A stretch of DNA of 64,000 nucleotides. Origin: Microcoleus vaginatus HSN003. GTDB taxonomy: Bacteria; Cyanobacteriota; Cyanobacteriia; Cyanobacteriales; Microcoleaceae. The stretch's first letter is position 1; every line of letters begins with the position of its first letter. Shown one piece after another: positions 1 through 64,000 of the stretch. The notes beneath the pieces were generated by a model. It did not search any database. It saw nothing but the letters and a program-made list of their open reading frames with translations, and was not told the DNA's origin. Both the position numbers and the translations under genes were made by a program. Where the stretch lies: assembly GCF_022701255.1 (NCBI RefSeq), contig NZ_CP031705.1:3968001-4032000 (forward strand), read 5' to 3'.

Positions 1-1317
1 TATTAAGGGGTAGCCGGCTGCTACGATTCCGGCAAAGCCGACTCCGACACCGATGCCGGTACCGACTGCTTGAATCGTATTTTGTAAATTGCGATCGCGC
101 TCTTTTTCCACTTTCTCATACTGTACCTGTTGTTTTTGAGCATCAACTTCCACAATGCCCCGGATTGTTTCAATCATCTGTTGAAACAATTGCCGTCCTA
201 CGGTAAGATAACTCATATTGACTTTAATCTGTTTCTGAAATATCGGGCAACTCCGGTCAACAAATTTTTGTATAAAATCTAAGTTATCCATTTCTTGGAC
301 GCTGCAATCGCCAAGTTGTTTGAGCCAATAACTATAATTTGCAACATTCGTTTCAATTGTAGTTTGGTGAAATTCTATATCTCGCAAATAGCGGGCATAA
401 TTTAACCCGATTTGGGGGAGTTCAGTCAGACACCCCTCCAGTTGTTCCAGCCGCTCCTCTCTATCTGATTTCAAACGGCTAAACTCTTCCACCTTCTCCT
501 CTAATTGCCTATAAATTTTTCTCGCTTCCTCATTGCATCGATACGCTTGGTGATAAGCATAAATGATTTTACTGCGGCAGCATAACAAATTGATTAGCGG
601 ACGGTAATAATAGCCATCCTCCTCCCACTTTAAAGTTTTTTCATTAGTATCTAACCAGACTAGAATATGACACTTTAACCTGGGATCTTCTTGACTATTG
701 TCAAATTCAAAAATGGGACTACCTAGAAGTTTTCCGTCACCGACTAAATAGGGTTTTGGCTGTTTAAGCTCTGAATCTTGAAACAAAGCCTCTACACAAT
801 CTACTGCTAAATCTTGATGATTGCCAGCAAAATCAACAGGTTTAGCAAATAATACTAGGGTTTGTCCCAGTGATGCTTCGATTTCACAAGGTAGCAGACA
901 GCCTTGAAAATTTAGACTGCTCAGTTGCTTGACTTCTACTGTAGAATTGCGAAAAAGCAGCGTGAAGTCTAGTGCGTAAGTGTCGTGGAGTCGGAGGGGA
1001 TAAATTACGCCTTTCAGAGGTAGTTGATCCGGTTGGCTAACAGTTGTAAATGACACCAGTCTCTCGACATTTGACTGCCAAAGTTCCACATACTCGCTCT
1101 GTTCGTTATTTTGGCTATTTCTATTGCTTAGGTTTTCAGGTAAAAAATCGAGCTTTGGCTCTGTTTGCAGCAGTTGTCCCAAAGCAACGCATTTATGCCA
1201 TAAATGGTCAGCCTCTACAGATTGTTTATCCCCTTTTGCCAGGTTGCTGCACAAATGAAAGGCAAACAGCATTAGTTTGGGGTTGGCAAGTTTGCCTGTC
1301 AATTGAGTATTGTTCAT
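1..1317 (-). CDS. Hypothetical protein with C-terminal glycine-rich membrane segment (3' end off window)
   Basis: The frame is open on the minus strand from position 1317 to the left edge (at least 439 codons), so the C-terminus is missing. The start is bracketed tightly: a TAG lies immediately upstream, leaving GTG at 1320 or ATG at 1317. I recognise no family. Visible are a soluble N-terminal part, a heptad-like helical middle (around residues 255-290), a second helical stretch, and near the window edge a hydrophobic glycine-rich segment beginning VGTGIGVGVGFAGI that looks like a membrane helix. It is the third gene of a minus-strand operon behind the TPR-CHAT protease (1690-5073) and a 114-residue protein, with gaps of about 10-17 bases. 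The context suggests a membrane partner or substrate of the protease; that is inference. Confidence 0.75.
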   Translation of the reverse strand, partial: MNNTQLTGKLANPKLMLFAFHLCSNLAKGDKQSVEADHLWHKCVALGQLLQTEPKLDFLPENLSNRNSQNNEQSEYVELWQSNVERLVSFTTVSQPDQLPLKGVIYPLRLHDTYALDFTLLFRNSTVEVKQLSSLNFQGCLLPCEIEASLGQTLVLFAKPVDFAGNHQDLAVDCVEALFQDSELKQPKPYLVGDGKLLGSPIFEFDNSQEDPRLKCHILVWLDTNEKTLKWEEDGYYYRPLINLLCCRSKIIYAYHQAYRCNEEARKIYRQLEEKVEEFSRLKSDREERLEQLEGCLTELPQIGLNYARYLRDIEFHQTTIETNVANYSYWLKQLGDCSVQEMDNLDFIQKFVDRSCPIFQKQIKVNMSYLTVGRQLFQQMIETIRGIVEVDAQKQQVQYEKVEKERDRNLQNTIQAVGTGIGVGVGFAGIVAAGYPLI

Positions 1318-1334
1318 CACCTAGAGCCTGAGTG

Positions 1335-1679
1335 CTATTTTGACTGGTTGGGGAAAGTTTCTTGGATGGCATTTGATAGCGTTTCTTTGGTGACTTCGCG
1401 ACGAGGTTTAGGCTCTGGCTCTGAAGGAGCCTTCACGTTGTCGCCGATTCCTGGTGGGCGAAACTTATTACTATCGCCCTGCAAGTTTATCAAAGCCTCA
1501 AGTATTGGACGGCGACTTTCACAATTACACCAAATTGAGACAGCATGAGATATTTGATTAATATCATCTGACAGACTAGCACGTAGCTGGTGTAATTCAG
1601 CCTCGTGTTTATAAAATAATTGAGGCTGGGTAGCAATCAACAGTTGAAATGCTCTAGTGTTGTCTTCTTCAAATGACAT
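1335..1679 (-). CDS. Small hypothetical protein between CHAT protease and membrane protein
   Basis: This 114-residue protein starts MSFEEDNTRAFQLL. Its N-terminal 70 residues look helical and include one Cys-x-Cys (WCNCES). The C-terminal 45 residues are proline- and charge-rich and probably disordered. It begins 10 bases after the stop of the CHAT gene and ends 14-17 bases before the next gene, so co-transcription is likely. No enzyme motif is visible and I do not recognise the family. A linker or adaptor role between protease and membrane protein is possible but is only a guess from position. Confidence 0.75.
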   Translation of the reverse strand: MSFEEDNTRAFQLLIATQPQLFYKHEAELHQLRASLSDDINQISHAVSIWCNCESRRPILEALINLQGDSNKFRPPGIGDNVKAPSEPEPKPRREVTKETLSNAIQETFPNQSK

Positions 1680-1689
1680 TTATAGACTC

Positions 1690-4600
1690 CTATTGACCGA
1701 TAGCACAGAAAGCAGCCCAGTGGTAAGGCGATTGAAAAGGTTTAGCTTTAGCTTCCATCTTATTAAATAATGCAGGTAACTGTACAATTTTTTGTGTGGG
1801 ACTCAAGGTAAGTTTGCTTGTCCATAGCTGCAAATCTTCTTTAGTGGCATCCCGCAGCCAAACTTGAGCTGATTTAAGGGCAAGGGAGACACTTAACCCG
1901 GCTTTGAGAAGCTGATAAAATTTTATCATTAAAAATGAGGCTGACAAATCGCTGACGGCCCACAAAGTCGCTACTACACTAGAGCTACCAGCCGCCAGGA
2001 AACCGCTAGGTAAGCTGATATATTCGTCGCTGATGCTGTTAAATTCGCTGATGCCTGTTTCGCAGGCGGAGAGGACAACCAGGCGGCATTCTCGGAGGTC
2101 AAGGTCAAAGATATCTGCGAAGGTGAGGCATTTGGTGAGGTCGAGGGTGTTGCCATTTTGTAAGGGTAGATAGCGAGTGGGGTTTTCTTCAGGGGGAGGC
2201 GGGGGTAATTCGCAGTCGGCTAGCAGCAATGCTGATAGCAAAGGTTGATTAAAGTTAAAGTAGCCATGACAGCTAAAGTGGGCGCAGTGGGTGATGCGGA
2301 GACGGCTGTTATCTATGAATAATTTTTTGGCATCTCTTTGGATGAGGATATCTTTGAAGTCGAAATGCTGACTAATCACTTGTACTTCTAAGTCGCTACA
2401 GTTCAGGTCATTAGAGGGATTTTGGACGGCAAATAGGTGAGTGAAATTTGGGCGTTTTCGCCTTTGTGCCTGTTGCAGCAGTTGACAACTGGGGGAATAG
2501 CGGACACCTTGTTTGAAGCAATCTAGTAAGTAGGGATTGATGGGTTCAGGAGACTGAGTTTCTGGGTTAAATCGCTTCCAGGTTTCAGGGCTAACCGCCA
2601 AAGCGTGAAGGGGGAACAGGTGTAGGAAAATGTGGGGAATTAAAATTAGTCGATCGCAGTGTTTGGGTACTTTCCCCAGAATTTCATTGATATGCAATAT
2701 TTCAGATAAGCTTTGGAGGCGAGGGGCTAGGTTTTCCCGCCATTGCCATTGGGTTTGATCTTCTTCTTGGTAATCTCTCAGATATTCCTCGCCCCAATTT
2801 ACCAAGGCTTGAAAGTCGGCTTTTGAAGATTGCCATACTATAGGATTTGGTGATTGGGGGGTGATAATGAAAGTAAGGAATTTGTCGCCCAGGATGTACC
2901 ATTCAAGGATAGCGGTGTTTTCTGCAGTGAGGGCTTGAATATCGCTGTAGAAGATGCCTTTAACTTCTTGAGTCAGGAGGAAGTCGGGGTCAATGGGTTT
3001 GATGTCACGGACGACCAGCTCGTCGAGTTGTTGCCGCAATTGGGTGAGATGGGTTTGATCGCGGCTGGTAGTTTGTAGGGTGTCGATTTGGAGGCCGCGT
3101 TCTCCCGATATTGTGCCGCCGTTGCTGTTACGATTTGTCTGTTGGTTGTCTAGTCGGCGCTGTTCGGCATCAATTTCTTGACGCAGGCGCGAGAGTTCCT
3201 TGAGAACGGTTTGGGGAAGATCGCCTTTGGGGTATAACTCGCGGGTGGCAACGAGTTCCACTAAGTTTCGGGCTTTGCTGCGTTCGACGTATTCTATGGC
3301 TTCGGTGTAGTTTTTTAGCTTTAGGCAAACTTCCACCATATTTCGATAGAGTTGATTCCATTCTTCGGCTAATTTCTGCTTGGTTTCATCCCCAGATTGA
3401 ATCTCGCCCCGTAAAAATTCTACTGTTTCAATCGCTGCGGCATAGGTATCATAAGCGAGTTTCCATTGCTGGTTACTTCGGTAAAGATTACCTAAATTAA
3501 ACAAAGTTTCTGTATATTTTTGCGGGAAAGCCTCACGAGTAGCGTCACGAGTTCTGATAGTTAAAGCATTGTGGTAATAATTTTTCGCCAGTTCGATATT
3601 CTGAGCTTTCTCTCCCCTGATTCTGTGACGGTAGGCTTCTCCCAGATTATTTTGCGTGCCCGCCCAATATTCGGGAAAGGCATCACGGGTGAGGACGGTT
3701 AATGCAGCAGTGTAAGATGCGATCGCCAGTTCGATATTCTCTGCTTTCTCTCCCCTGATTCTGTCACTGTAGGCAACTCCCAGATTATTTTGCGTCTGGG
3801 CCCACTCTTCGGGAAAAGCCTCGCAGGTGTAGACGGATAATGCAGCAGTGTAAGATGCGATCGCCAGTTCGATATTCTCTGCTTTCTCTCCCCTGATTCT
3901 GTTACTGTAGGCAATTCCCAGATTATTTTGCGTCTGAGCGCAATCTTCGGGAAAGGCATCGCGGGTGCGGACGGATAATGCAGCAGTGTAAGATGCGATC
4001 GCCAGTTCGATATTCTCTGCTTTCTCTCCCCTGATTCTGTAACTGTAGGCAATTCCCAGATTATTTCGCGTCAGAGCCCATTTTTCGGGAAAGGCATCGG
4101 GGGTGAGGACGGTTAATGCAGCAGTGAAATATGCGATCGCCAGTTCGATATTCTGAGCTTTCTCTCCCCTGATTCTGTTACGGTAGGCAACTCCCAGATT
4201 ATTTTGCGTCGTTGCCAGATACTCGGAAAAAGCTTCGCGGGTGAGGACGGATAATGCAGCAGTGTAAGATGCGATCGCCAGTTCGATATTCTGAGCTTTC
4301 TCTCCCCTGACTCTTTCAGTGTAGGCAATTGCCAGATTATTTTGCGTCTGGGCCCATTTTTTGGGAAAGGCATCGCGGGTGTAGACGGTTAATGCAGCAG
4401 TGTAAGATGCGATCGCACTTTCGATATTCTGTGCTTTCTCTCCCCTGATTCTGTCACTGTAGGCAATTGCCAGATTATTTTGCGTTAGGGCCCATTTTTC
4501 GCTCCCGGGTTCCCGATTACTTAAAAGTATTTGATAACCGGTAATGGCAATTTCAAGATTATTCGCTCTCTCCCCCTGCGGAAAGTCACTAATATGACTA

Positions 4601-5073
4601 ATCAAGTTTCCAATGAGGCCGAGAGTAAATTCAATTGCTTTGGGATGTTCGGCAATTAAATTCTGGGTCACTTGCTGTAAAGTCTCGGCAAAACGGTCAT
4701 TGAGGAGATGTTGCCGCCCGGCCAGCATGGGGTAAATTACTTTAATATCGCCCCGGATATCTGCTTCTGCTTGCAATAATTCTCCGATAAACTTTGCATA
4801 CTCTTGAGGATTTTCACCTTCTGAGTTATCGCTCTCTCCGTCATCGTTCATCCCCAAGAATTGCCCTATCTGACTGGCAAGATTTCGTAAATAATTAGCC
4901 TGATTTTCCTGTCCTTCCTCTACCAGGTTTTCTGCTACTACCTCGCAAAATTGCAGAAACCCCGAATCTACCAATTCTAAGTTAGCCTGTAAAATCGGCA
5001 GTTCCTCATCGTTGGGGCAATTCAGGAGTGTCTCAATCAATTGCAGATAAACTTGGGTGCGGGTTTCTTCCAT
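1690..5073 (-). CDS. TPR-CHAT protein (caspase-like CHAT protease with tandem TPR-like repeats)
   Basis: This is a 1127-residue protein. Residues 1-75 form a helical N-terminal module that I have seen on other cyanobacterial TPR-CHAT proteins. Residues about 190-520 hold about seven near-identical 46-residue repeats built on NNLxxAYxxRIRGEKAxNIE, followed by more TPR-like helices and a coiled coil (about 600-690). The CHAT domain covers about 800-1127. Its expected catalytic pair is visible: His in HFSCHGYF (about 936) and Cys in LSACETG (about 1004), followed by the usual SGFLAAGSSSVVATLWAVSD block. CHAT proteins are caspase-superfamily peptidases; one (Csx29) acts as a cleavage effector in type III-E CRISPR systems. 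It is the first gene of a three-gene operon reading leftward. Both catalytic residues are present, so it is predicted active; the substrate is unknown. Confidence 0.9.
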   Translation of the reverse strand: MEETRTQVYLQLIETLLNCPNDEELPILQANLELVDSGFLQFCEVVAENLVEEGQENQANYLRNLASQIGQFLGMNDDGESDNSEGENPQEYAKFIGELLQAEADIRGDIKVIYPMLAGRQHLLNDRFAETLQQVTQNLIAEHPKAIEFTLGLIGNLISHISDFPQGERANNLEIAITGYQILLSNREPGSEKWALTQNNLAIAYSDRIRGEKAQNIESAIASYTAALTVYTRDAFPKKWAQTQNNLAIAYTERVRGEKAQNIELAIASYTAALSVLTREAFSEYLATTQNNLGVAYRNRIRGEKAQNIELAIAYFTAALTVLTPDAFPEKWALTRNNLGIAYSYRIRGEKAENIELAIASYTAALSVRTRDAFPEDCAQTQNNLGIAYSNRIRGEKAENIELAIASYTAALSVYTCEAFPEEWAQTQNNLGVAYSDRIRGEKAENIELAIASYTAALTVLTRDAFPEYWAGTQNNLGEAYRHRIRGEKAQNIELAKNYYHNALTIRTRDATREAFPQKYTETLFNLGNLYRSNQQWKLAYDTYAAAIETVEFLRGEIQSGDETKQKLAEEWNQLYRNMVEVCLKLKNYTEAIEYVERSKARNLVELVATRELYPKGDLPQTVLKELSRLRQEIDAEQRRLDNQQTNRNSNGGTISGERGLQIDTLQTTSRDQTHLTQLRQQLDELVVRDIKPIDPDFLLTQEVKGIFYSDIQALTAENTAILEWYILGDKFLTFIITPQSPNPIVWQSSKADFQALVNWGEEYLRDYQEEDQTQWQWRENLAPRLQSLSEILHINEILGKVPKHCDRLILIPHIFLHLFPLHALAVSPETWKRFNPETQSPEPINPYLLDCFKQGVRYSPSCQLLQQAQRRKRPNFTHLFAVQNPSNDLNCSDLEVQVISQHFDFKDILIQRDAKKLFIDNSRLRITHCAHFSCHGYFNFNQPLLSALLLADCELPPPPPEENPTRYLPLQNGNTLDLTKCLTFADIFDLDLRECRLVVLSACETGISEFNSISDEYISLPSGFLAAGSSSVVATLWAVSDLSASFLMIKFYQLLKAGLSVSLALKSAQVWLRDATKEDLQLWTSKLTLSPTQKIVQLPALFNKMEAKAKPFQSPYHWAAFCAIGQ
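3585..4480 (-). repeat. 138-bp tandem repeats inside the CHAT gene
   Basis: The DNA encoding the TPR-like array repeats with a period of 138 bp (46 codons). The segment TTCGATATTCT(C/G)(A/T)GCTTTC recurs once per unit, and several units differ at only a few bases. Such nucleotide identity points to recent unit duplication or gene conversion. Protein coding explains the array, so it is not a CRISPR or a satellite. Confidence 0.85.
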
Positions 5074-5153
5074 TGTGGGGAGTTGTCAGTAACACCGATG
5101 TTTATTTTATCACGATTGGTGGTTTGGCGGTTGACGCTCCCCCGTATCAATTT

Positions 5154-5831
5154 CTACCCCATCCCGAACAAGTAATCGAAATTACCCTCTCCCACAGAGT
5201 TTTTAAGCGTATTGATAATTTTCTTTGTATTATCGTGAGGCCCTTCAATATAACAAGGTTTTCCATTGCGACCGAATTTCAAGCCAATTTCGCTGGTTGA
5301 TTCTCCTAAATGAGCCTTCGACTGCTCGAAATCGCGATGCGGTTCAAAGCCTAATGTTTTGGCATAAGCGATCGCACCCCAAACTAGGGCTTGTGCTTGC
5401 TCTAAACTAATCTCCTCGTACTCTTGCATAAACTGCGAGTAACAAAGCTGAACGAAATTTTTATATTGGCTATCGTTGCAGTTACGTGGCGGCATGGCAT
5501 CCTTAACTCCCAAACACCAGTAGTCGATCAAATAAGAGGCTGTAACAAAACGATTGTATCCCTTGGAACGGGTAACCACCACTAAACCCAAACCGCTCGT
5601 TTCAGAGGTTTCATTCCCCAACAATACCTTCGCAAAATTTACATCCACGAGACATTGAGCAACGGGCAATAACTCTCCTTTTTCGGCGCTAGCGAGGGCT
5701 GTTTGTTCTGCATGAGATTGAAGAAAGGTACTGACTTCGGATGCTTTCAATCCTAACTTTCGGGCAATTTGTTTGGGCGTTAATTGGCGATCGCGCAGGT
5801 TGAGAATTTCTTGTTCTTGTTCGGGCTGCAT
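5154..5831 (-). CDS. HTH-containing conserved hypothetical protein
   Basis: This is a 225-residue protein. The N-terminal 40 residues (LTPKQIARKLGLKASEVSTF) have the shape of a sigma-region-4-like helix-turn-helix. The C-terminal region ends with a conserved-looking block containing GRNGKPCYIEGPHDN followed by VGEGNFDYLFG. I know similar proteins in cyanobacteria only as uncharacterised HTH proteins. It is separated by 80 bases from the CHAT gene start (5073) and reads the same way, so it could be transcribed into that operon, but no overlap links them. Function is unknown beyond probable nucleic-acid binding. Confidence 0.7.
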   Translation of the reverse strand: MQPEQEQEILNLRDRQLTPKQIARKLGLKASEVSTFLQSHAEQTALASAEKGELLPVAQCLVDVNFAKVLLGNETSETSGLGLVVVTRSKGYNRFVTASYLIDYWCLGVKDAMPPRNCNDSQYKNFVQLCYSQFMQEYEEISLEQAQALVWGAIAYAKTLGFEPHRDFEQSKAHLGESTSEIGLKFGRNGKPCYIEGPHDNTKKIINTLKNSVGEGNFDYLFGMG

Positions 5832-5924
5832 GGTTTTTCTATTGCCGTCAGGGCTGGGTTCGAGCGGAGTCGATCATTGTACCGCGTTTTTGCGACCAAC
5901 TTCGTAACATTGCAAAGATTGAGG

Positions 5925-6165
5925 AAAAAACCCGGTTTCTTTGATGGTGCGAGTGGCGAGAAACCTCGGTTAGCCCGATAGTCCGCCAGGGGTTGAAACC
6001 CCTGTCTCATAGCAAAAGTCCTCTTAAAGAGGACTAAAGAGTTTTTCATTTTTATCTCAGATTTTCAGTCGGTTTCAACCGACTTTCGCTATTAGCCAGG
6101 GGTTTCAACCCCTGGCGGTTGTGGCAACACCACTAGAGTACAAGCAACATAGGAAAAAACCGGGT
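5925..6165. repeat. Intergenic cluster of dispersed palindromes
   Basis: The 340 bases between the HTH gene and the hydroxylase hold no gene. They carry two palindromic repeats in opposite orientation: CAGGGGTTGAAACCCCTG near 5988, and around 6070-6118 TCGGTTTCAACCGA followed by CCAGGGGTTTCAACCCCTGG. Between them is GTCCTCTTAAAGAGGAC. Two copies of an AAACCCGGTTTCT motif (about 5938 and 6150, opposite orientation) flank them. Related elements recur at 11575, 15131, 41880, 48230 and 49252. Confidence 0.7.
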
Positions 6166-6170
6166 TTCTT

Positions 6171-7442
6171 CTAATTTTGCGCTAATTCTGGCGGCCGGCC
6201 TATTAAACCGGTCATCAAGCGCAAAGCTAAAAACCTCACTGGGGGAATTGTCCGCAAACACCACAATCCAAAGCGGCGAAATGCTACAATTGGCAGCCAA
6301 GTATTGGAAAATAATCTGTCTAGAAAATCTGTAAATCCTAACACGATTAAATTCTCTTTTTTGCGCCAGTTGTGATACCGTTTCAATACTCGCAAATCGC
6401 CGATATCTTCGCCTTGTTGGTGCGCTTGCTGCAAGATTTGGGCGATCGCCCCAGCGTCTCGAATGCCCATATTTAATCCCTGGCCGCCGACGGGATGGCA
6501 GCAGTGGGCGGCATCGCCAATTAGTGCTAATCTGGGCAAAACGTAGCGATCGCTCTGCATTAACTGCACCGGAAACAAAAAGCGATCGCTCTCCAATTCC
6601 AAACGCCCCAAAAGCCCGCCCGTGCGCTGTTCCAACAAAGTCAAAAACTCTTTTTCATCCATTTGTTGCAAAGCTTTTGCTTCCGCGTGGGGTGCTGTCC
6701 AAACTACTTGACAGCGGTTCCCAGGTAATGGTAAGACTCCCATCGGGCCGCTCGGCCAAAAGCGCTCAAAAGCTATATCATTGTGCGGTTTTTCTGCTTT
6801 AATAGTGATAGCAACGCAGGATTGCCAGTATTTCCAGCCGCGAGTGCTGATGTTGGCTTCGGTGCGGATGCGCGATCGCGAACCGTCGGCTGCGACTAAT
6901 AATTTGCTGCGAATTGTGCGGGTTTCGCCGTGTTGTTTGACTTCTATTTCGGCGCAATGAGTTAAATATTTTACCTCGACTACTTCCGCCGGACAAACCC
7001 AACTAAAATTCGGGTTTTTTGCCAAAGATTCTTGCAAAGCTGACAGCATGACTCGGTGCTCGCCAACGTAACCTAAAGCTGTTTTTGGTACTGGCAATTT
7101 GCCAGTATTTCCCAAGTCTGGGCGGTGGAATTCGACGACACCGGGATAGTCGCCGTCGCAGAGGCTAATTTGCTCGAAGGTGGTGATTTGCGGCAAGATT
7201 TGCTGCCACACGCCGATACCTTCTAAGATCATTCCTGATAGCAGGGTGATTGCATAGGCTTGTTTTTTGGCTGCGGCGGCGGCGGGGAGTTGGGTTTCAA
7301 TTATTGCTATTTTTAAGCCGGAATCTTTTAAGGCGCTGGCTAAGGTGGCCCCGACTATGCCGCCTCCGACGATGGCTATGTCAAAGTCAAGTGTCTGTGT
7401 TTCCGTGGAGGCTGTGGTTGGAGAAAATTGGTTTACAGGCAT
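6171..7442 (-). CDS. FAD-dependent hydroxylase, UbiH/Coq6 family
   Basis: This 423-residue flavoprotein monooxygenase has the N-terminal Rossmann motif IVGGGIVGATLASAL and the second FAD motif of the family, LIGDAAHCCHPVGGQGLN, followed by the MGIRDA helix. DG motif residues are present (AADGSRS). The family hydroxylates aromatic rings of quinone precursors or related substrates. Cyanobacteria make plastoquinone and phylloquinone rather than ubiquinone, so the substrate here is uncertain. A TTG two codons upstream is also possible, but ATG at 7442 is preferred. No same-strand neighbour is close enough to be an operon partner. Confidence 0.88.
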   Translation of the reverse strand: MPVNQFSPTTASTETQTLDFDIAIVGGGIVGATLASALKDSGLKIAIIETQLPAAAAAKKQAYAITLLSGMILEGIGVWQQILPQITTFEQISLCDGDYPGVVEFHRPDLGNTGKLPVPKTALGYVGEHRVMLSALQESLAKNPNFSWVCPAEVVEVKYLTHCAEIEVKQHGETRTIRSKLLVAADGSRSRIRTEANISTRGWKYWQSCVAITIKAEKPHNDIAFERFWPSGPMGVLPLPGNRCQVVWTAPHAEAKALQQMDEKEFLTLLEQRTGGLLGRLELESDRFLFPVQLMQSDRYVLPRLALIGDAAHCCHPVGGQGLNMGIRDAGAIAQILQQAHQQGEDIGDLRVLKRYHNWRKKENLIVLGFTDFLDRLFSNTWLPIVAFRRFGLWCLRTIPPVRFLALRLMTGLIGRPPELAQN

Positions 7443-7448
7443 TTTCAA

Positions 7449-7646
7449 GGGATTTTGTCAAAGTTAATTGGATTGTTACTTTGTTATTGTAAAGAATTAT
7501 TTCGATTTAGGGCGATCGAGCGACGGAGACGGGAGATGGGGAGACGGGGAGACGTTTAGAAATTTATGATTAATGACAACCATCAACGATCAACTGCCCA
7601 CTATCAACTGCCAACAGTCAACAGTCAACAGTCAACTGTCAACTGT
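7449..7646. repeat. Intergenic region with heptanucleotide repeats
   Basis: There is no gene here. Near 7520-7555 the DNA is a G/A-rich series of GGGAGAC-like units. From 7575 to 7649 it becomes a run of CAACTGC, CAACAGT and CAACTGT heptamers that ends at the stop codon of the histidine kinase gene. This is the classic STRR-type heptamer tract of cyanobacteria. Confidence 0.75.
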
Positions 7647-10600
7647 CTAATGACTCATGACCATTTCCTTTGTGTTTTCGGCAGCCAGCGCTGATACTTC
7701 CTGGCAAATGGGAATCTCGATGACAAACTCTGCACCTTCCCCGGGCGCGGAAATACACTGCACTTTGCCTCGGTGCTTTTCAACTATAATCTGATAGCTG
7801 ATAGACAGTCCCAAGCCGGTGCCTTTGCCGACGGGTTTAGTAGTATAAAATGGGTCGAACAACTTGTGAATAACTTCTTGATTGATTCCCATCCCGTTGT
7901 CGGCAATCCGAATTGTTACAGTGTCTGAATTCGCACTGGTGCTAATCCGAATTCTGTTGGGGTTACAATATATTTCTTTTGAAGAACGCTTGCTGTTGTA
8001 CTCTTCGAGGGCGTCGATCGCATTTGCTAAAAGATTCATAAATACTTGATTGAGCTGACCTACATAGCACTCAACTTGGGGGAAGTTGCCGTATTCTTTG
8101 ATAATCTCAATAGCGGGACGAAGTGGATTACCTTTGATCCGGTGCTGCAAAATTACCAAAGTGCTTTCGATTCCTTCGTGAATGTCTACTCGCTTCATCT
8201 GCGATTCGTCGAGTCGGGAAAAGTTGCGTAAGGATACAACTAAGTCGCGGATGCGATCGGCGCCTACTTTCATTGATTCCAAAATCTTCGTAAAGTCTTC
8301 CATTAAGAAATCGATTTCAAGATCTTCGGCTGCTTCTACAATTTCCGGGACGGGATTTGGGTATTTTTCCTGGTAAAGGTGGAGCAAACCGAGCAAGTCT
8401 GTGGCGTATTCGTTGGCGTGGGTGATGTTGCCGTAGATGAAGTTAATCGGATTGTTAATTTCGTGGGCGACGCCGGCGACTAGCTGCCCGAGAGAAGAGA
8501 TTTTTTCGGTTTGGATTAGTTGAGTTTGAGTTTGGTGCAACTCGTGGACAGCTTTTTCGAGCTCGGCTGCTTGCGATCGATACTGTCCCTCGGACTGCTT
8601 GAGTGCTTCCAAAACTTGGACTCGATCGCTAATATCGGTGTGAGTACCCACCCATTCGCGAATGCTGCCGTCTGCTGCTAAAACTGGAACTCCGCGCACC
8701 CAGAAGTGTCTGTAGCTACCGTCTGCTGCCCGCAAGCGGTGCTCGATTTCGTAGAGACTTTTGGCTTCTACTGCGCGCATCCAAGCTTGCGCCGTGATCG
8801 GGCGATCGTCTGGGTGAATTGCCGAAACCCAGTTTTCTGTGGCTTCCTCGAAAGTTTGACCTGTATATGCCATCCAATCGATCGGCGCGATCGGCTTTCC
8901 CTGGGCGTCTGTCATCCATACCAGTTGCGCGGTGGCCCTTGCGAGCGATCGGTATCTTTCCTCGCTCAGACGCACAAATTCATCGGCTTCTCGGCTGGCT
9001 GTCACGTCGCGCAAAATTGCTGTGAATATGATTTCGCCTGCAACTTCGAGTTTGGAAATAGAAGCTTCGGCGGGAAATTCCGTACCGTCTCGGCGACGGG
9101 CGAAAATTTCTTTGCGGTTGCCCATTTTTCGGGCTTGTTTAAGGCCGCAGCCGAAATTGCTGACGAGGTGACTATGAGCCCTGGTAAAAGCTTCGGGCAA
9201 CAGCAGACTCAGGGATTGCCCGATCGCCTCAGCAGCCGTCCACCCAAAAATCCGTTCTGCACCTTGGTTGAACAGGATAATTTTTTGCTCAGCATCCACG
9301 GAAATAATCGCATCGTCGGCAATGTCTACAATGCCGGCGAAACGAGCTTGAGACAGTTGCAGCGCTTGTTCAGCTTGTTTGCGATCGCTGATGTCGCGGG
9401 CGATCGTCGAAATGTATGTGAGTTTGTCGTCCGGTGCGGAGTGGGAGATAAGGACTTGGCTGATGGGAATTTCGAGTCCCGATGTTGAGACGAAGGCTGT
9501 TTCTCCGCTCCAAACGCCCCCGGAAACAGCGGTGGCGATCGCTTGTTTCAAAGTGCTACGGGCTGAGGCTGCCGTGAATTCTGCAACTTGTCGGTGGGAT
9601 ATATCTTCGTTTTCGCCTATACCCACCATTTTTCTGCCTGCTTTGTTGATGTAAACGGCGCGTCCTTCGAGGTCGCAGATACCTACAAAATCCGGGGTTG
9701 CTTCCAGAATTGCTGCCAGACTTCTGTTGGCGATTTCGGCTTGTTTGCTTTCAGTAATATCCCGCGAGATGGTAACTATACCGCTAATATTTCCTAGTCC
9801 GTCCCGGTAAGCACTTTTTGTAGAAAGAAATGTCCTCAAATTTCCTTTGACTGGCAGGTCTTCTTCGATCGCCTGCGTTTGGCCGGCTGTCATAATTGGG
9901 CGATCGGTTTTTCTAATTAGGTCGGCAATTTCCGGGTGAAATAACTCGCTGTCATCTCTGCCGATAATGTCGTCTACCGACTTGCCAATTATACTGGCTC
10001 CCGCAGCATTGAGCATCAGATAACGGCCCTGAATATCTTTAACAAATAGGGCTGTCGGCGTACTATTGATGACGGCAAGCAACAGGTTGTAGTTTTTTTG
10101 AAGTGCCTGCTTAGTTGTTTTAGTGTCGAAAATTTGCTCCTGCAATTGCTCATTGGCGAGTTGCAGTTGGATAGTGCGTTTCTCAACTTTAGTTTCTAAG
10201 TCTGATTTAGCTTTCCTCAGTCCCAGTTCCGCTCGATATCGCTTCCGGTCTGCGCTGCAAAGAGTTTTGGCATTCTGCCAAATCAGAACTGTAAAAATAA
10301 TCACGTTCAATACGGTTAACAGCGATATCCCTACCTCCGATGTGTAGGCTTGTAACCGCTCTCCCGAGATGATGAAATAACCGACTAGAGGCGGGATAAT
10401 AATTGCCCGTGGTAACAAGCGCCGCGCCATGATGCCGCCCGCGCGATCGCTCGTCATTACTGCGATCAATCCTCGCTCTGGACTGGCAAATAAAATGCCG
10501 AAGCTCAGCAACATAAATGCTGCGGAGGTGTGCAAAGCCATTCCTGTATTATTGCCAATTTGGTAAAATAAAGCTTTGTTGTAGAGGTAGCCTATCAAAC

Positions 10601-11153
10601 CCGTAAATGCAATTAAAAATGCTGAACAGCTTAAGATTTGAATCCGCAGGTATTTAGGCCGACGTTCTGACAGCAGCAGCAGCGCTGTTCCCAACAATAA
10701 AAAAGCACCAGCAGTATTCGGCGCCATGCGTCCTGGTGTTCCGCGGCTTGTCAACCTATAACTTTCTTTAAATAGCAGTTGGTCGATGCCTAAGTCTAAA
10801 TTAAAGCTATATTGAGCTAGGGTTAATACGCTAATTAATATAATTAAAAATGAACATCCCCAAATTAAATATTTATGAGGTTTTTGAGGCTTTCTTGCTG
10901 TTAATTTGGCGCGCCGGATCTGTTGGATGAATAGAGAAAACCCGCCCAAAATAAAGCAGACCGCAGTATTGGCTTTCATGGTAACGAGTCCGGGCAGAAT
11001 GCTTTTTAAGAGTGGCAGATCGAATATCCAACCCAAAAGGACTGTACAGCCGATCGCCATTACTGCAATACTCGCTTTTTTGGAAAAAGACTCGACAGCA
11101 GCCATTCGGGTTGAGGGCGTTTGCCGTTGTTGTGCTCGTTCAAAAACTTCCAA
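7647..11153 (-). CDS. Membrane-anchored multi-PAS sensor histidine kinase
   Basis: This is a 1168-residue kinase. Residues about 25-295 form roughly eight hydrophobic helices, a large membrane sensor-like module. A coiled coil (about 300-350) leads into four PAS/PAC units (about 352-475, 478-600, 603-730, 735-860), most ending in the PAC signature DITxxKQAE or DISDRKQAE. The phospho-acceptor helix is SLGQLVAGVAHEINNP (H in AHEINN) with the cyanobacterial insertion NFIYGN. The ATPase has N-box NLLANAIDALEE, then DNGMGI, PFYTTKPVGKGTGLGL. The start is TTG at 11153, supported by GAGGG about 10 bases upstream; ATG at 11105 is an alternative without a ribosome site. There is no receiver domain and no adjacent response regulator. 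Confidence 0.92.
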   Translation of the reverse strand: MEVFERAQQRQTPSTRMAAVESFSKKASIAVMAIGCTVLLGWIFDLPLLKSILPGLVTMKANTAVCFILGGFSLFIQQIRRAKLTARKPQKPHKYLIWGCSFLIILISVLTLAQYSFNLDLGIDQLLFKESYRLTSRGTPGRMAPNTAGAFLLLGTALLLLSERRPKYLRIQILSCSAFLIAFTGLIGYLYNKALFYQIGNNTGMALHTSAAFMLLSFGILFASPERGLIAVMTSDRAGGIMARRLLPRAIIIPPLVGYFIISGERLQAYTSEVGISLLTVLNVIIFTVLIWQNAKTLCSADRKRYRAELGLRKAKSDLETKVEKRTIQLQLANEQLQEQIFDTKTTKQALQKNYNLLLAVINSTPTALFVKDIQGRYLMLNAAGASIIGKSVDDIIGRDDSELFHPEIADLIRKTDRPIMTAGQTQAIEEDLPVKGNLRTFLSTKSAYRDGLGNISGIVTISRDITESKQAEIANRSLAAILEATPDFVGICDLEGRAVYINKAGRKMVGIGENEDISHRQVAEFTAASARSTLKQAIATAVSGGVWSGETAFVSTSGLEIPISQVLISHSAPDDKLTYISTIARDISDRKQAEQALQLSQARFAGIVDIADDAIISVDAEQKIILFNQGAERIFGWTAAEAIGQSLSLLLPEAFTRAHSHLVSNFGCGLKQARKMGNRKEIFARRRDGTEFPAEASISKLEVAGEIIFTAILRDVTASREADEFVRLSEERYRSLARATAQLVWMTDAQGKPIAPIDWMAYTGQTFEEATENWVSAIHPDDRPITAQAWMRAVEAKSLYEIEHRLRAADGSYRHFWVRGVPVLAADGSIREWVGTHTDISDRVQVLEALKQSEGQYRSQAAELEKAVHELHQTQTQLIQTEKISSLGQLVAGVAHEINNPINFIYGNITHANEYATDLLGLLHLYQEKYPNPVPEIVEAAEDLEIDFLMEDFTKILESMKVGADRIRDLVVSLRNFSRLDESQMKRVDIHEGIESTLVILQHRIKGNPLRPAIEIIKEYGNFPQVECYVGQLNQVFMNLLANAIDALEEYNSKRSSKEIYCNPNRIRISTSANSDTVTIRIADNGMGINQEVIHKLFDPFYTTKPVGKGTGLGLSISYQIIVEKHRGKVQCISAPGEGAEFVIEIPICQEVSALAAENTKEMVMSH

Positions 11154-11688
11154 TTTCTCGATCCCTCTAATTATTGGGTTTCTACGTATCTAAGGTAACA
11201 ATAAACACTCTCGTAATATTGTTGCCTACTATACAAAGCTCCTTAAGATTTTCTTAAAAGTGCTAATCATAAAATATGAATTATTTTATCTAACTTTAGA
11301 TAGATAGTCAACGGCAGGTTGAAAGCTCTTATTTAGAAGGCATTCGGCAGAATTCAATAATTTTTATTTTTTGTAAATTAAAACAAAAGATTCCTTGTTC
11401 CTTGTTCCTTGTCCTCTCGATCTCGGAAATTGGCACCCTATTCATCGGCAAGACCGAGTGTTTTTACTCAGTACATTCAGGCGTCATAGTAGCGGATTAG
11501 TCAATCGGCAACACTATCGCTCGGATTGTCAAGCGGCTGCTGTGGCTGTGGGAAATTCGGCAGAACAGATAAGACTCGGCGGTTGAAACCGCTACTACAA
11601 AAACAAAGTCCCAGCAGAGAGGGACTAAAGAGGGGATATTAAAGTCGGGTTTGGTAACTGTCAACTGTCAACTGTCAAATGACAACAG
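11154..11688. repeat. Intergenic region with dispersed palindrome and heptamer tract
   Basis: There is no convincing gene. The AT-rich first 240 bases upstream of the kinase probably hold its promoter. At 11574-11632 lies a dispersed element with GGCGGTTGAAACCGC and a second hairpin AGTCC...GGACT. From 11655 to 11695 CAACTGT/CAACAGT heptamers run directly into the stop codon of the next minus-strand gene. Confidence 0.65.
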
Positions 11689-12858
11689 TCAACTAACTCC
11701 CAAGTGTTGAAGTGCTTGCAAAGCTTCGGTTGCTGACGGGTAACGCTGTGGGAAATGGTAAAGCACCATCTTGTCTAAAACGCTAGCCAACTTCGGGGTG
11801 ACAGTTGCATTTTTCTGCCAGATGAGATTGCCTAAATTATCAACTTTAAGTTGTTTCGGGCGCATCCCTGTCAAGGCCTGAATCCCGATGATGCCGACAG
11901 CATAGATGTCGCTGCACAATTTCGGGGAACCGATGGCTTGTTCGGGGGGGATGTAATCTTGCTGAGTACCGCCGCGCGATTTCGTTTGACCGATGCTGTG
12001 GTGCGAGGTATTAATTTCTTTAACTGCCCCAAAGTCAATTAATACAATTTTGTTATCAGATGTGCGCCTGATTAAGTTTTGAGGGTGAACATCGCGGTGA
12101 ATTACATCTTGTTTATGAACAAAAACAAGCACTTCTAAGATATCTTTCAGCAAAGCAAGAACCTGATCTTCTTCCCAGGGTTGACCTTCAATTAGTTCTT
12201 GATACAGGGGTTGCCCTTCGATGAATTGATAGACTAAATAAAAATATCCATCTTCTTCAAAGCGAGCTAACAATTCCGGTATCCGATCGTGTTGGCCCAA
12301 TCGATATAAAACGCGCGTTTCTCGATCGAATAGCTGACTGGTTCTTTCCGACTGACTTTTCAGGCGCTTGACGAGACATAAAGGTCGATCGGGCAAATTT
12401 TCATCTTCAGCCAGATAGGTATCGCTGTACTCCGTGCTTACCAAATGTTCTCTGATTCGGTAACGCATTCGCAGCAGCTTTTGCAACATCGGATCAAGAG
12501 AATTAGTTGGTTGTGTGCCTTTTTGTACCGATCTCATGATGCAGTCCCAAAGATTTGCTCCGACTACTTTTTCTTCTGATCCAATAATTCCTGCTTGCTT
12601 CAATACTTTGGTGAGATCTTTCCACAAGTTGTAGCCGACATAGCGCCCCAGGTAGCATACTGTGTACCCGCGGGCGATCGGATCATTTTCCTGAATTTCT
12701 TTGTACGTCAAACCACCTACAACACCTCGAATTATCGACTGTTGCAACCGACTCAGGTGTTTTTCAGTTTGTTCGTATACGAGATTGTCCAAAAACAATA
12801 TTGCTTCTTCTACAGTCATAGCTTCATGTGTTAAGTTATTGGTACACGCTCTGCACAT
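11689..12858 (-). CDS. Ser/Thr protein kinase with N-terminal vMAP-type domain
   Basis: This is a 389-residue protein. Residues about 14-110 match the vWA-MoxR-associated (vMAP) N-terminal winged-helix module common in cyanobacteria (LSRLQQSIIRG, GLTYKEIQE, GYNLWKDLTKVLK). The protein kinase domain follows (about 150-389): ATP lysine in LVKRLKS, catalytic loop HRDVHPQNLI, DFG in LIDFGAVKEI, and an APE-like segment IPPEQAIG. The glycine loop is poorly conserved. The start at 12858 has AGGA seven bases upstream, better than the internal ATG at 12819. The last residues and stop codon fall inside a heptamer repeat tract, so the natural C-terminus may have been trimmed or extended by repeat invasion. 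Confidence 0.9.
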   Translation of the reverse strand: MCRACTNNLTHEAMTVEEAILFLDNLVYEQTEKHLSRLQQSIIRGVVGGLTYKEIQENDPIARGYTVCYLGRYVGYNLWKDLTKVLKQAGIIGSEEKVVGANLWDCIMRSVQKGTQPTNSLDPMLQKLLRMRYRIREHLVSTEYSDTYLAEDENLPDRPLCLVKRLKSQSERTSQLFDRETRVLYRLGQHDRIPELLARFEEDGYFYLVYQFIEGQPLYQELIEGQPWEEDQVLALLKDILEVLVFVHKQDVIHRDVHPQNLIRRTSDNKIVLIDFGAVKEINTSHHSIGQTKSRGGTQQDYIPPEQAIGSPKLCSDIYAVGIIGIQALTGMRPKQLKVDNLGNLIWQKNATVTPKLASVLDKMVLYHFPQRYPSATEALQALQHLGVS

Positions 12859-13422
12859 TTTTTTTCCTAAAATAGTAACTTGCCAGGGAGGATCTACAGC
12901 TTTCCACTCACCAATTAGCCAGTACCCCTGGCGTTGCGATCGGGCAACTGAAAACTGCTGTATTTAGCTTATACATGATTTAACTTTACTTTGATTGCTT
13001 GTCTACTTATTGCAATATATTTTTACAAATATGACTTTTATGACTTTAACTTCTGAATTTTATGAATTGACCTTATAAGGAGTTTGGGTTATTATAAGAA
13101 TTAATTTTTTTAAGGCAAGTAAATCTATGAGGCTTTTAAAAACATAGCCGTTATAACCTCCCGGTTAATGGGGGACAATACATCTGAAAGCGTTACTTGG
13201 TCGATCGCCAATCCAACGCCATGAATTCCAACGCTATCTGAGGCTTTGTGGAAGATATAACGCCGACTCAACTTCCAAGCCGCAGCATATCGGTTCAGGA
13301 ATTTTCATCATTTTTCATAGGTTTGTAGTGAGGGCGCAGAGTCTTCTTCAATGGAGATTAAGGACTAAACTCATTACTACAAACAACGTCACATTTTGGA
13401 AAAATTACAATCTTTTTAACTT
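12859..13422. other. Intergenic region with one long-range inverted repeat
   Basis: These 564 bases hold no gene. At 13319-13385, GTTTGTAGTGAG and CTCATTACTACAAAC form the arms of a hairpin enclosing GGCGCAGAG...GGACTAAA. This form belongs to a dispersed cyanobacterial palindrome family. It ends about 40 bases before the subtilase start. The AT-rich section 12960-13100 probably contains the promoter of the kinase. Confidence 0.55.
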
Positions 13423-15117
13423 ATGTTAGGCATCTACACCAATCCTACCGATCGCCCTTTTGTCATTCAACAGCCAAACAGGAGCGCCACATCAGCATTT
13501 CCGGTTAACAACGACTTGCCCAAGCTAGCGATCGATCCATTCAAGGTTTCTAGTTATAGTGCTGAATCTAGCTTTCCTAATGTCGCAGCATTCAGCACCG
13601 ACCCACAGACACAAACTACGGATTTTATTGTACCTAATGCCAGCCCTGACTTCAGTTACTCTGTGAGCGATGCTCAACTCAAACCGCAGTCACAGTCAGC
13701 GAGTCCAAACACTGATCCCCTAACGGGAACAATATCTGCCTCTCAGTTGAATTTTTCCGATCCAGGTAACTCTCTTTTGACAGCTCGTAATGTTGTTGGC
13801 GTTCAGAACGGTAGCATCAGCTTAACGGAGTTCGTGGGAACCGGGGATATCGACGATTTCTACCGATTCGATACCAACACTAATAGCAATTTTAGCCTGC
13901 GTCTCGACGGTTTGACGGCGGATGCTGACGTACGGTTAATTCAAGATAGAAACAGCAACGGTGTTTTTGATTGGGGTGAAAGTATTGGCTACTCTTTTGA
14001 GAGTGACACTATCCCGGATGTGATTAATTTATCCAATCTGGCTCCAGGGACATACTATGTCGAAGTCTCTAGCTACTCAGGCTCTACCAATTACAACCTG
14101 ACTGTTTCTGCAACACCTGTGCCTGTATTGCCTGATATTCCTACACCTAACGGTGCTTTTAATCGCAATTACGGCTATGGTTTAGTGAATGCAAATGCAG
14201 CAGTTAGCCGCACCCTGAACCGCTCAACTCTCTTCCCTGATGTTCCTAATTTGGGCGAGAATAATTGGGGGCGAGACGCGATAAATGCGCCCGAAGTTTG
14301 GGATCAGAACATTACAGGAAATGGGATTGTTGTAGCTGTCATTGATAGTGGTGTTAACTACACCCATCCCGACTTGGATAATAATATTTGGCAGAACGCT
14401 GATGAAATTGCCGAAAATGGCATCGATGACGATCGCAACGGATTTATTGATGATATTCGGGGTTGGGATTTTCTGTATAATGACAACTACCCAATGGATC
14501 TGTCTCCCGATGGTCACGGGACTCATATAGCAGGTGCGATCGCGGCGGAACGAAATGATTTTGGTATCACAGGAGTTGCGCCCAATGCTAAGATTATGCC
14601 TGTCAGAGTGTTGCCCGCCTTTGGTTACGGCGAGTGGAATAATGTTGCTGCTGGAATCCGGTATGCTGCTGATAATGGAGCAAATGTAATTAACCTCAGT
14701 ATTGGAAATGAGTTTTACCCTTCCAACGTAGTAAATGACGCAATTGAGTATGCAAATAACAAAGGCTCTGTTGTGGTGATAGCAGCGGGAAATTCGGGTT
14801 TTAGCCAACCTGATTATCCTGCTCGTAATGCCGATCACAGGGGAATTGCCGTGGGCAGTATTGATATAAACGGCAGGATGGCTGACACCTCGAACGGTGC
14901 GGGTTCCACACCTTTGGATTACGTAGTTGCTCCGGGAGTAGACATCTATTCTACAACTCCCTATAGCGCCTATGACACCCTAACTGGCACGTCTTTTGCA
15001 ACGCCACACGTAGCGGGTGTAGCGGCTTTAGTTTTGAATGCTAATCCGACTTTAACTCCGGCTCAAGTTGAATACATTTTGACGACAACAGCTAATCGGA
15101 ATGGGGTGACTGTATAG
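13423..15117 (+). CDS. Subtilisin-like serine protease (S8) with N-terminal PPC domain
   Basis: This is a 564-residue peptidase. The S8 triad is complete: Asp308 in VAVIDSGVNYTHPDL, His365 in DGHGTHIAGAIA, and Ser524 in LTGTSFATPHVAGVAAL. Residues about 125-230 are a pre-peptidase C-terminal (PPC) beta domain (GDIDDFYRFD ... LAPGTYYVEVSSYSG), here on the N-terminal side. Between them lies NYGYGLVNANAAV, a motif usually found just after the S8 fold, then FPDVPNLGENNWGRDAINAPEVW before the catalytic core. I have seen this order in other cyanobacterial S8 proteases. The first 120 residues are low complexity and no classical signal peptide is visible. It stands alone, with a convergent gene downstream. 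Confidence 0.92.
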   Translation: MLGIYTNPTDRPFVIQQPNRSATSAFPVNNDLPKLAIDPFKVSSYSAESSFPNVAAFSTDPQTQTTDFIVPNASPDFSYSVSDAQLKPQSQSASPNTDPLTGTISASQLNFSDPGNSLLTARNVVGVQNGSISLTEFVGTGDIDDFYRFDTNTNSNFSLRLDGLTADADVRLIQDRNSNGVFDWGESIGYSFESDTIPDVINLSNLAPGTYYVEVSSYSGSTNYNLTVSATPVPVLPDIPTPNGAFNRNYGYGLVNANAAVSRTLNRSTLFPDVPNLGENNWGRDAINAPEVWDQNITGNGIVVAVIDSGVNYTHPDLDNNIWQNADEIAENGIDDDRNGFIDDIRGWDFLYNDNYPMDLSPDGHGTHIAGAIAAERNDFGITGVAPNAKIMPVRVLPAFGYGEWNNVAAGIRYAADNGANVINLSIGNEFYPSNVVNDAIEYANNKGSVVVIAAGNSGFSQPDYPARNADHRGIAVGSIDINGRMADTSNGAGSTPLDYVVAPGVDIYSTTPYSAYDTLTGTSFATPHVAGVAALVLNANPTLTPAQVEYILTTTANRNGVTV

Positions 15118-15130
15118 CATCCATCGGGTA

Positions 15131-15162
15131 AATGAGACAGGGGTTTAAACCCCTGTCGTGGG
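15131..15162. repeat. Short palindrome between convergent genes
   Basis: GACAGGGGTTTAAACCCCTGTC is a perfect inverted repeat between the subtilase (ending 15117) and the convergent muramidase-like gene (ending 15198). It belongs to the same palindrome family as 5988 and could act as a bidirectional transcription barrier, though no clear U-run follows. Confidence 0.6.
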
Positions 15163-15197
15163 ACTACTACAACTTGGAGAAAATTAATCCGCCCTGC

Positions 15198-15866
15198 TTA
15201 ATTCTTAATCTTATTCACATAGCCCCACAAACTATAATCGCGACTCAGCCAACCCCGGAAAAAAGCCATTTGAGTCGGATCTTCTTGCACCCGTTTGTAG
15301 CGGTAAATAATTCGTTCATTAATCATTTGCAGCGCGGTATTTCTGTTATTTGCCCCTTTTAGCGCTTCCTTGGTGCGGGCATCAAAAACTCCCGTTTGCG
15401 GCAATCCTAAGGCTTGCTGAAGAAAGGTAATAGAGTTATTAATACCGAAATTAACGGCGGTGTCAAACATGACGATCGCCAAAGCCGGCTGCATCGTGCC
15501 CGATAGGCTCGAGTCCCAGTAATATTTATAAATTTCTAGGAGCTCTGCTTCCGACATCTGCGTCACGTCGAGAGGCGGAAGCCCACGACTGTAGCGGTAG
15601 GCGTTGTATTCCGTTTGCAAGACGCCCCGATAAGTTCTGCCGCCCTTATCGGCTGGGTGATTGCTGAATCCACCCTCAAAATAGAGGGTGAAATAAAGAG
15701 CCGTTTGAAATAATTTCTGCCGAAAGCTGGCTGTCTGCTGCTGCTGTGCGAAACTCTTTTGGGCAAAGGGTAAGGGGATTGCTAAGGTTAACAAGAGTAT
15801 CCCCAGCAGGAGGTTTGGTTTCCACTTAATGTTATGTTGGCGCTGTGTCGCTTGCTTGTCGCTCAT
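15198..15866 (-). CDS. GH108-type N-acetylmuramidase-like exported protein
   Basis: This is a 222-residue protein. After a charged start it has a hydrophobic export signal (LLLGILLLTLAIPLPFA, about 20-38) with a likely signal-peptidase site before QKSFAQQQ. The mature part has the GH108 signature around its catalytic Glu, YFEGGFSNHPADKGGRTYRG, followed by the peptidoglycan-binding-like second half (ALGLPQTGVFDARTKEAL). The family cleaves peptidoglycan glycan chains and is common in phage endolysins and export helpers. I chose ATG at 15866 because it places the signal peptide near the N-terminus and avoids overlap with the divergent gene; an upstream start at 15917 adds 17 residues. It diverges from the GT41 gene. 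Confidence 0.85.
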   Translation of the reverse strand: MSDKQATQRQHNIKWKPNLLLGILLLTLAIPLPFAQKSFAQQQQTASFRQKLFQTALYFTLYFEGGFSNHPADKGGRTYRGVLQTEYNAYRYSRGLPPLDVTQMSEAELLEIYKYYWDSSLSGTMQPALAIVMFDTAVNFGINNSITFLQQALGLPQTGVFDARTKEALKGANNRNTALQMINERIIYRYKRVQEDPTQMAFFRGWLSRDYSLWGYVNKIKN

Positions 15867-15965
15867 AAATTCTCTGTGACGATCGCCCGTAATTCCGCTA
15901 AAACTGCTACTCTGCAAAATAATATAGATTCAACCTTTAACTTGATAGCACAGATAGGCCGCCAA

Positions 15966-18146
15966 ATGAAGTCCGATTTTCCCAACCAATCCGAAACACC
16001 CCAATTGGAAGATGCTGCATCGCTGACAGTCGTTGCAGAAACCTATTACTCTCAAGGCAATTTAGCAGCAGCCGTCGCTGCTTGTCGCCGAGCTCTGGAA
16101 TTGCAACCGGATTGGGCGGCGGCTTACGTGACAATGGGCAATGTGCAGCAAGCAACCGGCCAAATTGAGGAAGCGATGCGGTTGTATTCCGAGGCGATCG
16201 CTCTGAATCCCGATTTTGCTGAGGCCTATGCTAATTTGGGCAGTATGCTCTACAAACAAGGGCATTTGGTGGAGGCGGTTGTCAATTACGAAAAGGCGAT
16301 CGAACTTAAACCGAATTTGGCTGCTGCTTACTGGAATTTGGCAGGGGCACTGAAGCAGCAGGGGCAGCAGGATGCAGCGGTAGCATACGAGCAAAAAGCT
16401 CTCGAACTCAATCCCCACCTAGCTGAGGTAGATTTTCACTTAAATTTAGGAGAGACATTAGCGCGGCAAGGCAAGTTAGATGAGGCAGTGGCTGCATGGC
16501 AGCAGGCGATCGCATTCAAACCCGATTTAGCCGAAGCATACTGTCAAATTGGCCAAGTTTTGCGCCACCAGGGCAAATTTAAAGAGGCCATACCCAACCT
16601 TCAAAAAGCTCTAGAAATTAAACCAGATTTTATTTCGGCACACCAACATTTGTGCGGCCTCCTCAGAGACACTAACAATTTAGCTGCCGCACGACAAGCT
16701 GTGCACCAATACAGTCAAATGTGTGCCGAAACCGATCCAATTATGACCGCGATTTACTTCATCAGCACCTATCAAGTGTCGGGATTAAATCAAATTGCGA
16801 GCGATCGCTTTTTAGAGCTAGAGTCGTACTTGGAGCAAAACTTAGAAACCGCTAGCCCGGTGGAAATTCAATCGCTTTATGCAAACTTGTTATTGAGCAC
16901 ACCCTATTTGCGAGATGACTTAGCAGCCAACTCAAAACTTTACAGATTAATTTCCCAAAAGTATATCGACCAATGTATCAAACCTAATTTTTCTCAACCC
17001 GCCAATTACAGTTTCAAACCAACTGCCCCATCCAGCAAGTTAAAAATCGGCTTTTTGTCGAATCACTTCAGCCGCCATTCTGTAGGTTGGTGCAGCGCTG
17101 ACATCATTCGCGAATTGTCCAACATCACACCCAATTTGTATTTGTACGCTTCCGAAAGAATTGTTCCTGACGATCGCACTCAGCAATTTGAAACTTGGGG
17201 CAAACTAACTTTTCCGACAACCTACCCGAACGGAATTGCCAATTCTGCAGAAATTATCGACAAAATTCAGCAAGATGAACTGGACGTTTTAGTTGATTTA
17301 GATTCTCTCAGCGTACCAGTTCACGCTGACATTTTCTACCAAAAACCCGCACCAGTTTGTATTTCTTGGCTGGGATTTGACGCCCCTTACATATCGCCGG
17401 AAAATTACTTTCTTACAGACTGGCACTCGCACCCAGCCGGGCGGGAAAAATATTATGACGAGCAGCTAATTAGGATGCCGGATTCCTTTGTAGCGGTGTC
17501 CGGTTTTCAGAGATATGGAGTCGATCCTGTTGCATTGAGAAGGTCGAATCGGATCGGTTTGGATCAGATAGTTTACTTGTGCGTTTCACCCGGCATAAAA
17601 TTCAATCACGAGTTGGTAAAAGCCCAAATTGCGATTCTCAAACAAGTGCCAAACAGTATTTTAATTCACAAAGCTTTAGGCGATGCTGCGGTGTTTGAGG
17701 CTGCATATCACCAAGCTTGCGAAGCTGAAAAAGTGAGCAAGCACCGAATAAAGTTTTTGCCGAGGTTTGCTACTGAGGAAGAACACAGAATTATCTATCT
17801 GTTGGCCGATGTTTTGTTAGATTCTTATCCTTACAACGGACGCACTCACACTTTAGAGGCTTTGTGGTTTAATTTGCCAGTGGTGACTCGTACAGGAGAG
17901 CAGTTTTTGTCGAGAATGGGTTATTCGTTTTTGCAGGCATTGGGGATTGAAACTGGTGTGGCTTTGTCTTGGTCGGAATATGTGGAATTGGGTGTAAAAT
18001 TGGGTAAAGAACCTGAATTGAGAAATGCAATTAAAGCACTGTTGGTGAAATCTAAAGCTCCAGGCAATTTGTCGCCGCTTTGGAATCCGAAAAAGTTTGC
18101 TGGTGATATGTATGCGGTGTTTGAAAAATTGTGTAAAATACGATAA
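15966..18146 (+). CDS. TPR protein with GT41 (SPINDLY/O-GlcNAc transferase-like) domain
   Basis: This is a 726-residue protein. Residues about 20-250 are six or so 34-residue TPR units (AEAYANLGSMLYKQGHLVEA, AAAYWNLAGALKQQGQ). The C-terminal half has the GT41 catalytic landmarks: IGFLSNHFSRHSVGWC, the VDLDSLSVPVHADIF strand, RIKFLPRFATEEEHR, and the UDP-binding block LLDSYPYNGRTHTLEALWF followed by LPVVTRTGEQFLSRMG. The family transfers a sugar from a nucleotide donor to Ser/Thr of proteins. The start is put at 15966, giving MKSDFPNQ; a longer frame back to 15834 would overlap the divergent gene and has no ribosome site. The gene for the MiaE-like protein follows after 38 bases. Confidence 0.88.
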   Translation: MKSDFPNQSETPQLEDAASLTVVAETYYSQGNLAAAVAACRRALELQPDWAAAYVTMGNVQQATGQIEEAMRLYSEAIALNPDFAEAYANLGSMLYKQGHLVEAVVNYEKAIELKPNLAAAYWNLAGALKQQGQQDAAVAYEQKALELNPHLAEVDFHLNLGETLARQGKLDEAVAAWQQAIAFKPDLAEAYCQIGQVLRHQGKFKEAIPNLQKALEIKPDFISAHQHLCGLLRDTNNLAAARQAVHQYSQMCAETDPIMTAIYFISTYQVSGLNQIASDRFLELESYLEQNLETASPVEIQSLYANLLLSTPYLRDDLAANSKLYRLISQKYIDQCIKPNFSQPANYSFKPTAPSSKLKIGFLSNHFSRHSVGWCSADIIRELSNITPNLYLYASERIVPDDRTQQFETWGKLTFPTTYPNGIANSAEIIDKIQQDELDVLVDLDSLSVPVHADIFYQKPAPVCISWLGFDAPYISPENYFLTDWHSHPAGREKYYDEQLIRMPDSFVAVSGFQRYGVDPVALRRSNRIGLDQIVYLCVSPGIKFNHELVKAQIAILKQVPNSILIHKALGDAAVFEAAYHQACEAEKVSKHRIKFLPRFATEEEHRIIYLLADVLLDSYPYNGRTHTLEALWFNLPVVTRTGEQFLSRMGYSFLQALGIETGVALSWSEYVELGVKLGKEPELRNAIKALLVKSKAPGNLSPLWNPKKFAGDMYAVFEKLCKIR

Positions 18147-18184
18147 ATGCTGGCTAGTGACTGCTGACTAATAACTGATGACTA

Positions 18185-18781
18185 ATGACTTCAACACTAC
18201 CAACTATTAAGTTTTTAAAACAGCCGACTTCGGAAGCTTGGATAGAACAGGCGATCGCCCATTTGGATACAATCTTATTAGACCATTCTCACTGCGAGCG
18301 GAAAGCGGCGGGAGTAGCGTTAAATTTAATGTTTCGCTACCCAGCCCGGGAAAAATTGGTGAGGATGCTAACGGCGATCGCCCGCGAAGAATTAGAGCAT
18401 TTCGAGCAAGTCAACCTGCGGTTAGAACAGCGCAGCATTGCTTTAGGGCCTTTGGCTGCACCTCCCTACGGTGCTGGTTTGTCCGCCCAAATTCGCAAGC
18501 AGGAACCGGAGAGACTTTTGGATTCTTTGTTGGTTTCGGGTTTGATAGAAGCGCGCAGTCACGAACGGTTGGGGTTGCTGGGCGATCGCTGTCCCGACGC
18601 GGAATTAGCTAAATTTTACCGCAGTTTGATGGCTTCGGAAGCGCGCCATTACGGTGTATATTGGATTTTGGCAACAACTTATTTCGATCGCGATATTGTG
18701 ATGCAGAGGTTGGAGGAATTATCCTTAGTTGAGAGCGAGTTGCTGGGAAGTCTTCACCCGGAACCGAGAATTCACAGTTAA
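18185..18781 (+). CDS. miaE: tRNA-(ms2io6A)-hydroxylase-like diiron protein (MiaE family)
   Basis: This 198-residue ferritin-like diiron protein has metal-ligand patterns in helix pairs: DHSHCERKAA, AREELEHFEQ, IEARSHERLG and ASEARHYGVY. Length and motif order fit the MiaE family, which hydroxylates the isopentenyl side chain of 2-methylthio-isopentenyladenosine at tRNA position 37. It lies 38 bases after the GT41 gene and may share its transcript. Confidence in the fold is high; the exact tRNA substrate is inferred from the family. Confidence 0.88.
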   Translation: MTSTLPTIKFLKQPTSEAWIEQAIAHLDTILLDHSHCERKAAGVALNLMFRYPAREKLVRMLTAIAREELEHFEQVNLRLEQRSIALGPLAAPPYGAGLSAQIRKQEPERLLDSLLVSGLIEARSHERLGLLGDRCPDAELAKFYRSLMASEARHYGVYWILATTYFDRDIVMQRLEELSLVESELLGSLHPEPRIHS

Positions 18782-18872
18782 AAGCTAGGGGGATTTAAAG
18801 ACTGTAAAATACAAAAAATCACTAATTTTACAGTTGCTCAAGTCAAAAAATAAATATACGTTGCAACTACCA

Positions 18873-19367
18873 ATGAAAACCCAACATCTGGATTTTTTAA
18901 TTCGTTCCTGGGAAACGCGCGATCGCGCTGAGGCGTTCTATTTAATTAGGGATGTTTTAGCAGAGTACGGTTTAAAATGCGAACCTCACGGGGCCGATCG
19001 AGATGTCTATGATGTAGAACTACATTATCATAATCAAGGCGGTGAATTTTGGGTTGTTGAACGGCAGGATAAAATAGTGGGTACAGCCGCTTACTATCCG
19101 ATTGAGCGCGGTAAGAATGCTGTGGAAATTCGCAAGATGTATATTTTGCCAACAGCAAGGGGACAGGGTTTGGGGAAATTTTTACTGAAAGAATTGGAAA
19201 GTAAAATTATCGCTCGCGGCTTTGAGGAAATCTGGATAGAAACTGCGAGCATTCTCAAAGAAGCTGTTAAAATGTACGAAAATAGCGGATATATGCCCAC
19301 CACTGGTGTGGAGACGCCAAGGTGCGATCGGGTTTACGTAAAATCTCTAGGTATAAAAAATCTATAA
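18873..19367 (+). CDS. GNAT-family N-acetyltransferase
   Basis: This is a 164-residue protein. The acetyl-CoA loop is seen in YILPTARGQGLGKFLLKELE (R-x-x-G-x-G/A), preceded by the EIRKMYI strand and followed by IWIETASILKEAVKMYENSGY, the standard GNAT C-terminal fold. ATG at 18873 is preferred to a TTG 39 bases upstream because it begins right at the domain. The MAPEG gene follows after 22 bases. The substrate cannot be told from sequence. Confidence 0.85.
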   Translation: MKTQHLDFLIRSWETRDRAEAFYLIRDVLAEYGLKCEPHGADRDVYDVELHYHNQGGEFWVVERQDKIVGTAAYYPIERGKNAVEIRKMYILPTARGQGLGKFLLKELESKIIARGFEEIWIETASILKEAVKMYENSGYMPTTGVETPRCDRVYVKSLGIKNL

Positions 19368-19389
19368 TAAGGTTTGGTTTCTGTAAACA

Positions 19390-19932
19390 ATGATTAATTT
19401 ACTCAGTTTCAATCCCCAACAGCAAATAGTTGTTCGGCGAGGCATTTCTGCCTTAATCTTCTGCCTTACTTTTGTACTGATTGGTTATTTTGTGATAGCG
19501 CTGCCCCTACCGCTATTAAATACCCCAGAGTCGCGCCTAATTTTCAGCCTTCGCTGCCAAATTTTTCCGTTACTGATGTTATTTGCCGGCATAGTTGCTG
19601 TTGGTAATGGGAGATTTAGCAGCCCAGCCATCAACCCTTTAGCAAATGCCGAATCAGAAGCAATGCGGATTCATTTGCGTTATTTAAGCAACACTCTAGA
19701 GCAATTTGTGCTGTTTTTTGTAGGCAGTTTAATTCTTTCTACCTTTTTAGATACTTACAGCATCAAGCTGATTCCCATTTTGGCAACTTTGTTTGTTTTC
19801 GGAAGAATAGCGTTTTGGATAGGCTATCTCAAAGAGCCGATCGAACGAGCTTTTGGCCTGGGAGTTACTCTGTTTCCTATTATTGCCGTACTAATTTATG
19901 ATGCTTACCGCGTACTATTTTTTCCTAGCTGA
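19390..19932 (+). CDS. MAPEG-family membrane protein
   Basis: This 180-residue protein has four hydrophobic helices. The MAPEG hallmarks are visible: LSNTLEQFVLFFVGSLIL in the second helix, and GRIAFWIGYLKEP with RAFGLGVTLFP in the third and fourth. The family includes glutathione-dependent membrane enzymes; bacterial members are mostly uncharacterised. It lies 22 bases after the GNAT gene and 76 bases before a P450 gene, all on the same strand. Confidence 0.82.
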   Translation: MINLLSFNPQQQIVVRRGISALIFCLTFVLIGYFVIALPLPLLNTPESRLIFSLRCQIFPLLMLFAGIVAVGNGRFSSPAINPLANAESEAMRIHLRYLSNTLEQFVLFFVGSLILSTFLDTYSIKLIPILATLFVFGRIAFWIGYLKEPIERAFGLGVTLFPIIAVLIYDAYRVLFFPS

Positions 19933-20008
19933 GGGATTTGAGAGTTTTGTAAAATAAGACTTATGCTTTCATTACTCCTGTGAAACCCTAAAACTAGGAG
20001 AAAAACAA

Positions 20009-21397
20009 ATGACTATCCCCACAGAAAACTCTCACTCTCAAAATCATGCTACCAACAAATTGCTAGACGGCCCTAAAGACCCTAGATTTGTTCAGACAGT
20101 GCGGGGAATTTTAAATCCTCTGTATTATTTAGATAGTAATTATCAGCGCTACGGCGACCTTTTTACCAGCATCTTCAGCAACTTTCCACCCCAAGTAATT
20201 ATTAGCAATCCTTTAGCTCTTCAAGAAATTTTTACCGCCGATTCCAAACTCTTTAAATCCGGTCCTGTAAATCAGATAGCGCTACCTTTAGTAGGAGGGA
20301 ATTCGTTATTTTTATTAGATGGCGAGCGACATTTGCAGCAGCGTAAACTTTTAATGCCACCTTTTCATGGTGAACGCATGAAAGCTTACGGACAAATCAT
20401 CCGCAATACCACCGAAAAAGTAATTAATTCTTGGACTCCTGGTAACTCTTTTGTCGCGCAATTAACTATGCAGGAGATTTCCTTGGAAGTAATTTTACAC
20501 GCTGTTTTTGGGCTGAGCGAAGGAGAACGCTACCAGCAAATCCAGCAACTTCTTGTTAAAATGTTAAATTTTTTTAGTAATCCCTTAAGCGCTACCTTTC
20601 TGTTTATCAAGCCGTTGCAACAAGATTTAGGTGCTTGGAGTCCTTGGGGAGGATTTCTGCGACAAAGACAGCGTTTAGATGAACTGCTTTATCAAGAAAT
20701 TCGCGAACGCAAAACTCAGTCTGAACCATTGGGCGAAGACATTTTGAGCTTGTTAATTTCAGCTCGTGACGAAGCGGGACAGCCGATGAGCGACGTTGAA
20801 TTGCGGGATGAATTAATGACAATGTTATTCGCAGGACACGAAACTACAGCCACAGCTTTAGCCTGGGCTTTGTATTGGATTCATTACATCCCAGAAGTCC
20901 GTGAAAAACTGCTCCAAGAACTCAATTCTATTGATGTCGAAAATTGCGAGCCGGGGGAAATAACTAAACTCCAGTATTTGAATGCTGTCTGTTGCGAAAC
21001 GCTGCGGATTTATCCGATCCTATTTTTTGCATTTCCGCGCCTTCTGCAAGCTCCCATGCAGTTAATGGGTTATAATATTCCCAAAGGAATGATACTTTCT
21101 ACCTGCATTTATTTGGTTCACCACCGACCGGATATTTACCCGGAACCAAAGCGTTTTAAACCAGAACGTTTTCTAGAACGTCAATTTTCGCCTTACGAAT
21201 ATTTGCCGTTTGGGGGAGGGAACCGCCGCTGTATTGGCACGGCATTTGCAATGTTTGAAATGAAGTTAGTATTGGCGAAAGTGCTGTCACGATACTCTTT
21301 AGAACTTGCAGAAAATCGTCCGGTTTTGCCAGTACGCCGGGGTTTGACAATGGCACCCGCTGGTGGTGTGCGTTTGGTGGTAAAGAGTCGGATTTGA
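20009..21397 (+). CDS. Cytochrome P450, CYP110-like
   Basis: This 462-residue P450 shows the I-helix oxygen motif FAGHETTATALAW, the K-helix ETLR (CCETLRIYPI), the PERF motif FKPERFLE, and the heme loop YLPFGGGNRRCIGTAFA with the axial Cys. No N-terminal membrane anchor is present. The style matches the CYP110 family that is widespread in filamentous cyanobacteria and linked to fatty-acid or terpene oxidation in some cases. AGGAG lies eight bases before the ATG. A ferredoxin partner is not encoded next to it. It is intact, unlike the P450 at 57819-59395. Confidence 0.93.
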   Translation: MTIPTENSHSQNHATNKLLDGPKDPRFVQTVRGILNPLYYLDSNYQRYGDLFTSIFSNFPPQVIISNPLALQEIFTADSKLFKSGPVNQIALPLVGGNSLFLLDGERHLQQRKLLMPPFHGERMKAYGQIIRNTTEKVINSWTPGNSFVAQLTMQEISLEVILHAVFGLSEGERYQQIQQLLVKMLNFFSNPLSATFLFIKPLQQDLGAWSPWGGFLRQRQRLDELLYQEIRERKTQSEPLGEDILSLLISARDEAGQPMSDVELRDELMTMLFAGHETTATALAWALYWIHYIPEVREKLLQELNSIDVENCEPGEITKLQYLNAVCCETLRIYPILFFAFPRLLQAPMQLMGYNIPKGMILSTCIYLVHHRPDIYPEPKRFKPERFLERQFSPYEYLPFGGGNRRCIGTAFAMFEMKLVLAKVLSRYSLELAENRPVLPVRRGLTMAPAGGVRLVVKSRI

Positions 21398-21453
21398 ATC
21401 CTATCAAATCTAATCTATCGCTCGGGCATTAGATGATAGCAATGCAACGGGTT

Positions 21454-24400
21454 TTAATTTATGTTTTGTCGCATAGGAATTTCGATCGCAAATTCGGAAC
21501 CTTCTCCCAATACAGAATTGCAAGAAAGCTTGCCGCCGTGTTTTTCTACTATAATAGAGTGCGAAATGGCCAATCCTAAGCCAGTTCCTTTGCCAATGGG
21601 TTTAGTAGTGAAAAACGGGTCAAACAAGCGCTTTTTTACATCTTCGCTCATCCCCGGGCCGCTGTCAGCTATCCGAATCGCAACGCAGTTATTGTCGGTT
21701 ACTTCGGTGCGAATCGTAATTGCGAGATTTTTGGCGGTGCGATTGGATTCCTTTATCTCCATTTCCAATGCGTCTAGCGCATTGCTCAACAAATTCATAA
21801 ATACTTGATTTAACTGACCGGGATAACATTCCACTAAAGGCAAATTACCGTATTCTTTAATCAGATTAATTGTCCGGTGATCGGTTTTATGTTTCAGGCG
21901 GTTTTGCAAAATCAGCAGCGTGCTTTCAAGGCCCTCGTGAATGTCAACTTGTTTCATTTCGGCTTCGTCAAGTCTTGAGAAAGTCCGCAGGCTCAAAACT
22001 ATGTCGCGGATGCGATCGGCTCCGACTTTCATAGATGCTAAAATTTTCGGTAAATCTTCAATAAGATAATCAATTTCAAAGTCTTCCCTTGCATCTACAA
22101 TTCTTGCGCTAGGCTGCGGGTATTCCTTCTGGTAAAGCTGCAGCATTTTTAGCAAATTTTGAGTGTATTCGCTGGTGTAGCTGAGATTGCCATAAATAAA
22201 ATTAACCGGGTTGTTAATTTCGTGGGCCACACCTGCTACTAACTGGCCCAAACTCGACATTTTTTCACTTTGAATTAATTGAGTTTGGGTGCGTTGGAGT
22301 TCGTGTAAAGTTTGTTCTAGCTGTTGAGTTTGAGCTTGAGCTAATCGGGCCGCTGTGCGGGTTTGGGTGTAGAGTTCGGCGTGGTCGATCGCGATCGCAA
22401 TTTGAGCGACCACCGCTTGCATCAGTTCGACTTCAGAGTCGCTCCAATTTCGCATGGACAGGGTTTGATAGCACGTAATCGCCCCAATATCCCCGGAAGC
22501 AGTATAAATTGGCAGCGACAGGACTGAATTAAAATTTGAAGCCTGGAAAACTTCGCGCAATTCTACATCTTCAAAAGTGCTGACATCATCAATTCGCAGA
22601 ATTTCTCGCCGCAAAATCTGTCGCACTGCGAGACTAGATTTGTCGTCTACAGGATAAGTGCCAAGCATACTCGGCAAATCTGCATTCTTCGCTTCGTAAG
22701 TTACGTCCCAAACCGGAGGAGTCGTGTTGGGGCGATACCAAGTGAAGATGCACCAATCTAGGTGCATCAAATTGCGAATTTCTTGAACGGCGGTTTCTAC
22801 AATTGTGTCTAAATCTAAAGAAGTGCGGATTTGGTTGGCGATTTGATTGAGCAGTTTTTCTCGCTGAGCTTGCTGTCTTAGCGCTTGTTCCGATCGCACT
22901 AAAGTTTCTTCTGCAAGTTTGCGATCCGTTAAATCTTGGATAACTGCTTGGATGATTTTTTCATTTCCAACCTCGATGATTGTCAGCACGACTTCTGCGG
23001 GAAAATCAGTACCGTCTAAGCGCTGATGAACCCAATCAAAACGGTGGTTGCCCCGCTCAAAGGCGATCGCCAGGATTTCGTTAACCAAGCTCACAGAATC
23101 TCTGCCGTTGGGTTGAAAAGGAGGGGACAGTTGGCCGGGGTTTTTGCCGTACAACTGTTGCGCGGTAGTGCAGCCAAATAATTTTAGGGTGGCTGTGTTG
23201 GCATCGGTGATGCCATTCTCATATAACATCAAAACAGGCAAACTGGTTAATTCGTAGAGCGATCGAAATTTGGCTTCCGACTGCTGCAATGCCGCTTCTG
23301 TTTGCTTGCGATCGGTAATGTCGGCAACCATTGCCAAAGCGCCCACATAGCGTCCCTGTTTGTCGGCCAAGGAATTAGTAGAAACCATCGCCCACAAGTC
23401 GCTACCGTCTCGGCGAAGAAACTTAAAATCGAGCTGTTCGCGAATTCCTTCACGGCGGCGTTCGAGACTGAATTGTGCGATCGCGATGCCTTCTGCATCC
23501 ATGAAAGCAAATAGCGACTCTCCGATCATTTCCTCTGGAGTACAGCAGAGCATATCGGCCATTTTTTGGTTGACAAAAGTAGTTTTACCCTCCGTATCTA
23601 CGATCCAAATTCCTTCGTCTGCTGTCTCGACAATACACCTGTATTTTTCCTCGCTTTCCCTGAGCGCTTCTTCTGCTAAGTGGCGAGCCGTAATGTTTTG
23701 AGTCATTAGCAATCCGCCGATAATTTCTTGCCGTTCGTTTCTGACTGGCAAAGCATAACCAAGGTAAACGCGATCGCTGTAAATAATTTCTGTAACAACT
23801 CTTTTTCCTGCCAGTGCTGCCCGATAAGTTGGTTCGAGAGTACCGCCAACCTCTGGCTCAAATACCTCCCAGATTGTCTTGCCTTCCATCAACTCTTTAG
23901 AAAGCCCCACTGCGGCTAATTCTGTACCTTCTACCAGCGTGTAGCGCAGTTCTGGATCGAACAAAACTACCGCACCGTTAGGAAAGTTGCTTGCCATAGT
24001 GCGGTAAAGCTGTTCGCTTTTTTGCAGCGCAGCTTCTGCTTGTTTGCGATCGCTAATGTCAACTACAACTGCACCGATGCCGAGAGCCTCGCCATCTTTG
24101 TCTAGCAAGGGAAAATAAGAGCCTGTCAGGTGTCGGACAAACCCAGGCTTTCTGGGATTGTCACCACTCATCTCGATATTAATTAAGGGTTGTTTTGTCC
24201 TCAAAATTTGTTCGTACCAAGGCTCTATTATGGGAGCCATATTCGGCAATATTTCGCGTACAGTCTTGCCGATGTGCGCTGCTGGACTCAGGCAATTTAT
24301 TTCTGCTAAAAATTGATTAATTTGCACGTACCGCAATTGGGAATCCAAAATGCAAAGTCCCGCCGGTGCCTCCTTCAAAAAAGCATCAAATAGTGCTTGT

Positions 24401-25296
24401 CTCTGTGCTAATTCTTGTTCTAAAGCTTTGCAAATACTGAGATCTGTTAAAGAGCCAATCATCCCCACAACTTCTCCTCTTTTGTCTTTCAATAGCGAAA
24501 GCATCAGGTGCGAGGAAAATTTCTCTCCCGATTTATGGCGTGTGATAACTTCTATTTCATGCTCGCCTTTTTCTTGTAGCGGTTTGATGACTTGTTCTAA
24601 CAAAAACTCGTGCTGTTCTGGCGGGTAAATTAGAGAAACGTGCTGTCCGATAGCCTCAGTTTTTTCATAGCCGTATAACTTTTGGCAGGCTTGATTCCAA
24701 ATGGTGATCGAGCCGTCCATATCTGTAGAAATCACCGCTTCGTGAATTTGGTCGATAATTTGACTTTGGAGACGCAACTTTTCTTGAGTCTGCTCCAGTT
24801 CGGCGGTTTTTTCTGCCAGTAGTTTCTGAGTTTTTTCCAGCTCGGCAGTCTGCTTTGCCAGCAATTTTTCCAGATGGGAATTGCTGTGCGGCGGCGCTGA
24901 TTGCAGCGGTTCGCTATTTTCTTGCCCAGGATTAAAAATTTCTTCAGCGCTCACCCAAATCGCGCACTCTCCCCCTGTTTCAATTGCCCGCTCGGAAACT
25001 CGCACGGGTACGAGATGGTTGTTTTTATGTTTGTAGGCTGCTTCGCACGAACCCGTACAGCTATGTTTTGCTTGAATTTCTAGATATTTTTCTCGGCCCG
25101 CGCACTGCGTTTGCTGAATTTCCCAGTAGTTGAGGTGAAGAGTTTCTGCAACTGTGCGGCCGATAATACTTGCAAAAGCTGGATTTACGTCGAGAAAATT
25201 CCCGTCCGTTCGGCACAATGCCAGCCCGATCGGGCACAGTTCTAACAATTGGCGGCGGGAGCGATTGCGCTTGGCTTTTCCTAACTGGCTTTGCAT
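21454..25296 (-). CDS. Cytosolic multi-PAS/GAF sensor histidine kinase
   Basis: This is a 1280-residue kinase without membrane helices. In order it has PAS (about 15-110, with a CTGSCE Cys pair), a coiled coil (135-175), five more PAS/PAC units (about 180-795) with repeated DITDRKQTE-type PAC ends, a GAF domain (about 815-975, LDTIVETAVQEIRNL onward), a coiled coil, phospho-acceptor helix SLGQLVAGVAHEINNP, and the ATPase (NLLSNALDALEM, DSGPGM, PFFTTKPIGKGTGLGL). It ends near RQNIN. It is closely similar in its kinase core to the kinases at 7647 and 54988. It is convergent with the P450 at 20009. There is no receiver domain and no neighbouring regulator. Confidence 0.92.
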   Translation of the reverse strand: MQSQLGKAKRNRSRRQLLELCPIGLALCRTDGNFLDVNPAFASIIGRTVAETLHLNYWEIQQTQCAGREKYLEIQAKHSCTGSCEAAYKHKNNHLVPVRVSERAIETGGECAIWVSAEEIFNPGQENSEPLQSAPPHSNSHLEKLLAKQTAELEKTQKLLAEKTAELEQTQEKLRLQSQIIDQIHEAVISTDMDGSITIWNQACQKLYGYEKTEAIGQHVSLIYPPEQHEFLLEQVIKPLQEKGEHEIEVITRHKSGEKFSSHLMLSLLKDKRGEVVGMIGSLTDLSICKALEQELAQRQALFDAFLKEAPAGLCILDSQLRYVQINQFLAEINCLSPAAHIGKTVREILPNMAPIIEPWYEQILRTKQPLINIEMSGDNPRKPGFVRHLTGSYFPLLDKDGEALGIGAVVVDISDRKQAEAALQKSEQLYRTMASNFPNGAVVLFDPELRYTLVEGTELAAVGLSKELMEGKTIWEVFEPEVGGTLEPTYRAALAGKRVVTEIIYSDRVYLGYALPVRNERQEIIGGLLMTQNITARHLAEEALRESEEKYRCIVETADEGIWIVDTEGKTTFVNQKMADMLCCTPEEMIGESLFAFMDAEGIAIAQFSLERRREGIREQLDFKFLRRDGSDLWAMVSTNSLADKQGRYVGALAMVADITDRKQTEAALQQSEAKFRSLYELTSLPVLMLYENGITDANTATLKLFGCTTAQQLYGKNPGQLSPPFQPNGRDSVSLVNEILAIAFERGNHRFDWVHQRLDGTDFPAEVVLTIIEVGNEKIIQAVIQDLTDRKLAEETLVRSEQALRQQAQREKLLNQIANQIRTSLDLDTIVETAVQEIRNLMHLDWCIFTWYRPNTTPPVWDVTYEAKNADLPSMLGTYPVDDKSSLAVRQILRREILRIDDVSTFEDVELREVFQASNFNSVLSLPIYTASGDIGAITCYQTLSMRNWSDSEVELMQAVVAQIAIAIDHAELYTQTRTAARLAQAQTQQLEQTLHELQRTQTQLIQSEKMSSLGQLVAGVAHEINNPVNFIYGNLSYTSEYTQNLLKMLQLYQKEYPQPSARIVDAREDFEIDYLIEDLPKILASMKVGADRIRDIVLSLRTFSRLDEAEMKQVDIHEGLESTLLILQNRLKHKTDHRTINLIKEYGNLPLVECYPGQLNQVFMNLLSNALDALEMEIKESNRTAKNLAITIRTEVTDNNCVAIRIADSGPGMSEDVKKRLFDPFFTTKPIGKGTGLGLAISHSIIVEKHGGKLSCNSVLGEGSEFAIEIPMRQNIN

Positions 25297-25844
25297 CTGA
25301 CCTAGCTGGACGTGGGTGATTTAATTATATCTTTTTATCTTGTTTATTAAGTAGGTAAGCGGGATTTAATAGAGCTATGTAACAGTATGTAAACCGCCCT
25401 AACTTAGCCACGTTTAGGGCATTGGGATACTTTACAATCGTTTACATAATTGTGTTTTACATCGCCTACCTACTTACTGTGACTTTTATCCTTCATTAAG
25501 GAAGAGAGAAGAAGGAAGTTCGGCAACGGATTGTATAACGGATGTAACGGATGTAACGGATGGATGCTGAGGTTCGAGGGAAGAAGGAAGAGGTTGGAGG
25601 TTGGAGGTTCGAGGGAAGTTCGGCAACGAGCCCTGTACTGGATTTAACGAATGGATGTTGAGGAAAAAGACAGGATGGGGAAACAAAAATGAGTAATAAT
25701 CAACGGGGAGGAGGAAAGAGGGAAGGAGAAGAAACCAGAAAAATCACAAGAGAAGAAGTACAAAACTGGTACAAAAACCATTAATTTATACATGGTATCT
25801 TCCCTCCAACCTTCTTCCTTCTTCCTTCTTCCTTCTTCCTTCAA
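25297..25844. repeat. Intergenic region rich in short tandem repeats
   Basis: No gene is credible across these 548 bases. Units seen are GGATGTAAC repeats near 25550, GGAGGTT heptamers near 25590, and a CTTCCTT heptamer tract at 25801-25843 running up to the malic enzyme stop codon. Palindromic GTAAACCGCCC...GGG and AGTAGGTAAGCG...CGCCTACCTACTT stretches lie at 25350-25480, upstream of the kinase. Open frames here are low-complexity translations of the repeats. Confidence 0.7.
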
Positions 25845-27236
25845 TTAATCGCGGGCAATACCTTCGGAGCGGGCGGCCAACTGCACTGCACCGGCGACAG
25901 CAATGGCAACTCTTTCGTCAAAAACAGACGGTATAATGTGCTCTTTGTCAAGCTGGGAAGGACTGACTAAAGAGGCGATCGCATAAGCTGCTTCCAAATA
26001 CATAGTGGGCGTAATCGTGGTTGCTTTGCAGTCCAAAGCACCTCGAAATATCCCCGGAAATGCCAAAACATTGTTAATTTGATTCGGGTAGTCGCTGCGT
26101 CCGGTTGCTATGATTGCCGCATCTTCCATAATTAATTCGGGCTGAATTTCAGGAATGGGATTTGCCATTGCAAAAACAATGGGATTTTCGGCCATCGAAC
26201 GCACCATGGAGCGGGTGACTACGCCTGGGGCGCTGACGCCTAAAAATACATCGGCACCGGCCATCGCATCTTCCAAAGTACCGCTTGATGGCACAGCAAA
26301 TTCTAGTTTTTCTGGGTTCATATCCGTGCGATCTTGGGAGAGGACGCCTTTGGAGTCGCACATGATGATGTTTTCGGCACCTGCTTTACGCAGCAAGCGG
26401 GCGATCGCGACTCCGGCCGCACCGGCTCCGTTAATCACGATACACACTTCTTCTATGGTTTTTTTGACGATTTTCAAGGCATTAATTAATGCTGCCAAAC
26501 TAACAATCGCAGTGCCGTGCTGGTCGTCGTGAAAGATCGGAATATCTAAGCTTTCCCGCAACCTTGCTTCGATTTCAAAGCAGCGAGGAGAAGAAATATC
26601 TTCGAGGTTAACGCCGCCAAAAACCGGGGCGATATTCTGCACTGTGCGAATAATTTCGTCGGTATCTTGGGTGTTCAAACAGATAGGAAAGGCGTCAATA
26701 CCTGCAAATTCTTTAAATAGCATGGCTTTGCCTTCCATGACTGGCAGTGCGGCGGCAGGGCCCAGGTTTCCCAGTCCCAAAACAGCGCTACCGTCGGTAA
26801 CAATGGCAACAGTATTTTGTTTGATTGTGAGGTTATAAACTTGTTGCGGGTCATTGGCGATCGCCGTGCAGATGCGGCCAACTCCAGGGGTGTATGCCAT
26901 TGCCAAATCTGACTGGCGTTTGAGGGAAATTTTGCTAACTACGCTGATTTTTCCGCCGCGGTGCAAGTTGAAAGTGCGATCGTACACATCGATCACTTTG
27001 ATATCCGGCAGCGCTTTCACTGCTTGCAATATTTCTTCGTTGTGTTCGAGGCTGTAAGCATCGACGGTGATATCGCGAACCGTAGTGGCGCGGGTTTGCT
27101 CGATCAAGTCGATTTGACCGAAGTTGCCGCCGACAGATGCGATCGCACTGGTGACGCTTGCCAGCATTCCCGGCCGATTCGGCAGAGCAACCCGAATTGT
27201 TAAACTAAAGCTAGGGTTCGGTGTCAGTTTTACCAT
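25845..27236 (-). CDS. NAD(P)-dependent malic enzyme with N-terminal ACT domain
   Basis: This is a 463-residue protein. Residues about 8-85 are an ACT regulatory domain (TIRVALPNRPGMLASVTSAI). The malic enzyme body follows: substrate-binding AYTPGVGRICTAIA, metal-binding EDISSPRCFEIE and IPIFHDDQHGTAIV, and the Rossmann motif VINGAGAAGVAIARLL. The enzyme decarboxylates malate to pyruvate. The ACT domain suggests allosteric control by a small ligand; that is inferred from the domain type. It ends at a heptamer tract and no operon partner is close. Confidence 0.93.
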   Translation of the reverse strand: MVKLTPNPSFSLTIRVALPNRPGMLASVTSAIASVGGNFGQIDLIEQTRATTVRDITVDAYSLEHNEEILQAVKALPDIKVIDVYDRTFNLHRGGKISVVSKISLKRQSDLAMAYTPGVGRICTAIANDPQQVYNLTIKQNTVAIVTDGSAVLGLGNLGPAAALPVMEGKAMLFKEFAGIDAFPICLNTQDTDEIIRTVQNIAPVFGGVNLEDISSPRCFEIEARLRESLDIPIFHDDQHGTAIVSLAALINALKIVKKTIEEVCIVINGAGAAGVAIARLLRKAGAENIIMCDSKGVLSQDRTDMNPEKLEFAVPSSGTLEDAMAGADVFLGVSAPGVVTRSMVRSMAENPIVFAMANPIPEIQPELIMEDAAIIATGRSDYPNQINNVLAFPGIFRGALDCKATTITPTMYLEAAYAIASLVSPSQLDKEHIIPSVFDERVAIAVAGAVQLAARSEGIARD

Positions 27237-27950
27237 GATTCCTTGATTTCAGATTTGAGAATTTCAATCTTAGATTTTATCCCCAATGTTAGGCATAAAA
27301 TTTAATAATTCAAATTTTCAACTAAAATTTTTAACAAATTCTATGAGCCTGTGGTACGATAGCTCTGCACTGCCAGGGCTGTCGCTGTAAAACTGATCTT
27401 TTTTTGAGTAAAGCTTGGCTCTGTTTCTAGCTTGTGACTCTTCCACAAACAGCCTATTTTTTGTCAATTTCCCAGCGAACCGCGAATATGAAGCGCGGGG
27501 CTAGAAACCGGGTTTCTGAGGTCAACCTGCGGAAGTGTTATCTATTTTTGAGAATATTTCTGCTTATTCTGAACATGAGCGGATATTTCGCAAAACTTTA
27601 TGTTCCAGCGATTCCGCGTAGTTCCTGCTGCTGTGTTTTGAAGCGAGACACCGAGGAGAGTTGATGCGGCTTTTTGGTGGCCTTTATTGGGAATGTAAAA
27701 AGTAGATGCACGGCTGTTTGAGCCGGCAGGTAAAAATTTGAGCGACTGACAAGCGGGCTTTTGATATATATTTTGTCTGCTTGTTTGACACTTGCCAAGA
27801 ATTGCGAGTGCAACCTTGCCAACGATCGAATTACCTACACGCTTTGCCCGATAATTCCAGGGACTGTAACTAACAGACAATCCACCCCGCGCCACCACAG
27901 GCACAGGTTCAGCCGAACCGTGTTGAGTTGCTGGTTGCTAACTGTCAATT
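27237..27950. other. Long intergenic region without a supported gene
   Basis: These 714 bases separate the malic enzyme start from the stop of the next minus-strand gene. Short open frames on both strands have no recognisable domain and no ribosome sites. One AAACCGGGTTTCT dispersed motif lies near 27508. The AT-rich 27240-27345 probably holds the malic enzyme promoter. A small RNA cannot be excluded from sequence alone. Confidence 0.5.
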
Positions 27951-28346
27951 TTATCGATCGGCCGCAGCATCGGCCCATATAATTGTAAAGAATTTGCAAG
28001 CCAGACAATCTGGGGGAACTTTTTCTAAGTCTTGCAGATCGACCGGTTGCTCTGCTTCGCTGCCGGGGGGAACTATGCACAGGGCAACTTGTCCGACTCC
28101 AGCCATAAGTTCGGCAACTCGCTCCAAAATACTGTCCATTTTTTCCATTAGGTGCTCTGCTGCATCCAGACTCGGCGCGATGATGAAAAAGGTTTTGACT
28201 CCATCGGGACAAGGGGCGAAGCCGAGGGTACACTCTCGTAATAGTGCTTGGGTGGAGAGACTGAAACCGTCGTAGAAGCGATCGATTACTGCTTGATAAA
28301 AGACTTGGGTCAGAGAGCGATCGCCAAAAATAGGTTGAGATAACAT
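27951..28346 (-). CDS. Conserved-looking hypothetical protein
   Basis: This is a 131-residue protein starting MLSQPIFGDRS. The start is chosen at ATG 28346 because AAAGGAAG sits six bases upstream; a longer frame from 28379 lacks such a site. The protein looks globular with a hydrophobic core strand (GVKTFFIIAP), a helical middle (LMEKMDSILERVAELM), a strand GQVALCIVPPG, and Cys residues near the C-terminus (DCLACKFF). I do not recognise the family. It stands alone, divergent from argS. Confidence 0.7.
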   Translation of the reverse strand: MLSQPIFGDRSLTQVFYQAVIDRFYDGFSLSTQALLRECTLGFAPCPDGVKTFFIIAPSLDAAEHLMEKMDSILERVAELMAGVGQVALCIVPPGSEAEQPVDLQDLEKVPPDCLACKFFTIIWADAAADR

Positions 28347-28695
28347 AACTGCTTCCTTTCGTAGGATTTTTGGGTGCATTGAAAAAATTTTAACATACCT
28401 TAATGTAAGGGATTTAACTAAACGATCTAGCGATCGAGATCATGGACTTGATGTGACATTTTTTAATTTGTGTAGCGATCGCAACTGTGATAAAATGTAC
28501 TCTGTGCTAGCACGGCAAATGATTTTGATCGCATCAGCAGCTCAAAGCTAAGTTCAAAATTTCCTAGTAGGTGAGGAGAGGGGGAGAGGGCCAGAGGGAG
28601 AGAACCAGAGGGAAATTACCTACGTAGTAAAAGTATTATTGGCAAAAAGTGCTTAATCTAGAGTTTAAAATAAACATCCAATCAAAATATTCAAG
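28347..28695. other. Divergent promoter region upstream of argS
   Basis: These 349 bases between the divergent 27951 gene and argS hold no gene. An AT-rich stretch with TGTGATAAAAT near 28486 could be a -10 for argS. A purine-rich GAGGGAGAG-like tract lies at 28571-28615. Confidence 0.4.
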
Positions 28696-30453
28696 ATGAA
28701 CTCGATCGCCCAACAGTTAAAAGCAAAATTTGAAAAAGCATTCACCGCTGCATTCGGCGAAAGTTATGCAGGTGCAGATCCGATGCTAGCCGCCGCCAGC
28801 AATCCCAACTTTGGGGACTTTCAGTGCAACGCGGCGATGAGTTTGGGGAAAAAGTTAGGAAAGCCCCCACGGGCGATCGCCTCGACAATCATCGAAAACC
28901 TAGATATTACAGACATCTGCGAAACCCCAGAAATCGCCGGGCCCGGTTTTATCAATTTGAAGCTGAAACCGGCTTATTTGGAAGCGCAAATTAGTGCGAT
29001 CGCGGGCGACTCGCGTTTGGGGATTGAACCGGCGAAAACGCCTCAGACAATCGCGATCGACTTTTCGAGTCCGAATATAGCCAAAGAAATGCACGTCGGA
29101 CATTTGCGATCGACAATCATCGGAGATGCGATCGCCCGCATCCTCGAATTTCAAGGCCACGACGTACTCAGAATCAACCACATCGGCGACTGGGGAACCC
29201 AATTCGGAATGCTGATCGCATACTTGCGCGAAGTTCACCCCGAAGCCCTCACAACCGCTGACGCCCTAGACTTAGGCGATTTAGTCGCATTTTACCGCCA
29301 AGCAAAACAGCGCTTTGACACAGACGAAACCTTCAAAGAAACCGCCCGCCAAGAAGTAGTAAAACTGCAAGCAGGCGCCGAAGACACCCGCCGCGCTTGG
29401 AAATTGCTGTGCGATCAATCGCGCCGCGAATTCCAAGTAATATACGATTTGCTCGATATCAAATTAACCGAACGCGGAGAATCGTTTTACAATCCTCTAT
29501 TGCCCGCCGTAGTCGAAGATTTAACCAACTTAGGTTTGCTAGTAGAAAGTGACGGCGCGAAATGCGTTTTTGTAGACGGTTTCACCAATAAAGAAGGCGA
29601 ACCACTGCCACTAATTGTCCAAAAAACCGACGGCGGCTACAATTACGCCACAACAGATTTAGCAGCAGTGCGCTACCGCATCCAAAAAGACAATGCAAAG
29701 CGCTTAATTTATGTCACCGATTCGGGACAAGCAAACCACTTTGCCCAAGTATTTGCAGTTGCGAAAAAAGCCAATTGGATTCCGGAAGATGTCGAGATTG
29801 TCCACGTTCCCTTCGGCTTGGTATTAGGAGAAGACGGTAAAAGAGCAAAAACTCGTTCTGGGGATACAGTACGATTGCGAGATTTGCTCGATGAAGCAAT
29901 TGTCCGCGCCACCAAAGATTTGGAAGACAGATTAGTCACAGAAGAAAGACAGGAAACTAAAGAGTTTGTAGCTAACGTAGGTCGCGTAGTTGGTTTGAGT
30001 GCAGTTAAGTATGCCGATTTAAGTCAAAATCGCGCCAGCAACTATGTATTTAGTTACGACAAAATGCTGGCTTTGCAAGGAAATACCGCTCCTTATATGC
30101 TGTATGCTTACGCGCGCGTGCAGGGAATTCGCCGCAAAGGTGAGATTGATTTCGAGAATTTAGATGCTGGTGCGAAAGTAATCTTGCAGTCTGATGCAGA
30201 GTTGGTTTTAGCCAAACATTTATTGCAGTTGAGTGAAGTGATAAATGCGGTTGAGGGCGATTTATTGCCGAATCGAATTTGTCAGTATTTGTTTGAATTG
30301 AGTCAAAAGTACAATCAATTTTTTGAGCAGTGTCAGGTGTTGAAATCTGAGGAACCGTTGCGGACTTCGCGGTTGATTTTGTGCGATTTGACGGCGAGGA
30401 CTTTGAAGTTGGGTTTGGAGTTGTTGGGGATTCAGGTGTTGGGAAGGATGTAA
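28696..30453 (+). CDS. argS: Arginyl-tRNA synthetase
   Basis: This 585-residue class I synthetase charges tRNA-Arg with arginine. An N-terminal additional domain (residues 1-115) contains [12 protein letters not shown]. The HIGH signature appears as [20 protein letters not shown], followed by [17 protein letters not shown] is replaced by a [14 protein letters not shown] loop, normal for ArgRS. The C-terminal DALR anticodon-binding domain begins near [14 protein letters not shown] and ends [12 protein letters not shown]. The length is typical. No operon partner is present; a toxin-antitoxin pair lies convergently downstream. Confidence 0.97.
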
Positions 30454-30526
30454 TTTTTTACCGCTGATGAAGAAAGAGAAATCCCTTTTTAAAGATATGA
30501 GTTGAGCAACTATTGGCTAATTGATA

Positions 30527-30787
30527 CTAGAAAAAACGTTCATAATCATCGTGGCTTCCAATCCAAAACCATGTCACGGTATCTCCTTGTAAAATCCCCA
30601 CTGCTCGATAGCCCCGCGTGATTCTCGCAGACCAGATATTTTCTTCCTGGTTGATGCACTTGAAGTGCAAAGATCGATGAAAGGGATTTTCCAGCCAGAA
30701 ACGATAAGCTTTTCTAGCTTGCTCTTTTACTCTACTGTCAAGAGAATTGTATTTTTCCCAAAAGGAAGGAAGGGTGGCAGATTTCAT
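30527..30787 (-). CDS. RelE/ParE-type toxin
   Basis: This 86-residue protein has the RelE/ParE pattern: an N-terminal helix pair (FWEKYNSLDSRVKEQARKAY), a central strand block (SLHFKCIN, WSARITRGYRAVGIL) and a C-terminal strand VTWFWIGSHDDYERFF. Arg and Lys positions fit the ribosome-dependent mRNA interferase fold. Its ATG overlaps the stop of the upstream antitoxin by four bases (ATGA), giving the usual coupled antitoxin-toxin order. Confidence 0.82.
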   Translation of the reverse strand: MKSATLPSFWEKYNSLDSRVKEQARKAYRFWLENPFHRSLHFKCINQEENIWSARITRGYRAVGILQGDTVTWFWIGSHDDYERFF

Positions 30788-31206
30788 AACTCATTGAGTC
30801 TCATTTCCTGTGCCTTTCCTTCAGCAATTTCTTGTTTTGCGCGTTGGGCAGCAGCCACAAGTTGCGGTTGCGTTTTCTCGAAAGATTCTTCCCATTGAAG
30901 CTCATCTTTTAATTCTGCGATATACTCTTTCAAGTATTCTGCTACTTGCTGCTGTAAAGTTTCTGGCAGAGACTGCATCATCTCGATCGCTGCATCAATG
31001 CCTTCCCACAGTTCAGAAAGCGGTACAGTCTCTCCTGTCATTGCTTCGTGCCATCCTTGACGAAAACAGTCTTCGGCTGACTTCAGCGGTTCCTCATCCG
31101 CCAGAACAATAACGCGAACTCGGCGATCGGCAAATTTGGCTGATTGGGCGAGAATTTCTTCCCACGTTCCCTCTAGTTCTAGTAGTTGTGTTGTCATTTT
31201 TTTCAT
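30784..31206 (-). CDS. Antitoxin, apparently made of two antitoxin-like halves
   Basis: This 140-residue acidic protein lies directly upstream of, and overlaps by four bases, the toxin gene. The N-terminal half (LELEGTWEEILAQSAKFADR, then SELWEGIDAAIE) resembles one type of short cyanobacterial antitoxin. The C-terminal half (SLPETLQQQVAEYLKEYIAE, then AKQEIAEGKAQ) resembles another that normally stands alone before RelE-like toxins. The double length suggests a fusion, which is an inference. No DNA-binding ribbon or HTH is obvious. ATGs at 31206 and 31197 are both possible starts. Confidence 0.75.
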   Translation of the reverse strand: MKKMTTQLLELEGTWEEILAQSAKFADRRVRVIVLADEEPLKSAEDCFRQGWHEAMTGETVPLSELWEGIDAAIEMMQSLPETLQQQVAEYLKEYIAELKDELQWEESFEKTQPQLVAAAQRAKQEIAEGKAQEMRLNEL

Positions 31207-31361
31207 GGAATTGTGACTAAGTTTATTTTAGCGTGTGAAGAAGTGCGATCGGCCATTCCTGCGTCAAATTTCAGGCTAATGCGAGTATTTTTCGATGTTG
31301 CTAAAGAGAGTATGTTATACTTTTGGGTGGAAAGTATTGAAATTGATACTAGATAGCCGTA

Positions 31362-32456
31362 ATGCCTGACGAAATTAAGCCGATTCAAAAAATTATCTTT
31401 GGTAGCCCAGGGACGGGAAAAAGCTACGAGATTCAGAAAATTGCTATAAATCAATTAAAAATTCCTTTCGATGAAGCTACCAAAATGCTTAGTAACACTG
31501 TCAAGACAGTGTTTCATCCAGAGTACACCTATGCTGATTTTATGGGGAAATTGTTGCCACTCACCCAAGGCAACTCGATTATTTATAAATTTTATCCCGG
31601 GCATTTTATCCGCATCTTGGGAATGGCATACAAAGGTTTAATTGAGGCGAATAAAGACCATTACCTGCTGGTAATTGATGAATTAAATCGAGGAAATGCG
31701 GCAGCTATTTTTGGTACTGTATTTCAGTTGCTGGATCGCGAAAGTGATGGCTGGTCGAGTTATGAAGTCGATATTTCTGAAATGGAGTTAGTTGGCTTAC
31801 TGGAAGCAATGCGGCTAAAGCCAATTATTCAAGATGGAACAATTGAAATTAAAGAAGGAAACACTAAAATACCTTGTGAAGATTTTTGTCAACGAAGGAA
31901 AGGTGAATTAGCAGCAAATAATTCTGATGGTAGTAGAGTATTTAGCCTTCTACAGCAACGTCGAATTAATATTCCACCTAACTTGTCTATTCTCGCGACA
32001 ATTAACACTTCGGATGAATCAATTTACTACCTCGATAGTGCCTTTAAGCGGCGGTGGGACTGGGAATATGTTAAGGCTCCAGTAAGAGGCGCATCTATTC
32101 CAGAAAAATTGCGAGATGTGAACTTAATAATTAATGGTGAGCTAGAAGGAGCATGGTCACATTATATTGTGGGAATTAATGAATTGATTAAATCAAATCA
32201 TCAGGTGATTCGGCGGATTGAAGATAAACAAATTGGTTGGTGGTTCATAAAACCAGAAGACAATCAAGTCGATCTTGAGCAAGTAAAAGATAAATTAATG
32301 TTTTATCTTTGGGATAGTGTATTTGCGAGAGATAAACGACCCATAGAGGAGTTTTTATCGAATTCAGATAATTCGGTAAAATTAACAGCATATTCAGACT
32401 TTCTAGATTTGATGCAAGAATTTATGAGGAAAGTAGGTGAGCTGGGTAAAAAATAG
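31362..32456 (+). CDS. McrB-like AAA+ NTPase (restriction subunit)
   Basis: This is a 364-residue AAA+ motor. Walker A is GSPGTGKS (14-21), Walker B LLVIDELNRGN (102-112), and the McrB-specific NTxD segment is NTSDES (215-220) followed by YYLDSAFKRRWDWEYV with the arginine finger and sensor residues. In McrB the equivalent motif supports GTP rather than ATP use; here the specificity is inferred. There is no N-terminal DNA-binding domain, so target recognition may lie in the partner gene starting 21 bases downstream. Its base composition is clearly more AT-rich than argS or the later MFS gene, suggesting transfer. Confidence 0.9.
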   Translation: MPDEIKPIQKIIFGSPGTGKSYEIQKIAINQLKIPFDEATKMLSNTVKTVFHPEYTYADFMGKLLPLTQGNSIIYKFYPGHFIRILGMAYKGLIEANKDHYLLVIDELNRGNAAAIFGTVFQLLDRESDGWSSYEVDISEMELVGLLEAMRLKPIIQDGTIEIKEGNTKIPCEDFCQRRKGELAANNSDGSRVFSLLQQRRINIPPNLSILATINTSDESIYYLDSAFKRRWDWEYVKAPVRGASIPEKLRDVNLIINGELEGAWSHYIVGINELIKSNHQVIRRIEDKQIGWWFIKPEDNQVDLEQVKDKLMFYLWDSVFARDKRPIEEFLSNSDNSVKLTAYSDFLDLMQEFMRKVGELGKK

Positions 32457-32477
32457 TTGTTTTAGGATTGGCCAATT

Positions 32478-34322
32478 ATGATTAACTTCAATTCCTTAAA
32501 GTTAATAGTCCCCGATAATTACTCGTTTGTTGGCATTCAAAAGCAAGATGACGAACTGTACTTTTATCTACCTAAAGGGTTTGATGCTCGACTATCTGAG
32601 CTTGACACATTTGTAGGTAAACGAGATTTGTTTTTCCTACTCTATAAAATTTTAGGCACTTTTAAAGAAATCTGTATTGAGAAAGGTTATATAGATGATA
32701 TGGGTGAGTTGGGCACCCAGGATCGTGATGGTGTCATTAACAGTCATCGGGGTTCTGAAATTCAAAATGATGAAGACGATTCCGAAAATATATTTTACTC
32801 GAAGCTGGACATTATTACTCACTTTTTGAAGGCTTATGAGGAACCCAAAATTTTAGCCCTTGCTTATCGATTGGGCAAAAGTAATAAGTTTGATGTCAGC
32901 CAGATTCATCGCTACTTACACCAAGCTGTGTATTTACCTAATCATGCAGCTTATGTCGATGAAATGCTATTTCCACGACGAGTAATGCAGTTTGAATCTA
33001 CTGATATTGTCACGATGTATTGCTATATCTTTTGCGAGATTAAGCAGCAACTTGGAGAGGTAGTAAATGCTGAAATTACAGCACTAGCTGAGCAATTCCG
33101 TCAGCACCATCTCGGAAATCAAGACAGTCTTTTTGATGAACAGAGTTATGGGCAGGTTTTAGATATACTTAAGGATGCCTTAGAAATAATTGACCATAAT
33201 ACACCGATCAAAGATGTTGATTATTGGCAATATTACGAAGTAATTAACTTATTTCTTTATGGCAATTGGCATCAAGCAGAAAATGGTGAAATTTGGGGTA
33301 TTAAAAATTTTCATAGTGTTTGGGAGTCGATGTGTTTGACTTATCTAGTACAAATAGTCAATCCCTCATTGTTACTGTACTTGGATGATCGCTATCTAAG
33401 TTCTCGGACAGTGGAAAGAGCAAAAGCATCTGCTAAGCTCATTGACTTATCGAATACTTTTAAGATCAATGGTTCTTCGATGATTCCAGATGCGATTGTC
33501 TTTGAATCAATTATCTATAAAATTAAGGGTGATAAGACTTATACAGAGTGGCCTAATAATTGGTGGGATTACGTTGATAGATTCAATAGATATTCTACCA
33601 CCTTTGGCGGTTTCTATAATAAAATAAAAATTGGTTATCTTGGCCAAGAAACGAATAATCATACAATCAAAAAATTACAGGAATTATATAAGATTGATAG
33701 TTCGGGGTATGTGATTATTGATGCTCCGTTACCCACTAATTTCTACTCTTTTTGGAAAATTTCTTGTCCCCTTGATTCAGAATATCTTCATAAGATGTAT
33801 TACTTCAATCATTTCTTTTATTTAGCCATAAAAAAACAGATTATGGACTGGGATAGATTTAATAAAGAAATTCTTCAACCCTTGGGTATATTTTCTGGAC
33901 CTCTCTATAAAGGTTCACGATCTGATGTTTTTAATGCTTCACTTTTTAGCGAATGGGATCTTAAAGATATAAAAACACAATTTAATAATTTTATTCGACA
34001 ATTTTTAAATCAATATGAAGAATATTTTGAAATAATCGACATCAAATACTTAGACGCTAAATACTTCCGAGATCCCAACAAAATTGAAGAAATTAAACGT
34101 AGAAGTATCCGTAAACAGTTTGTCTATGAGCACTTGCTTCAAAGGACTTTAGAGAAGAGAAACGATCCCTACAGTAATTTGAGTATTCAGAGTAGTTTTT
34201 GGCTCCCTAGCTACCTACCTGATGATTCAGAATTGTTACAAGATGACTCGACTTTTATGGATGGCTACATTAAATTAAAAAATGTGAATTTTAAGTTATT
34301 GGCTGAAACCTATTTCGCTTAA
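32478..34322 (+). CDS. LlaJI/McrC-like nuclease subunit
   Basis: This is a 614-residue protein. The C-terminal half shows a PD-(D/E)xK arrangement as in LlaJI-type enzymes: Glu in VWESMCLTYL (about 283), PD in MIPDAIVFE (337-338), and D-x-K in EIIDIKYLDAKYF (521-523 or 526-528), then RKQFVYEHLL (about 545). About 180 residues separate the PD and D-x-K elements, longer than usual. The N-terminal half has no recognised domain and may recognise DNA. With the McrB-like gene 21 bases upstream it forms a two-gene restriction system. LlaJI comes with cytosine methylases, but none is adjacent here, so a methylation-dependent (type IV-like) mode is possible. AT-rich composition matches its partner. 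Confidence 0.78.
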   Translation: MINFNSLKLIVPDNYSFVGIQKQDDELYFYLPKGFDARLSELDTFVGKRDLFFLLYKILGTFKEICIEKGYIDDMGELGTQDRDGVINSHRGSEIQNDEDDSENIFYSKLDIITHFLKAYEEPKILALAYRLGKSNKFDVSQIHRYLHQAVYLPNHAAYVDEMLFPRRVMQFESTDIVTMYCYIFCEIKQQLGEVVNAEITALAEQFRQHHLGNQDSLFDEQSYGQVLDILKDALEIIDHNTPIKDVDYWQYYEVINLFLYGNWHQAENGEIWGIKNFHSVWESMCLTYLVQIVNPSLLLYLDDRYLSSRTVERAKASAKLIDLSNTFKINGSSMIPDAIVFESIIYKIKGDKTYTEWPNNWWDYVDRFNRYSTTFGGFYNKIKIGYLGQETNNHTIKKLQELYKIDSSGYVIIDAPLPTNFYSFWKISCPLDSEYLHKMYYFNHFFYLAIKKQIMDWDRFNKEILQPLGIFSGPLYKGSRSDVFNASLFSEWDLKDIKTQFNNFIRQFLNQYEEYFEIIDIKYLDAKYFRDPNKIEEIKRRSIRKQFVYEHLLQRTLEKRNDPYSNLSIQSSFWLPSYLPDDSELLQDDSTFMDGYIKLKNVNFKLLAETYFA

Positions 34323-34392
34323 AGCCTTTCAGCTAATCTACACCTTACACCACCTTCATCTAAATACGATCGACTACATTCAAATCGAGCAT

Positions 34393-34500
34393 TTACGGCT
34401 TTTTGTTAACAATCAAGGTTTCCAAGATGCCTTTAAACATTGTTACGACAATTTGGCGATCGTTGCGATCTCTCACAAAAATTTCCAAGTTGCGCGCGGA
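34393..34500 (-). pseudogene. Decayed 3' fragment of an ATP-grasp gene
   Basis: Read on the minus strand this stretch encodes IFVRDRNDRQIVVTMFKGIL and ends in TAA. The C-terminus of the intact ATP-grasp protein at 35915-36796 reads IFVRDNDRQIAVKMFKDIL. The DNA is also alignable to 35985-36060. Upstream of this the similarity is lost within the 305-base gap. The remnant sits on the other side of the MFS transporter from the intact copy. Confidence 0.8.
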
Positions 34501-34627
34501 TTTTAGTTAAGTTTAATATTTTTTTTACACAACTATTGCATCGGCAACAAACTTATAGTAAATTTACAATTTATCGGGGAATGCACAGCCATTACCTATT
34601 AAGGCCTCATCGATAAAAATTAAAAAC

Positions 34628-35875
34628 ATGAACGAAACAAAAGTTTTCGGGATGCCAGCAGAAAAAGGCCGCTGGTTGTTCGTTCCGCTGGGAATCACGG
34701 TCTTGCTTTGTCTGGGTACAGTTTATTCTTGGAGTATCTTTAGAAAGCCGCTAGAAAAGCAGCTCGATATCGGTGCAACGGATAGTTTATTGCCGTTTAC
34801 CGTATTGTTAGTAGTTTTTGCCGTACTGATGCCAATTACCGGCTTTTTTATCGATCGATACGGTGCTCGCACCGTGACCGCAGTCGGCGGCGTCGTGACG
34901 GGAATCGGCTATATTTTATCGGCATTTGCACCTAATATTACTGTCCTGGTACTCACCTATGGAATTATCGGCGGTGCCGGGGTGGGAATTGCTTACGGCG
35001 TACCGCTAGCAGTAGCAGCCAAGTGGTTTCCCGATAAAAAAGGATTGGCAGTTGGGCTAACAGTAATCGGGTTTGGTTTGTCGCCTTTAATTACCGCACC
35101 GATTGCCAAATATTTAATCGATACCTATCAAATACCGCAAACATTTCTGATTTTAGGCATCGCTTTTACCGTCATTATTTTGGCAATTTCGACCGTTTTG
35201 AAAATGCCGCCAACTGGATGGACGCCTGCGGGATTTGCGGCCGCCCGATCGGGAACAGCGGTAAATAGCCAGATCGCACCGATGATGAAATCTCCCGCAT
35301 TTTACGGGCTGTGGGTGTGCTACACAATTGGCACGCTGGTGGGATTGGGCGCGATCGGAATTTCTTCTCCCGTGGCGCAGGAAATTATTAAATTAGACGC
35401 GGGAACTGCTGCGGCAACGGTTTCTCTGTTTGCCATATTTAACGGTATGGGGCGTCCGATGTTTGGTTGGATAACCGATCGATTTCAGCCAAAATATGCC
35501 GCGATCGCCAACTACATTCTCATCTTAATCGCATCGATTATGATGACTCAGGCTGGCGAAGGACAAGTCGCAACTTATATCATTGCGTTTTGTTTGTTCT
35601 GGCTGTCGTTAGGAGGATGGCTGGCGATCGCGCCCACGGCAACTTTAACTTTATTCGACCCCACAGACTACGCGAAAAACTACGGCATTGTGTATACAGC
35701 CTACGGAGTTGGAGCGTTTTTCGGTACAATTGCTGCGGGGAAAATTCGCGATACTTTTGGCAGCTATACCAACGCTTTTTACCTTACGGCAATTCTTGCG
35801 GTTGTTGGCATCATCACCGCCGTGTTTGCGCTGAAGCGATCGGTTAAAATTGCAGCCGAAGCCGATGTTTCTTAA
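34628..35875 (+). CDS. MFS transporter, OFA (oxalate/formate antiporter) family
   Basis: This 415-residue membrane protein has twelve predicted helices. OFA-like features are the N-terminal GTVYSWSIFRKPLEKQL, the MFS loop FIDRYGARTVTAVGG between helices 2 and 3, GAGVGIAYGVPLAVAAKWFP, and a second loop GWITDRFQPKYAAI. The family moves small carboxylates; the substrate is unknown. The gene stands alone on the plus strand between an ATP-grasp remnant and the intact, convergent ATP-grasp gene. Confidence 0.88.
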   Translation: MNETKVFGMPAEKGRWLFVPLGITVLLCLGTVYSWSIFRKPLEKQLDIGATDSLLPFTVLLVVFAVLMPITGFFIDRYGARTVTAVGGVVTGIGYILSAFAPNITVLVLTYGIIGGAGVGIAYGVPLAVAAKWFPDKKGLAVGLTVIGFGLSPLITAPIAKYLIDTYQIPQTFLILGIAFTVIILAISTVLKMPPTGWTPAGFAAARSGTAVNSQIAPMMKSPAFYGLWVCYTIGTLVGLGAIGISSPVAQEIIKLDAGTAAATVSLFAIFNGMGRPMFGWITDRFQPKYAAIANYILILIASIMMTQAGEGQVATYIIAFCLFWLSLGGWLAIAPTATLTLFDPTDYAKNYGIVYTAYGVGAFFGTIAAGKIRDTFGSYTNAFYLTAILAVVGIITAVFALKRSVKIAAEADVS

Positions 35876-35914
35876 TCGGGACTTGTGCACCCCCGATCGA
35901 AAAAACCGGGTTTT

Positions 35915-36796
35915 TTAGGAAAATATGGGATTTGAGCCGTGAATATCGGTGAAAAACCCGGTTTCTCGGCTTTTCCAATTTTCTAAGATATCTTTAAACA
36001 TCTTTACAGCAATTTGGCGATCGTTATCTCTCACAAATATATCGTAATTGGGACTTGAGTTAATTTCAATCAACCAATATGCTCCTTTTGTATCTAGCGC
36101 GATGTCAAGCCCCGCATAATTAATCGCAATTTCAGCAAAAACCGGTTTAACAAAATCTTCAATCTCCGACATGAGATTGGGGTTAATTATATGTTTTGCT
36201 GTTGCACCTTCCCAGTGCAGCGGGCTTAAATTCCCCGCAAATTTAGCCTGAGATTTGTCTTTCTCGTACAGTAAAACTAGCTTTTCTTTGCAGAATACAG
36301 CCCGATATTCGTGGGCTATTTCGATATATTCTTGAGCTAGCGCCACATAGTCATAATCTTTGCTGTTGACGTTAAATATAATTTCTAGGGCTTCTTTAAT
36401 TTGCTCTCTAGTTTTACATAAAAAAACATTGTTGCCACCAGCACCGCGATTTCTTTTGAGAATCACCGGGAGAGCGAATTTTTTGTTTACTTCTAAAACT
36501 ATTGATTCAATATCTGGGAAACTCAAATACTTTTTATACTTCTCCTCGCAGTGAGGTGAGACAAAACCGAGAGTTCTGGGAGTATTTATTTTGCCGTTTA
36601 ATAGTTGATAGGTATATTCTTTGTCTTTAAAAATCTCTGCTACTGACGCGCTGTTAAATGGCGTCATGTAATTGACAAAATAATATTCTTCGCCGCCCTG
36701 TTTGAGTCTAATCAAGTTTTGGGAAGAATGCAGGATTTCGTAAGGGATATTTAATTCCTCACAAGCGGCCAGCAGGATTTCAATATTGGTTAGCAT
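35915..36796 (-). CDS. ATP-grasp (RimK-like) ligase
   Basis: This 293-residue protein has an ATP-grasp fold: ATP-binding Lys and glycine loop in VILKRNRGAGGNNVFL, ALAQEYIE before the adenine pocket, and the metal-binding block LDIALDTKGAYWLIEINSSP (Glu-Ile-Asn). Such enzymes join a carboxylate to an amine or thiol; the substrate is unknown. The last 20 codons after ILENWKS read RETGFFTDIHG and come from a dispersed AAACCCGGTTTCT element, so the C-terminus appears to have been rewritten by repeat insertion. A second decayed 3' end lies at 34393-34500. Confidence 0.85.
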   Translation of the reverse strand: MLTNIEILLAACEELNIPYEILHSSQNLIRLKQGGEEYYFVNYMTPFNSASVAEIFKDKEYTYQLLNGKINTPRTLGFVSPHCEEKYKKYLSFPDIESIVLEVNKKFALPVILKRNRGAGGNNVFLCKTREQIKEALEIIFNVNSKDYDYVALAQEYIEIAHEYRAVFCKEKLVLLYEKDKSQAKFAGNLSPLHWEGATAKHIINPNLMSEIEDFVKPVFAEIAINYAGLDIALDTKGAYWLIEINSSPNYDIFVRDNDRQIAVKMFKDILENWKSRETGFFTDIHGSNPIFS

Positions 36797-36904
36797 AAAA
36801 TGTAACTTAATTAGAAATTAATTTTAAAGATTTGAGATTAGAGAATCGCTTCCCAATCTCAAACCTCAAATTCGTTAGCGCAGCCCTCGAAGAGGATCGC
36901 ACTT

Positions 36905-37594
36905 TTATCCAAACAACCGCTGCTGCCCGTTTGCCGCATCTTTGCCGGCATAAATCTCGCGAGTTCCCTTGGGAATATAAATCCAATCGAATTCTTGCAA
37001 GCGGTTTGTCAAATTGGAAATGCTCACTCCCAACTCATCTCTCATTTTGTATAAATGCGACCACTTTGTTAAATCGCGTCCCTGTCTTTTTTCCTCCAAA
37101 ATACACCGAGGCATCAACAAACAGCTTGCAAAATATTGCGCTTGCCATTCGATCGACAAAACCTTATTATCAGCACTCGCACCCCGGCAAACAAACGGTT
37201 CCTCGACATCAGACGCCGTTTTTCCTTCATTGCCCAAGTTTAATTCCAACTGTTCCACAGTGCCGTCTGCTTCGTCTTGATTGACGTGTAGCACCCAGTG
37301 TCCGATTTCGTGGGCGATCGTCGATTCGATGAAACCCGGCGGTTTTTCGAGAATCTGTTCGTTGATTTCGATTAACCGCTGCTGCGGCAAAATCCTCGCC
37401 GCGATCGCACCTTCTTCATCCGGCTCAATGCACTCCCAAACTACGCCCAAATCCAGAAAATCAGCAACCGTTGTCGCATCAAAAGGCCATCTCGGAGCAA
37501 AATTTTGCGTTTTCTGCATCTGCATCAAGATGTCATTTGCCAAACGCTCGATCGATTCTTTGGGATAGAAGCAATACGGCTTAAAAATACTCAC
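36905..37594 (-). CDS. ImmA/IrrE-family zinc metallopeptidase
   Basis: This is a 229-residue protein. The zinc motif HEIGH is at residues 95-99 in STIAHEIGHWVLHV, and a downstream acidic/Asn segment with YFASCLLMP continues the COG2856 fold. The start is GTG at 37594 with AGAGG upstream, 15 bases after the XRE gene stop. The XRE-ImmA order matches pairs in which the protease cleaves the repressor (ImmR/ImmA of ICEBs1, DdrO/IrrE of Deinococcus). By analogy it would inactivate the XRE protein when a signal appears. Confidence 0.9.
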   Translation of the reverse strand: MSIFKPYCFYPKESIERLANDILMQMQKTQNFAPRWPFDATTVADFLDLGVVWECIEPDEEGAIAARILPQQRLIEINEQILEKPPGFIESTIAHEIGHWVLHVNQDEADGTVEQLELNLGNEGKTASDVEEPFVCRGASADNKVLSIEWQAQYFASCLLMPRCILEEKRQGRDLTKWSHLYKMRDELGVSISNLTNRLQEFDWIYIPKGTREIYAGKDAANGQQRLFG

Positions 37595-37609
37595 TATGAG
37601 GGGCCTCTC

Positions 37610-37933
37610 TTACGCTTCAAAAGACTGTTTGAGCCAATCAGGATTTTCTTGCATTCGGCGGAAAAGAGCCTGCATTTCCTTCGGATTCTGCTTCAGCAGC
37701 GCTTCGTACTGTTGCGGCAGCCTCCCCGCCAAGAAAATCAATTCCTCTTCGTTTATGTCTAGATTCCGCGCTAATGCTCGGATTACCTCCTCTTTTGGCG
37801 CATAATCGGCTCGATCGTTTTCCAACTTCGACAAATAAGTAAAATCCACACTTAGCATAGCTGCTAGCTCACGTTGTGAGTAAGCTTTGTCCTTGCGAGC
37901 TTGACGGATCAGTCTTCCAAATGTTTGTTCCAC
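37610..37933 (-). CDS. XRE-family HTH repressor paired with ImmA protease
   Basis: This is a 107-residue protein. Residues 5-65 form an XRE/Cro-type HTH (FGRLIRQARKDKAYSQRELA, VDFTYLSKLENDRADY). The C-terminal tail (LPQQYEALLKQNPKEMQALF) is the kind of segment cleaved by ImmA partners. The start is GTG at 37933: a perfect AGGAGG (37943-37948) lies nine bases upstream, and the -10 box of its promoter (37956-37961) lies just beyond. Longer starts at 37957 or 38008 would place the start codon inside the promoter. Three palindromes upstream are its likely operators. Confidence 0.92.
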   Translation of the reverse strand: MEQTFGRLIRQARKDKAYSQRELAAMLSVDFTYLSKLENDRADYAPKEEVIRALARNLDINEEELIFLAGRLPQQYEALLKQNPKEMQALFRRMQENPDWLKQSFEA

Positions 37934-37955
37934 GGTTTTTCGCCTCCTGACAAGC

Positions 37956-37984
37956 ATTCTAGCCTGTTTTGATGAAAAGTTCAA
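37956..37984 (-). promoter_or_regulatory. Promoter of the XRE-ImmA operon
   Basis: On the minus strand the boxes are TTGAAC (37979-37984), a 17-base spacer and TAGAAT (37956-37961). Transcription would start close to the AGGAGG, giving a very short leader. The -35 box is the right half of operator site 1. Confidence 0.8.
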
Positions 37985-38045
37985 CAAAATACTTGACGGG
38001 AAAATCAACCCGCGCTACCATGAGGTTAGTTGACGGTTTAATCAA
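37969..38045. promoter_or_regulatory. Three TTGA-N8-TCAA operators
   Basis: Sites are 37969-37984, 37993-38008 and 38030-38045. Each is TTGA, eight bases, TCAA; sites 2 and 3 share TTGACGG. Site 1 covers the -35 region of the XRE promoter, site 2 the -35 of the forward cassette promoter, and site 3 the expected start of the forward transcript. The layout suggests one repressor controlling both directions. Confidence 0.78.
37993..38021 (+). promoter_or_regulatory. Forward promoter of the unknown cassette
   Basis: TTGACG (37993-37998), a 17-base spacer and TACCAT (38016-38021). The -35 box is embedded in operator site 2. The leader to the first gene at 38188 would be about 160 bases. Confidence 0.6.
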
Positions 38046-38187
38046 CCCCCAGAGCCTGACTGGTAGGGTTAAGGGTGCAAATTAGCCTAGCTCACACTCT
38101 ACATATAGAGTCGTCAACTTCAGAGGAGTGAGAAGCGCTGGGCGTCAAAACGCTTGTACGCAGCAAATAAGGAGGAGCAGATCGCAA

Positions 38188-38454
38188 ATGCTGAGAACCT
38201 GGACAGACACGCATTACAAGCTCGAAGACGATGACTGGCTATACATCGCCACCCACGAAGAACAAAGCTCAGCCTCACTGGTTTGTCCCGGCTACGCGCG
38301 GGATGGCGAAGGCTTCAGCATCCACTTCACCCCAGCGCACCTAGAAACATTAGAGCATTTGCTCGCCGCGCTGCGGATTATCAAAGCTCAACAAGAGGCG
38401 ATGCTTGAGTATACCTATCCTGAACCAAAAGCGACAACACATCTCATTAGGTAA
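38188..38454 (+). CDS. Cassette gene 1, small hypothetical protein
   Basis: This is an 88-residue protein starting MLRTWTDTHYKLEDDDWLYI. The start is set at ATG 38188 because AAGGAGGAG (38169-38177) lies ten bases upstream; a longer frame from 38128 lacks a site. The N-terminal half is mostly beta, the second half a helix (LETLEHLLAALRIIKAQQEA). I do not recognise the family. It is the first gene after the operator region and probably the first of five in the operon 38188-41871. Confidence 0.78.
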   Translation: MLRTWTDTHYKLEDDDWLYIATHEEQSSASLVCPGYARDGEGFSIHFTPAHLETLEHLLAALRIIKAQQEAMLEYTYPEPKATTHLIR

Positions 38455-38549
38455 TCGAAGTTCGGCTACGAGCAATGTACGAGATTTAACGGATTACCAA
38501 TTGCCAATTCCCCGTAAAGCAGCAATAAATAACTAAGGAAAAACGAACA

Positions 38550-39254
38550 ATGACTACTAAAACACAAGAAAGACCTACATTTTCAGTATTTGGTGCCAAA
38601 CCGAGCAATGCTTTGCTAGTACCAGAAATCCCGATCGCAGTGCGTAACAATTGCCAAAGTGGCCAATGGACGATCGGCGATACAGACTACGGTTCCAAGT
38701 GTTCCATGACAATCCTCAAATTTTCCAAATTCTTCGGTTCCCTCGGTCAAACTTCCCACACACTGTGGGGTCAACTGTGGTTTGTCGCAGAAACAGGCGA
38801 ACTGCCACAAGGAGTTGTCATGGTGACATACATCAAAAACCGCAGCTTGAACGATTTTAACCGTTTGGTAGCATCAGTTCAATCTCGCGGCGTAGAACCG
38901 GCGACCGGGATTTTTGTTCCCGAATTTGTCAAGCATTCCGGTCAGAAACCCGACGACAGCGGAATAGTAAAACCAATCAACTACTACAGCTTGAAATGGT
39001 CTTGGAACGAGCGGAAAGATTGGGCGGTTATCGACCAAGCCGCAGCAGTTTTGTCAGATTCTAGCAATCAATCGCGGATGATTGACTTAGAAGGAACAAA
39101 AGCTATGGTGTGTTTAGATAACCTGCCGGCGCAGCAAGTGGCTTGCTTGATGGCTGCTCACGCTGGCGGTGAAAGCGATGCTATTGCTTTGAATTCCAAC
39201 GGCGGTATGTCGCTACCGTCAGCGGAAGACAAATCTACTGCTGACTTGTTCTAA
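38550..39254 (+). CDS. Cassette gene 2, hypothetical protein with acidic C-terminal tip
   Basis: This is a 234-residue protein preceded by AAGGAAAA. The body is mixed alpha/beta with aromatic-rich strands (SKFFGSLGQTSHTLWGQLWF, VVMVTYIKN, YYSLKWSWNERKDW). The protein ends in a linker and EDKSTADLF, an acidic plus hydrophobic tip that recalls the protein-docking tail of single-stranded DNA-binding proteins. That resemblance is only suggestive. I do not know its function. A strong GC hairpin (39264-39287) follows, which may reduce read-through to the next gene and make this the most abundant product of the cassette. Confidence 0.82.
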   Translation: MTTKTQERPTFSVFGAKPSNALLVPEIPIAVRNNCQSGQWTIGDTDYGSKCSMTILKFSKFFGSLGQTSHTLWGQLWFVAETGELPQGVVMVTYIKNRSLNDFNRLVASVQSRGVEPATGIFVPEFVKHSGQKPDDSGIVKPINYYSLKWSWNERKDWAVIDQAAAVLSDSSNQSRMIDLEGTKAMVCLDNLPAQQVACLMAAHAGGESDAIALNSNGGMSLPSAEDKSTADLF

Positions 39255-39263
39255 TTTTGTTGT

Positions 39264-39287
39264 AAGGCGCGATTTAATCGCGCCTTT
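39264..39287 (+). terminator. Hairpin after cassette gene 2 (partial terminator)
   Basis: AGGCGCGAT-TTA-ATCGCGCCT forms a near-perfect GC-rich stem followed by only TTT. It could be a leaky terminator or an RNA-stabilising hairpin, since three same-strand genes follow closely. Confidence 0.6.
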
Positions 39288-39312
39288 ACCATAACTGTTA
39301 CAACAGAGTGAA

Positions 39313-39681
39313 ATGAAGAAATTAACAAACCTGAAAACCCAACCCAACCTGCAAGAAAGCCGTTTGAAAGAGAATCTTGAGCTGCTCGACCAAATTCGAG
39401 CCGACGCAGTTAACGACATCGAAAGTCTCACCGAAGACTTCCAGCACATGACTTTAGTTGCCGAATCTGTGCAGCGGAATTACCGAGCTTTGCTAGCCGA
39501 AAATCAACTGCTAAAAGGCACACTTTTAAGTATAATTGATGAGTGCGGCTGCGGGCAAGGAAATCGGTGCGATCGCTGCTGGAAACTTCTCAAAATTCTA
39601 GCCAGCGATAATCCAGAAGAAAAACCCGACGCAGCCAGAAAGTACCGAACCATTCTCAGCCAACTCCGCAACTTAGAATAA
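39313..39681 (+). CDS. Cassette gene 3, helical protein with Cys cluster
   Basis: This is a 122-residue protein. Residues about 1-75 are predicted helical or coiled coil (ESRLKENLELLDQIRADAVN). Near residue 78 comes CGCGQGNRCDRC, four cysteines spaced like a small zinc site (C-x-C-x5-C-x2-C). The C-terminal part is again helical. The arrangement suggests a small DNA- or protein-binding factor; no family is recognised. It lies between cassette gene 2 and the two coiled-coil genes on the same strand. Confidence 0.78.
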   Translation: MKKLTNLKTQPNLQESRLKENLELLDQIRADAVNDIESLTEDFQHMTLVAESVQRNYRALLAENQLLKGTLLSIIDECGCGQGNRCDRCWKLLKILASDNPEEKPDAARKYRTILSQLRNLE

Positions 39682-39737
39682 CTGAAAACGTCTCACTAAA
39701 AAGTCTCGCCAAGTTATAATCAGGAGAAGCAAGCATT

Positions 39738-40715
39738 ATGACAATAGCAACTGGCAAGGATAGCAAAGTCAAAATTTTGCAAAACTTTCAGCAGATTTTA
39801 GCCGACAAGAAAAAGATCGAATCCAAAGTAGAAACCAAAGAAGAGTCAGCCGAAAAAGCCAAAAACAAACAACTCCTCGAAGTCGCTTCCACCTACACAA
39901 TTGACAGCATCGTCAAAGGCTTGGCTGACTTGCAATTAGATTTCGGCAGCATCATCAGCGGACTTTCCGAAAAACTGAAAGCGGAATCTTCCAAATTAGA
40001 CGAATTAAAACGCGCGATCGAAATAGAAGCCCAACAATTGCAAGAGTTGCAGCAAATCAGAGTTGTAGCAGACGCCCTCCACATTTTAACTCAAGAGCAC
40101 CGAGAAAAATTGACCCTGCTGGAACAAAACGCTGCTAACCAACGCGAAATTCTCGAAAAAGACACGACCCAAAAACGCAAGGTTTGGGAAAAAGAACAGC
40201 AAGAATTTGAGGCTGCAGTTCAAGAAGAGGCTGCACACATAACTAAAAAGCGCCAGGAAGAAACAGCAGATTATCAATACGAATTACAGCGCACTCGCAA
40301 AATCGAAACCGACGAATACGAAGAAACGAAGCGTAAACTAGAACGGGATTTGCAAGAATCTACCCGCGAAAAAGAAAAAAATTGGGTGGAACGGGAAAAA
40401 GTCCTCAGCGACAATCAAGCGGAGTTTGAAGAGAATCAAAGAAAAGCCGCCGGATTTGAAGAAGAACTCAAACAGGCTTATGTTAAAGCCAAAGAAGAAG
40501 CAATTCAAGAAGTTTCCCGCGAAGCTAAAGTCAAGGCAGATTTAGTGGAGAAAGAGTGGGAAGGAAGCAAGCAAGGATATGAATTGAAAGTCCAATCTTT
40601 ACAGCAGACAATTGGGCGACAAACCGAACAAATCGCCGAAATTTCCGCGCAACTGCAAGCCACGATGAAGCAAGCGCAAGATTTGGCAATGAAAGCTTTT
40701 GCCAGCAAAGCTTAA
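39738..40715 (+). CDS. Cassette gene 4, long coiled-coil protein
   Basis: This is a 325-residue protein, highly charged. After a basic N-terminal 45 residues comes a conserved-looking helix (SIVKGLADLQLDFGSIISGL) and then about 220 residues of coiled coil rich in Glu, Lys and Gln. The C-terminal 40 residues (QLQATMKQAQDLAMKAF) match the end of the next gene's product. There is no signal peptide, membrane helix or enzyme motif. It is a paralogue of the gene at 40792. A structural or scaffolding role is likely; the nature of the assembly is unknown. Confidence 0.82.
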   Translation: MTIATGKDSKVKILQNFQQILADKKKIESKVETKEESAEKAKNKQLLEVASTYTIDSIVKGLADLQLDFGSIISGLSEKLKAESSKLDELKRAIEIEAQQLQELQQIRVVADALHILTQEHREKLTLLEQNAANQREILEKDTTQKRKVWEKEQQEFEAAVQEEAAHITKKRQEETADYQYELQRTRKIETDEYEETKRKLERDLQESTREKEKNWVEREKVLSDNQAEFEENQRKAAGFEEELKQAYVKAKEEAIQEVSREAKVKADLVEKEWEGSKQGYELKVQSLQQTIGRQTEQIAEISAQLQATMKQAQDLAMKAFASKA

Positions 40716-40721
40716 AACCCA

Positions 40722-40746
40722 GTAAGGTGTGCAATACACACCTTAC
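40722..40746. terminator. Hairpin between the two coiled-coil genes
   Basis: GTAAGGTGTG and CACACCTTAC enclose CAATA, followed by an A-rich stretch. A related hairpin with arms GTAAGGTGC and GCACCTTAC lies after the last cassette gene (41981-42006). There is no U-run, so it may be a dispersed palindrome or an mRNA stabiliser rather than a terminator. Confidence 0.5.
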
Positions 40747-40791
40747 GAAAAAATGACAGAAATTTTCCCCGCTATTAAGAAATGAAAAGTC

Positions 40792-41871
40792 ATGAACAAA
40801 AAAGTTAGCGACAAAAGCACCAAGGCTGAAATCTTAGAAGCGTACAAGGAAGCAGCGCAAGAAAAAGCGCAGTTAGAAGCGCAAATCCAACTGTTAAACG
40901 CTTCCCAAAAGCAAACAGCCGTCCCCGAGAAACCTATTGTGGAGGCAAAGAAACCCCTGCCATTAACTCAAAATCCACAAAAAATGCAGTCCACAATTGA
41001 TAATTTGATTTTGCTGCAATTTAGCTTTGGTGGCGCTGTCAGCGAGTTGTCGGAAAAATTAACTTCAGAAGCTGCTAAAGTCGAAGAATTGCGGCGCACT
41101 GTGGGCGAGGAAATTCAACAACTGCAAGAGTTGCACAGTTTAGAAGATGTTGCAGAAGATACACTGGACACTTTAATTCAACAGTACGAAGAAAGCGCCA
41201 AAACTTTTGCTGGCGAACTCAGCGAACAGCGCGAAACTGTTGAACAGGAATTGTTGGAACGCCGGCAAGCTTGGGAAAAAGAGCAGGAACTCCAAAAGTT
41301 GGCCGTTAAAGAACGCAATGAGAATCACCAAAAAGCTCGTGAGCGGGATGAAGAGTTGTATGATTATGATTTGAATCTTCAGCGAAATCTGGACATCGAA
41401 GAATACGAACAGCGCCAGAAAAGGCTGTATCAAGAAATCGAAGAGTTTCAGCAAGAACAGGAGAAACAGTGGGCGGAATGTGAAAAATCTCTTTCGGAAC
41501 GAGAAAAAGTTTATGCTGAGGTTAAAGCTAAGGTAGAAGCTTTCCCGAAAGAACTCGAAGCTAATATCAAGAACGGGAAAGATAACGGCCGCAATATTGG
41601 CAATTATCAAGCTAAAGTTAAGGCTGATTTGTCTGCTAAAGATCTCGAAGGGCAAAAGCAAAACTATGAACTGCAAATTCAAGGGATGCTGCAGACAATT
41701 CAAAATCAAGATGCGCGCCTTGCTAGCTTGTCGAAACAACTGGATTCTGCTTTGAAACAGGTTCAAGATTTGGCGGTGAAGGCAATTGAAGGTGCATCGA
41801 ATTTGAGTTCTTTGCAAGCAGTCAGGGAAATTGCGATCGAACAAGCGAAGACTCAGCAAAAAAATAAGTAG
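40792..41871 (+). CDS. Cassette gene 5, long coiled-coil protein, paralogue of gene 4
   Basis: This is a 359-residue protein. It shares with gene 4 the early helix (STIDNLILLQFSFGGAVSEL), the SEKLxxEaaKxeELrr and QQLQEL blocks, the YDYDLNLQRNLDIEEYE-type middle and the KQVQDLAVKAIEG end. The N-terminus (KVSDKSTKAEILEAYKEAAQ) and the last 30 residues are specific to it. It is almost entirely coiled coil. The tandem paralogy suggests that the two products form a hetero-assembly. It is the last gene before a repeat-rich gap, so the cassette probably ends here. Confidence 0.82.
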   Translation: MNKKVSDKSTKAEILEAYKEAAQEKAQLEAQIQLLNASQKQTAVPEKPIVEAKKPLPLTQNPQKMQSTIDNLILLQFSFGGAVSELSEKLTSEAAKVEELRRTVGEEIQQLQELHSLEDVAEDTLDTLIQQYEESAKTFAGELSEQRETVEQELLERRQAWEKEQELQKLAVKERNENHQKARERDEELYDYDLNLQRNLDIEEYEQRQKRLYQEIEEFQQEQEKQWAECEKSLSEREKVYAEVKAKVEAFPKELEANIKNGKDNGRNIGNYQAKVKADLSAKDLEGQKQNYELQIQGMLQTIQNQDARLASLSKQLDSALKQVQDLAVKAIEGASNLSSLQAVREIAIEQAKTQQKNK

Positions 41872-41875
41872 ATCA

Positions 41876-42006
41876 GACTCGGCGGTTGAAACCGGGGTTA
41901 CACAAACAAAGTAGATAAGAGTCGGCGGTTGAAACCGCTGCATAGAATCAAACGCAGTCTGCGGAGGCAGACTGGGAGAAGTAAGGTGCTCTTCGGCGCA
42001 CCTTAC
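41876..42006. repeat. Dispersed palindrome cluster after the cassette
   Basis: Two copies of GGCGGTTGAAACCG (about 41881 and 41922) are followed by CAGTCTGCGGAGGCAGACTG and the hairpin GTAAGGTGC...GCACCTTAC at 41981-42006. The gap to the next gene (42234) continues without a gene. The GGCGGTTGAAACC element is also at 11575 and 49252. Confidence 0.7.
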
Positions 42007-42233
42007 GCTATTTTGAGAAAAAACTAGCTTTCCTTAGTGGAGTTTTCAAACTGTCCACTCGCTGCGAGTCTTCCTTGAGCCTTAAACCCTATCTACAGCG
42101 TTGAAATATTTAGTAAAAAGCCCGATCGCACTGTTCACTTATCGAAACTGTCCCTTCCTCTCCTGACCGCTTCACTCACGCTATCTATTCTTTAAGTTAA
42201 TCAACCAAAAGATATATTGGACTTAGAGGCACT

Positions 42234-42515
42234 ATGCAGAAACAAATCATACGCCAAAAAGATACTAATGCTTGGATACTTCAGTGCTGGGTTTCTTTTA
42301 TTCTTGCCATTTCCGCAACTACTGTAGGTATCATTTATTTACAGGTAGACCCCTGGCAGAAAGCTTTTATGGGTATGGGTTTAACTTTTTCAATCGGCTC
42401 GTCTTTTACTTTAGCAAAAACCATTCGCGATAACAACGAGGCAACAACATTAACTGCCAGAATCGACGAAGCTAGAGTTGAGAAAATTCTCGCTGAGCAC
42501 CATCCTCTCAAATAA
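42234..42515 (+). CDS. YiaA/YiaB two-helix family membrane protein
   Basis: This is a 93-residue protein. Two hydrophobic helices are separated by the short polar YLQVDPWQKAF turn, and the second helix ends in GSSFTLAKTIRDNNEA, the pattern of the YiaA/B two-helix domain. The C-terminal 25 residues are soluble and helical. Function of the family is unknown. A strong bidirectional terminator follows 22 bases after the stop. Confidence 0.85.
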   Translation: MQKQIIRQKDTNAWILQCWVSFILAISATTVGIIYLQVDPWQKAFMGMGLTFSIGSSFTLAKTIRDNNEATTLTARIDEARVEKILAEHHPLK

Positions 42516-42536
42516 ATTTGACTATACAATGTATAT

Positions 42537-42563
42537 AAAAAACAGCCCGCGCGGGCTGTTTTT
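42537..42563. terminator. Bidirectional intrinsic terminator
   Basis: AACAGCCCGCGCGGGCTGTT (42541-42560) is a perfect palindrome flanked by AAAA on the left and TTT on the right. It lies between the convergent yiaAB-like gene and ferredoxin gene and serves both. Confidence 0.88.
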
Positions 42564-42609
42564 GTTGTTTGAGCCACAGGTTTCAAGCTGTGGATGGGAA
42601 TTGGGGATT

Positions 42610-43080
42610 TCAATGGCTACCTTTGAACTTACGATCGCGCAACTTATTCTTTTGGCGCTGGCGAATACCGGCCTTAACTGTCGCCATATCCACCGGAAAA
42701 CCAACGACAGGCATCACCTGATCCTTGCGTTCTTCTTCCAGAGTCTTGAGTTCGGTGTAATCAACCCAGTGAATGCAATTCACCGGACAAGTGTCCATCG
42801 CCTCAGCAATCAACTCTTCAGAATCCCCGTCTTGTCGAACTACGCGCGATCGACCGTAATCCGGTTCAATATAAAAAGTATTGCGAGCAACGTGAGCACA
42901 GTGCTTGCAGCCAATGCAGGTAATCTCATCAACATAGACACCTTTTTGGCGCAACACGCCGCCCAACTCCGGTTCCAAACCAGAGCGATCGGGCGCATCC
43001 CGCAAAAAACCTCCCAACTCCGGCTCTAAACCAGAGCGATCAATTGCTGTATCTATTCCGAGTCCAGAAAGCTCAGACAT
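42610..43080 (-). CDS. Bacterial-type 4Fe-4S ferredoxin of cyanobacteria
   Basis: This is a 156-residue protein. The cluster ligands are in TCIGCKHCAHVARNTF and later TCPVNCIHWV (C-x2-C-x2-C ... C-x3-C). The region after the cluster (LEEERKDQVMPVVGFPVD) is specific to the cyanobacterial/plastid group. The N-terminus carries two copies of DRSGLEPELGG separated by six residues, a small internal duplication unlikely to bind a cluster. It is the last gene of a minus-strand group with DUF1257 and DUF2997, a common cyanobacterial neighbourhood. Role: electron transfer, partner unknown. Confidence 0.9.
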   Translation of the reverse strand: MSELSGLGIDTAIDRSGLEPELGGFLRDAPDRSGLEPELGGVLRQKGVYVDEITCIGCKHCAHVARNTFYIEPDYGRSRVVRQDGDSEELIAEAMDTCPVNCIHWVDYTELKTLEEERKDQVMPVVGFPVDMATVKAGIRQRQKNKLRDRKFKGSH

Positions 43081-43157
43081 TTAGACCCCCACAATAGTAA
43101 ATAAGTCCGCGCAGGCGGACTTTGATGAGACAAGATTGCAAAAATCTCGCAAAATTA

Positions 43158-43544
43158 TTAAGCGCACCAGCGTTGCACCACCAAGCGGAGCGAACCGTCT
43201 TGATTTTGCTTTTGCTCAGAAATTTGGAAACCCTGCTTAGCGCTTTCATTCACCACAGTATGGTAAGCGTAGCGCTGAGTCACCTTATTCAGAAAACGGT
43301 CTACAGACCAAGCTTGCTGCCAAAACTGCAAGTCAGCCACCAATTCATACTCAGTCCCGTTCCAGCTAAAACCTACGTCGTAGCCGTTTTTTTGCTCAAT
43401 TACGACCTCAGCGGTGCTGGTGAGGCCACGATAGCCACGCACCTCAGTTGGGCCCGACTTCCAGTCGATACCCAAGTCAGTTAAAGCAGCTTCCAAAGAA
43501 TTCAAATTGCGGATCTGGGTCTTAATTTGGCTAAAGTGTGACAT
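43158..43544 (-). CDS. ycf35: DUF1257 protein (Ycf35 family)
   Basis: This 128-residue protein starts MSHFSQIKTQIRNLNSLEAA, the typical beginning of DUF1257/Ycf35, and continues with GYRGLTSTAEVVI and the KNGYDVGFSWNG strand pair. The family is shared by cyanobacteria and algal plastids; function is unknown. It lies between DUF2997 (upstream) and the ferredoxin (downstream), in the usual order. Confidence 0.93.
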   Translation of the reverse strand: MSHFSQIKTQIRNLNSLEAALTDLGIDWKSGPTEVRGYRGLTSTAEVVIEQKNGYDVGFSWNGTEYELVADLQFWQQAWSVDRFLNKVTQRYAYHTVVNESAKQGFQISEQKQNQDGSLRLVVQRWCA

Positions 43545-43584
43545 GGTGGTTCCAAAAAAAGTAAAGTGAACTCAACAAAAAAAA

Positions 43585-43794
43585 TTACCAATCGCTAAAA
43601 GCCACTTGGGCCGTCGCTTCTGCTGACTGATGCAGCGCTTGCGTGAAATATTCCGATGTTGACTCTTGATGAAGCACCACGCCGAGCTGAGCTTCAATTG
43701 CAGCCGTTACCTCAGCACAGGAAGCACCGACAATGCCGGTGACTGTTTCCTGTACGCGGCCATCTGGATAGATCACAAACTCTAGTGTTTCCAT
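43585..43794 (-). CDS. DUF2997 protein
   Basis: This is a 69-residue protein starting METLEFVIYPDGRVQETVTG, followed by a helix ASCAEVTAAIEAQLG. This matches the short DUF2997 family that accompanies DUF1257. ATG at 43794 is chosen since the family starts there; a frame extending to 43845 adds residues that do not fit. The stop is 40 bases before the DUF1257 start, so the two are probably co-transcribed. Confidence 0.88.
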   Translation of the reverse strand: METLEFVIYPDGRVQETVTGIVGASCAEVTAAIEAQLGVVLHQESTSEYFTQALHQSAEATAQVAFSDW

Positions 43795-44183
43795 AATGCG
43801 GGCTGACTGAATAGGAATATTGAGAACAGACACCGACACCAGCAAGCCAGGGACGATGCCTCCTGAAGTAGCTTCTTGAGAGTTGGCTGACTGACAAAGC
43901 GCTATATCAATTTTGACGAATTGATAGGTTTTGAGTCACAACTTAACAGAACTTATTAATAGGTAGAAGCAATACATCAGTTGTATGTAAAGTTTCGCGT
44001 AGATCGTGACAGCAGTCAAGTCAGTCTATTTGATGAGATTTGAGATTTGAGATTTGAGATTGGAGAGTGAGGAAGAAGGAAGAGGGGATGAACCGCAGAG
44101 GGCGCAGAGGACGCAGAGGGAAGAAGGCAGAAGGTAAAAGGCAGAAGGCAAAACGCAAAAGTATAAATTCCCCCACTCCCCCT
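43795..44183. other. Intergenic region with GAGATTT heptamers
   Basis: No gene is seen. The stretch 44033-44062 is a run of GAGATTT heptamers. A purine-rich tract with GCGCAGAGGACGCAGAGG follows (44094-44120). The left part should hold the promoter of the DUF2997-DUF1257-ferredoxin group. Confidence 0.6.
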
Positions 44184-45056
44184 TTAATTCCCTCTGGGAT
44201 CTAAAACGTCTCGTAGGCCATCTCCCAAAAGGTTGAAACCCAAAACAGTCAACGTAATCAGCAAACCTGGAAACACGATCGTCCAAGGAGACGAAAGAGC
44301 GTATCCGCCCTTAAAAGCATCAGAAAGCATCGTCCCCAACTCAGGAACCGGCGGCTGTGCGCCCAAACCCAAAAAACCCAAACCAGCAGCTTCTAGTGTC
44401 GCCGTACCAGTCGAAAGAGTTGCTTGTACAACTAGAGGCCCGAGACTTGCCGGCAAAATGTGGCGAAAAATAATCCGTAAGTCGCTGGCGCCCAAGGCCT
44501 TGACAGCCAAAACAAATTCTTGTTCCCGCAGAGACAGCACCATACTACGAGTTAAGCGGATGTACATTGGAATTTGCACGAGGCTGACGGCGATAATTAC
44601 GCTTTGCAGGCTCGGCCCGGTGACGGTAACAACGCCGATCGCCAGTAAAATCGAAGGAAAAGCTAGCAAAATATCCGCCAAAGTGCCGATCGCCATTTCC
44701 AGCAACCCCCGAAAATACCCCGCCACCAGCCCCAAAAGCGCTCCTACAATTAAACCCGCACCCACAGAAACCAGGCTGACAAGTAAAGATATTCCCAATC
44801 CGTGCCACACCCGCACCAACAAATCTCGCCCCAAACCGTCGGTGCCCAACCAATGTTTAGCGCTAGGAGCCACCAAGCGCGACAAATAATCTCGATCGAC
44901 GGCCGAATCGTAAGGGGAAAGTAGGGGGGCCAAAAGTGCCGAGATCATCAGCGCTACAGTCAAAATTAAGCCGATTTTCCCCGAAGTCGATCGCCAAAAT
45001 CGTTGAAAAGCTGCTTGTGGAAATACTAAGTTGTTATTCAATCTTCGATTTTCCAT
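44184..45056 (-). CDS. ABC transporter permease, DppC/OppC family
   Basis: This 290-residue inner-membrane protein has six helices. The family N-terminal signature HWLGTDGLGRDLLVRV is present, and the EAA loop appears as EFVLAVKALGASDLRIIFRHILP. LEAAGLGFLGLGAQPPVPELGTMLSD and the ending NLLGDGLRDVLDPR are typical. It would form the channel for a peptide- or nickel-type importer with a partner permease, ATPases and a binding protein. None of those is adjacent, which is common in cyanobacteria where the components are scattered. Confidence 0.93.
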   Translation of the reverse strand: MENRRLNNNLVFPQAAFQRFWRSTSGKIGLILTVALMISALLAPLLSPYDSAVDRDYLSRLVAPSAKHWLGTDGLGRDLLVRVWHGLGISLLVSLVSVGAGLIVGALLGLVAGYFRGLLEMAIGTLADILLAFPSILLAIGVVTVTGPSLQSVIIAVSLVQIPMYIRLTRSMVLSLREQEFVLAVKALGASDLRIIFRHILPASLGPLVVQATLSTGTATLEAAGLGFLGLGAQPPVPELGTMLSDAFKGGYALSSPWTIVFPGLLITLTVLGFNLLGDGLRDVLDPRGN

Positions 45057-45281
45057 CGAATGCTGTCACCAAAAAAACTGAGGACTTGGGCAACTATTAG
45101 GATAAATTAACGATCGCGATCGCAGAAATACGTTAACAGGACGTGCTCCAGGGAGACGAAAAACTCGGTGCGTGCATTACTGTCCATATCCAATTGCATT
45201 TTTCGCCCCAAATGCCCAATGCCTGAGCTCTTCCTTAAAGACCCTTTAAGATATAGAGAACAAGATAAATTTAAAAGCGCA

Positions 45282-46610
45282 ATGACATCAACCCTGCTCA
45301 AAACCTCCGCCCGATCGCCCCTCAACGCCCCAACAATCCGCCATTTCCCCAACGGCCTCACCGTTATAGCCGAACACTTGCCGGTCGATGCTGTTAACCT
45401 CAGCGTGTGGCTCAATTTAGGCTCAGCCGTCGAACCAGACAACATTAACGGCATGGCTCACTTTTTAGAACACATGATTTTTAAGGGAACTCCGAGCATT
45501 CCCAGTGGCGAATTTGAGCGCGCGATCGAGCAACGTGGCGCTGTCACCAATGCTGCCACCAGCCAAGATTACACTAACTATTACATCACCACAGCCCCTA
45601 AAGATTTTGCCGAACTAGCTCCCCTGCAAGTCGATGTGTTGCTCAACGCCAGCATTCCCGACGACGCCTTCGCTCGAGAACGGCTGGTAGTGTTAGAAGA
45701 AATTAGACGATCGGAAGACAATCCCCGCCGCCGTACCTATCAGCGATCGATGGAATTAGCATTTGAAGTCCTGCCCTACAAGCGACCGGTACTCGGCCCG
45801 ACTGCGGTAATCGAACAGTTGACAGCGCAACAAATGCGGGATTTCCACACCAGCAGATATCACCCAGGGGCCATGACAGCCGTAGCTGTCGGCAATTTGC
45901 CAGTCGATCAACTAATAGAAATTGTCGCAGACAGTTTTGCAGCAAAAAGTACAGCACAAAACAACAAAATAAATGTGCCTGCTGTCGGCAACTTTCACCC
46001 AGAACCCCAAATCCTGAACTACGGCCAAGAATCGCCCTTTACAGAAACAGTCCGCCGCGAATTTGTAGACTCTGCTCTTCAGCAAGCCCGACTGATCGTG
46101 ATGTGGCGAGTGCCTGGTTTCATGGAAATGTCAGAAACTTATGCCCTCGATGTTTTGGCGACAATATTGGGTCACGGCCGCACAACTCGCTTGGTTCAGG
46201 ATTTGCGCGAAGAAAAAGGGCTAGTTTCGTCAATTTCGGTCAGCAACATGACTCAGCGACTAGGCGGCGTATTCTCAATTTCCGCTCAACTAGCAACAGA
46301 AAACTTGGCAGCAGTGGAAGCAGCCATCGTCCAACACATCCGCACTCTCCAAACCGAACTGGTGACAGATGCCGAAATTTCCCGCATCCGCACGCAAGTA
46401 GCAAATCGGTTTATCTTTGGTAACGAAACTCCGAGCGATCGAGCAAGTTTGTATGGTTACTATCAATCGATGGTAGGAGATATCGCTCCCGCCCTCAACT
46501 ATGCCGGCTGCATCCAAGCTCAGACTGCCGAGGATCTCCGAGAAGCCGCCGTCAAATATCTGTCTCCCGACGCGATGGGTGTTGTGGTAATTCGCCCCGA
46601 CGAAGCATAA
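45282..46610 (+). CDS. M16-family zinc protease (processing-peptidase-like)
   Basis: This is a 442-residue peptidase. The inverted zinc motif HFLEHMIFKGT (H-x2-E-H) is near residue 66, and the third ligand Glu lies in VVLEEIRRSEDNP about 76 residues on. The second half contains the glycine-rich block ATILGHGRTTRLVQDLREEKGL and the YYQSMVGD helix. The start is set at ATG 45282 (MTSTLLKT); the frame is open back to 45168 but the extra 38 residues look non-coding. Active-site residues are complete, so this is the catalytic type. It diverges from the permease gene. Confidence 0.92.
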   Translation: MTSTLLKTSARSPLNAPTIRHFPNGLTVIAEHLPVDAVNLSVWLNLGSAVEPDNINGMAHFLEHMIFKGTPSIPSGEFERAIEQRGAVTNAATSQDYTNYYITTAPKDFAELAPLQVDVLLNASIPDDAFARERLVVLEEIRRSEDNPRRRTYQRSMELAFEVLPYKRPVLGPTAVIEQLTAQQMRDFHTSRYHPGAMTAVAVGNLPVDQLIEIVADSFAAKSTAQNNKINVPAVGNFHPEPQILNYGQESPFTETVRREFVDSALQQARLIVMWRVPGFMEMSETYALDVLATILGHGRTTRLVQDLREEKGLVSSISVSNMTQRLGGVFSISAQLATENLAAVEAAIVQHIRTLQTELVTDAEISRIRTQVANRFIFGNETPSDRASLYGYYQSMVGDIAPALNYAGCIQAQTAEDLREAAVKYLSPDAMGVVVIRPDEA

Positions 46611-46805
46611 ATCTGACTTCGCCTCAACAGGGGAATTCTGCCATCCCTCTGGTTTTGAGGCATCCAACGGCATTCGGCATTCTGCCGAAACAATGTCAAC
46701 GGGTATCAGGGATTTTTAGTCAATACTGCCTGAAATTCGATCGGCCCGCGCCTTGAAGGTTTTGTATCAAATAATTAATATGAAGCCTTTAAGGTACGTG
46801 CGATC

Positions 46806-47101
46806 GGCAAAATTACCGTAATTTTATGAGACCATAAACGGGGAATTATTGACGAGCAAGCAATTTAGTCTAGGGAAACCGGATTGATTGGCGATCGTAA
46901 TTCTAAAATCTAAAATCTAAAATCTAAAATCTAAAATCTAAAATCTAAAATCGATTGCCCGGCAAAATTACCGTAATTTTATGAGACGATAAACGGGGAA
47001 TTATTGACGAGCAAGCAATTTAGTCTAGGGAAACCGGATTGATGGGCGATCGTAATTCTAAAATCTAAAATCTAAAATCTAGAATCTAAAATCGATTGAC
47101 A
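46806..47101. repeat. Tandem duplication of about 155 bp with CTAAAAT heptamers
   Basis: The unit starting GGCAAAATTACCGTAATTTT at 46806 begins again at 46961 with only a few base changes. Each unit ends in CTAAAAT heptamers: seven copies at 46903-46951 and five (one variant) at 47058-47092. The second unit lies just upstream of the gene at 47115, so the duplication includes its upstream control region. The 195 bases before it (46611-46805) show nothing recognisable. Confidence 0.92.
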
Positions 47102-47114
47102 GGGGCACGCAAGC

Positions 47115-48143
47115 ATGAAATTACAAAACTTTCTCAACTCAAACATTAGGTACGATGCCAAAGCAGTTGCTGCCGACGACGAACTCAGCCACCAAATTCA
47201 AAGCCGCCTCATTGACCTGGGTTTACTGAAACCTCCCGTAGACGGGGAATTTGGCCCTCTCTCTACTGCTGCTCTCCACCGATTTCAAACTCTGACTAAG
47301 TGCGGCGAAGCGGGTTTTTTAGGAGCAGTCACAGCCAAAAAGCTGATCGAAACCAAACCAGAGGAGATTCCCACACATCCCCTGATCCTGAAAACGCTCA
47401 GAGACACCATTTTTAAATCAAAACCGCTGGCGTCTTCTCAACTTCAGGACTCGGAAAAACAAGTAATACCAGCAGGAAAAGAGTTGGAGATCCTGGCTTT
47501 TGCTCCCACTCGCGGTCACATCAGAGTTGCTCTCCGCAACGAGTCTTTCAAAGATTCAGGGATTTGGTATGTTTTTGGAGGGCACGCTCAAATTACTCAA
47601 GACGGCATTCTGCTTTTTCCGAAACCCAATCCTCCAACAGTCAGGCTTGGCATTCCTTATCGCTCGCAACTGGATAACTTGCACAATCCTACAGGTTCTT
47701 GCAATGTAACTTCATTAGCGATGTGTATGGACTTTTTGAGGGTGCCACGGCGCAAACAAACCGGGCAATATGAAGACGAACTCTACGAATATGCGATCGC
47801 CAAAGGTTACAGTCGCTGGGACCCCTACGATTTAGCAAAGATTGTTAGAGATTACGGCGCTCAAGATTTCTTTACCGAGAATGCAACTGTTGATGACGTT
47901 CAAGATTGGCTCGCCACTGGAAATCCCGCTGTCATCCACGGATACTTCACGTCTTTCGGTCACATTATAGTTGCATCAGGCTACGACAGCGAGGGATTCT
48001 TCGTCCACGATCCCTATGGCGAGTGGTTCCCAAGTGGCTACGACACAAGTCTCAGCGGTGCTTACTTGCACTATACTTACCGCTTAATCCGCAGCCTCTG
48101 TATGCCTGACGGGAATTTTTGGGTTCATTTTATCTCTAAGTAA
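47115..48143 (+). CDS. Peptidoglycan-binding protein with C39-like cysteine peptidase domain
   Basis: This is a 342-residue protein. Residues about 25-80 form a PG_binding_1 module (IQSRLIDLGLLKPPVDGEFG, STAALHRFQ). A beta-rich linker follows, then a C39-like papain fold from about 175: Cys in NPTGSCNVTSLAMCMDF, His in SFGHIIVASGYD, Asp in FFVHDPYGEW. The triad is complete. No signal peptide is visible, which is odd for a wall-binding enzyme. The upstream region is duplicated (46806-47101). The role could be cell-wall remodelling or cleavage of a wall-linked peptide. Confidence 0.85.
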   Translation: MKLQNFLNSNIRYDAKAVAADDELSHQIQSRLIDLGLLKPPVDGEFGPLSTAALHRFQTLTKCGEAGFLGAVTAKKLIETKPEEIPTHPLILKTLRDTIFKSKPLASSQLQDSEKQVIPAGKELEILAFAPTRGHIRVALRNESFKDSGIWYVFGGHAQITQDGILLFPKPNPPTVRLGIPYRSQLDNLHNPTGSCNVTSLAMCMDFLRVPRRKQTGQYEDELYEYAIAKGYSRWDPYDLAKIVRDYGAQDFFTENATVDDVQDWLATGNPAVIHGYFTSFGHIIVASGYDSEGFFVHDPYGEWFPSGYDTSLSGAYLHYTYRLIRSLCMPDGNFWVHFISK

Positions 48144-48351
48144 TTGGGAATCGGGAATTGGTAATTGGGAATTGGCATTGTTACTACTGACTAATGATAC
48201 TAAACCCGGGGTTATTAACTTCTTTATCACTAAGCGCTTGAAACGGCTAGCAAGGCGAGAAGATAAACGAAGTCCCTCTCTAAGAGACTAAGAGATAAAG
48301 AAAGTATTTAACCCGCATTTGATATAACAACAGTCAACAGTCAACAGTCAA
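48144..48351. repeat. Heptamer tracts and dispersed element between convergent genes
   Basis: GGGAATT-type heptamers lie at 48145-48175. A degenerate copy of the dispersed palindrome (CGCTTGAAACGGC ... AAGTCCCTCTC) is at 48234-48295. CAACAGT heptamers at 48328-48352 run into the nadC stop codon. Confidence 0.7.
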
Positions 48352-49212
48352 CTAACTATTAATTTTCATACTCAAATCGAGCCAAGTCGATCGCGTAATC
48401 GGAGCACTGGTAGAAATATAGTCAACTCCGGTTTCCGCTACACTTCTAATTGTTTCTAAAGTAACATTGCCGGAAGCTTCAATTTTTACGCGATCGCTCT
48501 TTTGGCGAATTATGGCCACAGCCTGCCGCATCAAATCAAAGGACATATTATCTAACATGATAATATCGGCTTTGTGCTGCAAAGCTGTCTCTACTTCGGC
48601 GAGAGTTTCGGTTTCGACTTCGATCGTCAGCGGATAGGGGATAGAATTGCGAATTAGGGCGATCGCCTCTGCAATTCCCCCAGCCGCCGCAATGTGATTG
48701 TCTTTAATCATCACCGCGTCATCTAATCCCATCCGGTGATTGCAAGCACCGCCGACTTGAGTTGCGTATTTTTCCAACAATCTCAACCCCGGCGTTGTCT
48801 TGCGCGTATCCACTAATTGCACTGGCAAATCAGCAATTTTGTCAACATATTTGTGAGTTAAAGTAGCGATGCCACTCAAACGCATTGCCAAGTTTAATGC
48901 TACTCTTTCTCCGGTTAGCAGCGCATCGAAATTGCCGGAAATCTCGGCAATTACTTCTCCTTTTTGGCACAGTTTCCCTTCCGGTACTTGCGGGATGAAA
49001 CTGAGGCCGCTGTCTAAAAGTTTAAATGTGCGATCGGCAATTGGCAATCCGGCTATGACTCCAGCTTCTTTGACAATCCATTTAGCCGTACCCTGGATGC
49101 TGTTTGCAGGAAATAAGGCCGAGGTTGTGCGATCGCCCCTACCGATATCTTCTAGTAGCCAGTTGTGCAATAGGGAGTCTAAAACTATCCAAGGCGGTAA
49201 TATTGCTGTCAT
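48352..49212 (-). CDS. nadC: Nicotinate-nucleotide pyrophosphorylase (carboxylating)
   Basis: This 286-residue protein makes nicotinate mononucleotide from quinolinate and PRPP in NAD synthesis. Family landmarks are LLEDIGRGDRTTSALF, the VDTRKTTPGLRLLEKYA substrate loop, NHRMGLDDAVMIKDNHI, VEVETLAEVETAL-like strand TIEVETETLAEVE, MLDNMS, and VDYISTSAPITRS near the C-terminus. The length is normal. It stands alone and ends at a heptamer tract. Confidence 0.96.
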   Translation of the reverse strand: MTAILPPWIVLDSLLHNWLLEDIGRGDRTTSALFPANSIQGTAKWIVKEAGVIAGLPIADRTFKLLDSGLSFIPQVPEGKLCQKGEVIAEISGNFDALLTGERVALNLAMRLSGIATLTHKYVDKIADLPVQLVDTRKTTPGLRLLEKYATQVGGACNHRMGLDDAVMIKDNHIAAAGGIAEAIALIRNSIPYPLTIEVETETLAEVETALQHKADIIMLDNMSFDLMRQAVAIIRQKSDRVKIEASGNVTLETIRSVAETGVDYISTSAPITRSTWLDLSMKINS

Positions 49213-49494
49213 GTTTTTGTTGTTGTTATATTAAGTTCGGCGTTATAGGATTCGGCGGTTGAAACCGCTTCTACACAAACGAAGTCCGCCTTCGCGGACT
49301 AAGAGATGCAAGGATTTGGGATGATATCTATTAGGAACAATAGTCGATCGGATAATTTTAGGCAAGTTGCCAAATAATCTGGCCACGCGGATGTCCTTGT
49401 TGGCTTAATTACAGTTTGCTCAACAGGCGCAGTTTTGTAGTCAATCACCTGTTGACAAAGTTGGGTGTCGCTGATTTAATAGAGTGAGTTTGCT
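49213..49494. repeat. Intergenic region with full dispersed palindrome
   Basis: At 49252-49310 lies the clearest copy of the dispersed element: GGCGGTTGAAACCGC, an A-rich spacer ACACAAACGAA, then GTCCGCCTTCGCGGAC and TAAGAG. The remaining DNA shows no gene. Confidence 0.75.
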
Positions 49495-49653
49495 TTGTCG
49501 CAAGGAAAATTGGCGCCAAAGAAACAAGCTCATCTGATTTATGAGCAAGCACAGGCTTTGGGGTGGGCTACTAGGGCTAAGGGTAGGTTTGCTAGTAAAT
49601 TTGGAAGTAACGAACTTGATAAATTAGAGTTCGGATTTGATTATTTCGCATAA
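49495..49653 (+). CDS. Possible small protein or gene remnant
   Basis: A 52-codon frame starting at TTG (49495) reads LSQGKLAPKKQAHLIYEQAQ, then ALGWATRAKGRF and ends FGFDYFA. The codon use and composition look coding, and AAGGAAAA lies just before an internal TTG. No ATG start exists and I do not recognise it. It may be the end of a decayed gene. Confidence 0.3.
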   Translation: MSQGKLAPKKQAHLIYEQAQALGWATRAKGRFASKFGSNELDKLEFGFDYFA

Positions 49654-49892
49654 AAACTACATTCAAGCTACAAATACTCAGTTATGACTCACCTAAATAT
49701 TTCTCCTCTCAACCGTCGCTCTTTTCTTAGTTATGTTGCTTTAGGTACTTTGGGTTTATTGACAAAAGACTTGCTTGATCCAGCTAGCGCTATGGCTGAT
49801 AGCGAGGGATTAGGCAAAAATTTCTCTACCTTGGAGAACTATCATATTTTTGTTCCTTATACCACAGCCCGAGTAGGAGGAAAGCAAACTTT

Positions 49893-49920
49893 TACAGCAC
49901 TTCCGGATGTTATGAGGTAC
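49893..49920 (+). repeat. Left terminal inverted repeat of first IS630 element
   Basis: The 28 bases (TA target plus 26) beginning TACAGCACTTCCGGATGTTA are the exact reverse complement of 50885-50912. Confidence 0.93.
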
Positions 49921-50476
49921 AGTAGCAGCAATTAGTAAACCAGTTTTTGAGATGTTTCGGATTAATTAAGTCAAGAGCCACAGCAATTATCGTGTCAACC
50001 ATTTTAGTGCTGGTTGGTGAAAACTGTCGCAATAAAGATTTAAGTTGCGACCACCATAATTCAATCGGATTAAAATCAGGAGAGTATGGGGATAAACATA
50101 AAATAGAAGCACCCACCACGGCAATCATCGATGTAATTGAATCTACTTTATGCGCTGGTAAGTTATCCATCACTACTACGGCTCCGGGCCACAATTGTGG
50201 CACTAAACATTTCTCGATAAACACCTCAAATGCTTTGCTATCCATCGAGTTGTCCAGGGTCATTAATGCCACTACTTTCGTGAGGCTAATTGCACCAATT
50301 ACTGTGACTTTCTTGCCTCGATAAAAAGGTTTGACCGCATAGGCTCTAGTTCCTCGTTGCGAACGTGCATGAGTTCTGGTTAAACCTAGCAATACTCCAG
50401 TCTCATCTAAAAATACTAGATTTTTTGGCTCGATATCCTTGACTTTTTCCCAATAGTCTAACCTTAACTTCATCAC
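49910..50476 (-). CDS. IS630 transposase, DDE half (orfB)
   Basis: This is a 188-codon frame. The DDE residues are in VFLDETGV, VVVMDNLPAHK and SPYSPDFNPIELWWS. It ends NWFTNCCYCTS inside the inverted repeat. It overlaps orfA by four bases and lies in the -1 frame. The -1 frame is open back to the A9 run (50509-50517), giving TVRSSQAGTERVMK at the join, so it is most likely translated as an orfAB fusion rather than from its own start. Confidence 0.9.
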   Translation of the reverse strand: MMKLRLDYWEKVKDIEPKNLVFLDETGVLLGLTRTHARSQRGTRAYAVKPFYRGKKVTVIGAISLTKVVALMTLDNSMDSKAFEVFIEKCLVPQLWPGAVVVMDNLPAHKVDSITSMIAVVGASILCLSPYSPDFNPIELWWSQLKSLLRQFSPTSTKMVDTIIAVALDLINPKHLKNWFTNCCYCTS

Positions 50477-50856
50477 TCTTTCTGTGCCTGCTTGGCTACT
50501 CCTGACTGTTTTTTTTTACGATTTAATCCCAACTTCTGTAAGGCGCTACACATGGCTGTTCTGCCTACCCAATTTCCTGTCTTTTGGGCGAACAACTCAC
50601 ACAATTCTACCAAAGTTGCATCGGGATGTGTGACCACTATTTCTCTTAACTCTTGTGACGCATTATTCAAATGACTGAATCTGGGTTTACCCCTCGGTTT
50701 AGGCTGTAAATTCCCCTCTATTTTTTGTTGCTTGACAAGTTTTTGAACTAAGCTTTTACTGCAGGCAAATATTTCTGCTGTTTTTCTGATCGACAGCTTC
50801 TGCTCGACATGGGCTGCTACTATTTTGGATCGCAAATCTACTGAGTATGCTTTCAT
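50473..50856 (-). CDS. IS630 transposase, DNA-binding half (orfA)
   Basis: This is a 127-residue protein starting MKAYSVDLRSKIVAAHVEQ. It has paired helix-turn-helix motifs (LSIRKTAEIFACSKSLVQKL and the second domain TLVELCELFAQKTG). Near its end LNRKKKQ is encoded over A9, a slip site for -1 frameshifting into orfB. Confidence 0.9.
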   Translation of the reverse strand: MKAYSVDLRSKIVAAHVEQKLSIRKTAEIFACSKSLVQKLVKQQKIEGNLQPKPRGKPRFSHLNNASQELREIVVTHPDATLVELCELFAQKTGNWVGRTAMCSALQKLGLNRKKKQSGVAKQAQKE

Positions 50857-50884
50857 TGGTATATTATTTTTAGTCGATTCTATT

Positions 50885-50912
50885 GTACCTCATAACATCC
50901 GGAAGTGCTGTA
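50885..50912 (-). repeat. Right terminal inverted repeat of first IS630 element
   Basis: Perfect inverted copy of 49893-49920, ending in the duplicated TA at 50911-50912. Confidence 0.93.
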
Positions 50913-51699
50913 CTTTGCGATCGGGAGAACCTTGCCAGGTGGAAATTCCCTCCAAAGCTCAAGATAGCCAAGAGATTACCCTCAAAGGGCGCGGTCAAGA
51001 CGGTAAAGATATTACTGTAGTTTTGCATACCTTATACGATCGACAACTCGGAATAAAAGAGGAAATTTATCAAGAAATTGACAAAAATACGCAATTTGTC
51101 GAAGAAGCAAGCAAAGCGAAATGCAAATTTGTTTACGAGCAAGTTGAAGATGGTGAGTATATTGACGATCTGATCGCCTTGGATTTTCTTGATTATGTGA
51201 TATCGTCCTCAAAGCTAGACAACAAAATTAAAGAGCGCTACCAAATCGCCAGTACCAATTCACGCTTACTCGGAATTGAGCAAGCCATTGAATCGACCTT
51301 GGCTCAATCTAAACTGACTGAGGCAAAGAAGAAACTAATCAGAGGAACTTCTGCATACGTCCGCGCCGGCGAACCTGTTCCTGACTTTAAGGCACTCACA
51401 GATATTTACTCAATTGTTGCCGCTTCTGCACTGCCTTTAGAAATCAAGCAGAACTACTCTTTAGCCATTGCCAACTCAAGAGCCTTAACAGTTGATTTTA
51501 TTCTGGTCAAAGAGATTACTGAAAGCCAATTGACTGATGAACAAAAGAAAAATTACCAGTCAACTTATCAGCAGGTGCGCGATGGCAAGACAGTAGAAGA
51601 TACAGCAACCTTGAAGTCGCTAGACTCCTTCATTGACAAAGCCAAAATCCCAGAAAATGCTAAAGCTGTTTACTCGATAGCAAGGAAACAAAATTTAGA

Positions 51700-51727
51700 T
51701 ATAGCATTTCTTAGAAAGATGAGGTAT
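51700..51727 (+). repeat. Left terminal inverted repeat of second IS630 element
   Basis: TATAGCATTTCTTAGAAAGA and the following eight bases match the reverse complement of 52825-52852 with three mismatches. It begins with the duplicated TA. Confidence 0.9.
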
Positions 51728-51885
51728 AATATAACTGACTTAAACGGAGTGAAAAATATAGAACTTCAAAATGTTATACAGCTCTAATTAAATAGGGCGA
51801 TCTTCGAGCAGTAGTCCCTCGACCCGCAGCAGTCACTAGAATGACAACTATCTCAAATTTTAGCAAGGATCACGCATTAGTAAAA

Positions 51886-52329
51886 ATGAAAACTTATTCG
51901 ATTGATTTTAGACAAAAAATTATGGATGTGTACCATAATGAACCGCTGTCACAAAGAGCAATAGCTAACCGTTTTTGTGTAGCCCTAAGTTTTGTCCAAA
52001 AATTGGTTAAACAGTATCGTGACACCCAAAACATTGCTCCTCGCACTGAGCGATGTGGAGTCAAATTAAAACTGAATGCAGAACAACTGCTAATTTTAGC
52101 GGAATTGATTGAAGCAAACAATGATGCAACTCTCGAAGAACTCCGTTATTTACTGTACCAAAAAATTGGTTTTACCATCAGCGTAGCAACGATGGGAAGA
52201 ATGGCAAAACTCTTAAACATGACTTTGAAAAAAAAACTCTTTTCCCGTCAGACAAAGGCACTGACAGGGTTCAGAACCTGCGATACGAGTTCTGGCAAAA
52301 AATTAGAGAAGTTTGTTTCAAAGACTTAA
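51886..52329 (+). CDS. IS630 transposase, DNA-binding half (orfA) of second element
   Basis: This is a 147-residue frame starting MKTYSIDFRQKIMDVYHNEP at ATG 51886 (a frame open 45 bases further upstream is less likely, since orfA of this family starts MKxYSxDxR). HTH motifs: LSQRAIANRFCVALSFVQKL and ATLEELRYLLYQKIG. The last residues after LNMTLKKK are a frameshift tail: the A9 at 52228-52236 is the probable slip site. Confidence 0.88.
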   Translation: MKTYSIDFRQKIMDVYHNEPLSQRAIANRFCVALSFVQKLVKQYRDTQNIAPRTERCGVKLKLNAEQLLILAELIEANNDATLEELRYLLYQKIGFTISVATMGRMAKLLNMTLKKKLFSRQTKALTGFRTCDTSSGKKLEKFVSKT

Positions 52330-52841
52330 TATTCATTGATGAATGTGGAGTAAACTTGGCAATGGTTAGGTTATATGCTCGATCTCTAAAAGGTTCAAGA
52401 GCCAAGGGATCAAAACCGAATAAACGCGGAAGAAATGTCTCAATAATTGGAGCTATATCGGTCAAAGAAGTCCTAACATCAGTTAATTTAATAGGTACAA
52501 CTGATGCAATTACATTTGAGGCTTTTATTATCCGAAAATTAGTGCCAAAGTTATGGAAAGGTGCTTGTGTAGTCATGGATAATTGTACTATTCATACCGG
52601 AGAAGAAGTAGAAAAAGCCATCCAAAAAAAAGGGGCTAAATTAATATACTTGTCGCCCTATTCGCCGGATTTCTCCCCAATTGAAAATTTATGGTCAAAA
52701 CTTAAAAATATTCTCCGTTCTATCAAGACACCTAATTATAAAGAGTTAGCAAAAGCCATAGAGTTTGCATTTAGTGAAGTTACATCAGCAAATATTTGGA
52801 ATTGGTTTACTCACTGCTGTTATTGTACCTCACCTTTGTAA
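52228..52841 (+). CDS. IS630 transposase, DDE half (orfB) of second element
   Basis: In the -1 frame after A9 the sequence is open as TLFPSDKGTDRVQNLRYEFW and carries the DDE residues in LIFIDECGVN, VVMDNCTIHTGE and PDFSPIENLWSKL. It ends NWFTHCCYCTSPL near the inverted repeat. It lacks a good start of its own before the first Asp, so the fusion by -1 frameshifting is needed for an active transposase. Confidence 0.88.
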
Positions 52842-52852
52842 GAAATGCTATA
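52825..52852 (-). repeat. Right terminal inverted repeat of second IS630 element
   Basis: Imperfect inverted copy of 51700-51727, ending in the duplicated TA at 52851-52852. Confidence 0.9.
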
Positions 52853-54402
52853 GTCAAATGGCTTCTGCTGAAAAAGCCTATGATTTTGTCCAAACTGTTA
52901 AAGTATTGAAAAAGAAACTGACGGATGCTAAAGACAAAGGAGCAGCAATTGTTCCACAAGCTACGAGAGTGTTTAGTACACTTGGAGTAGAAACAGCTAC
53001 GGGTGTTAGTATTAGTAGTTTATCAGGAGCGGCTGCAACCAACGCGACTTTAGCTGTTTTAGGTGGTGGTTCTGTCGCATCTGGTGGTTTAGGAATGCTA
53101 GGTGGTTTAGCAGTAGCAACAGGAGGAGCAGCGCTAATAGGAGCCGCAGGACTGCTGTCTATTGCGTTAGTTTCAGAAATGGATAGCGAAGACCAAAAAA
53201 ATCTGGGAATTGCAATTGGTACAGGAACAATCGCCGGTGCTGCAACTGTTTTAGCTGCTTGGACTGCTGCGAGTGCTTTGGGAGTAGCCGGTACATTGTC
53301 CGGTGCTGCTGCTATTACTGCCACTATTTCGGCTCTTGGTGGACTCAGTTTAATCACGGGCGGTTCTGCTCTTGTTGCATCGGGTACTGCATATATGATT
53401 TGGTTATTGCTCAACAAATCTGAAAAGACTCGCGATTCATCTGAAAAGACTCGCGATTCATCCGTGCTGCACCAGTTAGAAACTCGAACCTACACCTATA
53501 CTGAAGATATAATTCCCGGTTATTGGGGAGAATTTTTTTCACAAAAGAAGGATGTAATTCCAAAATATGGCATTAAAGATGGATTTTCTGCTCCTAATAT
53601 TCCATTAGATAAACTGTCAAACGCGCTGTCTTCATGGCTCTCTCTTGACTCGGGAGAAAAAGTAATCGCTTTGATAAACAACAGTGCTTTTAAGGATGCA
53701 AAAGAGGGGGTTGTATTTACAAACGCAAAAATGGCTTGGAAAGTATTTCTAGTTTCCAAATCTGATTCAATTAACTATGAAAACTTAGCAAAATTTGTCA
53801 AGGCGGAAAGCAAATTAACTTCACTGCTATCAGACCCGAACCAGAAACAGGAATTGTCTAAGTTGAAAAAAATAGTAGATATTTTGTCAGACGAGAAATA
53901 CTCTACCAATTTATCTAAGTTGCAAGAGTTAGTAGCTATAGTGGGGAGTGACCAAAACTTATCGGATCTGGTTTCTAATGAGAAGTATAAAAACAAGTTG
54001 CCAAAATTAAAAAATGCAGTAGCTATTTTATCAGACGAGAAGTACAGTCAGAACTTGTCTAAGTTGAAAGATGTTGTAGATCTCTTATCTAATGAACCTG
54101 AGTTAGTAAAATTTTTCTCGTCGCAATTGGTGTCACAGCTATCTGACAAGAACTATACCAATGACTTGTCTAGGTTAAAAAAGGTAGTAGATACGTTTCA
54201 AAACGAATCTGACAAGGACAATTTCACTAAATTGCTTCGACAAATTGGTCAAGAATATAGCACAGTTTAGGCAGCAACTTTTGCCCGCGATTCTGGCTAT
54301 GAGGAAGGCAGAAGGAGCTCGCCCACTATTGACTGCTAAAATTAAGGGCGATCGCTTGTTATGATTATATTAAAATCAAGATGACTAAAAGAGGCAATTC
54401 TT

Positions 54403-54684
54403 ATGAATATTCGTGAGAGTGCGATCGCCAAATTGCTGCCATTTCCAGAATCCATCTTGCCATAAGTTAGCAACTTTATCGACTTTGTGATCCACAATCA
54501 CCAAAATAGAATAGCTGAGCCCAAACTCCCAGACGATATTGCCAAAGCTTGGGCAAAATGGTTCGAGGAAGTCGATCGCTTAGAGGTAATGACTAATGGC
54601 CCGATAGCGAATTTAAGCTACACTAAAAGCTATAGCACTTCATCTAACTCAAGAGCAGGCGGAGACTTTACTCTGGGTAAGTAG
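54403..54684 (+). pseudogene. Broken antitoxin-like gene with in-frame stop
   Basis: The frame starts MNIRESAIAKLLPFPESILP, meets TAA (codon 21), and continues in the same frame as VSNFIDFVIHNHQNR and PDDIAKAWAKWFEEVDRLEV. This is the pattern of the short DUF2281-like antitoxins of cyanobacteria, where a Gln or Glu codon would replace the TAA. The C-terminal end (SSNSRAGGDFTLGK) no longer fits the family. No toxin gene follows. A point mutation followed by decay is the simplest reading. Confidence 0.65.
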
Positions 54685-54987
54685 CGCTGACGGGAAGTTT
54701 GCACGAAATTTCAGCAGGTAGAATTCGGATAGTTGTGCTAATTTAGAATACAAAAAAGATGTTCGGCGTTTGCGGGTAACATGGGAACGGGCGGGGTGAC
54801 GATCTACTGCGGGGTTCTCCACGATTTAGGTAGAGCCTTTAGAAAAGCGTAAATTCAAGACGTAAACCCTGTAAGGGAAAACCTATCCTAAACATAGGAG
54901 TTTTCCGTTTTCAAACTTAAAGGCTTAAAATGAGCAAATAGGGGGCACTCGGTCAAGCAAATCTCCTGTAGGGCTAGAGAAGGTTAT
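54685..54987. other. Leader region of histidine kinase with hairpins; possible transposon remnant
   Basis: No intact gene. A 29-codon frame SAFAGNMGTGGVTIYCGVLH continues to AFRKA and stops at 54850. Its DNA contains the hairpin GTTCTCCACGATTTAGGTAG. A second hairpin lies at 54876-54906 (GGAAAACCTAT ... ATAGGAGTTTTCC). Such a coding end plus hairpins resembles the 3' end of IS200/IS605-type elements, but the assignment is weak. The hairpins could equally be part of the kinase mRNA leader. Confidence 0.3.
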
Positions 54988-56850
54988 ATGGTGCGCCAGA
55001 GTTTAGGACAACGGTTATCCAGTCTCAGAGTTGGGCAAAAGATCGGTTTAGGATACACCCTTGCTCTAGGCATTGCTGTGTGTGGAACAATTGCTGGTTT
55101 TGGAGTTGGGGATCATTATCAACAAGAGACTCAAGAGCATGAACAACACGCGCGTAACGAAGTGGAACTTCTGCAGCGTCTGCAATCTCGTGTTCTCCAA
55201 GCCCGAACCCACCAACAACAACTCATTCCTTTAGCGCAATACCCAGAAAAATTTCAAGATGAATATGCTCACTTGCTGAAGCATAAAGCTGAAATCCAAA
55301 CAATTTGGGCTGAACTTAAGGCATTTGTGGCAAAGTATCATAGTCGGCAAGATAATGTACACCACGCAACGATTCTAGCCTTCTTGCAAACCTATGACCG
55401 TGTACCACAACTCTACTCACAGGAATTAGAACGCCGAGTTGAACGAATTCGTAGTCTGGATCTTGCGTCACCCACTGATGTTGAGCAAGCCCAAGCCCTG
55501 ATGTTGGAATTTACCAACAGCGATTTGGCGCTTGAATACGATGGCATCTCCGATGATTTGGTGGGTTTTATTGACCATGCTTACCAAGAACTGGAGGTAG
55601 CAACAAGGTCATATCAACAGGCTAGTGAAGTTGCTGAGAAATTGGTGGTTGCAAGTATCGGATTGTCTGTTGCGATCGCCATTCTCTTGGCAATTTTGAC
55701 CAGCCGAGCAATTGCCCAACCCATTCAAGCTCTTACCAGCGTTGCCCGACGAACTACTGAAGAATCTAATTTTGAGTTACAAGCAACTGTTGAGCAAGAT
55801 GATGAGATTGGAACCCTTGCCAATGCTTTTAACCAATTAATTCGCGCTGTTCAACAACTGTTACAGCAACAGAAAACAGCCAACGAACAACTGGAAAACT
55901 ACAGCCAAACCCTTGAATTTCAAGTCGAGGTAAGAACCCAAGAACTCAGCGACAAAAATATACAGTTGCAACAACTCTTAGAGGAACTGCAACGCACTCA
56001 GGTTCAAATGGTGCAAAGCGAAAAGATGTCTGCTTTGGGGCAAATGGTGGCAGGGGTGGCACACGAAATCAACAATCCAGTCAACTTCATTCACGGCAAC
56101 TTGACTCATGTGCAGGAATACGCCCACAATTTATTAGGTTTGGTGCAACTCTACGAGAATTACTATCCCGACCCAGCACCGGAAATCCAAGCTGAGGCAG
56201 AAGATATTGATATGGAGTTTATCCAAGCCGATCTACCTAAAGTCCTCGACTCCATGAAACTCGGCACGGATCGCATTCGCCAGATTGTTTTGTCACTCCG
56301 CAACTTTTCACGAATGGATGAAGCTGAGTTCAAAGCCGTTGATATTCATGAGGGCATTGATAGTACGTTGTCGATTTTGCAACATCGCTTGAAAGATAAA
56401 CCAGAGCGTCCAGCGATTCAAGTAATTCGTGATTATGGTAATCTACCGCTAATAGAATGCTATCCTGGTCAAATCAATCAGGCGTTTATGAACATCCTGG
56501 CAAATGCCATTGATGCGCTGGAAGAAGCCAACGTCAAACGAACCTATCAGGAGATTAAGGAAAATCCCAACCTGATTACCATTCGGACTGCCATGATTGA
56601 TTCAAAGTGGGTAAAAATTGCAATTTCTGATAACGGAACGGGAATGTCTGAATCTGTTCAGAAACGCCTCTTCGATCCATTCTTCACCACAAAGTCTGTC
56701 GGTAAGGGAACGGGCCTGGGGCTGGCGATTAGCTATCAGATTGTCACTGAGAAACATGGCGGTAAGTTAGATTGCTTCTCAATATCTGGTAAGGGAACGG
56801 AGTTTGTGATTCAAATCCTTGTCCAGCAGCAAATCCGTGATCCCGTCTAA
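54988..56850 (+). CDS. Membrane sensor histidine kinase with HAMP domain
   Basis: This is a 620-residue kinase. Helix 1 (about 20-42) and helix 2 (about 218-240, KLVVASIGLSVAIAILLAIL) bracket a helical extracytoplasmic domain of about 175 residues. HAMP follows (SRAIAQPIQALTSVARRTTE ... DEIGTLANAFNQLI), then a coiled coil, phospho-acceptor helix ALGQMVAGVAHEINNP, and ATPase motifs NILANAIDALEE, DNGTGM, PFFTTKSVGKGTGLGL. The kinase core closely resembles those at 7647 and 21454. No regulator gene is adjacent. The upstream DNA carries stable hairpins. Confidence 0.93.
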   Translation: MVRQSLGQRLSSLRVGQKIGLGYTLALGIAVCGTIAGFGVGDHYQQETQEHEQHARNEVELLQRLQSRVLQARTHQQQLIPLAQYPEKFQDEYAHLLKHKAEIQTIWAELKAFVAKYHSRQDNVHHATILAFLQTYDRVPQLYSQELERRVERIRSLDLASPTDVEQAQALMLEFTNSDLALEYDGISDDLVGFIDHAYQELEVATRSYQQASEVAEKLVVASIGLSVAIAILLAILTSRAIAQPIQALTSVARRTTEESNFELQATVEQDDEIGTLANAFNQLIRAVQQLLQQQKTANEQLENYSQTLEFQVEVRTQELSDKNIQLQQLLEELQRTQVQMVQSEKMSALGQMVAGVAHEINNPVNFIHGNLTHVQEYAHNLLGLVQLYENYYPDPAPEIQAEAEDIDMEFIQADLPKVLDSMKLGTDRIRQIVLSLRNFSRMDEAEFKAVDIHEGIDSTLSILQHRLKDKPERPAIQVIRDYGNLPLIECYPGQINQAFMNILANAIDALEEANVKRTYQEIKENPNLITIRTAMIDSKWVKIAISDNGTGMSESVQKRLFDPFFTTKSVGKGTGLGLAISYQIVTEKHGGKLDCFSISGKGTEFVIQILVQQQIRDPV

Positions 56851-57152
56851 CCAGGTGCGCCCCACCACTGAAAGTTTTTCTGTTAGGCTTTTGAGGTTAT
56901 CTGCTATGAGGTTTTAGTTGTAATATTCACTTTCTTTTTTAGCCATTTTTCTGCACTTTGTTTAACAGCTTCTATTTCCTCGCAATCTACCCGCATCACA
57001 GCCGTTTCAAATTCTACCCCCAAAAATGTGATAACTTCGAGGATTTCTACAACGCTGGCAGATTAGACATCTGCAACAATTCTTGTGGGGAGTAGGGGTT
57101 AAGCATCCTGCCGGCCCAAGACTTGCTTTTCTGTAGATGAGTAATAACTCCC
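56851..57152 (-). other. Remnant next to first 5S copy, with 19-codon ORF
   Basis: On the minus strand a short frame 57106-57047 reads MLNPYSPQELLQMSNLPAL and stops at TAG. The same short frame with its TAG recurs in the units at 60242 and 60954. Beyond the stop a different frame looks like old coding sequence (VEILEVITFLGVEFETAVMR ... KWLKKKVNIT) ending at about 56912. No intact gene is present. Confidence 0.5.
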
Positions 57153-57196
57153 CCAAAAACTAAAGCCCTTTTCCGTTGTTGCGGGAAAAGAGCTTT
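57153..57196 (-). terminator. Terminator of first 5S copy
   Basis: On the minus strand AAAGCTCTTTTCC and GGAAAAGGGCTTT form a long stem followed by TAGTTTTTGG. The same structure follows each of the four 5S genes. Confidence 0.85.
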
Positions 57197-57209
57197 AATT
57201 TATTATTAA

Positions 57210-57326
57210 CCTGGCACTGAGCTATTTTACCGGGCAGTGACCCGCCGAGTATCTTCGCCATAGCAACATTTAACAACCGAGTTCGGGATGGATCAGAGTG
57301 GTTCCATTACATCCTCAGCACGATGT
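57210..57326 (-). rRNA. 5S rRNA copy A (probably non-functional)
   Basis: The minus strand contains the 5S core: GGAACCACTC, CCATCCCGAACTCGG, GGCGAAGATACTCGGCGGG, AAAATAGCTCAGTGCCAGG. The 5' end is changed (ATCGTGCTGAGG in place of CCTGGTGCTTAT), so helix I cannot pair with the 3' CAGTGCCAGG. Two core bases also differ from the other copies. The promoter found upstream of copies B-D is missing here. It is likely a 5S pseudogene whose upstream half was cut off when the P450 segment was inserted. Confidence 0.8.
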
Positions 57327-57818
57327 TGTTATGATTTTGTTAAAATAAATGACGACTTAAAGAGCCAATTATTAGGACTCTAAGATTTTGCATCAAAAGT
57401 ACGGCTCATTTTTGCACTCATCCTTACTTACACCATATTCCAGGTTTATTAAGTACAGTAGCAGCTATATTGTGTGGTACGTGTTATGTAGGTGCCCCGC
57501 TGTTTTATAGTTCAATGGAACTTGCAGATTGTTGATGGCAACGCACCTTACTTACAACAAAATTGTGTGTACCGCATATAAATGGAATATGCTGTATCTA
57601 CTTCAATCTCATCCAAAGCTGGTTGAAGATATTTCCGATTCCGCAATAATCTTTGGGATTTCCTAGGCTGATTTCTTTGATAAATTTCTTTCCCATTCCT
57701 ATTGCTAAAACGAATTTTACCCCTGATTACCTATTTTCCTCTGCTTAGAGTGACAGAAGAGCGCTAATCGGGCTATCTTGTATATTCCTAAAAATTGCGG
57801 TGTTTGAAAGGTTTAGGC
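57327..57818. other. Gap between 5S copy A and P450 pseudogene
   Basis: These 492 bases show no gene, promoter of the 5S type, or clear repeat. Composition is AT-rich and unlike the 5S units. Confidence 0.4.
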
Positions 57819-59395
57819 TTAGTTTCTCTCTCGAAAGCGTACTGGCATTCGATCTGACGGATAAATTAACAGGTTTTGCTGTAATTCTTCGAGAGAAGAA
57901 CGACCGTTGACTAACTCCCAATCGAAGTGGCGCACCAATAATGCTAACATCATTGTTCCTTCCAGCATTGATAGATGCTCTCCTAAGCAACGATGCGACC
58001 CTGAGCCAAAGTCTATCATTGGCAGTGAACTTGTTTCCTTATTCTTGTCTAGCCAACGTTCGGGCAGAAATTCCTCTGGGTTAGCATAAACTTCTGGATC
58101 TCTTCCGGCTGCAAGCATTGACCAGGATACTCTCGTCCCACGCGGAATCACTGTACCCTCAATTAGAGTATCCCGTTGAGCCTCTAATGTAGTTGAGCCG
58201 GAGGCAACTGAATAAAGCCGCAGTGTTTCTTTGATAATGGCACGAATATAAGCTAATTCTTTGAGGTTTTCTAGGTTAATCCCACTTTGTTTTTGCCAAA
58301 CTTGGTCAACGATGTCCCGTGCTTGTTGAAAAACTCTTTGATTTAAGCTCAACTCTCCAAGTGCAAAGGATAAAGTATGGGCTGTGGTGTCAGTCCCAGC
58401 TATTAATAGTTCAATCGATTCTGATATTAAAGTTTCGCGGTCATATTTTGGTTCTTTAGTCGCAATTTTGACTAACATTGATTCCCTAAACAAACTACTG
58501 ACTGGTGGGAAATCAGTTTGATTTTGTTCTCTCATCTGTAAAGCTAAGTCTACCCGGGGAGTAAGAAATTCGGTTAAATATCGCCTTGCTGCCCAATAAT
58601 CCCGTGAATTCTGAGTTGGCAAATATTTCATCCATATTTTCTCCCCCGTAGCTTGTCGCAGGAAACGATAGCCTAAAATAGACATCGCTTCATACACCTT
58701 ACTAACTTCCAGGGGGGGCCTTCCTGACTGGTACTATTTCTATCTACAGGAATACCTAGTACCAAAGAGGAAATCACCCGCATTGTTAGTTCCACAAACA
58801 GAAGATCTACCTCCACTTCTTTTGGAGGTGCAACTTGTTTGAGCGTCTCAATGACTTGTTCGCAAGCTTGGCTAATTATTTCTAGATATTTGGAAAGATT
58901 GCTCGAAGTAAATTCTGGATTCCAAGCCTTGCGTCGCCACTGCCACTCCGTTCCAGTTTCTCCGAGCATAATAGAACCACTGATATCGTTCCATGCTTGG
59001 CGTAATTGCTTGGGTCTAATTAAGCTACCATCTCTCATTCCATTGATAATGGTATCTTCAATTACTTTTGGTTTACTTAAAATCACAAAGGGACTCCTGC
59101 CATTCCAGATGACATACATCGGCCCTAACTGCTGGCTCCAATCAAAAAATAGCTGAAATAATTTCTTCTGTTTTACTGCTGCTAATACTTGTGGTAGATT
59201 TCCTAACACCCAATATTGGGGAGGCGACGGGAGAGATTGTAGCGATTTATACGTTTCCTTGCCTTTCCACCATCGCCAACTCAGTATAGACGCTATGCTA
59301 GTAACGCCTAATACTATTACTAAATATGACAAGAAGGAAGAAGAACCATTTATTGGAGAAGTAATGCTTTGAAACATAAATCTGCCCAAGTCCAT
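57819..59395 (-). pseudogene. Cytochrome P450 gene with frameshift in a C7 run
   Basis: The N-terminal part (59395-58673) has a membrane anchor (FLSYLVIVLGVTSIASIL) and a P450 start (SLPSPPQYWVLGNLPQVL ... WQWRRKAWNPEF). The C-terminal part (58697-57819) has the I-helix LLIAGTDTTAHTLSF, K-helix ETLRLY, PERW and heme loop DFGSGSHRCLGEHLS. They lie in different frames that meet at seven G (58712-58718 on the plus strand). One extra base, or two fewer, would join SQEGPP to LEVSKVYEAMSILGYR. All motifs are intact, so it is a fresh mutation, a sequencing error, or a switchable homopolymer. It sits between two units of the 5S array. Confidence 0.88.
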
Positions 59396-59570
59396 AGTTT
59401 TTTATTACCCATATACTAGCTTGAAATGGAGATTAAGTAAGTCAACGTAATTAAATATAAAACGTTCGACTTGGTAATTGCCTGATGTGGCTCTAGCATT
59501 AACTCCTTTTCAAATACGCAACAAGCTCTGGACTTACGCACTTGTCATATTACAAACATCTGTAACTCAC

Positions 59571-59614
59571 CAAAAAACTAAAGCCCTTTTCCGTTGTTGC
59601 GGGAAAAGAGCTTT
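59571..59614 (-). terminator. Terminator of 5S copy B
   Basis: Same stem AAAGCTCTTTTCC/GGAAAAGGGCTTT with TAGTTTTTTGG on the minus strand. Downstream similarity to the other units stops here, at the junction with the P450 segment. Confidence 0.88.
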
Positions 59615-59627
59615 AATTTATTATTAA

Positions 59628-59744
59628 CCTGGCACTGAGCTATTTTACCGGGCAGTGACCCGCCGAGTATCTTCGCCATAGCAACGTTTAACAACCGAGT
59701 TCGGGATGGATCGGAGTGGTTCCATTACATCATAAGCACCAGGA
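59628..59744 (-). rRNA. rrf: 5S rRNA copy B
   Basis: 117 nt. The 5' end TCCTGGTGCTTATGATG pairs with the 3' end CAGTGCCAGG to close helix I. Core 5S elements are complete (GGAACCACTCCGATCCATCC, CGAACTCGG, GCGAAGATACTCGGCGGG, AAAATAGCTC). There is no 23S gene upstream; it has its own promoter (59828-59856) and terminator. Confidence 0.93.
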
Positions 59745-59827
59745 AAGCTTTGAAAACTTTTTATCCTGTGTCTGCGTTAAGCTTGAGCTAAGTTTGATGC
59801 GCTGCATCTCTTTCGCTCGACTTAATT

Positions 59828-59856
59828 ACCTTATCAAGTTTTCCTTTGTCTGTCAA
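59828..59856 (-). promoter_or_regulatory. Promoter of 5S copy B
   Basis: Minus strand TTGACA (59851-59856), 17-base spacer, TAAGGT (59828-59833). The transcript leader would be about 75-80 bases before the 5S 5' end. Confidence 0.85.
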
Positions 59857-59948
59857 CCCCAAAGTCAAAACTTTTTTTAGCTCGCCCGAAACAGCCCCCC
59901 ATAGCCGAGTTTGACGTATTTTGCCAGTGTTGCCGCTCGACCTTTAAC

Positions 59949-60242
59949 TCACAAATCCAAAAAAGCCGCATCGACACCCTGCTCTCTGCGGATCTTCCCG
60001 TCCTTCACAAACCACGCCACGACCTGCTTAACTGTTAATTGTTCGATCGCCATGGAGGCTTCTGTAGCAATTTGCCTCAAAGGCCGCAAAGACGCAATTA
60101 CCAAATTCGTAAAAAAGTTTTCACAACTCGCATCAAGTTCGATCGACCCAAAATCTGCTCCTAGCGGAGAATATTGAGATTTCTACAAAACTCGCACGTT
60201 AGACATCTCCAACAATTCTGCTGGGGAGTAGGGGTTAGGCAT
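59949..60242 (-). pseudogene. Truncated copy of the 61370 gene fused to a short ORF, with in-frame TAG
   Basis: The minus-strand frame starts MPNPYSPAELLEMSNVRVL, stops at TAG, and continues in the same frame as KSQYSPLGADFGSIELDA, NFFTNLVIASLRPLRQIATE, VKQVVAWFVKDGKIRREQ and GVDAAFLDL. The second part is nearly identical to the C-terminal half of the protein at 61370-61777. The N-terminal half of that gene is missing. Confidence 0.8.
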
Positions 60243-60288
60243 CCTGTCGGCCCAAGACGAGCTTTTCTGTAGATGACTAATAACTCAC

Positions 60289-60332
60289 CAAAAAACTAAA
60301 GCCCTTTTCCGTTGTTGCGGGAAAAGAGCTTT
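60289..60332 (-). terminator. Terminator of 5S copy C
   Basis: Same hairpin and T-run as for copies B and D, 13 bases downstream of the 5S 3' end. Confidence 0.88.
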
Positions 60333-60345
60333 AATTTATTATTAA

Positions 60346-60462
60346 CCTGGCACTGAGCTATTTTACCGGGCAGTGACCCGCCGAGTATCTTCGCCATAGC
60401 AACGTTTAACAACCGAGTTCGGGATGGATCGGAGTGGTTCCATTACATCATAAGCACCAGGA
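60346..60462 (-). rRNA. rrf: 5S rRNA copy C
   Basis: 117 nt, identical by eye to copy B, with closing helix, own promoter (60535-60563) and terminator. No other rRNA or tRNA is adjacent. The distance to copy B is 718 bp. Confidence 0.93.
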
Positions 60463-60534
60463 AAGCTTTGAAAACTTTTTATCCTGTGTCTGCGTTAGGT
60501 CAGATGCGCTGCATCTCTTTCGCTCGACTTAATT

Positions 60535-60563
60535 ACCTTATCAAGTTTTCCCCTGTCTGTCAA
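60535..60563 (-). promoter_or_regulatory. Promoter of 5S copy C
   Basis: Minus strand TTGACA (60558-60563), 17-base spacer, TAAGGT (60535-60540). Leader about 70-75 bases. Confidence 0.85.
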
Positions 60564-60657
60564 CCCCAAAGTCAAAACTTTTTTTAGCTCGCCCGAAACA
60601 GCCCCCAATAGCCGAGTTTGACGTATTATTTGTCAGTGAGGCCGATCGACCTTTAAC

Positions 60658-60954
60658 TCACAAGTCCAAAAAAGCCGCATCGGTTCCCTGCTCTCTGCGA
60701 ATTTTCCCATCCTTCACAAACCACGCCACGACCTGCTTAACTGTTAATTGCTCGATCGCCCTTTCGCCTTCTGTAGCAATTTGCCTCAAAGGTCGCAAAG
60801 ACGCAATTACCAAATTCGTAAAAAAGTTTTCCAAACTCCTAGCATCAAGTTCGATCGACCCAAAATCTGCTGCTGGCGGATAATATTGAGATTTCTACGA
60901 AACTGGCACCCAAGACATCTCTAACAATTCTTGTGGGGAGTAGGGGTTAAGCAT
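60658..60954 (-). pseudogene. Second truncated copy of the 61370 gene fused to a short ORF, with in-frame TAG
   Basis: The frame starts MLNPYSPQELLEMSWVPVS, stops at TAG, and continues as KSQYYPPAADFGSIELDA, NFFTNLVIASLRPLRQIATE and GTDAAFLDL. The TAG falls at the same place as in the copy at 59949-60242 and in the short ORF at 57047-57106. Confidence 0.8.
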
Positions 60955-61000
60955 CATGTCGGCCCAAGACTTGCTTTTGTGTAGATGAGTAATAACTCAC

Positions 61001-61044
61001 CAAAAAACTAAAGCCCTTTTCCGTTGTTGCGGGAAAAGAGCTTT
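61001..61044 (-). terminator. Terminator of 5S copy D
   Basis: Same hairpin (one base different in the tail) and T-run, downstream of 5S copy D. Confidence 0.88.
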
Positions 61045-61057
61045 AGTTTATTATTAA

Positions 61058-61174
61058 CCTGGCACTGAGCTATTTTACCGGGCAGTGACCCGCCGAGTAT
61101 CTTCGCCATAGCAACGTTTAACAACCGAGTTCGGGATGGATCGGAGTGGTTCCATTACATCATAAGCACCAGGA
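61058..61174 (-). rRNA. rrf: 5S rRNA copy D
   Basis: 117 nt, identical by eye to copies B and C. It is the most upstream copy in the minus-strand array, next to the intact gene at 61370. The distance to copy C is 712 bp. It has its own promoter and terminator. Confidence 0.93.
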
Positions 61175-61246
61175 AAGCTTTGAAAACTTTTTATCCTGTG
61201 TCTGCGTTAAGTTTGATGCGCTGCATCTCTTTCGCTCGACTTAATT

Positions 61247-61275
61247 ACCTTATCAAGTTTTCCCTAGTCTGTCAA
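61247..61275 (-). promoter_or_regulatory. Promoter of 5S copy D
   Basis: Minus strand TTGACA (61270-61275), 17-base spacer, TAAGGT (61247-61252). It lies between the stop of the 61370 gene and the 5S gene. Confidence 0.85.
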
Positions 61276-61369
61276 CCCCAAAGTCCAAACTTTTTTTCTA
61301 TCGCCCGAAACCCCTCGAATTATCGGGGTTTGAGGCCTGGTTTGGGGGTGCGGACGATCGACCTTTAAC

Positions 61370-61777
61370 TCACAAATCCAAAAACGCCGCATCCACACCC
61401 TGCTCTCTGCGAATTTTCCCGTCCTTCTCAAACCAAGCCACGACCTGCTTAACTGTTAATTGTTCGATCGGGATCTCGGCTTCTGTCGCAATTTGCCTCA
61501 AAGGCCGCAAAGACGCCACCACCAAATTCGTAAAAAAGTTTTCAAAACTAGCATCAAGTTCGATCGACCCTTTAATACTCTCATCATTCTTAATCCAATC
61601 CATCACCTGCCCATTAGTCACCTCAGCCACCGGCAAACCAGTCTCCCCAGAAATTTGCTTGAGCACCCTCAAAGCATAAATTGCCACCCGCGCCGAAAAC
61701 TTCTCCTTCGACGACAGCAGCGCCATATCAACTTCGGCACACTCTTCCGGCTTTAAAAAATCTGCTAGCGGTTCCAT
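61370..61777 (-). CDS. Hypothetical protein with internal duplication; parent of the 5S-array remnants
   Basis: This is a 135-residue protein. Two similar helical units are visible: YALRVLKQISGETGLPVAEV followed by VMDWIKND, and ASLRPLRQIATEAEIPIEQL followed by VVAWFEKDGK. I know similar short proteins in cyanobacteria only as hypothetical. The C-terminal half recurs twice in the 5S array (59949, 60658), so this gene with the adjacent 5S gene was the unit that was duplicated. No operon partner upstream; a heptamer tract separates it from sufR. Confidence 0.75.
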   Translation of the reverse strand: MEPLADFLKPEECAEVDMALLSSKEKFSARVAIYALRVLKQISGETGLPVAEVTNGQVMDWIKNDESIKGSIELDASFENFFTNLVVASLRPLRQIATEAEIPIEQLTVKQVVAWFEKDGKIRREQGVDAAFLDL

Positions 61778-61785
61778 ATATTAAA

Positions 61786-61902
61786 AATTGGTAATTGGTA
61801 ATTAGTAATTGGTAATTAGTAATTGGAATTTAGGATTGGTAATTTGTAATTAGTAATTCTTATCCTTCTTCCTTCTTCCTTCTTCCTTCTTCCTTCTTCC
61901 TT
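61786..61902. repeat. Heptamer tracts between 61370 gene and sufR
   Basis: GGTAATT/AGTAATT heptamers (61788-61827, then degenerate) are followed by a CTTCCTT heptamer tract (61864-61902). The second tract enters the sufR coding region and encodes its last residues. Confidence 0.88.
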
Positions 61903-62564
61903 GCAATCAAATAACCGCAGCGGTGTTCCCCATCAATAATCCAGTGAGTCCGATCCACAATACAGTCCGGCAAAACCGCTGCAAACATTTCCAACTCATT
62001 GCCACACACACTCGGAAAAGTTTCAGCAACATTAGAAATGGCGCAGTTGTGTTCCATCAACACAAATCGATCGCCCTTAACGTCGCGATCGCACATCCCA
62101 ACCTCTACAGATTCTACAGGATAACACTCAGCCATATAACCTTCAGCCCTGCGGAGTTCCACCAACTTAGTCACCCGTTCTTGCAGCGAACCCGTACCCA
62201 CTAGCCGCCGGTAGTCCGTAGCCTTGCGCTGCCACTGTTTTCGCAAGATAGTAATCACTTGCTCGCGGCCGACGGTTTCCGCCAACGTATCCAGGAAAGA
62301 CACTGCAAAATCACCGTAACGATTCGGGAATCGATCGCGCCCCAGACTGGTAAGCTCATAAATGTGCTGCGGCCGCCCCATCCCAGCCTGAACCGACTGA
62401 TACTGAATCAGCCCCTCCGCTTCCAAATCCTTCAAGTGACGGCGAATCGCCTGCGGGCTGATATCCAAAGACTCCGCCAACTCAAGAGCCGTCCCCTGCC
62501 CCCCCTTGAGCAAATATTCCAGGATGTCTTGTTTGGTGGAAGTCTGCTGAGTAGTCTCCATCAT
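61860..62564 (-). CDS. sufR: SufR, iron-sulfur-dependent repressor of the suf operon
   Basis: This is a 234-residue protein. N-terminal DeoR/ArsR-like winged helix: GTALELAESLDISPQAIRRH LKDLE. The C-terminal cluster-binding region has Cys residues in MEHNCAISN, FPSVCGNELEM and EHRCGYLIA, as in known SufR. The natural protein should end near YLIARKK; here EEGRRKKEEG follows, encoded by the CTTCCTT heptamer tract. The start is ATG 62564 (or 62561); GTG at 62570 is possible. It is divergent from sufB with SufR-type operators between them, and represses suf genes when its cluster is present. Confidence 0.94.
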   Translation of the reverse strand: MMETTQQTSTKQDILEYLLKGGQGTALELAESLDISPQAIRRHLKDLEAEGLIQYQSVQAGMGRPQHIYELTSLGRDRFPNRYGDFAVSFLDTLAETVGREQVITILRKQWQRKATDYRRLVGTGSLQERVTKLVELRRAEGYMAECYPVESVEVGMCDRDVKGDRFVLMEHNCAISNVAETFPSVCGNELEMFAAVLPDCIVDRTHWIIDGEHRCGYLIARKKEEGRRKKEEG

Positions 62565-62594
62565 CTTCACAAAAAATTATTAATTTGACTTTGA

Positions 62595-62648
62595 CAATAT
62601 CACTGTTGTTAATGTAGCTTAAAATATACTAAAGCAACAAATCAGTTG
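62595..62648. promoter_or_regulatory. SufR operators between sufR and sufB
   Basis: The perfect site CAAC-AAATCA-GTTG is at 62635-62648. A second, imperfect site CAAT-ATCACT-GTTG is at 62595-62608. The known SufR recognition form is CAAC-N6-GTTG, with two sites in Synechocystis. The spacing of 40 bp (start to start) puts both on similar helix faces. Confidence 0.85.
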
Positions 62649-62750
62649 TTTTACTTCCTAGAGCAGCCCCCAGAACTCGCCGGGCCCCCGACAGTTCAGC
62701 GTCTGCCATCTTTGAGAGACTTATCCAGAACACTCGAAAGCGCAAAATTA

Positions 62751-64000
62751 ATGAGCTCTACAGTCACAACCCTAGTCAACCAGCCCTATAAATACGGTTT
62801 CGTCACCGACATCGAATCAGACACCATCGCCCGCGGCTTAAGCGAAGATGTAGTCCGCCTGATTTCCTCCAAGAAAAACGAACCGGAATTCATGCTGCAA
62901 TTCCGCCTCAAAGCATACCGGAAGTGGCTGACAATGACCGAGCCCACCTGGCCCCACGTCAACTATCCCGCGATCGACTACCAACAAATTATCTACTATT
63001 CCGCGCCCAAACAAAAGCCCAAAAAGCTCAACAGTTTGGACGAAGTTGATCCGACACTGCTAGAAACCTTCGAGAAACTCGGCATTCCCCTATCCGAACA
63101 AAAACGGCTCGGAAATGTCGCCGTTGACGCCGTTTTTGACAGCGTTTCAATTGCCACAACATTTAGAGAAAAGTTAGCCAAAGATGGTGTTATTTTCTGT
63201 TCCATCTCAGAAGCCGTCAAAGATTATCCCGAACTAATAGAAAAATATCTCGGCAGCGTCGTACCAGTCGGCGATAACTTTTTCGCAGCCCTCAACTCCG
63301 CCGTATTCAGCGACGGTTCCTTCGTTTACATTCCCAAAGGCGTCAAATGCCCGATGGAATTGTCAACCTATTTCCGCATCAACAACGGAGATTCCGGCCA
63401 GTTCGAGCGCACCCTAATTGTGGCAGAAGAAAACAGCTCAGTGTCTTACCTCGAAGGCTGCACCGCGCCCATGTTTGACACCAACCAACTGCACGCCGCC
63501 GTCGTGGAATTGGTAACAATGGACAATGCGGATATCAAATACTCCACCGTGCAAAACTGGTACGCTGGCGACGCCAACGGCAAAGGCGGCATTTACAACT
63601 TCGTGACGAAACGGGGTTTGTGTCAGGGAGTTAATTCTAAGATTTCTTGGACACAAGTAGAAACCGGTTCCGCGATTACTTGGAAATATCCCAGTTGCGT
63701 GTTAGTCGGCGACAACTCGGTGGGTGAATTCTACTCAGTAGCGCTGACAAATAACAAGCAGCAAGCTGACACCGGCACCAAAATGATCCACGTTGGTAAA
63801 AACACTCGCAGCACGATTATTTCTAAGGGAATTTCTGCGGGTAATTCATCCAACAGCTATCGCGGCTTGGTGAAAATGGGGCCTAATGCTAAAGGCTCTC
63901 GCAATTACTCTCAATGCGATTCGATGCTGATTGGCGACAACGCTCAAGCGAATACTTTCCCTTATATTCAAGTGCAGAACCACACTGCTAAAGTCGAACA
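62751..64000 (+). CDS. sufB: SufB, Fe-S cluster scaffold subunit (3' end off window)
   Basis: The frame starts [20 protein letters not shown] at 62751 and is open to the right edge (416 codons visible of an expected 480 or so). Family landmarks are [71 protein letters not shown] and the C-terminal [14 protein letters not shown]. SufB works with SufC and SufD to assemble Fe-S clusters. The rest of the operon presumably follows outside the window. It is controlled from the divergent sufR region. Confidence 0.96.

What the first reader, a model, noticed from the sequence alone, without database searches (positions are those of the whole stretch)
37610..41871. Protease-switched cassette of unknown function: XRE-ImmA facing five uncharacterised genes
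Seen directly: an XRE repressor and an HEIGH metalloprotease in one operon, three TTGA-N8-TCAA palindromes (37969, 37993, 38030), a strong minus promoter whose -35 is half of site 1, a forward promoter whose -35 lies in site 2, and five same-strand genes (38188-41871) with no recognised function. Known: ImmR/ImmA and DdrO/IrrE pairs release repression when the protease cleaves the repressor. Inferred: the cassette is silent until a stress or invasion signal activates the protease. The products (an SSB-tail-like protein, a four-Cys helical protein, two paralogous long coiled coils) could form a DNA-protecting, filament-forming or anti-phage assembly.
Basis: partly seen in the sequence, partly recalled or inferred. 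Interest (0 to 1): 0.85.

Follow-up and report, generated by a model that had tools for sequence, protein, structure and literature searches.

The report
Cyanobacterial radiation-response operon and its switch
A repressor-plus-protease pair in filamentous cyanobacteria faces five genes laid out like a cluster known to be strongly switched on by gamma rays in spirulina, and two of the five proteins are predicted to have the shape of single-stranded-DNA binders, which suggests a DNA-damage response that works without the usual SOS switch.

Summary
In detail: XRE and ImmA genes face five same-strand genes (A-E), with three TTGA-N8-TCAA sites where stated. Of 58 named loci with gene B, 48 have XRE, ImmA and A beside it; 5 end at contig ends, 5 are lone B copies. 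The palindrome occurs 179 times in 57 of 57 distinct XRE-A intergenic regions, 0.47 expected. The layout matches arhR/arhABCDE of Limnospira PCC 8005, induced 8- to 30-fold by gamma rays; PCC 8005 itself was not compared. The protease's best PADLOC match is CapP, reported to be ssDNA-activated; CapH is the repressor's second. A and B resemble PUR/PC4 and gp32/OB folds at moderate scores. XRE facing D-E without A-C occurs in many families; 5 of 20 such loci read lack ImmA. Some relatives carry the operator upstream of dprA. Best reading: an operon for handling damaged, single-stranded DNA, released by proteolysis of its repressor. Cleavage, ssDNA sensing and ssDNA binding are inferred, not shown.

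The parts
36905..37594 (-). ImmA/CapP/IrrE-type metalloprotease (HEIGHW), second gene after xre
   Evidence: PF06114 1.2e-9; PADLOC capP 4.6e-16; HEIGH, Cys135 and Cys157 invariant in 8 of 8 aligned
37610..37933 (-). XRE repressor, counterpart of arhR; likely start GTG 37933 with GGAGG upstream (my reading; the ORF listing gives TTG 38008)
   Evidence: HTH_3 7.3e-12; PADLOC HTH_VI 9.6e-12, capH 2.7e-9; 16 aligned rows
37969..37984 (.). operator 1 TTGATGAAAAGTTCAA; overlaps -35 of the minus promoter-like site
   Evidence: footprint
37993..38008 (.). operator 2 TTGACGGGAAAATCAA; contains -35 of the plus promoter-like site
   Evidence: footprint
38030..38045 (.). operator 3 TTGACGGTTTAATCAA, downstream of the plus -10
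   Evidence: footprint
37956..37984 (-). promoter-like site for xre-immA (TTGAAC-17-TAGAAT)
   Evidence: consensus match only
37993..38021 (+). promoter-like site for A-E (TTGACG-17-TACCAT)
   Evidence: consensus match only
38188..38454 (+). gene A (88 aa, arhA counterpart): predicted beta4-alpha, PUR-alpha/PC4-like
38550..39254 (+). gene B (234 aa, arhB counterpart): predicted mostly beta, gp32/OB-like; relatives on viral contigs, plasmids and in prophage- or plasmid-like loci
39313..39681 (+). gene C (122 aa, arhC counterpart): CxC-x5-CxxC, possible zinc knuckle
39738..40715 (+). gene D (325 aa, arhD counterpart): long coiled coil (by eye from sequence), paralogue of E
40792..41871 (+). gene E (359 aa, arhE counterpart): long coiled coil (by eye); distant relative gp268 of Bacillus phage G

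Best explanation
This is the Microcoleus copy of the arh radiation-response cluster. In unstressed cells the XRE protein (ArhR) sits on three TTGA-N8-TCAA operators and shuts both its own promoter and the A-E promoter. Damage exposes single-stranded DNA, which activates the neighbouring ImmA/CapP-like protease; it cuts ArhR, the operators are freed and A-E are made. A (PUR/PC4-like) and B (gp32-like) coat or anneal ssDNA, C is a small zinc-knuckle partner, and the D-E coiled-coil pair forms a scaffold or tether on damaged DNA. In an Okeania-like group the same operator also sits upstream of dprA, whose product loads RecA on ssDNA (recalled). Shown by computation: gene content, conservation of the operators, spread. 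Known from papers: gamma induction of the cluster with this layout in Limnospira. Inferred: that it is the same cluster, the cleavage, the ssDNA signal and the molecular roles of A-E.
For: 48 of 58 named loci with B have XRE, ImmA and A beside it. 179 operators in 57 of 57 regions against 0.47. XRE within 5.5 kb of E in at least 50 of 127 E-bearing genomes of 195 searched, 12 family labels. Of 20 XRE//D-E loci read 18 have intergenic operators; of 9 D-E loci with no XRE in the stretch and none elsewhere paired by me, 0 have one within 600 bases upstream; 2 of 2 D-E loci on contigs apart from XRE keep a pair. Limnospira-like G201 has ImmA-XRE facing A-E in order (recognised by eye), as PCC 8005 arhR/arhA-E, induced 8-30 fold; product of the second gene up 7.1- and 4.3-fold. 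PADLOC capP 4.6e-16 and capH 2.7e-9; CapP and PprI are reported ssDNA-activated. Folds of A and B. dprA upstream regions: 16 sites in 10 of 19 loci resampled against 0.34.
Confidence: 0.6

Rival explanations
1. It is an anti-phage defence operon whose CapH/CapP-type switch turns it on when phage replication exposes ssDNA; A-E form an assembly that acts on phage DNA, and gamma induction is a side effect.
For: The protease matches CapP best and the repressor matches CapH second in PADLOC; such DNA-damage switches sit beside immune operons (passages); B exchanges with viral contigs.
Against: A-E have no PADLOC, Pfam or NCBIfam match above the limits used, so no nuclease, NTPase or toxin domain was recognised; A-E order is kept across families f1 and f8 and XRE//D-E across 12 family labels; the dprA operator points to repair.
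Confidence: 0.2
2. D and E build a cytoskeletal or envelope filament that is stress-regulated; DNA handling is incidental and A-C are modulators.
For: D-E are the most widespread part (E in 127 of 195 genomes), and coiled-coil-rich proteins form filaments in cyanobacteria (PMC7002697, abstract start and passages).
Against: The partners A and B have ssDNA-binding-like predicted folds, and of ten neighbours of B relatives given to Pfam, ArdA, a PD-(D/E)XK nuclease and Gp157 were recognised.
Confidence: 0.12
3. The cassette is a domesticated phage recombination module under a prophage-type ImmR/ImmA switch.
For: Many B relatives lie in phage-, plasmid- or prophage-like settings; E has a distant relative in Bacillus phage G.
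Against: No integrase or phage structural gene was recognised among the neighbours examined (by eye, not a systematic search); in the B tree the close viral copies nest among cassette copies (0.98 support), so recent transfer looks host to phage; XRE//D-E without B is spread over 12 family labels.
Confidence: 0.1

Closest known systems
arhR / arhABCDE of Limnospira (Arthrospira) PCC 8005
   Same: Divergent XRE gene and five co-directional genes of unknown function, SMC-like similarity in the fourth and fifth; same order in Limnospira-like G201.
   Different: Passages read name no protease partner of arhR, operator or fold; PMC4550399 mentions the Deinococcus metalloprotease only as background. 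PCC 8005 sequence not compared; the PstS-like 10472 has no counterpart seen here.
CapH/CapP (repressor and ssDNA-activated protease beside immune operons)
   Same: Small HTH repressor plus HEXXH protease beside the operon; capP is the protease's best and capH the repressor's second PADLOC match; weak PDB profile match to CapP 7t5t, E 0.0056.
   Different: No known immune gene among A-E; the capP match covers residues 31-200 of 228.
DdrO/IrrE (PprI) of Deinococcus
   Same: LexA-independent derepression of damage genes by a metalloprotease (passages).
   Different: The protease ends 30 residues after the M78 match, leaving no room for the GAF-like domain that PprI needs for ssDNA activation; DdrO is only a marginal profile match (E 0.17-0.7).
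NsrX/Alr1977 of Anabaena PCC 7120
   Same: XRE regulator followed by an IrrE-domain protease in a cyanobacterium (passages).
   Different: Studied as a nitrogen regulator; orthology not tested here.
T4/RB69 gp32 single-stranded DNA-binding protein
   Different: 8 and 12% identity, no sequence-level match to any solved structure.

Membership tests
XRE repressor plus ImmA/CapP-type protease switch | XRE/HTH repressor gene | tested here: met
   HTH_3 7.3e-12
XRE repressor plus ImmA/CapP-type protease switch | Adjacent co-directional M78 HEXXH protease | tested here: met
   PF06114 1.2e-9; HEIGH invariant 8 of 8; in relatives 48 of 58 B loci but 15 of 20 core loci
XRE repressor plus ImmA/CapP-type protease switch | Conserved palindromes at its own and the cargo promoter | tested here: met
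   57 of 57 regions; binding itself untested
XRE repressor plus ImmA/CapP-type protease switch | Protease inactivates the repressor on a signal | not testable with these tools
   needs biochemistry
CapH/CapP | Profile similarity to CapH and CapP | tested here: met
   capP 4.6e-16 (best), capH 2.7e-9 (second to HTH_VI 9.6e-12)
CapH/CapP | Regulates a known immune operon | tested here: not met
   A-E no PADLOC hit at E 0.01
Deinococcus DdrO/IrrE | GAF-like C-terminal domain on the protease | tested here: not met
   228 aa, M78 match ends at residue 198; domain described in PMC10904395
arh cluster | XRE gene divergent from five co-directional genes, coiled coils at 4 and 5 | tested here: met
   window and Limnospira-like G201 against papers
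arh cluster | Sequence homology with ARTHROv5_10466-10471 | not tested
   PCC 8005 record not reached; G201 is unnamed
SSB / gp32 (gene B) | OB-type ssDNA-binding fold | tested here: inconclusive
SSB / gp32 (gene B) | Conserved acidic C-terminal tip ending in F | tested here: not met
   TADLF in 4 of 32 rows, four rows cut short
PUR-alpha / PC4 (gene A) | beta4-alpha ssDNA-binding fold | tested here: inconclusive
SMC (genes D, E) | ATPase head domains | tested here: not met
   no Pfam hit at E 0.1

The most novel reading that the evidence does not exclude
Cyanobacteria of this order have their own LexA-independent DNA-damage regulon, read by an ssDNA-sensing CapP-like protease, whose core output is a pair of coiled-coil proteins that build a scaffold on broken DNA, later joined by two new families of ssDNA-binding proteins, one of which is traded with phages, and in one branch by dprA.
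Probability: 0.4. Interest if true: 0.88.

Novelty: new variant of a known kind. Interest (0 to 1): 0.77.

Why it matters
Limnospira PCC 8005 is reported to survive at least 6400 Gy, to lack LexA and not to induce recA (abstract and passages), so how it senses damage has been open. A protease-released switch with a fixed operator makes that question directly testable, and gives candidate functions to the most strongly radiation-induced genes of unknown function in that organism. If A, B and D-E act on DNA they would be new classes of repair or protection proteins shared by many bloom- and mat-forming cyanobacteria.

Tried and rejected
The SSB-like tail of gene B was tested and dropped (4 of 32 rows). 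D-E as SMC proteins was dropped (no Pfam hit). A prophage remnant was considered and judged less likely. PDB sequence searches for B and for the single protease found nothing. B has no match in 50,697 phage records. Viral-contig scans with the D-E alignment and with one distant B group found no relative. A regulon beyond dprA was sought: in the window's genome two further double sites occur, one before a ShosT/ShosA-like pair and one inside a coding gene, but the reversed control pattern also gives one hit, so I claim neither; the strict motif gives 3 hits in the own genome (the cassette) and 3 control hits; single-site scans of two Okeania-like genomes gave 21 matches with 17 control hits and 21 with 23. 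One search lists only part of its matches, so other shared pairs may have been missed. The palindrome inside gene D (39901) recurs at about the same codons in relatives and is probably set by the protein sequence. The 'arhR' listing for PMC10985164 was a misspelt Arthrospira. Lau et al. 2022 on CapP was not held; its content is taken from citing papers. That the protease and operator are not described for arh rests on passage searches of PMC8400943, PMC4550399 and PMC4398503 and on paper searches, not on whole texts or supplements.
Full report
What is there. The window lies at 3,968,001-4,032,000 of a 6.76 Mb single-contig cyanobacterial genome; the nearest named relatives are Microcoleus. On the minus strand xre (37610-37933, my start) and immA (36905-37594) are 15 bases apart; on the plus strand five genes follow, A 38188-38454, B 38550-39254, C 39313-39681, D 39738-40715, E 40792-41871. 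Between them are three TTGA-N8-TCAA sites at 37969, 37993 and 38030. Site 1 overlaps the -35 of the minus promoter-like site, site 2 contains the -35 of the plus one and site 3 follows the plus -10. This is the layout of a repressor that shuts both directions.

More than chance. The palindrome class is not rare in the window (5 found, 2.39 expected). But in 66 orthologous loci, collapsing to 57 distinct intergenic sequences, 179 sites occur, at least one in 57 of 57, while first-order Markov resampling of the same regions gives 0.47 on average and 3 at most in 200 rounds. Many keep spacings of about 24 and 37 bases; the Planktothrix-type ones do not. The middle eight bases vary while the arms were fixed by the search. 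A stricter motif built from the window's own three sites hits only those three in the whole genome, against 3 hits of the reversed control.

Conservation. A search of named genomes with gene B gave 58 loci, among them Microcoleus, Tychonema, Kamptonema, Planktothrix, Okeania, Lyngbya, Arthrospira, Laspinema, Oscillatoria, Planktothricoides, Hydrocoleum and Trichodesmium. 48 of 58 have XRE, ImmA and A next to B; C is found in 42, D in 38 and E in 38 of those 48; of the other 10, five are cut by a contig end (L079, L089, L091, L098, L106) and five are lone B copies (L100, L112, L121, L122, L130; L112 also starts at a contig end but has no C-E downstream). In three loci of family f20 (L046-L048) XRE, ImmA, A and B (and C in two) are present but D-E are not nearby. 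In 195 genomes of the order B is in 40, E in 127 and the XRE in 108. In at least 50 genomes XRE lies within 5.5 kb of the best E match (56 same-contig pairs typed from the two lists; the rest judged by eye as on other contigs or without an XRE match); these 50 span 12 family labels and 29 of the 50 have no B match. So XRE facing D-E looks like the older core and A-C like an addition in part of the order.

Operator and regulon logic. I read 40 further stretches (recounted). Of 20 XRE//D-E core loci 18 have palindromes between XRE and D; the misses are L280 and L285. Fifteen of the 20 have ImmA; L277, L278, L281, L283 and L284 have no ImmA match and no HE[ILVAFM][GA]H frame in the stretch, and in L281 a TauE gene follows XRE instead. 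Of 11 D-E loci with no XRE in the stretch, 9 have no palindrome within 600 bases upstream of D, and 2 (L295, L305) have a pair; in those two genomes XRE sits on another contig with its own palindromes (L296, L298). Three further XRE loci (L302-L304) keep three palindromes but not A-E. The operator thus goes with regulation, not with position. A search for paired sites in the own genome and 39 relatives (the second listing is capped) turned up a shared pair between dprA and a divergent VWA-type gene in Okeania-like genomes (dprA 6e-80; VWA_4 3.5e-6). I call genus g99 Okeania-like because the cassette sites of G212 and G199 equal those of named Okeania loci L110 and L109. dprA was found in 37 of 40 genomes and 30 loci were fetched; 29 could be examined over (L195 in neither). 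Ten have sites within 450 bases, in genera g99 (5), g4 (3 of 6 examined), g97 and g100; 19, including the window's own, have none. In the 19 loci there are 16 sites against 0.34 expected. These genomes are relatives and dprA was picked because of the sites, so this is suggestive rather than a clean test.

What it corresponds to in print. Limnospira (Arthrospira) PCC 8005 has five co-directional genes ARTHROv5_10467-10471, renamed arhA-E, and a divergent XRE gene, arhR, immediately before arhA; they were induced 8- to 30-fold by gamma rays and have no known function (PMC8400943, passages). Earlier work found them highly expressed throughout recovery, not differentially induced by nitrogen deprivation or light/dark change, with SMC-like similarity in two (PMC4550399, passages), and the product of the second gene raised 7.1- and 4.3-fold; one of the five was not significant at 3200 Gy at RNA level, and a PstS-like gene, 10472, was then counted in the set (PMC4398503, table passage). 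The same papers report no LexA and no recA induction. A Limnospira-like genome, G201, has ImmA-XRE facing A-E in this order with three operators (recognised by eye), and named Arthrospira PCC 9108 has the same genes with an inserted TnpB-like frame between XRE and A. The gene after E in PCC 9108 is on the other strand and has no Pfam hit, so I see no counterpart of 10472. I could not reach the PCC 8005 sequence; the identification rests on order, number, orientation and annotation.

The switch. In PADLOC the protease matches capP best (4.6e-16); the repressor matches HTH_VI (9.6e-12) and then capH (2.7e-9). Among solved structures the repressor profile finds an immunity repressor, 8bny (4.1e-7), and SinR, with DdrO marginal (E 0.17-0.7); the protease profile finds only CapP 7t5t (E 0.0056). 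CapP is reported to be activated by ssDNA and to cut CapH (PMC13373217 and PMC10904395, passages); Deinococcus PprI is likewise ssDNA-activated, through a GAF-like domain for which this protease has no room (M78 match to residue 198 of 228). Cys135 and Cys157 are invariant in 8 aligned rows; a regulatory role is only a guess. These make ssDNA the most likely signal, but it is inferred. NsrX/Alr1977 shows that such pairs in cyanobacteria can be tied to nitrogen instead (PMC12584617, passages).

Descent. In a FastTree of 39 B proteins the cassette copies largely group by host, viral copies fall with the Microcoleus group (0.98 support for eight sequences, three of them cassette) and stand-alone Laspinema-type copies with a cassette copy of the same type (0.98) (midpoint rooted, many other nodes weak). 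So B has moved between hosts and mobile elements more than once; a protein useful to both sides fits a general DNA-handling role.

How it works, with confidence. Repression through the palindromes: very likely (0.9). Protease-mediated release: likely (0.75, lowered after seeing 5 of 20 core loci without it). DNA damage as the natural trigger: likely (0.75). ssDNA as the direct signal: 0.55. B binds ssDNA: 0.6; A binds ssDNA: 0.45; D-E scaffold on DNA: 0.4. The account as written, as the best single one: 0.6.

Novelty. The arh cluster and its radiation induction are known; XRE-protease switches are known, also in a cyanobacterium. New here, as far as the named searches go, are the protease partner of arhR, the operator, the widespread XRE//D-E core, the dprA target and the predicted ssDNA-binding folds. 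Hence a new variant of a known kind.

Noticed in passing
L098:217-2643, L102:7574-10000, L123:5068-7495, L131:2047-4466: Gene B is split after about codon 40 by a 2.42 kb insert with a reverse-transcriptase-like ORF at the same place in four genomes; Rfam calls L098 2568-2644 a group II intron (only L098 was searched in Rfam).
   Followed up: partly
L173:4413-4455 (G000:C1:1995912-1995954): A further paired TTGA-N8-TCAA site in the window's genome lies upstream of a ShosT/ShosA (PsyrTA)-like gene pair; not above the control count.
   Followed up: partly
L105:8309-9441: In Arthrospira PCC 9108 a TnpB-like gene, in two frames, sits between xre and gene A (recognised by eye, no family search).
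   Followed up: no
L302, L303, L304: Three genomes (genera g4 and g3) keep XRE, a full or decayed ImmA and three operators, but A-E are not beside them.
   Followed up: partly
39901-39916: A TTGA-N8-TCAA inside gene D recurs at about the same codons in many relatives, probably because of the protein sequence.
   Followed up: no
42234-42515: A YiaA/B two-helix gene follows the cassette in Microcoleus-type loci and also in several Okeania loci.
   Followed up: no
L044:2068-4369: Two B-family genes flank an ArdA-like antirestriction gene in one contig.
   Followed up: no
L047:11825-14011: In family f20 loci a CBS-domain histidine-kinase-like gene follows B-C where D-E stand elsewhere.
   Followed up: partly
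36905-37594: Cys135 and Cys157 of the protease are invariant in 8 of 8 aligned relatives; possible redox or zinc switch, untested.
   Followed up: no
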